Positions 1 to 64,000 of a stretch of 64,000 nt of DNA are shown here, piece by piece. Numbering within the stretch: position 1 is the first letter of the stretch; each line of letters begins with the position of its first letter. The notes below the pieces were generated by a model. That model was not told where the DNA came from, did not search any database, and saw only the letters and a list, made by a program, of their open reading frames with translations. Source of the DNA: Symmetrospora coprosmae. Its lineage: Eukaryota; Basidiomycota; Cystobasidiomycetes; Symmetrosporaceae. The DNA lies in the NCBI GenBank assembly GCA_008802785.1, contig VUYT01000030.1, positions 62,001-126,000 of the forward strand, written 5' to 3'. The position numbers and the translations under genes were made by a program.

Positions 1-196
1 CATCTGCACCGGCGCGACGTGGTGGGAGCGCGCGCATGCACGCCCAAGCCGGGGTCAGGTGCCTGCCCATGGCTGTGAAGAGGGCTTGTGCGGAGAGAAG
101 AGCACAACAGGTGTCTGACGCGCGCAGAGGCTGATCTGCCTCTCGCTCTCGCTCCCGCTCTCGCTCTCGCTCTCACTCACACTTACGCCGCGCTAG
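1..196. other. Left edge: probable ATG18 intron/upstream sequence
   Basis: I find no stretch here that encodes the conserved Atg18 N-terminal blade. A pyrimidine-rich CTCTCG-type run leads into an AG at 195-196, which fits a splice acceptor. The segment is best read as intron, with possibly the end of an upstream exon at the window edge. Confidence 0.4.
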
Positions 197-1876
197 CCGA
201 TGGAGCTACATCCATCGTGGAAATGCTCTTCTGCACGTCCCTCGTGGCCCTCGTCGGCGCAGGAGACAAGCCAGGCAGCAGTACGCGGAAGCTCCAGATC
301 GTAAATACAAAGGTGAGTGCAGGTAGAACAGCTGCTGCAGCTGTCGAGAGCGCTCTCAGCATTGTCCGCAGGAGAGCACAGACTCGGCTGACCTGCCACA
401 CTCTCCCGCTCGCCCTACCCAAACCGCGGTCCGGCCATTCACCGGCGCTATCACCATAACACCCCTCTCCATGCCGACAGCGCCAATCCACCATCTGCGA
501 GCTCTCATTCCCCACATCCGTCCTTTCAGTGAAGCTCAACCGGCGGAGACTGGTCGTCGTGCTCGAAGAACAGATATACGTCTACGATATCAGCAACATG
601 AAGCTGTTGCATACAATAGAAACATCTCCAAATCTGCAGGGTGCGTGTGGTACCATCTCTGTGCACCTCCAATTCGCGCCGCCGCAAGCTGATAAAGCCG
701 TCCCATGCGCGCCCCGCGCGCGTCCTGGTATTCGTCTCCCGTCTGCCTGAGCAGCCATCTGCACCCTCGCACCCTCCTCCGACAACTGCTACCTCGCCTA
801 TCCATCACCTCTCCCCTCGCCCAATTCGCCATACCACAATCCATCCATCCCTTCCTCCGCCCCGCCCTCTGCATCCAGCTCGTCGTCCTCCAGCCCGGGC
901 GATGTCATCCTGTTTGACGCGCTCTCGCTCAGCGTGACCAACATCATCCAAGCGCACAAGTCGCCTCTGGCGTGCGTGACGCTCAACTCGTCCGGCACGC
1001 TCCTCGCGACGGCAAGCGACAAGGGCACCGTGATCCGCGTGTTCAGCGTGCCGAACGGAGACAAGGTCGCCCAGTTCCGGCGGGGCACGTACGGCGCGCG
1101 CATCTTCAGCATCGCCTTCAACCCGGTCTCGTCCCTGCTGTGCGTCAGCAGCGACACCGAGACGGTGCACATCTTCAAGCTCGTCCGGGACGCCGAGCGC
1201 GAGAGGGCAAAGTCGACGGCGGGCGGACGCGCAGAAGCGGCCAGACGCGCAGCGCAGCAGAGCAGCTATACGAACGACGACGACGACGAGGACGCGAGCC
1301 AGACGGGGAGCATTGCGCGGTACAATGCTGCTGGAGGCGGGCGCGGCGGTGGCGGCGGCGCAGGCGGGGGAGGAGGGTACGATGCGTACATTGACGACAA
1401 GCGCAGCCGCGGCGGCGGCGGCGTCGGCGGGACGCTGCGCAAGTCGTCCTTGAAGTTCGGCCGCTCGCTTGTCGGTGGCATCGGCGGGTTGCTTCCGGGT
1501 CCCGTGTCCGAACTCTGGGACCCGCAGAGGGATTTTGCCTTCCTCAAGTTGCCGACGGGCGGCGTCAAGTCCGTCGTTGCACTCAGCGGGACAGGGCCGA
1601 ACGTCATGGTGCTCACGAGCGAGGGGATGTACTACTCGTACCTCATCGACCTCGAGAACGGCGGCGAGTGCACACTACAGAAGAGCTACAAGTGCGTGGC
1701 GGTCTGCCGCGAGTGCAGGAACGCAGACCCTTTTACTGATTGTCGAGCTGTCCGTCCGCCCTTGCGATGGCACACAGTCTCCTCGACAGCAATGGAGGTT
1801 CGACTATTTCGCAGGCTTCCGACTGATATGCTTACACAGACCGGGCCTATTGGTATGCGGGCATGCGTGGGCGTAA
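197..1876 (+). CDS. ATG18: Atg18-type PROPPIN (autophagy WD-repeat protein), 5' part outside the window
   Basis: Phosphoinositide-binding beta-propeller that acts in autophagosome formation and vacuole/endosome membrane traffic. The reading runs through three clear exons, 197-312, 481-640 and 755-1691, joined by GT..AG introns, and probably a short last exon 1840-1876. Conserved PROPPIN stretches include [44 protein letters not shown] and [21 protein letters not shown]. The FRRG lipid-binding motif is visible at about 1075-1086 ([10 protein letters not shown]). The propeller loop after this blade carries a long Gly/Asp-rich insert (about 1260-1450). The N-terminal blade expected before IVEML is not in the first 196 bases, so the gene continues to the left. 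The extreme C-terminus is the least certain part. Confidence 0.9.
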
Positions 1877-1950
1877 GCGAGGGAGATGTTGTACGACAGA
1901 ACAGCAGCGACGCAGTAATGGGACACGGAGAAGCGACACAACCAAGACAC

Positions 1951-3588
<1,638 letters not shown>

Positions 3589-3923
3589 GACGGCGGATAA
3601 CGGAAGAAGCGAGTGAGAGTATACGCAGCACAGCACAGCACAGAAAGCGCCACGGTATCCTTCCTGGTGGTGTGCTAGATGGCGTACGAGGACGAGGACG
3701 AGGGCCGACAACCAGGCCAGTCGACGCTCGACGACTCCACAAAGCCGCCGGCCCACTTTCGGACCGGTTGCCGGGCCTCGGCAAGAAGCACGTGACAGAT
3801 GCGCATGCAAAGGGGCGGACACGATCAAGCCGTCAGACAGATTCGTCTCGAGAGCCACCGCCATTGCTGCCATGTCCCTGGTATCGGTCTCTCTGAACTG
3901 GCAAACGGCACAACGTCTATTTC
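3589..3923. other. Intergenic region between nitronate monooxygenase and ValRS
   Basis: Spacer of 335 bases between the ValRS stop and the monooxygenase start, both on the minus strand. It must hold the ValRS 3' end and the monooxygenase promoter. I see no clear TATA box, repeat or RNA gene in it. Confidence 0.4.
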
Positions 3924-6900
3924 CTACCGCATCTTTGCAAACTGCTCTGTGCTAAGCGTCAATGCTGCAATCTCGGCCTCGAGAACCTTGAGCTGCGTAC
4001 GGAGAGCCCGCATCAGTCATCTCATCAAAACAACAGAGGCGTAGAAGATCGTTTGTGAAACGCACCTCCTCAGCGTTCTTCGCCTTGATCTCTTCGGGCG
4101 TCTCAGTCCTCTCGAGCGTCACCTTGAGCTTGTTCATGCTCGTCTGGGCGAGCGCGATCTTCTTCTCGGCTTTGGCGAGCTCGGCGTCGACGTTGATGAG
4201 ACCCTTGACGAGGAGGTGGACAACGATATCTGCGCCAATCGTCTCGCTAGAGCATCCTTCAGCGACATCGGAAGCCTGCTCGACAATCTTGACGGACGTG
4301 CAGCCCTTGACGAGGGCGAGCAATGTTGGAATCTGCTCCTGCAGCAAGGGCATCAGACTTGCGTTCGAGCATTGAACGAAGACTGCGGACGAGGGTCAAA
4401 ATCGCAATGTCAGGTCAGGTCGCATGACGTTCTCTACCAACGCGGCCGGCTCTCACCCTGAAGACCCGTTCTCAAGCCGTAAACAGCAGCAAGCGAGCGA
4501 GCCTTGGCGGCGACCTCATCGATGAGCGCAAAGTCTTTCTCGGCACTCGGGTTCTGCAGCTCCTCGTTCTGTTTACCGCGCGGCTCGCTCAGCTTTGCAG
4601 CTCTGTGATGCAGATCCAGGGCGACCTTACTCACCGTCTTGGGGAATTCTGCAAGCGCGATCGAGATGGTCTTGTCCTCTGGCCTTCTTGGGAGTCGCTG
4701 CCACAGCTCTTCGGTCACGAACGGCATGAAAGGGTGAAGGAGCTTGAGGCCCAGGTCCAGACACGTGTAGAGCGTGTCCTGAGCGGAGCGCCGGACGTCC
4801 TCGGGTGCATCTTCAGCCGAGAGCGGCTTCATGGCCTCAATGTAGATGTCGCAGAGCTCGTACAGCCAGAAGTCGTACACGCTCGTCGTAGCTTGCTGGA
4901 AATTGCGCCCTTCGAGGTGCCGATTGAGCTCCGTGCTGCAGTGCTCAAGTCGCGAGAGGATCCATCGCTCGACAAGCGTCTCCCGCCCGCTAGGCGCAGC
5001 AGACGCTGCTGGCACAAAATCTGCCGGGAACTTGTAAACCATGGCGAAACGGATCGCGTTCCAGATCTTGTTGCAGAACTTGCGGTATCCTTCAACTCGC
5101 AGGACATTGAGGTTGATGTCTCGGCCTGGAGAGCGCGCATGCTGGGCTTAGTCTGGGCGCCTGGCGCGTGCTTCTCGATGTATCAGCTCACCTCCAGTCG
5201 TGTATGCGCAGAGGGTGAACCTCAATGCATCGGCACCACACTGCGGGATCCCTTTAGGGAAGTCGCTCTTCTGCCCAGCTTTCGCCTTGGTGATCTCCTT
5301 CTCGTCCAGGTTACCCTCGAGCAGCTGTGCGTTCAGCGCCTCGAGCGAGATGCCCTGAATCACATCAATCGGGTCGATGACGTTCCCAAGAGACTTGCTC
5401 ATCTTGCGACCCTGCGCGTCTCGGATCATGGCGTGGCAAAAGACCTCCTTGAACGGCATCTTGCCCGTAAGCTCGATGCCAAGCATGACCATGCGCGCCA
5501 CCCAGAAGAAGAGGATGTCCCATCCTGTCTCCAGCAGAGAGGCCGGATAGAAGTACTCGAGGTCGAATGTCTGTGTAGGCGAGAACGTCGAAGATTATCA
5601 GAATAGCCCTGTTCGGCGCCCTTCCTCCGGCAAAACGCACCTTCTCTGGCCAGCCAACAGTCGAGAACGGCCAAAGACCACTCGAGAACCACGTGTCGAG
5701 GACATCCTCATCCTGCCTGAGCGTGTACTTCTTGCCCGCGAAGCGCTCGGCGGCCTTCTTCTCCGCCTCTTCCTGCGTGCGTGCGACAATCCAGGATGCA
5801 TCGTCCGAGTCATCTGATGCCTCCCCTTCGACGTCGACAAAGTACGCAGGAACTCGGTGACCCCACCACAGCTGGCGCGAAATGCACCAGTCCTGCGGCG
5901 CCTCGAGCCAGCGGTACCATTCGCCCTCTGAGGCGGCCGGGCGGATCTGCAGCTCGCCTGCTCGTGTACGCTGCAGGACAACAGATTCGGGCGCATTCTC
6001 AATCGTCGGCAACTATGTAGAACCCTCGAGTCACATATACGCAAGCCACTCACCTCGACGGCAGCCTCTGCCAGCGGCGTGCAGTTGACCCACCACTGAG
6101 GCTTCAGGATGGGCTCGATGATATCGCCGGATTTGCTGCACACCTGCAGCTTCATTGGGTTGTCTGTTGTCTCGATGTAAAGGCCCTTCTCTGTTAGAGC
6201 CTTGATGACAGCCTTTCGCGCGTGGTAGCGTTTCATGCCCTGGGAACGATCGATTCCATGCAAAGTCCGCACTGTATCAGCTCGGCGGCCTGGCCATGAG
6301 ATTCAGATTGTATTATAGCCCACCGCAAACGGCCCAGCATTCTTGTTGAAAGTCCCGTCGTCGTTGAGGATGTTGATGAACTCGAGGTTGTGCCGCTTAC
6401 CGCACGCATAATCGTTCGGGTCGTGTGCCGGGGTGATCTTGACGGCTCCCGTACCAAGCTCCATGTCCACAAGCTCGCTGTCCAGCACGATCGGCATCTT
6501 CCGGCCCTCAATGAAGGGGTGGATCGCAAACTTGCCGTGGAGGTGCATGTATCGCGGATCCTCTGGGTGCACGGCGATACCGGTGTCGCCGACCATGGTT
6601 TCCGGTCGCGTGGTCGCGACAATGATGCGTTCATCTACTCGAGCTGTGTCAGCCGCGCTTCTGGGAATGCGCGTCAACCCTGAACGTGCAGGACTCACCG
6701 GTTTCCTCGATCTCGTAGGCAAAGCTCGTAAGGGTGCCAAACTCGAACTTCTCCTTCGCGTCATAACCGGGGACGGCCAGGAAGGTCTTTCCGCTGATCT
6801 CCTTGGTGTCGCACTCAATATTGGAGATGGTCGTCCTGAGCATGCAGCACCAGTTGACGAGGCGGTTCGCGCGGTAAATCAGGCCTTTGTCGTGGAGCTG

Positions 6901-8142
6901 GACAAAGTTCTCGAGCGTAGCGGCGTAGCGCTGCTTATCCATGGTGAAGGCTGCGCGCTCCCAGTCGCACGATGCGCCAAGCCGACGCATCTGCGAGGTG
7001 ATGCGCGCCTGGTACTGGTCCTTCCACTCGAAGATGCGTTCAATGAGCTTCTCCCGGCCGAGGTCGTGGCGCGTGAGCTTCTCGTTCTTCCACAGGCGCT
7101 TCTCGACGACGGACTGGGTCGAGATGCCGGCGTGGTCATAGCCGGGCGTGTACAGGACAGTCTTGCCGGACATGCGGTACCAGCGCGTGAGGCAGTCCTG
7201 CACCGAGACGGTCAGGGCGTGCCCAATGTGCAGCGCGCCGGTGACGTTCGGAGGAGGCAGGGGCACGACAAAGGTTCCTTCGGGCTTGGGCTTGCCGTCT
7301 GGGCCGAACGACGGCTTGAAGACGCCGACCTTCTCCCACCACGCGTCCCAGGACGCTTCAACGTGGGTCGGGTTGTAGCCCTCCGGCATGGGCCCAGACA
7401 GGTCCTTCTTCTCGCCCGGAGCGGTAGGTTTGACGAAGACCTCATCCTTTCCTGCTGTCGCCGATGACTCCTTGACAGGCTTGTCCTTCTTGCCCGCCTT
7501 TGCCGCACCGCCGCTCTCGGCTGCAGCTGCGGCAGCGGCAGCCTTCTTTGCGGCTGCTTTCTCTGCTGCTTGTGCTTTCTTCGCCTCCTTCTCTGCCTTC
7601 TTGGCTGCGAGTGGGATGCACGGGTCCATGGCGGGTGAGGGTAAAAAAGGGCGACAGGAGGGAGAGAGCCAGCGGGCGAGCACGGCGAGACGGACGAATT
7701 GGGAGGAGGAGCAGAAGGCATTAGATGTGCATCGCTGACCTTGCAGCAGTCGGGCTTATCTTGCGCCATAACGGGGCTCACCTTCTCGAGCCGCGTTGAC
7801 AGGTCCCGTGCCTTGTGATGCTGCCGACTCTGCGGGTGCGCCTGACGCTGCAGCTGGTGCAGACTGCTCCTTCTGCTCGCTCGCAGCGACGCCATTGGGA
7901 GTGGAGTTGCTCATTGTGCTGCGAGTGCTGCTATGTCTGCTGCTGCTCCTCCTCCTGGCCGTGGTCAAAAAGTGACGGTGGTTGCTGGCAAAGGGCTGCT
8001 GCCGCTGATGGTAGGGAGCTGGGACTGCTCTAAATTGATGCGATGCACGCTGACTGCACGCCAATAACGATGCTCCTGCGGGTCCTGATGCTGATCCTGC
8101 TGCCGCTGCTGCTGCTCTTGCTAGGAGTCTCGCTCTTTGCAT
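3924..8142 (-). CDS. VAS1: Valyl-tRNA synthetase, likely dual cytosolic/mitochondrial
   Basis: Class I aminoacyl-tRNA synthetase that charges tRNA-Val. After a Lys/Ala-rich N-terminal extension come the fungal ValRS core [18 protein letters not shown], the HIGH box in [14 protein letters not shown] (about 7215-7256), [20 protein letters not shown], the CP1 editing domain and the KMSKS loop in [14 protein letters not shown] (about 5380-5420). An anticodon-binding domain and a C-terminal coiled coil ([20 protein letters not shown]) follow. The last exon reads [16 protein letters not shown] and ends at TAG 3924-3926. Exon 1 is 8142-7782 and exon 2 begins at 7604. Two in-frame starts exist: 8142 adds 76 residues with about a dozen Arg and no Asp/Glu, which look like a mitochondrial presequence, and 7914 gives the cytosolic form. 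Yeast VAS1 is known to encode both forms this way. Confidence 0.95.
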
Positions 8143-8384
8143 GCGCGGATGGACTGGCGTGGGCAGAAATACAAGGGCACATCGAGACTGTCGAGCGGCG
8201 TCGAGAACAGTGACTCGAATCCAAGCACGACACAGCCGACCAAAGCGGAGCGAGTCAGGAGCGGAGGGGACGTCACTGGTAACTCGACTGCCTCTCCTAT
8301 ATTGCGCGCATCGTTAACGTGACAGCTATCGCCGTTTCTGTCCTGCTCCTCCAGAGACACCAACTCGCTCATATGTGACATCCC

Positions 8385-9830
8385 TCAAGCAGTCACCTCG
8401 CTGACGCACTCCCACTCCCCGCCCTTAAGCGCCTCCTTCCACAGGCTGACCTTTCCGTCGCCCGCGGCGACCGCGAGGACATTGCCAGTGACCGACCAGC
8501 TGACCCTCCAGACCGTGTCGGGGAACTTGCCCTCGGTGGCCGTCCCTCCAGATAGGTACGGTGCCGGGTCGAGCGCCTTCTTGTTCCATGCCTGCCCAGG
8601 CGCGTCCTGCGTCCAGATGAGGACCGTGCGGTCCTGCCCGCAGCTCGCCAGGTACGTCCGCGGCAGGCCCACCCCGGGCGCAAAAGCAACGTCGCGCACC
8701 CAGTCCGAGTGTCCCTCGAGTGTCTCCTCGACGGCCCACGTCTGGCTCTCGCCGTTGTACGCCCAAATCTTGACTAGATTGTCGCAGCCGCCCGTCGCAA
8801 ACTTCTTGACGTATGGCGAGGCGCCGCTCGAGTTCGGGTGGCTCTGCTGCTGAGCCGCCGAGGGGTTGCCCTGAGCGGTGCCGCTACCGGCGTTGCCGCT
8901 GCCGTTCGTCGAAGGCGAGATGAGCGAAGATGGAATGATGGCAGGTGCCCAGGATATGCTGTTGACGCCGATGTTGTGGGCTGCAAAGAGGCTGGCGTCC
9001 CATGTCCCGTCGTCTGCATGGGCAAACTCAGGCAGGTCAGCACAAGGCAGGTCCTCTATTGTACGGCTCTGCGCAGCATGCAGTCGACAGCGTTGAACCC
9101 ACTGTTGAATGAGAGAACCGAGATCTTGCCGTCGGACGACGCGCAGGCAAGGATGGGGCCAAGCTCGTGCGGCGACCAGGAGATAGAGTTGACTGGAGGT
9201 ATAGAGTGCAGATCGGAGCGAGCAGCGTTTGTCAGCACAACTGCAGCAATGCGCGTCCCACTGGACACCTGTTCTCATCCAGGCCCGGAACCTCCGAGAG
9301 GAGGCCCATCCCGCGCACTCACCGCTCGCGCCGTGCAGACTGTGCTCCTTGATCCTCTCCCACCTGCCCGTCTGCGTGCCCGTAGCAGCGGGCTGGAATC
9401 CTGCGGCTCCGCCCTGCTGCCCGGCACCCTGCGCGCCTCCCGCTCCGCCGGCGACCTCTCTCCAGATGGCGACCTTGCCGTCGTAGCTCGCGCTCGCGAG
9501 GATGCTCCCGAACTTGGGGTGCCCCCACGCGACGCACCACACAGGGCCCGTGTGGAAGCGCAGCGTGTCGACGAGCGTGTGCTGCCCACCGCCGCCGTTC
9601 ACTCCGCCGGCACCTGCCCCTGCCCCTGCCCCCTGCTGCTGCTGCTGCTGCTGCTGCCCGCTGCCTGGCCCTTCGTCGCCCCCATCAATGTCGAATATCT
9701 TGACCGTCTGGTCCGATGAGCACGTTGCGAGCCGCTTGCCGTAAAAGTCGAGCTGGACGTCGTGCACCATATCGGCGTGCTGCGTCTCGACTTGCTGCAG
9801 CGTCGTGGCCGACGCATTGGATGGTCCAGG
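8385..9830 (-). CDS. SEC13: Sec13, COPII and nuclear-pore WD40 protein; 5' exon unresolved
   Basis: Six-bladed WD40 protein that forms the outer COPII cage with Sec31 and part of the Nup84/Y complex. Conserved blades read [119 protein letters not shown] and [20 protein letters not shown], ending SEVTA and a stop at 8385-8387. The upstream boundary given is a likely acceptor (CTCTGCAG) before the QVETQ exon; the initiator ATG must lie in a short upstream exon I could not fix. Unusual features are an eight-Gln tract with Gly/Ala repeats between blades 1 and 2, a Gly/Gln-rich loop after [10 protein letters not shown], and a Ser/Asn-rich insert before PYVKKF. At least two internal introns are needed (near 9040 and 9260). 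Confidence 0.92.
9633..9656 (+). repeat. (CTG)8 triplet repeat in SEC13
   Basis: Eight perfect CTG units, read as eight glutamines (CAG) in Sec13 on the minus strand. Next to it are CCCCTG units that encode the Gly-Ala run. As an uninterrupted triplet repeat it is likely to vary in length between strains. Confidence 0.95.
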
Positions 9831-10319
9831 CTGCAGAGCATAGAGACGTGGCAGGCCCGCCGTCACATCAGCTTGCGCGATACGATCCAGGCCGAATCTG
9901 TGTGGAGCCTGCCCAGCTCGTAGCCCACCATCTTGTTGCTCCGCTCGGGATCCTTCGGTCAGGATGGAATCGAGGGGTGTGAAGGGCAGGAGGAGGACGC
10001 GGCGCCCACCGAGTCGCGAACTGGAAGCGTGCGGCGGGCCTGGGCAGGATAGACCGCGCACAGGCATGGCAGAAGCAAGCAGAAACACGAACCAGGAGAG
10101 CGACGAAGGATAAGGACAAGGACATGCATATCTGCAACCGGACAGACGGCGTATTGGAAGAAAAGAGTTGGGTGTTCTCGCACCGTTTTTGGGGAGCGTG
10201 TCATATCTCCGGGGTATACCTACGACGCACATTCGTTACAAGGATGAGAGACGTGCAGAGAGCATCTGTCTATTGAGCGGGGTTCGTAAGAGCGAGGGCG
10301 AGAGGCGTACGAGAGCCGC
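9831..10319. other. SEC13 upstream region and HSP60 3' flank
   Basis: This stretch should contain the SEC13 promoter, its short first exon with the initiator ATG, and the HSP60 3' end. Open frames continue upstream of the Sec13 coding frame, but the encoded residues show no resemblance to Sec13, so I do not extend the gene through them. No RNA gene or repeat was seen. Confidence 0.35.
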
Positions 10320-12561
10320 TTAGAAGCCACCCATGCCGCCCATGCCTCCCATGCCGCCGCCAGGAGGTCCGGCAGGCTTGTCGCTCTCGTTCTCCCAGAT
10401 CGCGCACTCGCTCGTAGCCAGCAGCGAGGCCACGCCAGATGCGTCAACCAGCGCCGTCCGCACGACTGTTTGCGAGCGCAAGAAGTGACAAAAAACACAT
10501 CAGCTCTCGGTCGAACGCAACGATCTCACCTGATACATGCAGGCCAAGAGTAACCCACCCTTGTACGGGTCAATGACACCGGCTGCGACCAGGTCCTGGT
10601 ACTCGCCCGTTGCGGCGTTGTAGCCCCACTCGAAGCGGTCGCCGTACTTCTCGAGGAGGTTGCCCACAACGACAGATCCCTCCTCGCCGGCGTTCTCGAC
10701 AATGGTGCGCGCGGGCCGCGTGATTGCCGTCTTGATGATGGAGATGCCGAGGTCCTGGTCAAAGTTCGAGCCCTTGAGGTCCTTGAGGATCAAGCTCGCC
10801 TTGAGAAGCGCAACGCCACCTCCGGGGACAATGCCCTCCTCGACAGCGGCGCGCGTCGCGTTGAGAGCGTCGTCGAACCGGTCCTTCTTCTCGCCCACCT
10901 CGACTTCGGACGAGCCGCCCACGCGGATCACGGCGACACCACCGCTGAGCTTGGCAAGGCGCTCCTGCAGCTTGGTCTTGTCGTAGTCGGACGTGCTGGG
11001 GTCAGAGACCATGGCGCGGATCTGCTCGCATCGGTCAGACAGGAGCGACTTCTCGCCCGCGCCTTGGAGTACAATCGTGTCCTCCTTGGTGATGGTGATG
11101 CTGCCAGCCGAGCCAAGCATGTTGGGCTGCGCCTGCTCAAGCTTGACGTCCAGTTCATCCGTGAAGACCTGGCCGCCGGTGAGAATGGCAAGATCGCCGA
11201 GGATGGACTTGCGGTTGTCGCCAAAGCCTGTTCGCAAGATGGCAAGTCAGCTCGCGCAGCCAATCTTCTCTGATAATGATAATATATGAATGGAAAACCC
11301 ACCAGGTGCCTTGACCGCGCAGACCTGGAGCTGGCCACGCAGCTTGTTGAGGATGCAGGCTGCGAGGGCCTCACCATCAATGTCCTCGGCAATGATGAGG
11401 AGAGGCCGGCGCTGGGTAGCGGCGGCCTCGAGAGATGGGAGAACATCCTGCAGGAGGGAGATCTTCTTCTCGGACAGGAGGATGAGTGGCTTCTCGAACT
11501 CGACCTTTTGCGTCTTGACGTCGGTGACCTGAAGTGATGAAGAGGCAGCGTCAGCATGACCTCAAAGAGCTAACGGGCTAGATCGCACATCGATACCCAC
11601 AAAGTACGGCGAGATGAAGCCTCGGTCGAAGCGCATGCCCTCGGTCACCTCGATCTCGTCGTGCAGCGTCTTGCCCTCCTTCACGGTGATGACACCCTCG
11701 GCGCCAACCTTCTCCATAGCCTGGGCGATGAGCTTGCCAACTTCGCGGTCGCCGTTGGCCGAGATGGTGGCCACGTTGCTGATCTCCTCGGAGGTGGTGA
11801 TAGATCGCTTGTTCTTCTCGAGGAACTCGAGCACCTTGTCGACAGCCGCCTGCGAGCCCCGTCGGAGGTCCGTGGGCGAGCAGCCGGCGGCGACATTCTT
11901 GACGCCCTCGGAGTAGATGGCGCGCGCCAGGACGGTAGCAGTGGTGGTGCCGTCTCCGGCGACATCGTTTGTCTTGCTCGCCACATCCTGGACGAGTCGG
12001 GCTCCGAGATTCTCCTGCGATTGGGCGAGTGCGTCAGCAAGGGGGGACAATCGCGAAGCGGTACTGTATTGGAAAGCCTCACAAGCTTGTCCTTGAGCTG
12101 AATGGCCTTTGCAACAGTAACACCGTCCTTCGTGATCTGCGATTCGCGTGACGGCGGGGGGAGCTTCTCAGCTGACTGAAACGCGGACCAGCGTTCGCAT
12201 TCGACGTGGACGCGGGCCTCTCACCTTTGGAGCACCGTAAGGCTGCTCAATGATGACGTTGCGGCCCTGTTTGATGCACGTACAGCGAATGACGGCGTCA
12301 GCGTTGGGCCATTCCGTAAATTTGCCCCGACGGCTGGCTCTCTCCGAGTCGCCACGGTTGCCGCTGGCAATATAGGCCGAGCAGCTGACGCTGACGCACC
12401 TTGGGCCCAAGCGTCGCAGAGACGGCCTTTGCGAGGATGTCTACGCCTGCAGCCATGCGAGCGCGGGCATCATTGCCGAATGCAAAGTCCTTGAAGCCAG
12501 CGGCGCGGATGGCAGCAGGCTTGACGGAGCGCAGGTTTCGTGGAAGCGAGGCGCGGAGCAT
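10320..12561 (-). CDS. HSP60: Mitochondrial chaperonin Hsp60 (GroEL family)
   Basis: Matrix chaperonin that folds imported proteins together with Hsp10. It begins with an Arg/Ala-rich presequence ([20 protein letters not shown]) followed by [20 protein letters not shown]. Signature stretches are [31 protein letters not shown], the nucleotide-binding [74 protein letters not shown] and [14 protein letters not shown]. The C-terminus is the Gly-Gly-Met tail typical of mitochondrial Hsp60 ([13 protein letters not shown]), ending with TAA at 10320-10322. Several introns interrupt it (for example near 12400, 12140, 12020, 11550, 11230 and 10540). It diverges from HSP10 across 408 bases, which suggests co-regulation of the two subunits. 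Confidence 0.97.
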
Positions 12562-12969
12562 GTTGATGGCTTGAGGCTGAGCTGCGATGTGATCTACGAT
12601 GTGGAAGCTGTAGCTATACGGGATATGTACTGCTGTGCTCGTTGAAGTGCGGAGGAAGGGAGAGTGCTCGCCCTGCTCGTCAGTGGCCATCGGAGGCGCC
12701 CGGGCTCGGGCTCCCGAGTCGAGAAAGTTCCCTGCCGTCAGCGACCTGTCTGCCTGCGACCTACCCACTGCATCCATCAGCAGCTCATCCGTTCAGTCAC
12801 ATCGCATCGCATCGCATCACTCCATCGCAATGGTGCGCCGAGGCCGCTGCTTCTGCCATGCCAGGCAACCGAGCTGATGCCTCTTCGCCCGGCTCCGCGC
12901 CCTTCTTTTTTGGATTCGCCTCCCTCGGTCACGTTCGCATCTGCCCCGGACACACCGCATGGCTCATCT
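12562..12969. promoter_or_regulatory. Divergent HSP60/HSP10 promoter region
   Basis: Only 408 bases separate the start codons of the two chaperonin partners. The region holds a perfect pair of inverted heat-shock pentamers (GAAAGTTC). Repeated CATCGCAT-type units occur near 12800-12825. A shared bidirectional promoter is inferred from this geometry; no experiment is implied. Confidence 0.65.
12723..12730. promoter_or_regulatory. Candidate heat-shock element core (nGAAnnTTCn)
   Basis: The sequence GAAAGTTC is an exact GAA-N2-TTC inverted pair, the minimum unit recognised by heat-shock factor, placed between HSP60 and HSP10. A third perfect pentamer in register is not obvious, so on its own this would be a weak or gapped element. 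Confidence 0.45.
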
Positions 12970-13401
12970 ATGGCGCACATACAGGCTCTCTCCGTCAAGA
13001 ACATTCGCTCGCTCGTGCCCCTCCTTGACCGGGTCCTGGTCCAGCGCGCAAAGCAAGAGACGGTGAGTGGCGCTGTCCTGAGCTCGATGTGCCTGTCGGG
13101 GCGTTCGGCAGTCGCACCACTCGGAACCTGTCACCTGACACGCTGCACTTGTCCGCACGCTCTTTAGAAAACCGCATCAGGCATCTTCCTTCCTGGCGCC
13201 GCCGACAAGACGCTTCCCGAGGCCACGGTCATCGCTGTTGGCCCCGGTGCGCGCGACATCAACGGCAAGCTGCTCGAAGTGAGCGTCAAGGCCGGCGACA
13301 AGGTCCTCCTGCCAGGCTTTGGCGGACAGTCCGTCAAGGTCGGCGACGAGGAGTACCACCTCTTCCGGGATGCGGAGATCCTCGCAAAGATCGAAGGTTG
13401 A
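12970..13401 (+). CDS. HSP10: Mitochondrial co-chaperonin Hsp10 (GroES family)
   Basis: Heptameric lid of Hsp60 in the mitochondrial matrix. Two exons, 12970-13062 and 13168-13401, join at GT..AG to give a protein of about 108 residues, the normal length. It reads NIRSLVPLLDRVLVQRAK, then KTASGIFLPGAADKTLPEAT, VIAVGPGARDINGKLLEVSV, KAGDKVLLPGFGGQSVKVGD and EEYHLFRDAEILAKIEG. The mobile-loop segment (KTASGIFLPG) and the GDKVLLP core are typical. The start at 12970 is chosen because it gives the usual short N-terminus; upstream in-frame residues do not look like Hsp10. It is head to head with HSP60, its functional partner. Confidence 0.96.
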
Positions 13402-14138
13402 GCATGTCGACTTCCACGAGGATGAAGGAAGGGCTAGAAGGAATAGGCAACGGGCCTGGAGCAGGTAGTCAGAAGATTCGTGCTGCAAAGCAATAAGTGG
13501 GTTGCGCTCAGCCTCTCTGCGCGCAGCTAGCCTCACGAAGTCGCCTGACGATTCGCTGACACCTGCTGCCGCGCTGCCAGACCCCTCTCTTTCGCACACG
13601 ATGTACAAAATAGCAAAAACGCGGTCGTTCTGCCTATTGGTATCCTGCAGCGAAGCACGAAAGCTCCGCGGAATGCCCGTGAGACTGACTCTCGCCGCGA
13701 CCTGCCAACGCGTCAGTCCCCGTGAGCCTGGCAGTACGGCATGACAGACAAGTGTGCGCATCCGATTAGGCAGCGACAGCATGCCTCAGGGGCGAAAGGC
13801 GCTCTGAGCGAGCTTAAAGGAGGCACGGTGTTCTGGTGCAGGCAGTCCTGTCTGCGCTTCCTGATCGCACAGATTTGCAGCTTGTTCCATGGGATTGGCT
13901 TTGACTGCCACTACTACATTACAGGCGCATGGGTACCGGTTAGTGGCTGCGCGAACGGTACCGCTCTTACCTGACGGTCGCTCTCACCAACCGCTGCCCC
14001 GTTGCGGAAGAGCGAGCACTGATCACACAGTCCATCTGGCTTCTCCAAGCCCTCTTTCCTTGCACTCGCTACCGTAAGCATATGTCCACAGCGCCGCGTG
14101 ATGCTGTCGTACTCATCCGACTGTCCATCCGTGGTGCC
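13402..14138. other. Convergent spacer between HSP10 and the MAPEG gene
   Basis: About 740 bases between two gene 3' ends. It contains open frames on both strands, but none shows a recognisable protein, a sensible start with splice sites, or amino-acid composition like the neighbours. I see no RNA gene or repeat. Confidence 0.35.
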
Positions 14139-15267
14139 TCACAAAGACAAAAAAGTCTGCAAGCGTGCAAGTGGATGGCAAGCATGTCAGATGTCCACCA
14201 GGCCGAGGTGCCTAGCCGGATCCAGCAGGGCTCACCCTGAGCGAATCTGCGCCGAGCGCAAAGTTGTACATGGAGAAGCCGAGGTTTACGGGGAAGAGCG
14301 TGGTAAGGAAGCCAAAGAGGCGGCCACCCTGGAAGGCGTGCTGCATACGAGGATATCATCAGTAATCAGTTGAGGAAGGCGATCGCGTCAGTGCCAGCGG
14401 TCGGACGAACCTTTCCCTTCAAGCCGAGCTCCTGTATCGGTAAAATGCGCGAGAAGCGCCAAGTTAGCGAAGTATTGTACGCTCATTACCAGAACGCTGC
14501 GAGCTCAACCAGCGGGAACCACATACGACGTGGGCCTGCGAGGAGCGCACAGCAAGGCAAGAATGCGCAAACATCAGTCGCTGCCGATGTCTGCTAGTAG
14601 ACAACGCCTTACCACGCGAGCTGTGAACAAGAGGGCCAGGCCGGAATGGATAACCCAGGTCTGCAAGCAGTACGTTTCAGCATCTTGCGCATGCTTCGCT
14701 TAAAGACGGGCACGGCTAACCGGGGCGCCATTTATCTCGGACAGAGCAATGAGAATGAGCGATAGTGGGACGTTCTCTGCGAAGTTACCCTGTGCCCGGA
14801 CGGCACTGGCACCAGGTAGGGTTGAGTTGGTCAGCTGGTCGAGGTGGCGGCGCATCGACACGAGCGCCCACATGTGCAGATGTTTCTCGGCCGCTTTGAT
14901 CTTCTCTGGGTCATCGAGCTGCTTCTTCCTGCCATTGCAACAGTTTGCCCGACTCAGCCCCGGCTATTTGCGCCATGCGCGATGCTTGCCGCATTTCGCT
15001 GATATGGCGCGCACCCGAACGCTCCAGACGGCGCTTTGACGACGTGCTCGCTCGAGTCGCCAATCATGTATCCTGTCTGCACGCGGTACTTTGCGACCTG
15101 CATGTTCAGATAGGTATAGTACCCGGCGAAGAAGGGTGACCAGACGAGTAGGGCGCTGGCAAGAGGGAGGCAGCGGAAGATCAGCAATCCACGCGCCGAG
15201 CGACAAGCGACACATTGTGGTGCAATGAGAGGTGTGTATGCGCGACGGACGGCGTGATGGTAAACAT
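14139..15267 (-). CDS. MAPEG-family membrane protein
   Basis: Small multi-pass membrane protein of the MAPEG superfamily (membrane-associated proteins in eicosanoid and glutathione metabolism), whose fungal members are mostly uncharacterised. The strongest evidence is the motif RAQGNFAENVPLSLILIALS encoded near 14745-14810, followed by VIHSGLALLFTARV and QGGRLFGFLTTLFPVNLGFS. The first membrane segment reads ALLVWSPFFAGYYTYLNMQV, then AKYRVQTGYMIGDSS. The last exon after a GT..AG intron gives a short tail and TGA at 14139-14141. The 5' end is unclear. The ATG at 15267 opens MFTITPSVAHTHLSL but is not in frame with the following conserved segment unless an intron is removed (for example GTCCGT..TTGCCAG) or the sequence contains a frameshift. 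Confidence 0.75.
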
Positions 15268-15966
15268 GGCTGGCATATCGGCGAGTCTTGCTGTACTGTA
15301 CGGTGCGGGGCGAGGCAGATCGCGATCTCCCTCCGGCGAGTCTTTGCAGAAGAGTAGTCGAGGAGCACGGTCAGAAGCAGAGAGAGGAGCAGTGGGCGCT
15401 GTCGAGTCCTCGCGTATCGCTGGAGCAGATGGGGCTGCCGTTCCACGCCGTCTCTCGGTGCGGCAGAATCAATTCTTCGAGGGTCGAGGGCCGCGCTACA
15501 CCTCAACGAGCCGCGGTTATTGAGACCAATGCCGCCCGCCAAAGCATCGCAGGGCAGGGCATGGCAGAGCACAGGCCGCACGAGGATTGGGCGGTCCTCG
15601 GTGGATCAAGCCTGGTATGGGCCGCCTCGGACGTGGGCACTACAGCGGTAAGAGCTGTCACAGCGGCCTGTGACGCGTGATGCCACGGCTGGACGCATCC
15701 GGACCGCTGTTCTGGGGTCAGCGGCCGCAGCAGCAGCAGCAGCCTAGGCAAGAGGGGCGACGGCCGATATGACACGTATTGCAGCTGTGGCTTTCTGTTC
15801 CTTCCTGTTCCGTAGCAGTGAGCATGCTGTGGGTCGCAGGACGAAGGGCGCCGCTGCCGCTGCCGCTGCCGCTGCACACGGGCCCGGTCAACTGCATAGG
15901 GACCCGAGCGCCCCTCCCTGCTCTTTTTCGACCGACTCCATCTCAAACAGCACGCACGCATCCACC
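15268..15966. other. Divergent promoter region, MAPEG gene and mitochondrial S10
   Basis: About 700 bases between the two divergent starts. A short microsatellite-like CAGCAG run lies near 15727-15744 and CCGCTG repeats near 15853-15873. No convincing coding exon or RNA gene was seen. Confidence 0.4.
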
Positions 15967-17198
15967 ATGGCTGCATCAGCTGTTCCTCGCCGACTTCTCC
16001 ACCGCTCACTGGCGAATGCCCCGTCCTCCTCTGCCGCCGCAGGGCCGTCGTGCACTCGCGCCCGGCTTCACACGTCCACGGCGCTCAGGAAGAAGGACGA
16101 GCAGGATGGGCCAACAGCCAGTCCGGCAAAAGCAAAGACAGCAGCAAAGTCTGGTCTAGAGTGAGTCAGAAGCTTTCATGCCAGGTGTGAGGCCACCTGC
16201 GCTTGTCCTGTCGCCCCAGGCCTCGGCATTGGCCGCTTGTCCAGCTCGACCGAAAAAGCCCGGACGAGCTGACTGCTTCTTCGCTGTGTCATTGCAGCCT
16301 ATGGGGGTCTGCACCCAGCCCCCGCAGCAGTGGTGCACCATCATCACCAGCAAAGAGCAGCGAAGCGGATGTGAGCGCTGCCTCAACGTCGGCCCAGGCC
16401 GCCTCGAAGCGGCCTGGCAAGCAGCCAAAGAAGAAGCCAGCTTCGACCGATGCAGCCACGCCAGTCACACCCACTCCTGCCACAGAGGCAGCTGGTTCCG
16501 CGTCGATCAGCAGCACCTCATCGTCCCTTCAACCCATCCGCACTTTCGCCGACCTGCAGGCGCAACAGCGGCGAGTGCAGGAGCGTCTTCCCGGCCTCCC
16601 GTCATTCTCGATGGAGAACCCGCCCTCGCTGCCCTTTACGCACCGCGAGCTCGTGTGCCAGGTCGTCATGCATGCCTACGCAGCCGACCTCCAGAACCTC
16701 ACCTTCTTCAGCCTGTTCTGCCAGCATGCTGCGTACGCCTTTGGGCTGCCCTACGCTCGCCCGGCGCCGCTGCCCACAAAGACGTCGCTGCGCACCGTGC
16801 CGCGCTCGCCCTTTGTGCACAAGCCTTCGCAGGAGAACTTTGTGCGCAAGGAGCACCGCAGGGAGATGCGCATCTACGACGCCGACGCCGAGGTCGTCGC
16901 GCAGTGGCTTCAGTACATCCAGGAGAACAGCATGAGCGGGGTCGGCCTGAAAGTCAAGCTCTTCCAGCGTCACGAGGTCGGGTTCGGGGCAAAGATGATT
17001 GAAGGGTCAGCGGCAGAAGGAGGAGCTGGTTCGCTCGGCGGCGGTGGGAAGAGTCAGGATGAGAAGGTCAGGGAGCTGGCAGAAGACCTGCTCAAGAGCG
17101 GCTTCGGTAGTGCGGGCGAGGCCGCAGCAGACGGCAGCAGTAACAGCAGTAGCAACGTGAGCGAGTCTTCGGCGGCTCAAGCGAGTTCTGCAGCGTAG
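15967..17198 (+). CDS. RSM10: Mitochondrial small-subunit ribosomal protein S10 (uS10m)
   Basis: Component of the mitochondrial 37S ribosomal subunit. Exon 1 (15967-16160) encodes a basic, Ser/Ala-rich presequence starting MAASAVPRRLLHRSLANAPS. A GT..AG intron of 137 bases then leads to exon 2 (16298-17198), in phase. The S10 domain is recognised by LQNLTFFSLFCQHAAYAFGL, PLPTKTSLRTVPRSPFVHK, QENFVRKEHRREMRIYDAD and VVAQWLQYIQENSMSGVGLK. The Pro-rich linker before the domain and a Gly/Ser/Ala tail after it are longer than in yeast Rsm10. It is followed at 142 bases by ACL4, on the same strand; both work in ribosome production. Confidence 0.9.
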
Positions 17199-17340
17199 TA
17201 GTGGGTCTACACAAAGTGTTACGTCTCGCGTGCAAAGCCGTGTCGAACAAGCAGTCTATCCGAGTCGCAGTCACGTTTGGCCAATTTTCCCTGCGAGCTG
17301 CAGCTCGCGCTCTCGCCAACACGGACTGCATTGCTTCAGT

Positions 17341-18886
17341 ATGGCTCGCACGAAGAAGCAGAGCAGCGCCAAAGCTGCCACGAAACAGAGCATTGCCGAC
17401 GTTGCTGCGCCTGCTGCATCTACGCCGGCTGCAGACCCAGCCGCACCTGCCTCCGCAGCGTCATCTTCTTCTTCAGCCACCGCAGCTGACCCGCCCGCAA
17501 AGAGCAACGGCAGCGGTAGCACGTACAGTGCGACCGAGCTGCTCGACAAGGCAGAGGCTATCCTCGACGAGAGCGGGGAGGTCGAGCTGGCTGCCAAGTT
17601 TGCAGAGCGCGCAAGGGCGCAATGCGCGACGGACGAGGAGAGGGCAAGATGCAGCGAGGTCATGGGGATGTGCTGCCTGGAGAATGGCGAGGAGGAGCAG
17701 GCCAAGCAAGTGCGTCGTCTCCGAGGTATCTGAACCCGCGACCTATCTACACAGCCTCCTGACGTGCTTCCTCCTCCATCTTCGCTTTCCGCCTACGATT
17801 TGCAGCTCTTCGAGTCGTGTCGAGCCACGTCGTCGACTGCTCTCTTGTACCTTGCACAGCTTGCGGACTCTCCACAGGAGGCGATAGCCAACTTTAAGGC
17901 TGCTGTCGACCTCTTGTCGACCAAGGTGGACCTCACGGGAGGGTCGGGAGCACTGGGCAAGGACAGGGCATGGTCGCCGCAGGAGCGCGAGATCCGGGTG
18001 CAGATCTCTCGCGCACTCGTCGGGATGACGGAGCTCTACCTCACGGACTTGTGGTGAGTCCGTCCATGCCCAATCCGGTTCAGCCGGAGGCATTCCCAGT
18101 CTGAATGCGAGACCCTGCCGCGCTCGAACAGCATGGAAGCGGATGCAGAAGCACGGTGCACGGAATACCTCGATCTCGCTCTCCGCGTCGACGCCGGCGC
18201 CGACATTAATCCCGAGATTTACATTACCCTAGCGAGCGTGCGGCTATCGCAATGCCGCCCGGAAGACGCGCTCGGGTTCCTCACGCGCTCGTTCAGCATC
18301 TGGAAGGACGAGCCGCCGACATCCCCTTCCATCCCGACATTCGTTGCGCGGCTCAACCTGGCACGCCTGTTTGTCGAGTGCGAGGCATACGCAGAGGCCA
18401 TCGAGGTGCTCGAAGGGCTGGAGGACGAAGACGACGAGGAGTTTGAGGTGCTCTACCTCCTCGGTCTTGCCAACTGGCTCATAGGGGAGAAGGCGACAGA
18501 GGAGGCCGAGCGGAGAGAGGCGTACATTGATTCGAGAGAGGTGCTGGAGCGCTTCCTGCAGGTGAGTGACTGTACGGGTCTCATAGAGCGTGCTTGTGGC
18601 GGTTCTGGGCTGACTGCCTTCTGGCGTACGCGACTTGCAGATACAGCAGCGCAAACCGAAAGAGTGCGATCGGGACATGGCGGCGCAGGTGAAGGAGCTG
18701 GTCGCTACGCTGGAGAAGACCAAAAAGATCACGATGAAGGACGTAGAGGAGCAGGCCGCGCGGATGGCAGAGGCGGAAGCAGCGGGCCTGTCAGCGAAGG
18801 GTGGGACTGGCGTTGCGGACGAGGATGGGTGGGAAGACGAGGACGGTGATGACGGTGATGACGATGATGACGAGATGCAGAGCTAG
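17341..18886 (+). CDS. ACL4: Acl4-like TPR protein, assembly chaperone of ribosomal protein L4
   Basis: TPR-repeat protein that in yeast captures newly made Rpl4 and escorts it to pre-60S particles. It begins MARTKKQSSAKAATKQ, has an Ala/Ser-rich stretch, then helical TPR-type segments: YSATELLDKAEAILDESGEV, FAERARAQCATDEERARCSE, ATSSTALLYLAQLADSPQEA, ISRALVGMTELYLTDL, YLDLALRVDAGADINPEIYI and FVARLNLARLFVECEAYAEA. The C-terminus is strongly acidic (DGWEDEDGDDGDDDDDE), as expected for a chaperone of a very basic protein. Three introns are needed, near 17709-17807, 18055-18132 and 18561-18639. Family identity rests on fold pattern, acidic tail and length rather than on a unique motif. Confidence 0.75.
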
Positions 18887-19090
18887 ATGCCATTCTTCAG
18901 CCTAGCGGTGTTGTATGCAGTTTTCAGGGCAAACGCTTGCAACTTAGGCTTTTGCCACTCACTCCCAGGGGCTTCCTGAAATTCGTGTCTGTCTCCTCTG
19001 TCAGTCCTGCAGCCACGAGGATATAGAGAGAGAGCAACGCGAGCCCTGGCTAGCTCGTACGCGCACATCATCAACGGCCCAGTCGACACC

Positions 19091-19608
19091 ATGGTGAACT
19101 ACTGTGCGTAGTCGGTGCTCCCTGGAGGGCTCCCGCTTCCAGACTGACAGGCGTGAGACTCGCTCAGACGACGAGGTCGAGATCGAGGACATGGTCTGGG
19201 ATGAAGCAGCACAGGTGTACCACTATCCATGCCCGTGCGGTGACAGGTTCGAGATCACAAGGGTGGGTGGTCCGCGTCACATCAGGCTCCATTCAGGCAT
19301 GCAGATTGCTGACCTTTCGCGCGGATGCATGACAGCCCCAGCTCGGTCAGGGCTACGACGTCGGGCAGTGTCCCAGCTGCTCTCTGCTCATTCGCATCAT
19401 CTTTGATCAGGTGGGTGCTTCTGCTGCAGCACAAGCGACCGGTGTGCAAGGGACTGACTGGCCGGCTGGACGCTACTTGCGCGCCCTTTGTACACAGATG
19501 GACTTCGAGCAATACGCCGAGGGTGAAGAAGATGGCAACGCTGCCGACAGCAACAAGCCGGAAGCTATCGACACCAGCGGTCCTGCGGCAGTCGCAGTGG
19601 CCGCCTGA
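19091..19608 (+). CDS. DPH3: Dph3, CSL zinc-finger protein of diphthamide synthesis
   Basis: Small electron carrier for Dph1-Dph2 in the first step of diphthamide formation on eEF2, and Elongator partner (Kti11 in yeast). Four exons join as [55 protein letters not shown] and [11 protein letters not shown]. The four zinc ligands are visible as CPC and CPSC, and the DEVEIEDM opening is diagnostic. Exon 1 is only 13 coding bases (ATGGTGAACTACT) before a GTGCGT donor, so it is easily missed. The Ala/Asn/Ser tail after the DFEQYAE segment extends a little beyond the roughly 80-residue yeast protein. It is downstream of ACL4, on the same strand, by about 200 bases. Confidence 0.95.
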
Positions 19609-20690
19609 GCGGTTCTCAGGTGCGCTCGCCTACCGAGCAGCTTCTCTGGGCCTCCTGCTGGATGCGGCCGGGTGGACTGCCCAACATCCGCTGCCGTCAA
19701 CGGATTCTATGCCACCTCACAGTATTTTCACTGGCATCTCGCCCGCCATACCAAAGGAGGTCCTTCTGCGGCATCCCGAAAACCCTTGGACCGGAGCGCT
19801 GGTCGAGCTTGTCGAGCGGAGCTCACTGCGACATGCTGTATAGCTTGCGCACACTGCGCTCTGTGCTCATCACCAGCGCCCTCCTCCATATGCTAGAGCT
19901 GGCCCGCCAACGGCGCTGCGAATCTGGCAAGGTCCTGCGAAAGGAAAGAGGGAAAGGCCCGTCAGCTTGTTCGGGGCGGCCGCCATAGGAGAAGTGGATA
20001 CGTAAGGCCTTCTAGAAGCATTAGCAAAGGCAGAGCACACCACGCCACGGCGGCAACGAAGCGGACGCAACCTCTTGCCATGGCGTCGTCTCTCCAGGTT
20101 CTCGAGGGCTCTGGTCGGATTTTAAACGCGAAGGAGGCCTCCATCGTAGCATGCCGGGAGTCCCCGAGTTCGCGTGAAGAGCTAGCTAGACTCTGCAAGG
20201 CGTAGTCAGGCAGCGACGCACGTTGTGTCCCTCCAGCCAGTCTGGCCCTACGCTATGGCACCGCGACTCTCGCGACTTTGGGTGCTTCGCGCAACCCGCA
20301 TCTCTGTATCTGAAAGGTGCTGTGGCCTCGAGCCATGTCTTATTGTTGTTCCATGGCCCTGTTCGCGCAAAGTGTCCTTGACGACCCTTTCCCAGTGCCC
20401 GCGCCTCTCTGGCTGCCACCAACCTACATAGACCGCCGCTGCACCCAGGCACGCGGGAGATGACGCAGAGGGATGGTAGCGGTGCATGGGAGGGCGGAGG
20501 AGGAGGAGGAGGAGGCCATCAGGGTGCAAGCAGCAGCAGAGGAAGAACTGCAAGTGGAAGTGGTCAGCAAGGTGCGGCTAGGCACCTGTTCCTGTTGCTG
20601 CAGGAGAGCGTGCTGAGGCTGACGCACACTTACGGGCACGCGCATCCTCCTCGCATGGCAACGCGCTGAACGCTTGCAGCAGATACGCCC
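19609..20690. other. Long gap between DPH3 and UBP2; no confident gene
   Basis: About 1.1 kb. On the minus strand near 19934-20100 there is a short frame (RRPYVSTSPMAAAPNKLTG) followed by a good branch point and acceptor (CTGACGGGCC..TTTCGCAG) and a short exon ending in TAG. A second minus frame near 20250-20530 reads ACLGAAAVYVGWWQPE. Neither resembles a family I know. On the plus strand near 20460-20669 a Gly/Ser-rich frame may be UBP2 leader sequence. The rest looks like flanking DNA. Confidence 0.3.
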
Positions 20691-23600
20691 ATGGACAGGG
20701 TGCGCAGTGCGGCAGTAGCAGCAGCGTCGTCGTCGTCGTCTGCTATGCCTGCGCAGAACTTTTACGGTGGAGGAAGCGCAGCCAACGCTGGTCCCAACGC
20801 CCTCGCCGGCAGACTGCTGCAGCCTGTGCAGAACGTCTACAGCAGGAGCAGCAACGGAGACAGCAGGAAGGCGACCACCGAGAGCTCGGCCAGCGTCAAC
20901 AAGCCCTCTTCTGCTGTCACGGGCATCAACCTCGACGACGACGACGCCATCCCGACATCTCCAGAGACCAGCAACGCCGCGGATGAAGTCATGATTGAGG
21001 ACGTGCGCGACGAGACAGAGCCCGGCTCGCCGCCCAGATACGAACTAGAGACGCTCAGCGCACCGGGCCTGCCGGACGTCAATATGCTCGACATCACGGG
21101 GCAAGGCCAGCTCGTCGCCTCTCTCCTCGGCAATTCGAGGCATCCTGCCTTTGCCTGTGGGCACGGCTTTCGACCCTGGCACGACCCCATCGCATACACG
21201 CGTGGACTGCTCGAGTACGACGTCAACGAAAACTTTGTGTGCCAGAGCAACCCGCCAAGGGCCGAACAGCCCCAACAGGCTCAACCGCAGACTGTGCCGG
21301 CTGCCGCACCAGTATCTGCAACACCTGTGGCTCCAGCTGGAGCTGGAGCTACACCTCAGACACCCCAGTCACTGCCGCAGTCACTGACACAAGAGTCGGC
21401 GCCTGGAAGCTACCCCACCCCACAACCTCCGAAGGCCTTCAGCTACTCGCAGGCCGCGACGGCCCGGCTGCCTCCACTTCCAGCCGTTGCCACACATGCC
21501 CCGGCAGTCGCGCCCAAGTCTGCAGCAGACGCACCTGCCGCAGCTCCTGTCCGACCGAGGCTCAACCCGGAGCTGCTGCACAAGGCCCGACCCCACCCTC
21601 ATGCATTCTATAATGTCCAAAGTCACGCGTGGACGATCGTGACCCCTTTCCCGCCTCTCAACCTAGCAGACCGCACCATCTTCGAAAAGCCAAAGTACAA
21701 GGCACACCAAGCCGACACCAGGTGCTCTGGCCATGTGCCAGGCTTGGCTCGCGTGGCAGACTCGCTCCCGAGCGAGGCGCACCACTACGTATGGATGCCA
21801 CACCAGGTCGACCCGCGATATATACTGCGGCCATCTCAGGTGAACGTTGGCCCATCGTACCCCGGCGATCCGCCGGAGCTCGGAGGACCCTCGTCACTGC
21901 CCCTGCCGGATCCCGCCGCACTTCAGTCCCAGCAGGATCGAGGCAATCGTGCGCTATGGGGCTTCTTCTTGTGCTCCGGGTGCAACCAAGCCGTCACTGT
22001 CAGTCCACAGGATTACGTGCCGTCAGTCGTAGGGCGCGAGCTGTGCGAAAGCTTCGCCAAAGCACGAGCCCAGGAAACGCAGGACAGCAAGGACATTGCG
22101 GTGCGGGACGCTGTCGACTACATCTGGAAGTGAGTCATGGCGCGGTGGGCAAAGATGTGATTTGAGCCATGCTGAAAGCGCGTTATCCCATCTGTCAGAG
22201 TCCTTCGCAACATTCTATACAGGAACGAGCTCGCCGCTATTCCCCAGACAGGCACCACATTCGTCAAGCGACTAGGTACCTCCAAGTTCGGGATTGAAAT
22301 CTTCAGGCGGCTAGGTTTCCGCTCGGAGCATAGTCCGGCAGAGCAGAAGCAGCTGCTCAAACCGCCATACCTGAATACGCAGACCATCCTTTACCTGCAG
22401 CGAGCTTTCCTCGAGATATCGCTGTGGAGCGCTAGCCTGTGGCTTGCACACCCGGGACCGGCTAGGCCACCAACCTACATCCCATCGCAGAATGCAACGG
22501 ACCTCTTCCGCTTCGATGTCACTTTCCAGCAGCGCCTCGCCAGATTCTTCGGTCAGGACAGGGATGCGAGATACACGCCCAGTGCCGACGCCTTCATCAG
22601 CTCTGGAGTCGGCGAGTCTGCGCCCTTCCTGGTCTTGGGAGTTGTCCCGGAGACTGCGGACCGCTTGGTGGCGTTCAGCTACCAAAGTCAGATCCGCACA
22701 GATTGGGCAAGAATGCCCTTTTACTTTGACGCTCTGCGAGAGATCAGCGCGCTGCGTGGAAACTCAGAGGACCTCGAGCTCATGATTGCAATGGAGCAGA
22801 GCGCAGGCCGGATGGGCTGGGAGAACATTAGAGCTGCCATCGAAAAGATGGGAGGCAAGCTACAGGTGGAAGGCAAAGACCCCGAATTCTGTGGCCGGCT
22901 CAATTACGCGCCCGTCACGGATGAGTACGTCATTCAACAGCTCAATCTGGCAAAGAGCAGAATCATCGAGACGGACGGGACTGCAGATGATATGAAGGAA
23001 TTGCGTGCGGCCGCAGAATCCCTACAAAAGGTGTGCCTGTCGGACATGCTGAGCGTCTGCATCATGACCGCTTTCGAGACCGAGGTCACCTTCACCCTGG
23101 ACGAAGCGTACAAGCAATGTGGCATCACGGCAGACACGGATGATACAATGCTGTGCACGGCTGCTTCCGTCTATGTGAGTTTGCGAAACGCTGCGTGAGG
23201 ACCTGCCGGGTTGAAGCTGATTAAGCAGCGTCATTGCGGTCCTCTTCAGCTCCCAGAAGCAACGCCAACGCAGCACAAGAAGATCATCGCAGCTCTGCGA
23301 GTCATCGCCAAAGCCAGGAACAGCAATGCACTCCGATTGTTTATCGAGAAAGGGACGATACCGGGCGAGATGCCAATGCAGGAAGAAGAGCAGAAAGCGA
23401 GTCTCGACCGTCCGGCTGGTCTCGAAAACATTGGCAACACGTGCTACCTCAACAGTCTGCTGCAGTACTTCTTCACCATCAAGGAGCTGCGCGAAGTGAT
23501 ACTGGACTATGCTCAGTACCAGGAAGGGGAAGTGACGGAAGAGCTGTTACAGCGAAAGCGGGTCGGAGGGCGGCAGGTCACGAGAAGGGAGATTGAGCGG

Positions 23601-25697
23601 AGCAAGCGCTTCGTCGAACATCTATCGACGCTGTTTTCTCAGCTCATACACACGTCAACCGCTTCCGTACGACCTGAACTCGAACTCGCTTACTGCGCTC
23701 TGGTCTCTAGCAAAGACGAAGATGAAGCAGCAACCTCGCCAGCTGCTCCAACGGCTGGCGTTATGGAAGGGCCCTTGACGCAACAAGAAGCGGGCACGCC
23801 AACATTGGCGTCACTCACCCCATCTACCCTGGATTCTGATCCAGCTGGAGCGTCTTCGTCCCTTGCTATCGAAACAACGGAAGTAGGGCTAGCTGCTGCG
23901 CAGGCACCAGCTCTAGCGCCAGCGCCGGCCGTCGCTCCGCCTGCCGAAGCTTTAGCCTCTCCCATGTCTTCGGGCTCACCGTCTGTCCTGGGCAAGCGCA
24001 ACAGCGAACACCTCGAGAGCAGTGGAGATGTAGATATGGAGAGTCAGTCGCATCTGCCTCGACAGCGCTCAATGACTGCTCCGGCAAGCGAGCTAGCGGA
24101 GGGGGAGAAGCAAGATGCAGACATCGTTATGGACGATGCGGAAGCTGGGGCCGTTACGCCGAGTACGACGCTAGTATCGCAGCATGCAGAGCCGAGGTCA
24201 ACAGATGAAGAATCGGCTCTGGCCATCGAAGCCGCCTCAGGCGTTGCAGTCACATTGGACATAGCTACAACAGCTCGAACAGCTGAAGAAGGCAAGCTTG
24301 GACCACCAGCGTTGCCGCCGCGCCCGGAGCAGAGACGCAAGTCGACCGCTGCTTCGGCCGCTGTCAAGTCAAATATGATGTTTGGCAAGCAGAACGACGT
24401 GTCTGAAGCGATGGACAACGGTGGGTTGACTCCGAACCTGAATCTCGCGCGCTTACTGCTGACTTCTGGACTTGATGCGCGTCTGGCAAATAGTCATCTT
24501 CCAGATCGAGGTCGCGCTCGACGACGCTAAGCTGCCTAAATCTGAGGAGCCTGTTGCATCCGGCTCCACTCCCCGCAGCTTCATCCAGAGCCTGTTCTAC
24601 GGTACTTCACGACAAACGCTAGACTTTGAGACGCCGACAACAGGAGCGCAGCGTGTGAAGGAGGAATCATTTTCGTACCTCCTTGTCGACGTCGCACAAG
24701 AGGGGACAGACCTGTACGACGGCCTCGACACGGCTTTCCAGACGTCGACGGTCGAGGTTGAAGGGAAGCAGGCTGTCCGTCGAGATGCCCTGACGGAGCT
24801 CCCGCCGATCTTGCAGATCCAGCTGCAGCGCGTTCAATTCGATCGGAAGACGGCCAAGGTCTTCAAGTCGAATGCGTACATGCCATTCCCGGAGACACTG
24901 CGGATGAACAGATATCTAGCACACGACACAGATGACGCAGTCGCCGTCGAGAGGCACCAGACATCCGCGGACTTGCGTCGGAGAATTGCCAAAGCTCGAG
25001 CAAGACTCGTCGACCTGGAGCAGGTGGACGAGGACAAGGTGGGCTCACTGACGATTCTGTGCTCATTTTGTGAAACTCGCTGACCGCTCGAAGGGCCACA
25101 CAGCAATCGATACCCCAGATTCTGCGCGACACAGAAGCAGCTCTGCAGCAAGCCGCTGCCTCGGATTTTGCGGATCCGGAGAGCGCCAGCTTCTCAAACA
25201 CGCTGCAGTCCATCCTCCGCCCGGATAACGGAGACGCAGACGTGCTGGAGGAGCTCCTCCAGCACGCCGCAGCGTCGGACCAGGATATCGTCAGCACAAA
25301 GGGCGAGATCGAGACGTGTCGCGCGGAACTCGAACGGCTCTGGGCGGAGGACGATGGACTCGGGGCAGAGTACGAGCTGGCTAGCGTCTTCATTCACCTG
25401 GGCGCTGCCGGATTCGGCCATTACTATCTCCACCAGCGGGCTCTGCCGTCGCAGCCTGAGCGCTGGCTGAAGTTCAACGATTCAACGGTGGGTGTCAACA
25501 TCCCTGCACGAGCGGGTCACGCACAGGACGCAATGCTGACGGAGCTGCTACGTCTTATCCGACTGCAGGTCACGGACATACCCCGCTCAGAAGTCTTCGC
25601 CAATACAACGGGCCAGACTGCCAATCCGTACTGGCTTTCATACGTGCGCAAGGCGGACATCAGCAAATATGTTGACGCCGTCTGTCGCGCCTTCTAG
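20691..25697 (+). CDS. UBP2: Ubp2-type ubiquitin-specific protease
   Basis: Cysteine protease that removes ubiquitin; in yeast Ubp2 opposes the Rsp5 ligase by cutting Lys63-linked chains. The long N-terminal part is Ser/Ala/Pro-rich and then matches the Ubp2 regulatory region (FFLCSGCNQAVTVSPQDY, YLQRAFLEISLWSASLWLAH, FSYQSQIRTDWARMPFYFDA). The Cys box is GLENIGNTCYLNSLLQYFF (about 23417-23475). The second catalytic part comes after a roughly 270-residue Ala/Pro/Ser-rich insert: KQNDVSEAMDN, LTELPPILQIQLQRVQFDRK and the His box GFGHYYLHQRALPSQPERWL followed by KFND. The protein ends ADISKYVDAVCRAF with a stop at 25697. At least five introns are used (near 22132, 23175, 24420, 25040 and 25490). 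The start at 20691 is the first ATG in the long frame. Confidence 0.88.
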
Positions 25698-26326
25698 TTC
25701 TGAGTTTCCGTACAACGCAATGATCGAATTCCCAAGTACACAGCATCATCTCGCTGCCCTCGCCAATGCGTCGCAGATATCTGCTTTGTCGTTCCGCATC
25801 CCTCGACTTGCTCCATCACACCCAGGGACCCCGTGATTTGTCCTGAACAGCTCTGCAATGCGTGCATATTCTCGCACACTGTGCGCTCCGCTTCCATGGT
25901 CAATGATGGCAGAGCAGCGGTCCCGCTTTTCGATCTGTCAGTAGAGGGCTTCCGCAGCGACAGTCTTGGGATCTTTGCACGGCAGATTACAGGAGAGGGT
26001 CCCGGATGGACAGACGCAAGGTGAGGGGGTAAAAGTGGGCTTGATCAAAAAAGGTTGAGAAACTAGAAGGGACGACAGTTGAAAGCTCGAATCGAAAATC
26101 ACCGACAGACGCAAATCAGAGGCGGCGAGACGCGGAGCGAGAGCGAAAGCTGACAACAAAGATGGCGGGAAGACGTGATTGTGAAGGTGGGTGGAGGACG
26201 GACGGCGCCGGCGGTTCGTCCAGACGTATCGAGGCTGCACCGCAAGCTGGATGTTATTGGCGTCGGACCGGGCCCAGCGCGCAGACGATTCAGATGTTGA
26301 AGGTCGTGATGTGCTTGTTGAAGTTT
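25698..26326. other. Convergent spacer between UBP2 and histone H1
   Basis: About 630 bases between two gene 3' ends. Short frames are present on both strands, but none has support from composition or family resemblance. No histone-type stem loop or RNA gene was recognised. Confidence 0.35.
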
Positions 26327-27958
26327 CTACTTCTTGGCAGCTCGAGGAGCGCGAGCTGGGGCAGCCGACTGCGTACACCCGAGCAAGGAGGCGTGTGAGC
26401 GAAATTGTTCACGGTGATAAGGGAGCAATCGAGCTGGAGTGAGAGCAGAGGGAACGTACACGGTCTTTCGGCGCACCTCGAGGCGCCGCCTTCTTTGCGG
26501 CAGGCTCGGCGGCGGCGGCAGGGGCAGCTTTGCTGGCTTTGCTTGCTTTGGCGGCAGGGGCCTTCTTTGCAGCGGGGGCTTTCTTGTCGGCGGGAGCGGC
26601 CTTGGCTGCGGTAGCGGAAGCGGCTTTGGGCTTTGTGGCCTGGAGTGGCTGGGTGAGGACATCAGTTACGGGTGTCAACTGGGTGTTGCCTGCTCTCTCT
26701 CCCTGTCTTCAAAACTCGAGCGGATCATACGAGACAAGGAGGAGAGAGCGGACGCAGATCAGAAGTGCGTGAGACTCACGGTCTTCTTCTTGGGTGCTGC
26801 CTCGCTTTTAGCACTTTTGGCAGCAGCCGGTGCTTTCTTTGCGGCGGTGGCAGAGGGCTTCTTGGCAGGAGCCTACGAGTGAGACGCAACGATGATATCT
26901 GTAAGCGATAAGCGCAATGCGACATGGCTTCTCCTGCGTCGGCAAGCGCACCTTTGCAGCGGGGGCCTTCTTCGTCTTGGTGTCCTTGGTCTCCTTCGAA
27001 GCAGGAGCAGCCTTCTTCGCTGCAGGGGCGGCGGCCTTCTTGGCCGGCGGTGCGTTCTGCCAGATAGCAGACAAGGGTGAGCAGGGCGTCTGAACATGCA
27101 CGAAACAAGCCGCACGCTCACCTCCTTGCCAGTAGAGGTGGGCTTCTTAGCCTTGGGCATGAGCTTGACCTTGCCGGAGGCGCCCTTGGGCATCTCAAAG
27201 ATGCCGTCGTCGGTGCCTATGTCGGACAAGCTCGAGATGCGATCAGCTGTGCTGCCGTTGCACATACTGATGCGAGTTGTAGGGAGAACAAGCTCACCCT
27301 TGGCGAGTGCCCTGCTGAGGTGGCTGTTGTTGCCTGGGGTCTCGTCGAGACCGTACTTCTCGGAGATATACCTAGAATACGAGAAGCGACGAGTACGCGA
27401 CGCGTTAGCTTGCCATACTTGTTGTGTCTGCAGTCTCTTTGCACCACGTCCCCAATCATCCGTGATGCGCGCGCGCCTTTCCATCCGCGATTCCCCCTTG
27501 AGTGTGGGGGGGGCCGCTCTGGGCCTCGGAGGAGGACGCAAACGGCGCGCGCGTTCACGGGCGGGCAGATGGCGCTGGAAGCGCGGAGAGGCGAGTGTAC
27601 GCACTTCTTGATGGTGTTGCGCGATACACCCGTCCTGTCACCCTCGGCGGCGATTGTCTCCTGCAGGATCGTTTGTTTGTTTTGAGGTGTCCGACGAATC
27701 CGAGGGCGGTCCGGAGGGAGGTCATGCGGGCGGTTCGACGTCGGGACGACGGACAGCATTCGCGAGGACACAGAGACAGGGTGAGCAAAGAATGTGTCAG
27801 TTCACAGTCCTGCCTCGTTACGGGTGCCCTCAATTGCGCTAAACGCGTCGGCCCTTTTCGGCGCGCACCTTGATCATCTCAATGAAGGAGGGGTGCGATG
27901 CCTCCTTCTTTGGCTTTGCTGCTGCCTTCTTTGCGGGTGCGGGTGCGTCGGCGGCCAT
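26327..27958 (-). CDS. Linker histone H1
   Basis: Linker histone that binds nucleosomal DNA at entry and exit. After a basic N-terminus (MAADAPAPAKKAAAKPKKEA) comes the winged-helix globular domain, assembled from exons: SHPSFIEMIK, ETIAAEGDRTGVSRNTIKK, YISEKYGLDETPGNNSHLSR, DDGIFEMPKGASGKVKLMPK. The C-terminal tail is a long Lys/Ala/Pro-rich run (PAAKKAPAAKASKASKAAP), ending RAPRAAKK and TAG at 26327-26329. Spacing and residues fit the H15 domain well. At least six introns split a protein of only about 250-300 residues, including several in the low-complexity tail, so exact tail exons are uncertain. The start is the ATG at 27958; upstream residues are not histone-like. Confidence 0.9.
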
Positions 27959-28545
27959 TGCTGTGGGTGTCTGTATGGATCTGGATGGTGGTGAGGATGT
28001 ACTGTGTGCTGCTGCTGCGATGATGTCGTGAGAGAGAGTCGGAGCGGAGCAGAAGGGCGAGAGGGAGCCCAAGGCGGGGCCGAGCACGGGCACGGGCAGG
28101 GGCAGGGGCGACAGAACGGGGGGAGCGCCACTCGAATCCGACGCGTTCAGAGGCAAAGAGGCGATCGAGAGCAGCAGCAGCAGCAAACAAACAACACAGA
28201 GAGAGAGAGAGCGTCAAAACAAGGGACAGATGAAGAGCGAGGCAGCAGGAGGGAACGCATGACGGACGAAGGGGAAGGAAGCATCCACCGGTTGTTGGAG
28301 TAGATACGGCTTTCATGTCGTATTCGCTCTCTCTCTCTCTCTGCAAATTCATCTTCCGGAGAGTGTCCTGCGGATCGACGCGACTGCTTTTCCATCCATG
28401 ATCCCAGAGAGGGAAATGCGTAGAGAAACCGATGATTGCCGCAGGATAGATAAAGAACTGACTACGATACACCCATTGCGCAGACCAACAAAGAGCTAAA
28501 CTAAGATAGAGGCTATACTGACGATAAAGACAGACTTTGGCTACA
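27959..28545. promoter_or_regulatory. Histone H1 promoter and 5' leader region
   Basis: About 590 bases upstream of H1 and downstream of the AhpC/TSA-2 gene, which is on the same strand. It contains CAG-type repeats (28172-28187), a GA run (about 28198-28211) and a CT run (28326-28342) that could be polypyrimidine promoter or leader elements. No other gene was seen. Confidence 0.4.
28326..28342 (+). repeat. CT dinucleotide run
   Basis: A short run of CT units (ctctctctctctctct) lies upstream of histone H1. A GA run of similar length lies about 120 bases closer to the gene, so the two are complementary and could pair in single-stranded DNA or RNA. Confidence 0.8.
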
Positions 28546-31500
28546 CTACCTGCTGACCGGCCGGAGACTGCCCCGCGAGTTGATGCTCGCAGCGTCATCC
28601 GTCGTGCTCCGGACCTTGAGGTGCATCCGAATGTTCCTCGCAAGCGAACCCACCACCTTCAGACCAGCATTGCTCTCCTCGCTCGACGAGCTGAACCGGG
28701 ACGAGGACGTCTCGAGGTCCGCAGAAGTCGGAGATGCCAGAGGGGCGAGGAGCTGCTGGACATGGCTCGGCTCTGCGTGCTCCTCTTGCGGGAGAATCAG
28801 CGACGGCACGGGCGATGTGGTTCTGCTCGAGGCAGATGGCGGGGATTTCAGGCTGAGCGGTGATGGTGTGGGCGCAGCTGCAGGAGCCGCGGTAGAGGAG
28901 GCTGCTGGACTTGCAGAGCCCAGGAACCCTATCGACAGTGGTGATGATGGAGGCGGCGTTTCGATCAGGTGCGGTAAGGATGCACGCCTGGCAGCTTTGT
29001 CGTCTTCTGGAACCGAAAGAGCTGCTCCTGGCACATCTGTGGTTGGTGGCACGGCAACCCGAGATGATCTCCGCTTGACGGCAGTGTCGCTCCTTCGCTT
29101 CTGCAGCTTCCTCTCGCCGCTGGGGCCTGTCTGCGCCGCACCCGCCGAAGTCGCCGGTGGAGCAGCCTGTCCAGCCATGGCGGCAAGGGACGCCGAGCTG
29201 ATCCCGAGGTCCTTCGGCGGCATGGACGAGCGCGACTTGCTGCTGTGCATCTTTGGCGAGGCTGGTGTCAGCCGCTTCGCCCATCCGAGCAGCGGGCTCT
29301 TCTTCGTGGACATGGAGGGTGATCGCTTGTTCGCATCAGACACAGATGCCGGGAAACGAGCCGTGTGCGTTGTCGAGGCAGTATTGGGTGCTGAAGCACC
29401 ATTGCCTGTCGTTGTAGCGGCCGAAGCGACGCGTGAAAGTGTGCGGGTGCTCGTGCCCGCAGACGAGAATGCGCCCATGCGCGGTGTCGCAATCATCGGT
29501 GTAGGCTGGAGCGCCTCTGTCTCCTTTGCGACATCGATGTCAACGCTCGCCAAGACGTCCTCGATGAGCGCGTGGTCGCGTGTGCTCTTCATCCGATGGC
29601 AGAACTTGACCTCGAGCCCAGGGCCAAGGACAAACTCGCCTCCGATCTGCATCTGGTCTCCCGGCGCCTTGAGCGGCAGCGCCATACCGCTCACAAAGCC
29701 CTGCACAATGTTGCCTGTCATGCTGTGCTTGATGTATGCGCCTTTGTCGGCTGCAGGACCAGGATTGAAGGTGCGCAGCGTCATGCCCAGCGCCGTGTAG
29801 ACGTGCTTGCTGCGATCCGAATAGATTGAGTACGGGCAGTCCTCGCCAATGAGCCGCTTGTACGCCTGGATCATCTTCCAACTGCCGCAGCTGATGATGA
29901 CGAGCTTCATGCCGTATTTCTCGAGGACCGCAGGCTTGACCTTGGCAATGGAGTCGACGTAGTCCTGACACAAAGAGCACCTGGGAGCACAGCACGAAAT
30001 GCGAAGGACGTCGGTCTCGTCTCTACCCTGCGCTGGAGTGGAACGGAAGACTCACCAGAAGTTACGGATGAAGCAGACAACCGTCCTCTGCCCTTCGAAG
30101 AGACTGCCGAATCTGATGCGATTGCCAAACTCGTCTCGCACGCTAAGCAGTGACGCCTCGTACATGTCCTTTGGGCTAGGCTTCTTGACCGGGTCGAAAT
30201 GGCGGCGCAACTCCTTCCTCCGCTGCTTGTCGGCCTTGTTCATAGCCTTGAGCTCGGCACGGAACACTCGGTCGCGGATCTCAAGCTGCGGTCGTGCGGA
30301 ATTAGTCAGTTGTATACCACAAGGCAAGCGCGGACAAGCCTGCGGAGATTGCCCACCTCCTCGTTCAGATCCCAGTGCGTCGCATCGTGATTGTGCGTGT
30401 CGACCTGGAACAAGTCGGGACGGATGTGCGACCGCACCGTGGTCATACTGTCGACAGCTACGCCAGAAGAAGCCGTCGTCGACTGCCGCTGTATAGGTGG
30501 AGGCTGCATTGTAGAGCCAGAGGGCGGGACGGGCGTGTTGATGACGGAAGAGGGCACTGGGAAGTCCTCCAAGCTGAAGTTGTGCAGATCATCATCGTCT
30601 TCTTCATCGTCATCATCGTCCTCTGACGATGAAGACTCGCCCTGACGAGAGCGCGATGTAGGGCGGCGCAACATGCCCGGGAGGTCTGGCTCCCGCTGGA
30701 TTGGGCAAGCAAGCACAGTGAGACTGTCGCTCGGTGGGAGGAGAGTAGGCGCCGTGCTCTCGGAGCCTGCCTGTCTGCTCTGCTGCAGGTCTTTTGATTG
30801 CGACAAGCGGACAACGTCCTCCGCGTCCTCCATCTCGACCAGCGGGCTGCCATCAAAGTTCAGCTTGCGAGCCACTGGCGCAGGCGGCCACGACGTGTGA
30901 AGCATGGACGAGCGCAAGCTGTCGACATCTGTGACTGATTCGCTGTAGTGAGAATGACCGAAAGCTGGTGGCGTCGAGGGAGGCGAGCTGAAGGCGCCGG
31001 AAGCGCGGAGATGGTTCAGGTGCAGTCCCTCGGCCGATTTGTGCTGCTTGAGAGAGGAAGATCTGCGCTCGGAAGGAGTTGTGGGTCGCGCTTCTTGCGC
31101 TCCTCCTTCCCGTAGCTGCGGTGGCGTCTTCTTTCGCCTGATCTGGAGAGGCGGCGTGGTGGGCAGGTTTGCGTCTGCTGCTGCCTGCTCCTGCTTGAGG
31201 ATGCTCTCGGTGCTCCGGCGGTTGACCTTGATGTAGGATGGTCTGCCCTGGAAGGTGCTAGACGTGCCTTCCTCCTCTGCAGCATTGGTAGGGACCCTCT
31301 CCCGCCCGTCTTGCATCATCACTTCGACTGCCTCGGCCGTCGGTACCATCTGGATCTTCATCGATCCGGCAAGGTCATTGCCAGATTTTGAGATTCGCCG
31401 TAGAGCCTTGAAGCTTCCCGTGCTACCCCGCTTCTCCCTGTACTGCACGGGAATGCCACTGATTCGGGCAGACCGGCTAGCGCTCGTCACGCTGCTGCTG

Positions 31501-31832
31501 AGCTCCTGGCTTCCCGCTCTGGAGGATCTCTTCGGTGTGTCAGAGTCCGGGCTCTCTAGTGGGGCAGTCGGGGAGACTGGCGGGGAGCCGGCGAAGATGT
31601 GCACCCCCGCTCGTCGATTAGAGGGATCTTGCGTGCGGATCGAGAGCTGCGGCGTTGTTTCGGTGCTCGTCGCATAGCGATGCACCGCCGGGCGAGGCGC
31701 TGTCGATGCTCCTCCCGCCCCTCCTGCAGCTGCTGAGAGCAAAGGGAGAGAGCGGGCGCTTGACTTCCGAGGGCGAAGAGGCGGACGGTCGTCGATCGGC
31801 CCCGCGCTCCGTGGAGCCATGACTGCCGTCAT
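28546..31832 (-). CDS. Long disordered protein with an AhpC/TSA-2 (PRXL2-like) thioredoxin-fold domain
   Basis: About 1,050 residues. The N-terminal half (from MTAVMAPRSAGPIDDR) is rich in Ser, Pro and Arg with an acidic Asp/Glu run (about 30590-30635). The middle holds a redox domain: LEIRDRVFRAELKAMNK, RFGSLFEGQRTVVCFIRNFW, then across an intron CSLCQDYVDSIAKVKPAV, YGMKLVIISCGSWKMIQAYK, CPYSIYSDRSKHVYTALGMT and GNIVQGFVSGMALPLKA. The CSLC pair at the end of the first strand is in the position of the peroxiredoxin-like C-x2-C site, so a thiol-disulphide role is inferred. The C-terminal part is again Ser/Pro-rich and ends SLRPVSR. The domain type is confident. The biological role is unknown, and the long tails suggest phospho-regulated interactions. 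Confidence 0.75.
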
Positions 31833-32695
31833 TATGGAAGAGCGGCCTGGTCGGAAGTGTTAGGTGAGAAGCCAAGCAGGCGGTGATATACCGGTAGGCG
31901 CAGGTGGGCCACTGATCCTCGCTCAAACTGGGCGCGTCGCTTCAAATGCCTGTTCCTGCAAGGCGGCGGGTTGATCTGTATTCAGGTTGCTTCGACAGCG
32001 CAGAGAAGGCCTCGGTACCTGGCTCCAGCAGGAAGCTGATATGTGGACACGCAGAGCGAGCGAGCCTGTGCCGTGTTTGTTGTGCTTGTGCCTCGCAAGA
32101 ATGCCAGCCGAGTTGCTCGTCTGGTCTCGAGCAGGTCGTTCCTATCTTCTCAAGAGCTGGAGCGCGTACGGACGTTCGTGGTTGGCAGAAGAGTGAGAGC
32201 CCGACCTGCGAACGGCCGTTGCTGTACCTGCAGGCTGTACAGACCCTTTCTCGTATGTACCGTACAGCAAAGAGGAAAGGCTGGACTCCTGCTCTTGCGC
32301 CGCCGCTCTACCCCACCCTGCTGCTTCCGGATGGAGCTGATATTGCGTCAATCTGCTTCCCTTTCCGGGCCAGCCTCTCGCCACTTTGGCCTACCCCTAT
32401 CTGATCGGGGCTGCCACGTGCAGTGGAAACAGGGAGCCTGTCAGCGACAGCAAGGATCGACAGTGTCTACGTCTACCTTCTTCACTGCACTCGCATACTG
32501 AAGGTGGTGTCGACTGCTGAAGTGCTCCGGGTCCTGTTAATGAGAGCCGATACCTTTGCCCTAATAGGACCGCGCGCACAGCTTAAACACCAGCGACCAG
32601 CACTGAAGCATTGCCAGCAAGGACTCTTGACAACATCATAGCAGACTCGATAGAAAGCGTACGCGTATGTCGTCTGTTCCACGATGCGCAGACTT
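31833..32695. other. Intergenic region between the AhpC/TSA-2 gene and SEC15
   Basis: About 860 bases between the SEC15 3' end and the start of the AhpC/TSA-2 gene, both minus strand. It must hold that gene's promoter and SEC15 terminator signals. Plus-strand frames near 31946-32500 are Cys/Ser/Arg-rich without resemblance to a known family, and I do not call them. Confidence 0.35.
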
Positions 32696-35387
32696 TCATC
32701 CGCCACGAGCGGAGATGCTCTTCAGGACATTCTCCACCTCGGCTCGCCGCTTCCTGTCAATCTGCGCGAGCGTCTGCGCATCGGCGCTGTTATAAAAGGT
32801 CACCAGCTTGATGAGAACGGACTGGAGCTTGCGAGGCGTCACTGCCGGGTAGGCGATCTGGCGGACATCCCGGTCGAGGAAGTCTGCTGGATGGTCACTC
32901 TCCATGAGGGCGCAGATCTGGGGGGACGGAGGAACCAGTCAGCCTGTGAGTGCTGACAGCTGACCGCTCTAAGTGGCTCACCTGCGAAAGCTCTGCGAAC
33001 ACGTCTTCAAGCCCGCCCGGAAGATTCGCTGTGAGAACAGTCATAAATCGCACATCGACCGCAAAGTGCGCAAAACCACTGTCCGAGATCCTCGTGGGGT
33101 TCTTGTCGACCAGGAAAGCCTAGATAGCAGTGCATGACGTTCGATGCGTCAGCCATCAATCCCCACATACTTGAAGCTGGGTCACTGACCGTTAGGGCAT
33201 TTGCGCAGTGCTTGAGCGCGCCCCGATACACCTCATTCCGGTTGTGCGCAGACAGCGTTGCAAGCTGATTGTCCATGGAGAGGCTCAGATAGCCAACCAT
33301 GTCCAGCAGAAAGCCGGAAGGTTCTTCTTCGCCGTCTGGACCAGCCACAGGCGGACGCCGTGCTAACCAATTGTACTGAGCATCCTCGAAGAACCCGTCC
33401 AGCTGCTTCGAGATGACCGAGATGATCTTTACGATCGCTTGACGCTGTGTTGTCTCAAAGTATCTGCTGGCCTCCATTGGCGTCCGCATCGCCAGAGTGA
33501 TTGAGCCGACCTGTGTTGAGGCCATCACGAAGAACTCGAGATTTGAGCAGATCTGCGCGAGTCCGGGCAGATTCGCAGTCTGTCGGATCTTCTCGCCGAT
33601 GCTGGACACGACACTATCGATGAGGAGCTTATCCAGTGCCTCCCGCAGTAGCTCGTCTCGGGCTTGGTTCGACGGCACCGCGCCTTCGCTGAACTGCCTG
33701 AACTGGGCGATCATGTTTCGTAGGTCCATGCAGCACAGCGCATATGCCGGAGAGAATGGCAGATCGAGGGGGAAGGCGACCCTGACGACGCAAGGACAGA
33801 CTCAGTCGATTTCACGCGTACTACGATTCATCAGACAGCACTCACTGCCTGAGACTCGATTTGGAATAGGGACCATCTGAAGGCAGGTACGCGACATCGA
33901 GCACCTTTTCGAGCTCTTCCGAGTTATTGACGCCCATGGCTTGGTTCTCATCATCGCCAATGATTTGCTTGAAGTCGCTCTCGAACTTTGTGCTGAGAAT
34001 GCCAGAATACCGTCGCAAGAACTGCGCCAGGATTTGGTTGAGGAGGTCCGTGCTGTACCCGAAGCCCTGGAGCGTTTGCACGCAGCTCAATAACTTCTTC
34101 TTGACTGCTAGGTGCGTCTCTGGGTCATCGGTCCCGGAGAGACCCGATGTGATGACGTGGGCAAGTCGCTCCGACATGGTCGTCCAGAGCTCGCCGACCT
34201 GCTCTGATGTGCGGAATCTGATCTTGCGGCGCAGCGGACTTGTCGCGGTGGAGGTGAGGACGTATGATTCGATGATGAAGAAGCCGACAATCTCCTCAAG
34301 GAGCTGCGCAAGGACGTCGAGCGAGAAGGGTTGGATGGATTGTGACTCGGATAGGATAAGTGAGGCTTGTGACTGTGGTACGGATGGTTACGAAGATCTC
34401 AGCGAGAGGAGAGCAGTCTCGCCGCGCTCCTCAACTCACGCTACGGTCCGCTTGGTAGCTCTTTTGCAGATCATCCAAAGCATCCAATGTGTCGTAGATG
34501 TGAATACACTGGTAGAGAGGCTTGAAGTTGATCTTTGCTGCCTGCTCATCCAGTAACGTTGCGTTGTACTCGTACTTTTCGCTTACGCCGACCTCGACGG
34601 GGCCATTGAGGGGCGTGCCTGAGAGTACGGCCGTACTCGCTGCCGAGCTCGTGCTGGACGTGCTTGAGCCAATCCCGCGCTCCCTCCACCGCCGCGCACG
34701 CTTCTCATACTGCTCGATAGCCTTCTTGCCCAATTCCTTTCCCGCTTCCCGAGCGTCAAAGAGCCAGCTCTTAAACTCCGTCGTCACCTCGGCCCGCACC
34801 TGCAGCTTGGTGAGCGGGAGCGAGGTGAGCATGTGCTGGGCGAACGGGAACTGGAGGAGCGGCTTGATGTGCACGGCGAGCAAGTCATCGAGTGACCGCA
34901 GTGCTGCATAGTAGTTGTGGTCGACAGTAATGAGACGGTTGATCTTGTTGGCGAGGTCGAGGACGCGGAGGCACGCTTGGAGTGTTTGGACCGACTCGTC
35001 GATGTTGGTTGCGACGCGATTGCTCTCTAACAGGTCGCGCTTCGCATCTGCGAGCACGCTGCCTTTGCCCTGGATCTCGTTGTTGAGGGAGGTAAGCGTG
35101 TTGCGGAGGTTGACCGTCCCTTTGCGCACCCGGAGGAGCTTCTCTGTCGAGCTGAGGAACTCGGTATAGTTGTCGCGGCAGACGCGCTCAATCTCAGCAT
35201 CCTTCTGCGCAATGTAGGTTGACAGCGTGTTCGTGAACGCTTCGCGCTGCCGTGAGCTCGAGATGGCTCGGAGTACAGGCCCGAGAGGGTCGCTTCCCCC
35301 TATGTCTCGATCGCTGAGGAGGTAGACATTCTCGCAGAGCGACTGCACCTCCTCCTTCGAGTACTTGGGTCGTTTCTGCTTGATCAT
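32696..35387 (-). CDS. SEC15: Exocyst complex subunit Sec15
   Basis: Rod-like helical subunit of the exocyst that links the Rab Sec4 on secretory vesicles to the complex at the plasma membrane. The N-terminal part reads SLCENVYLLSDRDIGGSDPL, IERVCRDNYTEFLSSTEKLL, RVRKGTVNLRNTLTSLNNEI and DHNYYAALRSLDDLLAVHIK. The C-terminal part reads VVSSIGEKIRQTANLPGLAQ, ICSNLEFFVMASTQVGSITL, LDMVGYLSLSMDNQLATLSA and TPRKLQSVLIKLVTFYNSAD, typical of Sec15/Exoc6. Introns lie near 34440-34380, 33880-33730, 33180-33120 and 32980-32910. The start at 35387 (MIKQKRPKYSKEEVQ) is the first ATG in the long exon. Length, about 800 residues, fits the family. Confidence 0.92.
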
Positions 35388-35719
35388 CGTGGACCTCGCT
35401 ATGGCAAGGCTTCGGGCGAAGCTGTTGTTGGCACGGAGGAGACGGGTACGACGGCGCGCTCGGGCATGATCCGATACGCTTCACTCTTCTCATCTCCAGA
35501 AGCACGCTAATGAATGTAAGCTCGTGCAAGTCGTTTCTGTCCATTCTCTCGCATCGTGACATCCGGATATCATTACAGCGCTCCTGAAGAGCCTAATCCT
35601 GCAAAGTCGAAGATGATGGACATCCACTACAGCTCGCCCATATGCATGCTTCCAGGTCGCTCGCACCTGTCGCACCGCGCGCCTACATCACGCAAGACCT
35701 TGCTACGGACTGTATAATC
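35388..35719. other. SEC15 upstream region
   Basis: About 330 bases between the SEC15 start and the MYND gene stop. No coding exon, TATA box or repeat that I can support. Confidence 0.35.
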
Positions 35720-36630
35720 TCATGTCTCACGCACGAGGATAGCTTCAGGTCCGAGCTCGAGGCCAGCCTTGAGCAGGCTTAGCCAATCTTGCCGACCAGG
35801 CTCTGGAGAGCTCGCTGCTCCTGCGTCTAGGAAGAAGTGCAGTGTCCTGCTGATATGCATGCACGAGACGACTATCATGGTGAAGGTCGCAATGCGCGGC
35901 GCCGTGTACTTTTTGGCGGACCTTTCGATTGAGCGGTACTGTTGCAGAAGTACCTCGGGCGCTCCGGGTGCATCGATGCGTTCCCCACCGATGGAGAGGG
36001 CCGTGAAGACGTGCTCGAGCCGCATCGACGCGGTAGGAAAGCTAACGTCATCGCGCAGACCCAGCTTGACCCTTAGGACCTACGGCGGCGGAGTAAAGCC
36101 TTGCGCTTTCAGTGGGAGTAACCCTGCTTCCGCATTGGCTACGTGGGCGAGAAACGCGCGGAACTGCGAGCAGAACTTGTGAAGGAGGCCGTCCAGAGTG
36201 AGTTGGAGTTGTGCCATGGGATCGTCTTTCATCGCGGCGAGGGCGGAATTGTTGGCGTGGGTTTGGTCGCACTGCCGAATGGGAAGGAGTAGGGCAGTTA
36301 GGGACACGAAAGTCAAGACTAACCACCTAGAGATGATATTGACTGACTTGGATCTTATGTTCTGGCCACTGTTGCGAGCGGAGGGGCGGAGCGGAGCGAA
36401 AATTATAACGGAGGATAGTCAGGATGGGAGTTCGCGCTTCAGGCCCATACGAGACGCCTGCAGGAGAGCAGTCTCACATCCGACTTCTGACACGCTTTTG
36501 AGCAATATCGCGCGCCTTTGCACCGGCTACATGTTTGGAACTGCCTTCCTGCCGTCCTCTGCGAGATCTGACAGTTCCCGCAATTTTTGAGCTCATCATT
36601 TGCAGTACGAGCGTCAGTAGGCGCTGTCAT
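35720..36630 (-). CDS. MYND zinc-finger protein of unknown function
   Basis: The protein starts MTAPTDARTANDELKNCGNC and carries an N-terminal MYND finger with C-x2-C, C-x2-C, Y-C-x3-C-Q pairs (CGNC, CSRC, YCSKACQ). The finger is completed across an intron by WPEHKIQ and, after a second intron, C-D-Q. This matches the W-x2-H-x3-C end of the domain. The next exon reads MKDDPMAQLQLTLDGLLHKF and CSQFRAFLAHVANAEAG. A short intron (GTAGGT..GTTAG) then leads to FPTASMRLEHVFTALSIGGE and a final hydrophobic part ending ELGPEAILVRET. MYND domains usually bind proline-rich peptides in regulatory proteins; the rest is not recognised. The divergent neighbour is the alpha/beta hydrolase. Confidence 0.7.
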
Positions 36631-37179
36631 GGTGAATTGATGGATCGATGCGTCGTTGATGAGGATATGCACGTACTAGACGGTTCGTGAAAGGGCAACA
36701 AGGCGCGCCGGGGCTGAGAGGCTGAACAGGTCAGGCCCCGAGTCTCTTACTCCGCTCCACTTCAGCGAGCCTTCTCCAAGAGATCAACACCGATATATGA
36801 GCATGTGTTCTCGATTCACGCGCGCAGAGAACGCGTATTTATATAATACTGCTTCTGATGCATCGACTGCCCCCGGATGGTGCCCGGGCTGAGCGCCCGG
36901 ACCTTCGGACTTCACTTCGCGCTCACATCCCGCTTGTCCATCGCCTATCGCGCTCACATCCGCATGGAGCGCCCTCTGATGTTTCTCTCACTCTGATAGA
37001 ACACGGAGTACACCATGACTCCGCAGCTCTCCTCTCTGCCTCCTACTCCCTCACAGCTTCAATCATTGCATCCGCGGAATACCCAAACAAGAACCCTCTG
37101 TACGTGAAAGGGCGCTCGTCTTGCGACCTGTCGTACTGATGGCTGACACCCGCTCTTCTCGGACCTACAGAGAGCTCAT
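36631..37179. promoter_or_regulatory. Divergent region between MYND gene and alpha/beta hydrolase
   Basis: About 550 bases between divergent starts. It contains an AT-rich TATATAA at 36840-36846, unusual in this GC-rich sequence and readable as a TATA-like element on either strand, though it is far from both start codons. No coding exon was recognised. Confidence 0.4.
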
Positions 37180-38082
37180 ATGACCTCTTACACCCTCCCG
37201 CTTGCCGATGGCCGATCTCTCGGATACGCGATCTGGGGAGCGAAGGCCGCCTTCTCGCATACTCTCGTCTACTTCCATGGCTGCCCATCGTCTCGTCTCG
37301 AGGGTGCCTACTTCGACTCGCATTACGCCGCACTCGACATCCGCCTTGTCTCCTTCGACAGGCCAGGAATCGGGGTGTCCTCTCCCGCCGCCTCGCTTTC
37401 GAAGAGAGACATCGTATCAGATGTCATGGCTCTGGTAGCGCATCTCAATGTCGAGAAGTACTACTTGCTTGGTTACTCCGGCGGAGCGCCATACGCTCTT
37501 ACTTGCGCCCGCTACCTGCCCAGCCATCAGGTGCTTGGCCTCGGCATCGTCGCAGGACTCGCGCCTTACTCCATCGCTAAGCGACACATGCCCCTCGTCC
37601 AGCGCATGCTCGCCAACACGGTTTACTACCTTCCAAGCATAGCCGAATGGGCAATGGATGTCGGCATAGGCAATGCGGCGCGTAGCCCGAGCCCGGAAGC
37701 CTTCAACGCTATCATGGAGCAGGCAATCAGCGGGCTCGACGACCACAGTCGCGCTGTCTTTGAAAGAAAAGACGGCGTTACTGCAAGCGCCTTCAAGGAG
37801 ACAATGCGGGAAGCATACTCGCAATCGACAAGAGCGGTGGTGCAGGATGCACAGCTGCTTGTATCAGAGCTGGACTTTGAGCTGCACGAACTGGCCAATC
37901 TGGGGCTGGCTATCCACCTCTGGTACGGGTCAGAGGATGAGAACGTGCCGCTGGGCTCTGGAGAGGACGTAGCAGGTCATTTGGCTGGAGCGGCACGCTT
38001 CACGGGCTATCGCGAGGCCACGCACTTTACCATTATACCTGAGCACGGCCTGGAGATACTGAGCCAGCTGGTCCGGCAATAG
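37180..38082 (+). CDS. Alpha/beta hydrolase, intronless
   Basis: Single-exon gene of 300 residues starting MTSYTLPLADGRSLGYAIWG. It has the alpha/beta-hydrolase layout: an oxyanion segment LVYFHGCPSSRLEG, SFDRPGIGVSSP, the nucleophile elbow LLGYSGGAPYALTCA (Ser in G-x-S-G-G), an acid candidate in LWYGSEDENVPLGSG, and the catalytic His in YREATHFTIIPEHG. Similar fungal proteins are annotated as AB-hydrolase-fold or prolyl aminopeptidase-like; the substrate is unknown. There is no signal peptide, so it is probably cytosolic. The lack of introns sets it apart from nearly all neighbours in this window, which could reflect retrocopying or horizontal transfer, but family members are common in fungi. 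Confidence 0.88.
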   Translation: MTSYTLPLADGRSLGYAIWGAKAAFSHTLVYFHGCPSSRLEGAYFDSHYAALDIRLVSFDRPGIGVSSPAASLSKRDIVSDVMALVAHLNVEKYYLLGYSGGAPYALTCARYLPSHQVLGLGIVAGLAPYSIAKRHMPLVQRMLANTVYYLPSIAEWAMDVGIGNAARSPSPEAFNAIMEQAISGLDDHSRAVFERKDGVTASAFKETMREAYSQSTRAVVQDAQLLVSELDFELHELANLGLAIHLWYGSEDENVPLGSGEDVAGHLAGAARFTGYREATHFTIIPEHGLEILSQLVRQ

Positions 38083-38264
38083 CTGCTCAGGCCGAGCTAT
38101 CATATATAGCACAGTAGCTGTTGATGTACATCTGGTCTATCTAGTCTACAGAACGTGAAGAGACTGTACATACACTGCGTTGCCAATCAGGGAGATCCAG
38201 AGGCAAAGCTTTGACGCTACGTGGCGAGTCAGCTTTGATGGCTTGAAAGAGGCGAGAACCTCTG

Positions 38265-40458
38265 TCAAGGCACTGGAGCACTGTCTGACTTGATCGCAGG
38301 CTTCTCCAGCTTCTCCAGCTTCTCCAGCTTCTCCAGCTTCTCCTCCTTCTCCTTCTGCTTCACGGCCTTCCCGGATGCGGTGCCCTGTTTGTCGGCGCCC
38401 TTGCTTTTCGCTCGTCGCATTTTTCCCACCCACTCCTCCATCTTGTCGATGGCCGTCTGAGGGCTCTTCTTGTAGCCAAGGAGCATACCTGCAGGAAGAG
38501 GTTGCGATCTGTTAGCGAATGTACGCTGAAACAGCTATCTTCGCAAGCTGCGCACCCTGCAACTCGGCCAGACTAAACTCTTCGTCCTCGATGTAACGAG
38601 TCCACTCGCGGGCCTGGGCAGACAGAGTCGTTTCGGCATTCTCTTCAATGGCCTTCTCGTCATCATCCTCGCTGAGAAGCCTGAGCTTTCGAATAGCAGA
38701 ACCTGTACTACCAACAGCTGCCGGTGGCCGATAGAAGCTGACGAAGAGCTGCTCGGCGACTGACTTTGAGGCCCTGTTGAACTGCATGAAGAAGTCCATT
38801 CGCCCTGTGCAGGAGGAGTATAAGAATTGGCTTGATCTTGGTCGCGGTCGGCCTGCGAGCCTCGCCTACCTGGTCGAAACAAAGCGGGATCGAGCGTTTC
38901 CAGCGCATTTGTCGTGCAGATTATGATCTTGCCATCCATCGCTTCGACCCCATCGATGATGTTAAGTAGGCACGACAGCGAAAGGCTGCGATCGGCTGGA
39001 GCGCCTGGGCCACCGATAGGTCCTCGATCCTGGCGTGTATCTCGCTCGTCACCCTCCTTCCCGATATCCCCGTCACTCTGGCGAAGTTTCCTTGCCTGTT
39101 GCTGCGACCACGCATCGATGTCCTCGAGCAGGATGATCGCGCGGGGCGGGATATTGCGGATACCACTCGCGGCCAGCGAGTCACGCATCGAGTCTGACGA
39201 TAGCGGAAGGATGTACACGGAAGCTGGGACTCGCTGGCAATGCCAAGGATTGTCGAGGTCTTGCCTATGTGAGGGAGACGTCAGACCGTCAGCTAAATTG
39301 AAGGTAAAACAGTGTGAGACAGGCAGGACGCACCGCAACCTGGAGGTCCGTGCAGCATAATGCCTAGCAGATGGTCCAGCGCGGTCAGCCCTGATACCGT
39401 CAATTCAGCCACCACGATCTGCCACCACTCACCCATCTTCCACGCGAGGCCGCGATCTCCATACCAGTGCTGACTCTCCAAAAGATCGGCGACGGCGACC
39501 TTGAGCTCGTCTTGGATTCTTCTGGCAGGATGATGTCCGACCAGCGCCGCTTCTGGCGCACGGGCAGAGTCTCCCAGTAGCTCGTCAGGCGCGAGTTGAA
39601 CGTCTTGATCTGGACCACAGGAGGCTTGCGGCGCTCGTGCTCCATTTTCAGCTGGTCGAGGAGGAGGAGAAGCTTGCTTCTCTCCCAGGTGAAGCAGCAA
39701 ATCGTGATCGCGTCCATATAGGATTTGCCGGTCGCGCCTTTGAGCGTTATAGTAGTGCGGGCGTAGCGGAACAGCGTTCCCTGCACAACCTCATACATGG
39801 TTTTGCCAACGTCGAGAGCCCGGAAACTGGGCTGCAGTCGACCTCTGGCTTCTTTAGCGGCTGGTGAGCTTGCAACAACGAGCTTGGATGGCCAGGCGAG
39901 TTCCTCGCGGAGGCCAGTCTCGGTGCGGAAGGCACGCTGGTTCTCGAAGCGCGGGTGTCGGATCCAGTGCTCCTGGATCCAGGCGTATGAGGCGTCAGTT
40001 GCCTTGTGCACGCTTCCGAAATAGAGTAGCGAGAACAGTTGTGGGATTGGATTGAGACGACACAATTGGCGTCTAAGAAGGCTAAGGAGGCTCGTGGCTA
40101 AGGTGATGGTGAGCTAACCGCTCAACCCTGCTCGCCTGATCAGCAGAGCCAGGCGATTTCTGTATAGGCCGAAGAGCATCAGTAGCTCGCGAGGTGAGAG
40201 CCGTCGCAAAGCTTGCAGAGCATCCATGCTGTGCGGTAGCGGGGGGAGGGGCTGAGCGTGAATGCGATCCGAGGTGGGCATGGTATCAGGAGAGAGGAGA
40301 GGTCTGTCAGTGTAGACAAGTCTAGAGCTTTTCCCTTCCCTGACTGCATCAGGTCCGTCAGGTCTGTCGGATACCGGAGCGAGGCCGTCGGCATCGTCAG
40401 GAAGCTCCGAAGCGGACGCGCAGGATGACGTGCGGTATTTGGTCGGTCGTGGAGTCAA
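38265..40458 (-). CDS. BCS1-like AAA ATPase
   Basis: AAA ATPase of the Bcs1 group; yeast Bcs1 moves the Rieske protein across the mitochondrial inner membrane, but many fungal homologues have no known role. The N-terminal BCS1 domain includes LFSLLYFGSVHKATDASYAW and TITLKGATGKSYMDAITICC. The Walker A is GPPGCGKTST, split by an intron near 39332. Walker B is AIILLEDIDAWSQQQ, sensor 1 IICTTNALETLDPALFRPGR, then GRMDFFMQFNRASKSVAEQL. The C-terminus is a Lys/Glu coiled coil with a perfect Leu-Glu-Lys repeat, ending IKSDSAPVP. The 5' end is uncertain: the exon from 40458 (MTPRPTKYRTSSC) has to be joined near 40115, and a start at 40279 is also possible. Confidence 0.8.
38301..38345 (+). repeat. 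9-bp tandem repeat (CTTCTCCAG) encoding Leu-Glu-Lys
   Basis: Four perfect 9-base units followed by a variant fifth. In the AAA ATPase on the minus strand it reads as repeated LEK inside a Lys/Glu-rich C-terminal helix. Length variation would stay in frame. Confidence 0.95.
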
Positions 40459-40507
40459 GGCTGGGGCTGCTGCAGATTGCTACTGCTTGCCTTCGCTCCT
40501 CCCTCGA

Positions 40508-40515
40508 TATATAAA
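40508..40515 (+). promoter_or_regulatory. TATA-like element (TATATAAA)
   Basis: A perfect TATATAAA lies between the divergent AAA ATPase and the small unknown gene, only about 13 bases before the first ATG of the latter. If it works as a TATA box for that gene, transcription would start near or beyond this ATG and translation might begin at a later one (for example 40538). Confidence 0.4.
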
Positions 40516-40528
40516 CGCGGAAAGGACG

Positions 40529-41522
40529 ATGCCAACCATGTCTCCCATCACCCCGGTTGAGGTCTCCGGCGCTGACCAGAGGCGCGCACTTGCACAGAGG
40601 CAGCAGCAGCCCATCGTGTCCGGCGCCGCTTCGGATGCGACGACTGCGCCCAGTAGCACGAGTAGCGGCACGCTCGGTACCGTTGATGCACCGGGAACTG
40701 CTGCAGGCGAGGGCGAGCGCATTGTCGTCCAGCCCGCTGCTAACGTCACAAGCGAGGCGACTGGCGCGCGGCTAGCGCAGAAGGCTCAGGATGAAGCGCA
40801 CACCCAGCCAACTGGTACTGCGTCGATCCCTGCTTGGGAAGCCATCAGTTCGGAGTCGAGCCATGCCCTAGGTGCGGCAGGCGGTCCTCTAGCTCTCCCT
40901 CCTCGCTACCCCGCAGCCGCGTCCGCTGCTCAGACTCCGACTGACGACGTAGCTGGAGGCCGCACGAGAACGAGTGGCTCGTCCCCTATCCATCCCCATC
41001 AAGCTTCGAGGATGTCCGAGCCAAGCAAGCCTAACCCGCTTTCCTCGTAGGTCCGCGCGTCACCCGATTCCCCGGCAGAGGCAGCGCTGACTGCCGGTCT
41101 CCTCGCAGGGCGTATCACGCCGTACATGGCGGACTCGAGTCCCTCAGGGGGTAAGCGAAGCGCGCACAGCTGGCGCACACCTCACAGACGCTAGCACCAA
41201 AGGCTTTGCGCTGACTGGCGAATATCGTGTGTCTCACAGAGCCATGCTCGGCGCTGCTGACGCGGGTGGAGACGCTCTCGCTGGCAGGAAGGATGGCACT
41301 GCGCCTGCGAGGAGCGAGCAGAGCGTGAGTGGGGGCATCATGTCTTGGAAGCTGACAGAAGTGCACGGCTGATACTGCTTCTCTAACTCATCTGTCCAGG
41401 ACGCTGTTCTCCAGCAAGGCGCGTCAGAGTATCAACAGGGGCTTCAGGGAGTCAAGAAGTCCGAAACAGGCACGACCACCGGCACGACCACTACCCAGAC
41501 GACTCAGGGTAGTGCTTTGTGA
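40529..41522 (+). CDS. Unrecognised low-complexity protein
   Basis: Four exons give a protein of roughly 260 residues. Exon 1 (from 40529) opens MPTMSPITPVEVSGADQRRA, then runs through Ala/Ser/Thr/Gln-rich sequence to a GTAGGT donor near 41049. Exon 2 reads AYHAVHGGLESLRG, exon 3 AMLGAADAGGDALAGRKDGT, and exon 4 DAVLQQGASEYQQGLQGVKK, ending with a Thr/Gly/Gln tail and TGA at 41520-41522. The conserved-looking part is the AYHAVHGGLESLRGAMLGAA helix; the rest looks disordered. I do not recognise a family. Consistent splice sites and phase across three introns are the main evidence that it is a real gene. It diverges from the AAA ATPase. Confidence 0.55.
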
Positions 41523-41868
41523 AGTGAATTTGCAGAGTCTCCCCTGCATGTGCGCAAGAGCTCAAGCAGGTTCAGCCGTAGTCCAGGTCGCGCAGCTTCA
41601 CGACGGCGACGCCTTGTAGACACGTACACAGAGCGCTTTCAGCAATGACAGTTACTCAGTACCCTTGCTCCAGATAGCATTGCAGGAAGGAGTGCATAGG
41701 CAGGGTCGCATCAGGACTCTGAGAGGCTTCGCTGCCCCAGTCCTCCTGCCTGCCCGAGGCTACAAGTCACGTTTCGCCCCCGTATCGCTCAGTCGTTGCG
41801 TCCTTGCCCTGTGCTGTCTCTCTCCTCCACACGCAACGCGATATACACAGCAGCAGCAGCAGGCAGCC
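41523..41868. other. ProRS upstream region
   Basis: About 350 bases before the prolyl-tRNA synthetase start. A CAGCAG-type run (about 41850-41862) sits just before the ATG. Nothing else was recognised. Confidence 0.35.
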
Positions 41869-44786
<2,918 letters not shown>

Positions 44787-45180
44787 GTGGCTCACACACA
44801 AGCATGTCTTGCAATACACTACTTCCTGCTTCCTCAGGACTTCCAGCATCAGGGTACTCGGTGGTCTCGTGCAGCGTGACCCTAGACATAGACAGCCCAT
44901 GTTCGCGCCGCATGCAGCTGCATCCCTTGATCCTGGGCAACTGTGATGACTCTGCACCTTGGGCCTGTTGTAAACGCGACCCGCGATAAGGCTGAGATGA
45001 GTCAGCGAGGTGAAATCTAATCAGCCGGCGGCATATTCCGCGTGGGCGCGGCATTCGTATAGCAAAGAGCTTTCGCCTGTCTGCCTGTGGTCGACTTGAC
45101 TCGACTCTATTCGACCGTACAGATCCTTCGTACTTCCTTCTGCGCAGCCTGCTTGTAGCCTCCGGATTCGGACGGCACCT
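44787..45180. other. Spacer between ProRS and MFS transporter A
   Basis: About 390 bases, both neighbours on the plus strand. A short direct GACTTGACTCGACTCTATTCGACC series near 45092-45115 is the only visible structure. No gene was seen. Confidence 0.35.
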
Positions 45181-47338
45181 ATGATGGATTCGCCCAAGAT
45201 CTTGTCGACTTCACCTGGCTTGGACCTGGCCGTCCTCGAGTCACCTTCGAAGGCCTACGTCGGATCGCAGAAAGGCGCGTCATCCGGCTACGAGACGCCA
45301 AATCCGCCGACTCCTGCTGGCCTCGGCGAGCCAGAGTTTTCGTCAAGCTTTGCGATTCTGAACCAGGGCCCCTCCGGCGCGCGCAAGGACAGCAGAACGT
45401 TCCGCCCCTTCCGTCGCGTCACCAACTTCTGCAGGAGCTTGACGCGAGACGATGCTCGCTTTGTCGCCTGCCTCTGGTCATGTGGCACAGCCGGCTGGAA
45501 TGACGCCTGCCTGGGCACACTCATCCCCTACATCGAGAAGGAGTTCGGAGTGCGTTCCTGCGAGAGCTGTACCGCCAAACGGACGAGGCTAACTCTCAAA
45601 CCTGTAGATCGGCTATGTCACTGTGTCCACGCTCTTCCTCGGCACCTGCGCAGGCTTCGCCGTAGCTACCTTCGTCAACCCTCCTCTCACGAATAAGCTG
45701 GGCAACGGAACGGTGATCACGTTAGGTGCTGCCACGCAGGTCGGTGTCAATGCGCCCCAAAAAGAAGACCGATCAGCTGGCTGATACCCGCTGTATACTC
45801 GCCAGGCCATCGGCTACAGCATTCTGATAGCTCCTCCTCCATTTCCCGTTATGCCTTGCGCGTTCGTTCTCGTCGGTGCGTACCCCAGCTCGGACAGCTA
45901 AATGCTCCGTGGCTGACGTGTATTGTACCTTTGCAGGGCTAGGCTCGGCGGTCCAGCTCGCCCAGACCAACACTTATTGTGCTCTTAAGCGGAACGCTGC
46001 TCAGTCGCTGGGTCTTCTGCATGGCGGCTATGTAAGTGACGAAGCGACCAAGCACCCACGCAAAGTCTGAATCAACCTCTCTTCTGACACAGGGCCTCGG
46101 AGGAACACTGTCGCCTCTCGTATCGACTCTCTTCGTGACGTCCGGCATCCGATTTAGCTACTTTTTCGCGGTGTCTCTTTCAGTCGCCGCCATCAACATG
46201 ACCATCCTGCTGCTAAGCTTCAGGCTCGAGCGGAATGCGGAGCCATCCGACTCGCCGAGTGCCAATCAAGAGCCTGCCCAGGAGATGTTGCCACCGTCCG
46301 CCTCTGCTCCTACTGTCGACACCGAAGATAGTGCAGGAACGTCTCAGCCGAAGCCTGAAAGCAACGGGTTGGTGCAAGCTCTTCGCTTCAGGACATCCTG
46401 GATCGTGGCGGTGTTTCTATGCCTCTACTGCGGTGCAGAGGTTTCGCTGGGGGGTGAGTGGCTGTGTCGCTATTTGGGCCCAAGCTCGCGGGCTGATTGC
46501 GCTCTCTCGTGTTTAGGCTGGATTGTCAGTTTCCTGCTGGACGAGCGGTCTGCTCCGGCTAGCGCTGGTTACGTAGCCACTGGCTTCTGTAAGCTGGAGC
46601 TCCTGTGCAGAAGAACACGACGGCTTGCTGATGCCTGCTGTGTCTCCTAGGGCTTGGCATCACTCTCGGTAGGGTCATCTGCCCTCGGTTCAATATCTTC
46701 GTCGGAGAGCGTCGAGTCGTATACCTCTACATCGGACTATGCATCGCATTCGAGCTCGTAGTCTGGTTCGCTCGCGATCTCATCGCTACGTCGGTTTCTG
46801 TTTCCCTCGTGGGCTTCATGCTTGGGGTGGGTTACCAGTGTTGCATATGTCTAAACGAGACCGGGTACTAACAGATAGCATACCTGCAGCCCCTCTATCC
46901 GAATGCCATCAGCATTGGCACGAAGATCTTGCCGAAGCGGTCAGTTCTCAGGCAGCGAGCCTTGCGGCGCCGATAGTGAAAAATGACGGTCTAACGAAAT
47001 ATGTTCATTGCAGTCTACACACTTCCGCAGTGGGGCTGTGGGCATCGTAAGTAGAATTCCGTTAAGCGTCCAATCTTCTCTTAGTCCCCCGCTGATTATG
47101 TTTGGTCCTCGCCATTCCAGCGTTGGAGCTACAGGCGCTGTGAGTCGGAAGACATCGTCTAACAAGACTCCGGTTTAGACCTGACTGACTCCTCCATCAG
47201 GCCCTCTTCCCTTTCTTGACCGGTCTCGCGGCAAGCTCAAAGGGCACCTGGGTCCTTCAGCCTATAGTTGTGTCTCTCCTGGCCGCCATGATCATGGTCT
47301 GGGTCTTCCTGCCCCGCGCGGACAGGCGCAGCGAGTAG
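45181..47338 (+). CDS. MFS transporter A (FucP-like fungal group)
   Basis: Multi-pass plasma or organelle membrane transporter of the major facilitator superfamily; the substrate is unknown. The cytosolic N-terminus starts MMDSPKILSTSPGLDLAVLE. TM1 carries AGWNDACLGTLIPYIEKEFG, then TVSTLFLGTCAGFAVATFVN, GYSILIAPPPFPVMPCAFVL, LGLLHGGYGLGGTLSPLVST, a central loop rich in Ser/Pro/Glu, SWIVAVFLCLYCGAEVSLGG, VGERRVVYLYIGLCIAFELV, PLYPNAISIGTKIL and a last TM near PIVVSLLAAMIMVWVFLPRA, ending DRRSE. About ten short introns interrupt the gene. It is convergent with its paralog B, whose stop is 84 bases away; both share the GWNDAC and LIAPPPFPV signatures. Confidence 0.85.
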
Positions 47339-47422
47339 AGCTTTGTTACGAGTCACGACGACCTATCGCTATGAATTGGCAGATCACGACGCTATGTTCT
47401 GGAATGAAGCATTCGCTCGGTT

Positions 47423-49592
47423 TCAGACTTTCGCGTCATCGCCATGCAGCTGCAGACTGGCCACCTGCTTCGGCGGTGTGGGATCTGTCGCAATCGGGCT
47501 CAGCGCCAGATGCCCCTCCACTTCACCTCTGCTTCCTGCTCGAGACGCCCACCACACGCTAAGCCACAGGAGCATCTGGGCTACTAGCAAAGCCAAGACA
47601 ACAGGATGGACGACTTTGGCGCCCTTGAAGTCTGCTGCGACACCAACCAGGACGGGGAACAAGGCACCGCCACTCTGCCCGCCTCTATCATGTGCAAATA
47701 CCAGAATACTGGTATCAGTATGCGATCGGTGCCGACACTGAGGCTGTCGAGCGGAAATATGCTTACGCTGTGGCGAGGCCATTTGTGGAGATGAGCAGTC
47801 TGCCAACATAGGGATGAGCTCATGTGCGAGAAGTGCGGTCCCTTGAAGCACTCACTTGCGCGGCAGGATCTCTGCAGCGACGTTCAGCGCAATGGGAAAC
47901 AGCGGCTGGTCAACCGGGAATAAGGGTTCAGCAGAAGTCGCATGTCGCAAGCCTCGGAACGGAACAACCTACGCCGAGTGCGAGCCCGACGACACCTATG
48001 GCTGCCGCAGGAGCGACGATACCTATGGCTGCCGCAGGAGCGACGATACCAGATGCCAGAAAGGCGACCAGTTGGAAGATGACGGCTGCTGCTAGGTAGA
48101 CGAAAACGACACGCATTTCTCCAAAGCGAGTGTTCCAGCGCGGCGTGATGCAGCGCGATATTGCGATGCAGGCCCCTAGGTGTGCAGAATCAGCTATGGT
48201 TCGACAGCAGTACAATCGCACGCCAGAAGACTCACAATACGCCGTCGTGATGTAGGCTGCAGAGGTGGATGCTCCTCATTCCTCGAGGAGGAATGTATAC
48301 ATCCAGGCTGCAAGGGCGACCTCTGCCCCCTGCAGCGAACAAAGCAGGTGGGTTCAGCTCTATCCCCTTCACGCGCTTGTGGAGTTCGACTTACGCCGTA
48401 AAGAAACAGAAAGGCGGTAATAAGGGCGACTGATCGGTCCCGCAGCGCCCTCGTAACACCATCGTCCTTCTGCGGTCGAGCGGTGTCTGCGCCGTTAGAT
48501 GACGCATCGGGTGTCATGGTCTCCTCCACAGTATCCACTCGTTCCCGTGGTAGCTGACCGTTCGGCGCACTGAAGTCTCCGACATCTGGGACTACGTTCC
48601 GCTTTAAGCGGAATGCCAGAGCGAGAATCGCGGTGTTTACCGCGCCGACACCGAGTGACACTGAGCGTGGCACAAAGACTTCAGCATGCCTGGACCCGCT
48701 GTACATACGAGTAGGCCACGTCCTTGCCGGCGAAGAACCTTGACCACAAAATATTTGAGTTGATGAAGGATGAAGCGACGAGTGGTGACAGCGTAGCACC
48801 GAGACCCTATTCCAGCCCACGCTTATCAGCTTGCGATCAAGGCGTGTGCAAGACGGAAGCACGTACGAAGGCTAGAAACAGATGATACAGACTTGCATTA
48901 GCTCCTCACGCTCGAATGATGGTGCTTCATCTGCTCGATCACGCACACCCGTGCAGCCATCCCAGCGCACTGGCTGCATGCGGCATTTGCGAGCAGTAGA
49001 AGTTCAGGTGACTGAGCTGCAGGCCTATGCCGAGACCCGCTGTGGTGAAGAAGAACGGGAAAACTGGGAACGGCGGAGGGGCGATGAGCACGGCATATCC
49101 TGCAGCCTGTAAAGTAGCACCCAGCACGATGACTCTGCCGTTGCCGATATGCCGTGTGAGGAAAGGGTTCACGCCAGCCGCTATAATATGGCCCATGCAT
49201 GTGCCTAGAAAGACCAGGATTGCTGTACGGTGGAGGATCTGCGAAGCGCGAACACATGAGGACTAGGCTCCACAGGGCTCCGTAGCCGAGCTTACGCCGT
49301 AGTGTCGCTCCATCGATGGCAGGATCGAGCCAACACAAGCGTCGTTCCATCCACTGGCGAACGTCGACAAAAGCGCAGCCGTGAACCGTGTCTGGTTCCT
49401 GGTCCATTTCCTGTAGACGTCCATAGGACTGGAGCCAGATTGAGACATTTCCGCGGAAGTCCGTGGACTTAAAGCACCAGCGACAGCTCTAGACGGGTTG
49501 ACAGTCAATGTCCGCGCCGAGTCCGGTTTGTCGATCTCAACGTCGGTCATGGCGCCAGGCTGCAAGCCAAATTGGCTCGATGATGGTGCCAT
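47423..49592 (-). CDS. MFS transporter B, paralog of A in inverted orientation
   Basis: Same family as transporter A. It starts MAPSSSQFGLQPGAMTDVEI, then TM1 with ASGWNDACVGSILPSMERHYG, an intron, AILVFLGTCMGHIIAAGVNP, GYAVLIAPPPFPVFPFFFTT, LQLSHLNFYCSQMPHAASAL, the central loop FRLKRNVVPDVGDFSAPN and ALRDRSVALITAFLFLYG. The C-terminal half has SGGALFPVLVGVAADFKGAK and LALLVAQMLLWLSVWWASRA, ending LQLHGDDAKV at 47423. One TM segment carries a duplicated nonapeptide from a 27-base tandem repeat. Identity with A is clear in TM1-TM5 and in the last TMs, with diverged loops. It is tail to tail with A, so an inverted local duplication is inferred. The exact exons in 47850-48900 are only partly resolved. 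Confidence 0.82.
47988..48050 (-). repeat. 27-bp in-frame tandem repeat inside MFS transporter B
   Basis: Two 27-base units differing at one base, followed by 9 bases of a third. On the minus strand they encode IVAPAAAIG twice in a hydrophobic membrane segment, so the repeat lengthens a TM helix or loop by nine residues. Confidence 0.9.
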
Positions 49593-49783
49593 ATTGGCAG
49601 TCAGTCAGTCTTCCAGCACTGAGTGCTGATTTGGTAGTGAGTAGAGCAAAGTAGGAAAGCGCCTGTCAGCTGCAGAGGCAAACTCGGTGAACTCCGCTGT
49701 CGCGGAGCTGTCGGGAAGAGCGGAGGAGGCGGAATCTCAGACACTGCGGTGGTCTGACGAATCGCTGTAAGATGTTGCGAGCC

Positions 49784-50451
49784 TCAAAACAGACCAAACC
49801 ACCGCTTCCGAGTCTCGACCTCGCCCGACCCTGAACGACTACCGTTGCTAGCGAGCAGTCCACTCAGGCTGCCTCTCCGCTCATTCTCCGCCTGCAACTG
49901 TTCCACTTCCAGTTTCAGACGCTGTACTTCGATGGCATTGTCGTGTGCCTGCCATCTTTGATCTAGACTCGTGCGCCAGAGCTATGAGTGATTGGCGAGT
50001 AAGGTCCGAAAGGTTCCGTCAGCCCGGGTTTCTTGTGCGTTTTAGCTGCCTTGCCGGTCGCGTAGCACGCATTGGTCGGCGAGCATGTTGACAGCGTCTC
50101 GAGATGCAGAAGCGTACCTCTAGTCCATAGTAGACAGCGTAGCCTAATCCGAGGCATGACAGGATTGCAGGCCACAGATCGCGGTAAATGTTGATCTTCG
50201 GCGGCGCCACTGTTGGCTGCGCACTCCGGTTGAGTAGATCATTTGATGAGGCATGCCGCCGTCCAAACTTCTGAGAGCTGACGGACGTCCGCAGAGGTCG
50301 AGGACTGCTAGAAAAGTGGCGTGTCAGCGGCGAAGTGGCGCGATAGACGCGTCCTTGCGGCTGTCAAGGTCGAGGCCGTACGACAATCAGTGAACATGCC
50401 TTCGCATACTCACTGGACGCGCACTGCGAGACGAGAGCTTCCAGACTGCAT
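49784..50451 (-). CDS. Small, probably mitochondrial single-span membrane protein
   Basis: About 140 residues in three exons. Exon 1 reads MQSGSSRLAVRV and ends at a GTGAGT donor; exon 2 continues HSPRPLRTSVSSQKFGRRHA, a basic presequence without acidic residues. Next is PPKINIYRDLWPAILSCLGL and GYAVYYGLE, a single membrane span. Exon 3 reads LWRTSLDQRWQAHDNAIEVQ and RLKLEVEQLQAENERRG, a coiled coil, ending ETRKRWFGLF with TGA at 49784-49786. The layout (presequence, one span, coiled coil) suggests a mitochondrial inner-membrane protein. I do not recognise the family. It is divergent from methyltransferase copy 1, with 158 bases between starts. Confidence 0.65.
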
Positions 50452-50609
50452 GCTTGAAGTGTACGAATCGGCAATGACGAGACCAGCGAGCTTGTGCAAG
50501 GATCGCAAGAGCTGAGCCGATTCGGGTGCAACCCGAAGCGACTCGCTCAAGTAGCTCTTCCCTCTCAGCAACCGTTTCACTTGACAATAACAGAAGGAGA
50601 CCCGCAGAC

Positions 50610-51657
50610 ATGGCCGGACCACCTAGCGAAGCGATCCTCAAGATGCGAGACCTGATATCTCGTCACGGCGGTAGCGGCTGGTGAGTTTGCGGGGATGCTC
50701 GAACCCATGCGCGTCGTGTCACGCACTCAAAGCAAGGACGGGTGTTGACAGAGCATATTATTTCGTCCCCCTCGGCAGGGACGAGGCTTGGAAGCAGGGC
50801 ATCACACCCTGGGACTCCCAAGATGGCTCGGTCCGAGCGCCTCTGAAGGAGCTCATCGAGGAGAAGAAGTTCCCGCTTCCTACGGAAGGGCGAGTCGCAT
50901 ATACGGTCTATATCCTGTCTAACCTAGCTAAAGTTGCCGTCCTTCCTGTTCCGATTAGACGCGCGATTGTTCCAGGCTGCGGTCGTGGTTATGACGCAGC
51001 CTACTTTGCCCGGCTGGGTCTCGAAAGCTGGGGCGTTGACATCTCTCCCAACGCAGTCGATGCCGCAAAAATGGTGTGTCACAAGCTGCACTACGATTAC
51101 GGCGTCAGCTGAGCCGAACCTCACTCAATATCCCAGTTCGTGGCAGCGATGCCGGATCCCCCAACCAACGTTTTCTTCAAGGCTTTGGACTTCTTCTCAT
51201 TCGACATCCCACAGGGTGGATTCCAAGTCGCATACGACTATACGTTCCTCTGTGCCATCCCTCCCGGGTTGCGGGAGCCATGGGGCCGTCGTTATGCGGA
51301 GTTGATCACGCCAGGAGGTGAGCGTACTCTGAAAGGACTTGCCGACGTCACAGCTATGCTCACTCTAAGATACTCGACAACTGTGCAGGTATACTTATCG
51401 CCCTGGTCTTCCCAATAGAGGGTGACAGGACGACGGGGCCACCATACAGCTTGTCCCCGCAAATCTACGAGCCTCTCCTGAGCGACAACTTCGAGTAAGC
51501 GCGACGCCTGATGGCATGTGCGTACGACGGCCCAGTCGACTGACACCATCCAATACCTGACACATCCATTTCAAGGCGCATTTATCTTGAGAAACCGGGA
51601 ATCGTAGCGGAGGGCCGCGAAGGTCGCGAGATGATGAGCGTGTGGCGTCGGAAGTAA
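50610..51657 (+). CDS. Thiol/thiopurine methyltransferase-like protein, copy 1
   Basis: SAM-dependent methyltransferase of the TPMT/halide-thiol methyltransferase group. Exons read MAGPPSEAILKMRDLISRHG, WDEAWKQGITPWDSQDGSVR, APLKELIEEKKFPLPTEG, motif I AIVPGCGRGYDAAYFARLG, LESWGVDISPNAVDAAK, AMPDPPTNVFFKALDFFSFD, GFQVAYDYTFLCAIPPGLRE, RYAELITPGG, ALVFPIEGDRTTGPPYSLSP and KPGIVAEGREGREMMSVWRR, ending RRK. The W-x7-PWD segment and the GCGRGYD SAM motif are family hallmarks. Members methylate thiols or halides. It has no targeting leader and is probably cytosolic. It is followed by a close tandem paralog. Confidence 0.85.
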
Positions 51658-52168
51658 CGTCTCAGCGGACCTCATGTCGGCTCGCCCTAGCGCCTCAATG
51701 GACTGCGGCCGCAGATCCTGATAGAACCGCAATCTATAGAATCGCCACAGTCGACCGTGCGCTCCGATTGAGCGGGTCGCTGGACGATTCATGCCATCAT
51801 CGAGAATGGGGCAATGTACGCGTCCGTAAGAGGCGAGAGCTGCTCACAGATAGCGTAACATGTGCCCGCCAGCTTGGAAGAGCGCGTACATGCATACATT
51901 CGAGGACAGTGGCCTGCGCACATCTCTGTCCGCCCATGACTGCTTGAGCGCGAGACGCGTACGGCTTATGACGCCCACTGCGAGAGGAGTTAGTGTCGAC
52001 ATTAGTAGTGCTACTCGATGCGGGCCGTAACCACACGATATCTCGATAATGCAACCGCTCCCGCACGCGCAGCCGCTCGGTCAGCTGCAGGTCTCGGGCG
52101 ACTCGGAGCGCCCCGCCTCGGTCGAGTGAGAAGCTCTCCTATACCGGCCGACACGAAGGCCCCAGCCG
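51658..52168. other. Spacer between the tandem methyltransferases
   Basis: About 510 bases with the copy 1 terminator and the copy 2 promoter. No leftover coding fragment from the duplication was recognised in it. Confidence 0.35.
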
Positions 52169-53398
52169 ATGCAACGCGCGTTCTGTTCTCATCTGCTTGA
52201 CCGGCTCCGTGCTCCTAGAACTGCCCTTAATCTTTCCCGGAGGGATCCCTGCACCCGCAGCTCGTCTCTTCTCCGCCATCGCTCGACCACCTCAGGGCCG
52301 CTCGTCTCAGATACAGACTCGCAGACGGGTCAACCATCGAGCAGAGCCATCGCCAGCATGCAAGGCTTCGCAACTGAGCAAGGCGGTACTGACTGGTGCG
52401 TGTGCGGGGCTTTCGGAGCCACCGCGACGCGGTACGTCTCGCAAGGTGTATACTGACGACGCGGGTTCCCTCCGACACGGTCCCACGACAGGGAAGGAGC
52501 TTGGAAGCAGGGCAGGACGCCTTGGGACGCGCAAGACGGCACAGTCCGGGCTCCCTTGATTGAACTCATCGAGGACAAGAAGTTCCCTATCCCGAGAGAG
52601 GGGTGAGTCACTGCATGGCTACGTAGCCTTCTGCGTCTGCGCCCCGCAACAGCCCGCATGGCACGGACTCATCTTGAGTGCACTTCCCACAGTCGCGCCA
52701 TTGTTCCAGGCTGTGGACGTGGCTATGATGCCGCTTACTTTGCCCGGCTGGGTCTCGAGAGCTGGGGTGTCGATATCTCGCCCACTGCCGTCGAGGCTGC
52801 CGAGAAGGTGTGGTCGCCCGCTGTACTCCTTGTCGCAGGAGGCTGAGCAGACTCCCTCGATGTCGCAGTTTGTGGCAGCCATGCCGGACCCGCCAGCCAA
52901 CGTTCTCTTCAAGACGCTGGACTTTTTCTCATTCGATATTCCAGAGGGAGGCTTCCAGGTCGCATACGATTACACTTTCCTTTGCGCGCTACCGCCATCA
53001 CTGAGAGAGCCATGGGGCCGTCGCTATGCCGAGTTGATTGCTCCTGGTGGTGAGGCAGAGCCTTTCCGACAGGGTCCGCCGACCATATGAGGCTGACGCC
53101 GATGAGCCCCATGCACACAATCGCAGGCATTCTCATTGCCCTGGTTTTCCCAATCGAAGGCGACCGGACAAACGGTCCGCCGTACAGCGTTTCACCAGAG
53201 CTCTATGAGCCTCTTCTGAGCGATAACTTCGAGTAAGTCTGACAGTCTGCCCAGTTGTGAACGAAGATCTGCTACTGATGACGCTGCTTGCCATCCATAT
53301 GCACAATCTACAGTCGCATTTACCTTGGAAAACCGGCGGTGCCAGTCCAAGCAGGCCGCGAGGGCCGAGAGATGATGAGTGTTTGGCGAAGGAAGTAG
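52169..53398 (+). CDS. Thiol/thiopurine methyltransferase-like protein, copy 2, with mitochondrial-type leader
   Basis: Tandem paralog of copy 1. The shared part reads WEGAWKQGRTPWDAQDGTVR, FPIPREG, AIVPGCGRGYDAAYFARLG, LESWGVDISPTAVEAAEK, AMPDPPANVLFKTLDFFSFD, RYAELIAPGG, ALVFPIEGDRTNGPPYSVSP and REGREMMSVWRRK, with intron positions like those of copy 1. Unlike copy 1, the first exon is open for 63 residues upstream of the equivalent methionine (52358), starting at the ATG 52169. That extension (MQRAFCSHLLDRLRAPRTAL and on) is Arg/Ser/Leu-rich and looks like a mitochondrial presequence. Use of 52169 would send the enzyme to mitochondria and use of 52358 would keep it cytosolic. Over the 60 residues around the AMPDPP segment the two copies differ at only about seven positions. 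Confidence 0.85.
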
Positions 53399-53644
53399 CT
53401 TCGGGGTGGCTAGTCCCACAATATCGAAGCGGTAATCCACATATAGCCGCGGTCATCCATTCATGTAGCCAAATACGAAAGCTATTTGTCGATTGCGCAG
53501 ACGGGAATCCTAGGGATACAGGGGGCAGAAGACAGGACTAGACACTCAGGACTCATAGCATGACGTGACAAAGACTGACTGTTCGCAGGTGGCACAACGG
53601 TTCGAAGAAGAAGCGGAACCGCCACGAGTGCCGGATACGAGCGC

Positions 53645-54564
53645 CTAGTGCTGACCGGGACGTGCCTCGGCAGACGTCTGACCGGTCGTGACCTGAGTAG
53701 TGAGCAGGAAGTCGTGGCAACGATTCAGTCGTCGGAGCCTTCAACGAAGGTTCGAGGGTCAGCTCGCCACTTACCGACTGCGAAACGTCAATGCTTCCCG
53801 AGATGCTGCCTGTCTTGCCCTCAATCTTCTTCTGGTAATCGCGGATGGCAGCCTTGATGGCATCCTCTGCCAGCATGCTGCAGTGGAGCTTGACGGGCGG
53901 CAAGCTGAGCTCCTTTGCGATCTCGGTGTTCCTGATCTTGCCGGCTTCAGCGAGCGAGAGGCCCTTGACACGCTCAGTCATGTATGACGACGAAGCAATG
54001 GCGCTCCCGCAGCCAAATGTCTTGAATCGCACGTCCGAGATGATGCCCTTGTCGTCGACCTTGATCTGGAGCTGTAGAGTCGGAGATGTCGGCGGATGGC
54101 CGGGCCTGCTCAGCTCTGGGCTGCTTGGGCGAGCAACAGGCCAGACGAGAACTACACACCTTCATGACATCACCACACGCTGGTGCACCGACGAGACCGG
54201 TACCGATGTCGAGGTCAGACTTGGGGAAGCTTCCCACCTGGTCGTCGAGCATAGGCATTGTCAGCTTTTCCTGGCACCGTGCTTGAGCCGGACCCTGCAG
54301 GCAGAGCGGAAAGAGTCACTCACGTTGCGAGGCTTCTCAAAGTGGTCTGTCGTGAAAGTGGGTAGATGAAGTCAGCGAACAGTCCACACGCGCGAGATGC
54401 CAAATGTGCGACCTTTCGCACTCACCGACAACGTTCTGGTGGTATCCTCGCCTCGATCCTGCGGGACCGGCGAGAGCAGCGGCGAACCCGGGCTGCCTGG
54501 CTGCGGCAATAGGTGAGGCCTTGCGGAGGAAGGCAGAGCTGGCGGATCGGAGCGTGGACTGCAT
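53645..54564 (-). CDS. ISU1: Isu1, mitochondrial iron-sulphur cluster scaffold
   Basis: Scaffold on which mitochondrial Fe-S clusters are built by Nfs1-Isd11 and handed over by the Hsp70 system. The presequence MQSTLRSASSAFLRKASPIA is followed by RRGYHQNVV, then DHFEKPRNV, GSFPKSDLDIGTGLVGAPAC, GDVMK, LQIKVDDKGIISDVRFKTFG and CGSAIASSSYMTERVKGLSL. All three cluster-ligand Cys are visible (APACGD, FGCGSA, LHCSML). The LPPVKLHC segment is the known Hsp70 (Ssq1) recognition site. After DVSQS a perfect GTAAGT donor and a CTACTCAG acceptor lead to a short last exon (VTTGQTSAEARPGQH) ending at 53645-53647. At least four introns are used. Confidence 0.95.
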
Positions 54565-55048
54565 GACTGTATGCTATGTATGTGTGTATGTGCTGTTTGC
54601 TGTGCTGCTGAGGTGTGAGTGACGAGGTGGTCTTGACGGAGAGAGTCATAGGGAGCCGTCATTTCCCGAGCGAGCGGCCGCCCAAGGTGGCAAAATATCG
54701 AAAGGCCCAGACCGGTACCGATGATGCGGATTGAATGCCTTCATCAGGTGGGAGGCCCTCCCATACACCGCAATGTACGTCTGCGAGTGAATCGGAACGG
54801 TCTCGTTCCCCTTCGAACCATGTCCGTGCTTGAGAGCGCCCGAGCCCAATCAGGCCGGTGTCATTGCAGCTTCTTGCAGTGGCGTAGCTGTTACTCGTGG
54901 ACAGAGTGGAAAGCATGGGAGGCGTGCGACGACAAACAGACGGCGGGTACAAGACTATCATCCACGCCGCGATCGGAGAAGCTCACTCCCGCAGATGAAT
55001 CACCTTGCGCGGTCGGGAACGGCCCTGCGAGCTTCCCTGCATACATCC
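54565..55048. other. ISU1 promoter and TRP4 3' flank
   Basis: About 480 bases between TRP4 (stop) and ISU1 (start), both on the minus strand. No exon, repeat or RNA gene was recognised. Confidence 0.35.
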
Positions 55049-56456
55049 CTAATTCCCCTCATCGAGCTGTTCTTCCTCCTTGAGGGCTGCCTGCGCAGCA
55101 TCCCTGTAGTCATTGAGCGCCTGGAGCGCCCGCCCGTCCTTGATGGCCTCGCGGGCCCTCCTGACGCCATCCTTCTCGTCCGACGCGATCCCGCTCACAA
55201 CGAGGAGCGCAGCAGCGTTCATGACGACGAAATTCTCTATCTGGTTCGTGGCAGAGTCGAGTTTGCCGCCTAGGAGGTCCAGGATGAGCTGCGCGTTCTG
55301 GTGCGGCAGCCCGCCTGCGACCGATGAGAGGAGGTGCGAGGGCAAGCCGAATGTCTCGGGCGAGATCACTCGCGGTGTGATGGTTCCGTCGCGCAGCTCC
55401 CAGATCTATACACGGTCAGGCGGTGATGCAGCAGGAGGTGGGTGAATGGGAAAGGAAGGCACGAATGGGCAGAGAAGGCGGGTGATAGACAGGACGAAGC
55501 CGTCTTAGCAATATAGCACGAACATCCTCCAGAGCACAGGTCATAACCGCCTGCACTCACATGCGTCGTCCCTTCAGGGCTGATCTCGTCTAACCCCTCG
55601 TCTCCGTTGACGACCCAAGCACGCTTGACGTTCAGACTCCGCAATGCTTCCGCAAAGGGCAAACCGAGATAACGCGAGTGGACACCGACGACCATGTAGT
55701 CTGGTCTTGCCGGGTTGAGCAACGGTCCCAGAACATTGAAGATTGTTGGGTGACCCAGTTGCCGGCGGATGGGCGCGACGAGGGCCATTGCAGGGTGGCA
55801 GAGGGGCGCAAAGAGGAAGAGGAACGGGTGCTTGAGCGAGGTGGCGATGCTTGGTATCCGCGAGAGTGGGAGGGAGGTGATGGGTATGCCGAGGGCCAGC
55901 AAGACGTCGGCAGACCCCGAAGCTGAGGAAGACGCTCTTGCGCCGTGCTGGTCGAGTCACAGGAACCCGGTAAGCGCATGAAAGGTGTAAGCCCCTCTGA
56001 GAGAGGACTCACCTTGCACACGCGCACTCCCGCTCCTGCTGCCACGATAGCCGCCGTCGTCGAGACATTGAACGTGTCCTTTCCGTCTCCGCCTGTTCCT
56101 ACCAGATCCGCCCAACCCTGACCATCTTCCAGCTCGAGGTCAACGCGGATGGCGCGCTCGCGCATGCATCTTGCCGCCATGGACATCATCTCCGGCTTGC
56201 CCTCGAGCCCGCTCGCGCGCAGCAGGGCGAGGAACGCGCCAATCTGGTACTCGGTGCATGCTTCTGGCTTGAAGAGGTGGTCGAGGGAGCGGGCGAGCTC
56301 GGCGGGGGTGAACTCGGACGGGACGGTCGCGAGCTTGGAGAGGAGGGGCTCAAACGTGGATGAAGTGAGCTCTGTCGAGCTGCTCGAGGACGAGCCGGCA
56401 TTGCCTGATCTCCCGTCGTCGCCGTGTCCTGCGTGCAGAGCTCGAGATTTTGGCAT
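55049..56456 (-). CDS. TRP4: Anthranilate phosphoribosyltransferase (tryptophan synthesis)
   Basis: Second step of tryptophan synthesis: joins anthranilate and PRPP. Exon 1 (56456-56013, 148 codons) has the helical N-terminus FEPLLSKLATVPSEFTPAEL and the PRPP loop DLVGTGGDGKDTFNVSTTAA (GTGGDG at residues 120-125). After an intron at K148 comes HGARASSSASGSADVLLALG, then LFAPLCHPAMALVAPIRRQL, GHPTIFNVLGPLLNPARPDY, AWVVNGDEGLDEISPEGTTH with the metal-binding Asp-Glu, and VISPETFGLPSHLLSSVAGG. It ends QLDEGN at 55049. The HG-A-R where the family usually has HGNR is slightly odd. All other catalytic motifs are intact. It is head to head with a degenerate paralog. Confidence 0.95.
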
Positions 56457-56712
56457 GGTTGCGACGGGCGGACAGAGCGTTAGCGGGCAGGTATCGGCGG
56501 AAGTGACGACCGAGGCGATGTCCAAGATCAACGAGTGACCGTAGATGCGCGCTTGATGCTCCTGCGTTGCCTTCCTGTTGCTCGACGGTGTCGCGGTTGA
56601 GAAGGAGGAGGAGGAGCAAGGCACGTGCCGCTTACGCCTGCATGCACCTCTCTCGACGAGCATCCCTCACCGTTACGACCACCAGGGAGGAGTCACAACC
56701 GCACGCATAGCC
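56457..56712. promoter_or_regulatory. Divergent promoter region of TRP4 and its paralog
   Basis: Only 256 bases separate the two start codons, so the paralogs probably share regulatory sequence. I looked for a Gcn4-type TGACTC/TGAGTCA box and did not see a perfect one; GAGTGAC is at about 56530-56536 and GGAGTCAC at about 56688-56695, both near matches. Confidence 0.5.
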
Positions 56713-58082
56713 ATGGCCATCTCGAGTGGGCAGAGCAATGGACACGGCGATGAGCCTGCCGCTGGTGCTCCAGCTCCTGCAGCGGAATACACCATCCAGA
56801 CATTCAAGCCGCTCCTGTCAAAGCTGCTGCAGCGACCCTCCGAGTACACGCCGGCAGACCTCCGCGCCGCCCTCGAACATCTCGCATCTGGGCACATCTC
56901 GCATGCTCAGACAGGCTCCTTCCTCGCTGGCCTCAAGGTCACAGAGGTCTGGCGCAGGCCGGACCTCGTCGAGATCATCGTCCGCTTCATGAACCACTTG
57001 AGCGGAAAGGTCAAGGTCGGGGCAAAGGGACATGTCTGCGATCTCACCTGGACTGGCGAGAGCGCGCTGTCCGTCATCAATGTTGCACTGCCAGCGGGCA
57101 TCATTGCTGCAGGCGCAGGATGCAGGGTCGTCAAGGTGGGTCCGACCCCAAAATCGCATTCTACCCTGGTCGTACAGATGCCAGTAGAGTTGGCTCACAC
57201 ACTCGACGGCCACAGCACGGCAACGCATCCTCGCCCTGGCCATCTACACCGAGCTCCGGAGATATTCTCACCGCACTCTCCGTTCCGACGACCACCCTCC
57301 CCCCCTTCTCGCTCACGAAAGTCGCACAGTCCCGGCACGTACCGTTCTTGCACATCTTTACACCCCGCTACTCGCCTCGCTTGACCGCCATCAGCCCACT
57401 GCGTCGCGAACTCGGCTTCGAGACCATCTTCCACACCTTCAGCTCGCTCATCTCGCCGTGCAAGCGGGACTTTCTCGTCATTGGCGTGCACGAGGAGCGA
57501 CTCGGCCAGGTCTTTGCAGAGGCGCTCAAGACGCTCGGCGCGACACGTGCGTGGGTTGTGCACTGCGAGGCAAACGGGCTCGACGCCATCTCGCCCGAAG
57601 GCGAGACGACCGTCTGGGTGCTGGACACGACAGCGAGCGAAGCAGCAGGCGACGCGCAGATCACGCGGCGGACCATCTCGCCAGAGGTGTTTGGCTGCCC
57701 GTCGCATCCCTTGGCGAGTGTGCAGCTGCCCAACTCTGCTGCCTCAAACTACGCTGTGCACGCAGCCATCATTGCGTCCCTGCTCTCGCCGCGCCGCCTC
57801 CGCTCGTCTCCACCGGCGCCCATCACGACGCCCTACGAGCCGGACGCGTACGGTACGACGCAGGCCATCGACACAGCTGCCGTAGAGGACTTTGTGTGCC
57901 TGAATGCGGCGGCTCTCATCTTTGTCGCTGGGAGAGCGCCCGACGAGAAGAGCGCGTTCGAGCTCGCGAGACGAAGCTTGCGCGACGGGAAGGCGTATCA
58001 CGCGCTTGAGGCGCTCAGAGATGCAGCGGCATTGAGCGTGGACACGGATGACAGGCAGCTAGAGGGCAGCGATAACGAGTAG
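56713..58082 (+). CDS. Degenerate anthranilate phosphoribosyltransferase paralog, probable pseudoenzyme
   Basis: Two exons, 56713-57135 and 57216-58082, give 429 residues in one clean frame. It clearly aligns with TRP4: TFKPLLSKLLQRPSEYTPAD, INVALPAGIIAAGAGCRVVK, then HGNASSPWPSTPSSGDILTA, HIFTPRYSPRLTAISPLRRE, FLVIGVHEERLGQVFAEALK, AWVVHCEANGLDAISPEGET and ISPEVFGCPSHPLASVQLPN. The intron splits the same Lys-His junction as in TRP4. The catalytic signatures are lost: GTGGDGKDTFN is WTGESALSVIN, the HPAM segment is SPRL, FNVLGPLLNP is FHTFSSLISP, and the Asp-Glu metal pair is Asp-Ala. It also has a longer loop (LLSPRRLRSSPPAPITTPYE). The frame is intact with no stops, so it looks maintained. 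A non-catalytic partner or regulator of Trp4 is an inference. Confidence 0.85.
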
Positions 58083-58421
58083 GGTCGGGGTGCGTGCAGA
58101 ACAGGCGCACGTGCAGTGGCGTCTCAAATACTGGAAGGGCGTCACAACGCCGAGCTCGGCCATGGACAGCGTGTATTGAGCAGTCTGTGCTTCTTCATTA
58201 GCGCATGAGAGTGTGCCAATGAGCTTTGCACGCTCCGTGTGACCGGCCTTAAGTAAGGATTTCTTGCGACAGCGTTGCCTCGGGAGGTCGCTCAAGAGAT
58301 CAAGCTCTTTCTGACTCTAGCCTTCCCGAAGCTATGTGCCTGCATATCAGCTCGGCCTAGACGCCTACAGACGGAAGGCATTTCGCTGATCTGCGAGGTC
58401 CATTAAGCGCAATCAGCCAGC
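58083..58421. other. Spacer before the glycosyltransferase-like gene
   Basis: About 340 bases holding the TRP4-paralog 3' end and the promoter of the next plus-strand gene. Nothing else was recognised. Confidence 0.35.
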
Positions 58422-61400
58422 ATGTCGAGGACGCCTGCAGGGACGCCTCGTGCTCTGCAAGTCCCGCCAGGTCAGGAGCAGCAACAGCAGCAGCAGAGAC
58501 AGCCGCAACAGCCACGCACGAGCAGCAGCCTCAGTCGCAGCTCGCCTGCATCTGCTTCATCGCCCACTTTCGCTACGGGTCGAGATGCGTCATCGGCCAG
58601 CGCTAGCTCGAGTGTTGCAGGACCCGGCGCGTCGGCTGGAATAGGGCTTGGACAGGCCGGTAGCACCGGAGCAGGCACCACGCCTCGTCGAAACCGCTCG
58701 ATACACAGTGCGTGCGGTTGTTATCGTCGATATGACTTCGCCTAGGCAGCGGGGAGCTCGGTCAACTCGTCGGACGGCTAACTGGTCTGCGGGATATGGC
58801 TGTCATCTCCAGTCAACATCAAGCCCGACCCCGCACCGTCTTCTACCGGACTTGGTCTGGCCATCCCCGCATGGCTCTCTGGCGGCTCCAATACAGGTCT
58901 TGGGCTCGGCATTGGCTCTTCCGCTGGCACTTCCTCCGGCAGCGGGACAGGTCTTCCATCTTCATCCGCCGGCAGTGTTCCCCACCGCGATTTCGGCATG
59001 TCGCCTTCTTCCGCCCTGCGCAGAGGCTCTGTTCCAGCTCTGGGAGGCCCATATACCGCCGCCACGACCGGAGCGAGCCAGTCTCATGAGATGGCAGCAG
59101 GCCTGGCTCCCGCTGGAGTGCACAAGCGTGGTAGCTCGGCTGGCCTGCCTTCAGGCGTCGCAAGTGGCTCTGGTACCACCGGCAGTCCATCACAGCACAG
59201 TCTCCGTCATGCTGCGCCGGAACAAGGGCCGTATGCAGCTCGCTGGGCTGGCACAATCCGCAACCAGCTTCACCGCATCGAGCGCGACGGCTTGAAACGT
59301 TCCCTGTTCTGGGGCAAAGGGCGGCAGCTCGGACAGAGTGCAGTGGGTCTCAGCTATGGCGCAAGCCCCGGTTCTCGCGCACTCACCAGCGGGACCCTAG
59401 GCAGCGGGTCCGGGTCCTCCGGCGGACAGGGCGGACTCGCACGCGCGTGGGACCGGGTCCGCCGCCTTCCAGATCTCCTCTTCGTCGAGAGCGAGGACCC
59501 AATGGGCGCGAGTGCAGCCTCCCTGTGGGACAGCGCAGATCGAGCGGCGGCAGGTGATGCATATAGCGGCGAGAACGAGACATCCGACACGGATGATCTC
59601 CTCGACGAGGATGGTGCGAGCGACGAGAAGCAAGAGCAACAGCGTAAGCTGCGCTTGGCGAGTCGATCAGCTTCGATGGGTCGCCGGCGGAGTTCTGCCC
59701 GGCCACGACCTCGCCCAAATGGCCTTCAACGCATCGGAAACATGCTTGATCGGACACGCCGGATGCTCGGCATATCCCGCGGCGGCCTGTTTGTCTTGCT
59801 CTTGCTGCTTGCACTTGGGCTGTACGAGGCGAGCACGCGGTCTGGCGAATCACTCTACGGAGCGGCCAACCACGATGTACGACCTCGCAGCATCCGCGCC
59901 GATGCGAAAGACCCGTTCCGAACCCTTGCGGAAGCCGGAATCATGCTACCATCTAGCGGAAATGGCGGCCTTGTAGCCGACGCAAGCCGGCCGTCCCAAG
60001 CTGTGCTCGCACCAGCAGCCGAGGATGGGGATCAGCTCGGCCTGATACCGCTCCCCAAGTCGGCAGCACTAGACTCGCTGCAGAGCCAAAGTGCGAAAGC
60101 GACCGCGATCCTGATGAGCTGGAAGCGGCTTGACAACCTCGTTGTCGTGCTGGCACATCTGTGCGCATACACTGGCTCCGTCTTTGACAGTGTCCAGGTA
60201 TGGAACAACAATCCCGATGTTCGGCTGACCCATCAGGTACGTTGTTGCCGCTTGATCGCGAACCAGGCACCAGGACGTGTGGCCTGATAGTGCCCCTTGC
60301 CATGCCCAGATGCTGGCAGCCGCCCAATGCCCAAAGTACAAGCTCAGGATCTACAACTCGCCGGGAAACTTGCTATTCATGGCCCGGTACATGGCCTGCG
60401 TGCAGGCGGATACCCCTCATGTGGGTGACTATAGGTGTATCTGTCGCGCTACTTGGCCTATCGCAGCCGCTGATGCATTACGTCGGATCCGGGACCTCCA
60501 TCTTACCCGCAATAGTGCTACTTCCAAGACGATGACTATCTCGTGCCTTCTCTGCCAGCCCTACACGCTCATTTCCTGCGGAACCCAGAAGGGCCGCCGG
60601 TTGTAGCTGCCGGTGACGACTTCCCCATCAAGTCCGGCTGGGAATGGTGCTTCTCCAGTAAGTCACTTCTCCGTGGTGCAGTCAAGTGCGCTGGATGAAT
60701 CATGCTCTGCATACAGATACAGCATTCGACCTGAATGCCTGCTTTGCCTGGCTCGGCTACGGTGCCTTCGTCTCGCGCGCCAGAGTCGCCCAAACGCTTG
60801 ACGCGCTTACTTCGACGACATTGAGCGACACGCCATTCCCCTCCTCGATCAAAACGCCGTTGGGACCGATTTCAAGCAGCGAGATGGCCATGCTGGACAA
60901 TGCGTTCACGACCGTGCAAAATGGCCCGCCATACGTCATCGCAGGCCCCATACTCCCGCTGGACCAGCGCGAAATGTTCAGTACGAAGGGCGAGGGAGAC
61001 GTTCGGAACGAGTTGTACATCCAAGAGGGTCTCGACAGGCTCGTCCGCGCATTGGAGATTCCAACCAACCGCTCGCCCTCTTTGCCGCCCATCTCGGCCT
61101 GGCCGGTGGAGGTATCGCAGTACGCTGGCACCCCTGCGCCATTGTCCATACCGCCTACGTCTCGAGGGCACACGTATTGGCACCATACGCGCGCAGTCTC
61201 TCGCAATAACGACGCGCTCTTCATGACCAATGTGGCGAATCTACCGCCGCCCGATGCAGTAACCTATCAGCCACATCCGGAGAGGAATCTCTCGAACTGG
61301 GAGACTGCCCTGGGCGCTCAAGAGATGTGGAGCCAGGGGAAGCAGTGGGCTTTGACATGGCCTTACACCTCTGCCCTGAACGGCGACACGCGAACCGCTT

Positions 61401-61989
61401 TCAGAGGCCCTGACAGTCAGTCCTTATTCCTGAGTAGACTCAAATGGTACAGCAGGCTGATGCTTTCCCTCATCGGAACAGCCGTCAAGAAGGGCGACTA
61501 TGTCGGTCTCGATTTGCTTGCGCCCTTCAACGTGGAAGCCCGACCGGTCATCGAAGTCCACTTTATGCTCGAGCACTCAGGCACGCTCAGCGATGCTCTC
61601 AAGTTGGAAGTTTCGCTGGACGGCTACAATTGGGTGGGCATCGCGTTCAGCTTGCAATCAGTTATCCGGCGCTAACGAATCTCTACTTCTTGCAGCAGGA
61701 GCTGCGGCCGGCGCCTCGCTTCTCGTGCCATGTAACCAGTCACCTTTCGACACTTCCTTCGCCCTCTTTCCCCCGGACCTTTTTGAGCTCCGCTTTGGTC
61801 AAAGCAGCGGTGAAGAGTGAGCTGGCGGCCGCATCACAATGGCGGAAGCGCATCAGACTCGACAGCTGCTCTGTCAAGCTCAGCACTTCTGCCGGCGGTA
61901 GTCGCAGGAAAGGCTGGCGCTTCGTCAGGCTACGTAGCGATTCCGATCAGACGATTGGCTGGGGCGTGTACGAGCTAAAAGTGGTGTGA
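58422..61989 (+). CDS. Type II membrane glycosyltransferase-like protein (GT64/exostosin-like)
   Basis: Large protein of about 1,050 residues. The cytosolic N-terminus (MSRTPAGTPRALQVPPGQEQ) is Gln-, Ser- and Gly-rich. A single membrane span, RGGLFVLLLLLALGLYEA (about 59780-59830), follows a basic stretch, giving a type II Golgi-type layout. The lumenal part reads AILMSWKRLDNLVVVLAHLC, FDSVQVWNNNPDVRLTHQ, CPKYKLRIYNSPGNLLFMAR and YFQDDDYLVPSLPALHAHF with a candidate DxD metal motif, then FPIKSGWEWCFS and TAFDLNACFAWLGYGAFVSR. The WKR..VWNN and QDDD pattern resembles exostosin/GT64 transferases. The C-terminal beta-rich region (ALKLEVSLDGYNWQELRPAP, GWRFVRLRSDSDQTIGWGVY) is an added module. 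Introns are near 58710-58800, 60237-60310, 60423-60510, 60660-60716 and 61634-61692. Donor and acceptor sugars are unknown. Confidence 0.65.
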
Positions 61990-62246
61990 TGCTCTGGTAG
62001 TATGGACAAGCGTAGAATCATCCACGACATGCCTGTCTCCAGGCCTTTTCAGGCGTCTTTGGTATATTTCGCGCATCAGCGCACAACAACGTTTTGAACC
62101 CCTCTTGAGCAGCGAGAACGTCGACACGCCTAGCTACGTTCCTGCTCCTCGAAGGTCGGTGGGCTGGTCCAGCTCCAACTGTCGTTTTCGATATGATAGT
62201 GAATGGATCAGCGCAAATAGCGTATGAAACGCGTGAGGGACACCAC
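61990..62246. other. Convergent spacer
   Basis: About 260 bases between two gene 3' ends; nothing recognised. Confidence 0.35.
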
Positions 62247-63660
62247 CTACTCGAGGTAGCCTGTTTCCTTCAAGAGCTTCTTGACAGCCGCCTCATGGTG
62301 CTTCTGTGCTGCTATCGAAGCTTCCCGACTTGCCTGTTCCTGTGCGGCGTGCGGGCTGGACCCGTCTAGAGGCGTGTAAAGGGCCTTCCATATACTGAGC
62401 ACCTGCTCGACATGCTCTGGGACGGAGCAGCCGATGACGGTGTTGCATCCGAGCTCGTGCTGGGTCGAAGCGAGTCCGAAGCCGTTCGCAACGGCCTCGA
62501 GCGACGTCGAGTGAGCTGATGATAGCTCAGCAGCGGCAGCAGCACAGGCGGACCTGAGAGACGGCGGAGCAAGGTGCCATGGCTGCGGACCCAAGGTTGT
62601 CAAGAGGCCCATATTGAGCGGTGACGCATTCAGCACCTGCTGCACGCCAGCCTTGCGGAAAAGCGGTGCCTGTGAGGATGCGGCGGCCAAGTAGACCAGT
62701 GTCAGCCGGGCGGCTGGCTGGCACACGATCACGACTGGCCTGTGAACGTACATATGCTTCCAGTGTCGTATTTTGAAGGTTGTAGTGCGAGTACGTCTGT
62801 ACGATATCGACCGGCACATCGAGTCGCGCCTTGATGAGCTTTACGAGCCTGAGGAGCGTGGGCAGTGGATATCCAGCAATGCCTGCTCTACGAATGATGC
62901 CCTGGCGCTTAAAGTCCAGGAGCACTTGGTACGCCTCGAGTACTTGTTTGTCGCCGTCGCCGAGAATGCGCCCTGAACTGGCATCGTGCAGACCGTATTC
63001 CTCCATGTTGGCCAGGGCTTCAAGGGGGAAACCCTCAACATTCGCCTTGCCTGCTGCATCCGCTACGAACTCCGCGTCGTGCAAGTACACGGCATCCAGA
63101 TAGTCGGTTCTAAAGCGTCTCAGCGATTCCTGGACGCTGGTTCTGATGCGCGAGGCCGAATAATCGAAGGAGCTCTTGTTGGCTCCGTATCGCCCGCATT
63201 TGGTGATGAGGTGGTACGACGACCGGGGAAAGGCTGCAGGGTCCAGAGAGGCTAGCGCAGCGCCAATAACCGACTCAGAGGCGCCGTAGAACTGCGTATG
63301 GTTAAGAGAAGTAGGTTAAGCAGGTCGCAACTTGCGAGATTTCCCGCCACACTTGGTTCCCGAGGGGACTCACCGGGCTCGTATCGATGGCATTGACACC
63401 GTTCTCAAAGGCGAGCTTGATGACTTTGGCAGGATTGTCAGACTCGAGGTAGGCAGCGTCGTTGTAGGCAGCGCCCTGTGTGTGTTTCAGCACGATGCAA
63501 GTCCGCGTCTTCACGTGTCAGGATTCCGTCATATGGGGCGCATCGCGGACAGCGAGGCTGCCGCACGCACGAATACACCTCCGCCGAGGACGATACCCGA
63601 CAGTGGGAGCGGTCCATGGCTCGCAGAGGAGGCAGAGCTTGTGCTGGCGTTTTCTCCCAT
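62247..63660 (-). CDS. Aldo-keto reductase, D-arabinose/L-galactose dehydrogenase type (Ara2-like)
   Basis: NAD(P)-linked sugar dehydrogenase; yeast Ara2 oxidises D-arabinose on the way to erythroascorbate. Exon 1 opens MGENASTSSASSASHGPLPL and SGIVLGGGVF, then GAAYNDAAYLESDNPAKVIK, LAFENGVNAIDTSP, FYGASESVIGAALASLDPAA, SSYHLITKCGRYGANKSSFD, RTSVQESLRRFRTDYLDAVY and LHDAEFVADAAG. The AKR tetrad is visible: Asp (AIDTSP), Tyr (FYGASE), Lys (LITKCGR) and His (VYLHDAE). Later parts are KRQGIIRRAGIAGYPLPTLL, DIVQTYSHYNLQN, GVQQVLNASPLNMGLLTTLG and TVIGCSVPEHVEQVLSIWKA, ending LLKETGYLE at 62247. At least three introns are used. Assignment to Ara2 rather than another AKR rests on these segments. 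Confidence 0.85.
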
Positions 63661-63881
63661 CGCCTTACAATTGGCCTGCCGATTTCCCGCGATTGAGTGA
63701 GAGAAGAAGGAGCTCCGGGCCACGTGACCGAGGATGGGTCGGTCGGTCGGAGATGGCCGAGTCCGTGACGAGGGTGCGAGAGGGCCTTGCCTTCGTGTCG
63801 TCCGTGATCTTACGACTGAGGATAGCACAGCGCAAAAGCCTGCCTGACCCGGTCCCTGCAAGCCGGATCCGGTCACACACG
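63661..63881. promoter_or_regulatory. Divergent region, aldo-keto reductase and MYND protein 2
   Basis: Spacer of 221 bases between divergent starts. It contains a short GGTCGGTCGG repeat (about 63737-63750). No defined binding site is claimed. Confidence 0.35.
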
Positions 63882-64000
63882 ATGGCTCCCGAGACGTGCG
63901 CGAACTGCCGAAAGACACATATCGAGGCGGATGGGGCGCGGTTCCAGGCTTGCAGTCGCTGCAGATCTGTCCGATACTGTCAGAAGTCGTGCCAGGTGGC
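63882..64000 (+). CDS. MYND zinc-finger protein 2, cut by the right window edge
   Basis: Starts MAPETCANCRKTHIEADGAR, followed by FQACSRCRSVRYCQKSCQV, an N-terminal MYND finger with C-x2-C, C-x2-C and Y-C-x3-C-Q. The pattern is very like the MYND gene at 35720-36630 (CGNC, CSRC, YCSKACQ), so the two may belong to one small family. Only about 39 codons are in view. Function is unknown. Confidence 0.8.
   Translation, partial: MAPETCANCRKTHIEADGARFQACSRCRSVRYCQKSCQV

Follow-up and report, generated by a model that had tools for sequence, protein, structure and literature searches.

The locus examined here raises the question of what an anthranilate phosphoribosyltransferase (AnPRT) gene is kept for once its catalytic motifs are gone. 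Within a 64,000-nucleotide stretch of a Symmetrospora coprosmae contig (hereafter the window), TRP4 lies head to head with a paralog that an earlier reading of the DNA, here called the original prediction, had taken for a retained pseudoenzyme, perhaps a partner of Trp4 or a protein with a new ligand. As listed in Table 1, TRP4 is complete, encoding 395 aa in three exons on the minus strand. The spliced model of the paralog encodes 429 aa with zero internal stops, and its protein shares 157 of 382 aligned residues (41%) with Trp4. All three introns of the two genes are GT-AG, the second TRP4 intron has no counterpart in the window paralog, and both genes have a third-codon-position GC content of 0.753. 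The architecture proposed originally, a two-exon gene with an unbroken frame that aligns with the neighboring TRP4, shares its Lys-His intron junction, and lies 256 bp from it between head-to-head ATGs, was borne out, the last item as a distance; position 56457, given as the gene start, proved to be the first intergenic base.

The intergenic region contains CACGTG within the GGCACGTGCC palindrome at 56622 and GAGTCA at 56690, a half-site that we take to resemble a Gcn4-type site. A promoter and terminator scan of this region gave zero matches, the scan being of a bacterial type unsuited to fungi. Downstream of TRP4, a minus-strand frame at 53553-54161 matches NifU_N (Pfam, E 3.8e-33) and is presumably an ISU-type iron-sulfur scaffold gene.

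Table 1. Coordinates of the TRP4-paralog locus and of paralog motifs (window positions)
Feature	Position	Strand	Remarks
TRP4 exon 3	55049..55405	-	stop included
TRP4 exon 2	55561..55947	-	carries HGARASSSASGSAD, HPAM, LGPLLNP, LDE
TRP4 exon 1	56013..56456	-	ends at Lys of KHG; carries GTGGDG and NVST
Intergenic region between the two ATGs	56457..56712	.	256 bp; presumed bidirectional promoter
Paralog exon 1	56713..57135	+	residues 1-141; ATG at 56713, start backed by alignment with P0007 and P0002
Presumed helix alpha1 TFKPLLSKLLQRP	56800..56838	+	part of the AnPRT dimer face; role of alpha1/3/8 as given in the accessible part of PMC9835598
WTGESA, replacing the GTGGDG PRPP loop	57049..57066	+	xTGES in 6/6 covering paralog sequences, window included
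NVALPAG, replacing NVST	57079..57099	+	Mg-binding Ser (Mtu S119) to Ala, next Thr (T120) to Leu
KHGNASSPWPSTPSSGD, split by the intron	57133..57263	+	rewritten active-site lid with a two-residue insert
Paralog intron	57136..57215	+	80 nt, GT-AG, at the Lys|His junction, as in TRP4 intron 1
Paralog exon 2	57216..58082	+	residues 142-429, stop included
TPRYSPRL, replacing APLCHPAM	57360..57383	+	motif alignment
IFHTFSSLISP, replacing IFNVLGPLLNP	57426..57458	+	motif alignment
LDAISPEG, replacing LDEISPEG	57579..57602	+	Mg-binding Glu lost, Asp kept
Paralog insert LLSPRRLRSSPPAPITTPYEPDAYGT	57780..57857	+	absent from the three TRP4 rows aligned alongside

The paralog protein matches Pfam families PF00591 (E 4.6e-33; 115.4 bits, cutoff 27) and PF02885 (E 7.9e-6; 26 bits, printed equal to the cutoff of 26), and with such E-values its likeness to AnPRT is not a matter of chance. 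Its predicted structure has the AnPRT fold with confidence, and the Trp4 fold is accordingly predicted to be kept. A six-frame search of the 20.05-Mb assembly (5 candidates scored) yielded 4 PF00591 matches, located only in exons of TRP4 and the paralog. PRAI and chorismate-binding matches were found in the assembly as well, which indicates that at least parts of the remaining tryptophan pathway are present. The chorismate-binding family PF00425 gave one match (G000:C44:322876-323754; one candidate scored); a second would be expected, for p-aminobenzoate synthesis.

To compare residues site by site, we aligned 19 fungal TRP4 rows, leaving out bacterial rows, P0036, and P0214, with 20 paralog rows including the window, the numbers being lower where fragments end, and took the AnPRT ligand contacts from the accessible part of PMC9835598. 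The 20 paralog rows remained after the near copies P0007 and P0198 had been dropped from the site counts; three further entries were not counted: the unspliced frame of the window itself (P0001), what appears to be a repeat call of the P0002 gene (P0202), and a 77-aa fragment (P0282). The PRPP loop reads GTGGD in 18/18 TRP4 rows and Met/Trp/Phe-Thr-Gly-Glu-Ser in 5/5 paralog rows (6/6 with P0007). The Mg-binding Ser is Ala, and the Thr that follows it is Leu, in all four covering paralog rows. At the Mg-binding Glu, 17 of 19 paralog rows have Ala and the other two Gly, with the adjoining Asp kept in 19/19. Residues of the GGxPxxNA segment near the C terminus are also changed, as are the H183 and G107 equivalents of the anthranilate half-site. 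Largely kept are the equivalents of Asn117 (4/4), Arg193 (9/10, with one Lys), Asn138 (6/7), and Lys135 (4/5); P0196, a row with introns removed by eye, has Thr-Thr at the K135/H136 equivalents. The motif losses described in the original prediction, namely GTGGDG to WTGESA, Asp-Glu to Asp-Ala, HPAM to SPRL, and LGPLLNP to FSSLISP, were all found again. Judged by these alignments, the Mg-PRPP-binding residues of AnPRT, among them a Thr that contacts pyrophosphate, are largely swapped for other fixed residues, and the paralog presumably no longer binds PRPP in the known way; a Glu in the former 5'-phosphate loop would speak against phosphate binding there.

We also considered whether Trp4 and the paralog might complement each other at the Asn of KHGN (window TRP4 residue 151), which is Ala in the window TRP4 and Asn in the paralog. 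This idea was rejected because the site varies among TRP4s anyway: the 19 fungal TRP4 rows have Asn in 10, Ala in 5 (four Cystobasidiomycete rows and Wallemia), and Ser in 4, and the accessible parts of PMC12750150 and PMC9835598 give Gly in yeast (G141).

The original prediction had called for a search of related genomes, and this returned at least 21 paralog relatives among the database matches listed, at 51-97% identity to the paralog; some cover one exon only, so that 21 relatives need not mean 21 genomes. The paralog query scored 7998 candidate proteins with 76 matches listed, and an alignment search with paralog exon 2 scored 7995 with 97 listed; for the TRP4 query, 7999 were scored and 6662 passed, of which the best 120 were considered. 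Among the matches listed, no sequence from another class was read as the paralog, in searches that catch sequences sharing exact words and score the top candidates. One relative, P0002, comes from Cyphobasidiales sp. Tagirdzhanova-0007 (MAG) and bears the database name anthranilate phosphoribosyltransferase, a misannotation to judge from its missing catalytic residues. Against TIGR01245, the curated NCBIfam trpD equivalog (cutoff 199.05), P0002, the ortholog scored here in place of the window protein, reached 185, below the cutoff, and the partial paralog P0003 reached 139.4; the TRP4 control P0009 reached 286.4. No TRP4 from the MAG holding P0002 was named in the best 120 of 6662 matches, and viral contigs scanned for P0002 contained no relative. 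By its alignments the paralog is present in Cyphobasidiales, and it is probably present in the EMM_F5 lineage of Cystobasidiomycetes. The two TRP4 exon pieces of P0109 (129 and 119 aa) were found exactly within P0077 of EMM_F5, which its announcement places in Microsporomycetaceae (PMC12697161, accessible part).

In the tree, nine paralog rows grouped together with support of 100/100, as did four Cystobasidiomycete TRP4 rows in a clade of their own (100/100), which suggests that the duplication is older than the split of the sampled lineages. The paralog stem measures 1.46 changes per site versus 0.40 for the TRP4 group, and the crown branches are shorter. A clade of the paralog with Cystobasidiomycete TRP4 had support of 89/78 in the smaller tree, the larger tree leaving this node open, and the duplication could not be placed from residues that the paralog shares only with Cystobasidiomycete TRP4 (2 sites) or only with Microbotryomycete TRP4 (3 sites). 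As read by eye from translated introns, P0011 and P0196 seem to have an intron three residues after TGES, and P0003 and P0282 one that matches TRP4 intron 2 in position; the window paralog has neither. P0003 (1027-bp contig) is intron free across two sites that bear introns in P0011 or the window and may for that reason be a spliced transcript.

Evidence that these copies are under selection came from gene calls that run out of frame, the absence of stops in database proteins being no evidence because they are open frames by construction. The near relative P0007 is identical to the window paralog at 136 of 140 aligned exon 1 positions, and its gene call runs through the intron so that exon 2 is read in the wrong frame. 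Compared with the window paralog read the same way, the resulting 56-residue tail differs at 15 residues, each explicable by one base change, and all 15 changes fall at in-frame third positions and are silent, against an expected silent share of 0.377 among all visible single changes (p about 4e-7, assuming minimal mutational paths, uniform rates, and alignment without gaps). Indirect as it is, this test speaks against a dN/dS near 1, the value that the original prediction had tied to a decaying copy. Similarly, the out-of-frame tail of P0011 is compatible with in-frame DNA for 80 of 83 residues of P0003, compared with at most 30 for 200 shuffled targets at the same offset, a result that gives compatibility rather than the actual DNA. 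On shared columns, conservation in the paralog approaches that in TRP4 (120 versus 133 of 186 and 90 versus 98 of 150, differences that are not significant). The relatives, the silent-only changes in P0007, and this near-TRP4 conservation strongly support the proposed retained pseudoenzyme over a decaying copy, and the paralog is very probably a selected pseudoenzyme derived from Trp4. Retention under selection without catalytic residues, the mark of a pseudoenzyme partner, is found in it at the sequence level. Because related fungi keep the same altered copy, it probably has a different job.

We then asked where the changes fall, drawing the pocket set from motifs and placing the dimer helices by motif. 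Among TRP4 sites conserved at 90% or more, the paralog is changed at 17 of 29 in the pocket versus 16 of 74 elsewhere (Fisher p 7.6e-4), and at 11 of the 17 the replacement residue is itself fixed (80% or more). Invariant paralog sites were not significantly more frequent in the pocket (18/35) than outside it (119/322; p 0.10), a rough comparison in that row numbers differ by region. The dimer helices showed no special retention, with conserved sites kept at 9/10 versus 49/64 elsewhere (p 0.68) and, over all sites, the consensus shared at 18/37 versus 151/285 (p 0.73). Being no better than in the rest of the protein, dimer-helix retention does not single out a partner role; kept helices are weakened as evidence for pairing and fit a homodimer equally well. 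The insert LLSPRRLRSSPPAPITTPYEPDAYGT is recognizable in most of the 18 covering paralog rows and is weakest in P0006, P0196, and P0209.

Linkage to TRP4 seems to recur in other lineages. TRP4 P0010 and paralog P0199 come from the same source with contigs both given as 20597, and TRP4 P0109 and paralog P0209 from the same source with contigs both given as 184866; each pair was read as one contig. This apparent linkage was seen for 2 of the 5 other Cystobasidiomycete-type TRP4 sequences (P0077, P0078, P0010, P0109, and P0212), two of which, P0078 and P0212, come from contigs shorter than 4 kb. For the EMM_F5 GenBank TRP4 P0077 (contig 730574), no paralog on that contig appeared among the matches listed. 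The paralogs in the two apparently linked lineages are only 56% and 65% identical. Apparent linkage and a rewritten pocket would be compatible with each role raised in the original prediction: a Trp4 partner, co-expression, and a new ligand.

We tentatively favor, at somewhat less than even confidence, a retained, folded, and selected Trp4-derived pseudoenzyme that is co-produced with Trp4 under the shared 256-bp region and plays a noncatalytic part at the Trp4 step. It might pair with Trp4 via the dimer helices, or it might hold anthranilate or a related carboxylate in its half-site, which mostly retains the counterparts of the Arg (Mtu R193) and the Asn (N138); either way, the outcome would be a tuning of Trp4 stability or anthranilate supply. 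Action at the Trp4 step, taken by itself, is a reasonable possibility that falls short of probable. A heterodimer with Trp4 specifically is unlikely, and we lowered our estimate of it slightly given that conservation in the dimer helices does not exceed that of the remaining protein. According to the accessible part of PMC9835598, AnPRT dimerization serves stability and not activity directly, the two active sites being without contact, which would weaken an allosteric heterodimer and favor stabilization or buffering. The most specific form of the proposal, a dedicated regulatory subunit of Trp4 across a fungal class, in which a PRPP-dead twin under a shared promoter pairs with Trp4, keeps the Arg for the anthranilate carboxylate, senses or holds anthranilate, and tunes the second step of tryptophan synthesis, is a little more doubtful still. 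To our knowledge, no such regulatory partner is known for any AnPRT.

About equally likely is a neofunctionalized, Trp4-independent homodimer in which the rewritten pocket serves to bind, or to act on, some other small molecule, the head-to-head arrangement being a leftover of an inverted tandem duplication. The newly fixed pocket sites, which include parts of TGES and PSTPSSGD, suit such an independent protein, as do the long stem before shorter crown branches and the existence of a family insert. No new catalytic motif was recognized, however, and a mere leftover would tend to lose its linkage, whereas two lineages at those levels of identity apparently still have the paralog linked to TRP4; this tips the choice slightly toward a role at the Trp4 step.

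A nucleic acid-binding or scaffold protein in the manner of TrpD2/YbiB is improbable. Against the PRK07394 and PRK09071 models, which we take to cover TrpD2-like proteins, P0002 scored 44.2 and 32.8 bits, far under the cutoff, compared with 185 for TIGR01245. YbiB was absent among the 50 structure matches listed in either structure search, which excludes nothing. As described in the accessible parts of PMC9835598 and PMC10123104, TrpD2 has the AnPRT fold without the PRPP motif, lacks AnPRT activity, and binds nucleic acids. It is the nearest known family of that kind to the paralog. The two are distinct by sequence, however: the paralog is fungal and, at its 41% identity, far closer to TRP4 than TrpD2 is to AnPRT (<20%; PMC9835598). 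It is also not strongly basic overall, with net charges of -5.2 (window), -7.5 (P0196), and +1.7 (P0002), which are values for the whole protein rather than its surface, whereas the grooves of YbiB are highly positive (PMC10123104).

Very improbable is a weakly active AnPRT with altered metal binding. Yeast trp4-S121A, without the Mg-binding Ser, still grows without tryptophan (PMC12750150, accessible part), which means that replacement of this Ser would not by itself establish inactivity, and the Asp251, Asn117, and mostly the Lys135 equivalents are kept. In all covering rows, however, the Ser loss is joined by losses of the equivalents of Glu252, Thr120, Asp111, Gly110 (now Glu), and Gly107 (now a bulky residue), a combination that makes inactivity persuasive, and a TRP4 bearing these catalytic residues adjoins the paralog. 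A functionless, decaying duplicate is scarcely credible and is regarded as already refuted, the lost motifs and an identity count on shared columns somewhat below that of TRP4 being set against relatives at 51-97% identity, the silent-only changes in P0007, the possible in-frame reading of P0011, and the confident predicted fold.

The paralog shares with AnPRT (Trp4/TrpD, PRT type III; PF02885 and PF00591) its ancestry, predicted fold, two-domain layout, and Asp251, Asn117, and mostly Arg193 equivalents, and it differs in the replaced PRPP loop, Mg-binding Ser and Glu, HPAM, and GPLxNP, in the two-residue lid insert, and in the C-terminal insert. Among inactive paralogs, PDX1.2 pairs with its active sisters and has a different fold and pathway from Trp4. 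In Arabidopsis vitamin B6 synthesis this inactive paralog boosts its own pathway (cited in PMC12727527, accessible part) and offers a model for the heteromer reading. TSB-like of core eudicots, a non-catalytic tryptophan-pathway paralog kept across a large clade, sets a precedent, by analogy, for an inactive twin with a role in this pathway, although what it activates is TSA, a different subunit within a known complex, and it acts at another enzyme step in another kingdom (PMC12727527, accessible part). Searches for an AnPRT pseudoenzyme, an inactive or heterodimeric AnPRT, a fungal TRP4 paralog, and Cystobasidiomycete tryptophan genes found no such protein among the open-access titles and abstract starts listed, in one case the best 10 of 2,382, a scope that largely leaves out subscription papers and preprints. 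We know of no TSA-like complex partner for Trp4.

The AnPRT fold is unique among PRT enzymes, and all solved AnPRT structures are homodimeric (PMC9835598, accessible part). A conserved twin lacking catalysis would lend itself naturally to testing what roles this fold and dimer play beyond it, and it would add an unrecognized component of amino acid metabolism in a fungal group that includes Cyphobasidiales. Since the name anthranilate phosphoribosyltransferase may, in these fungi, mark an inactive twin, as in P0002, pathway reconstructions may be wrong.
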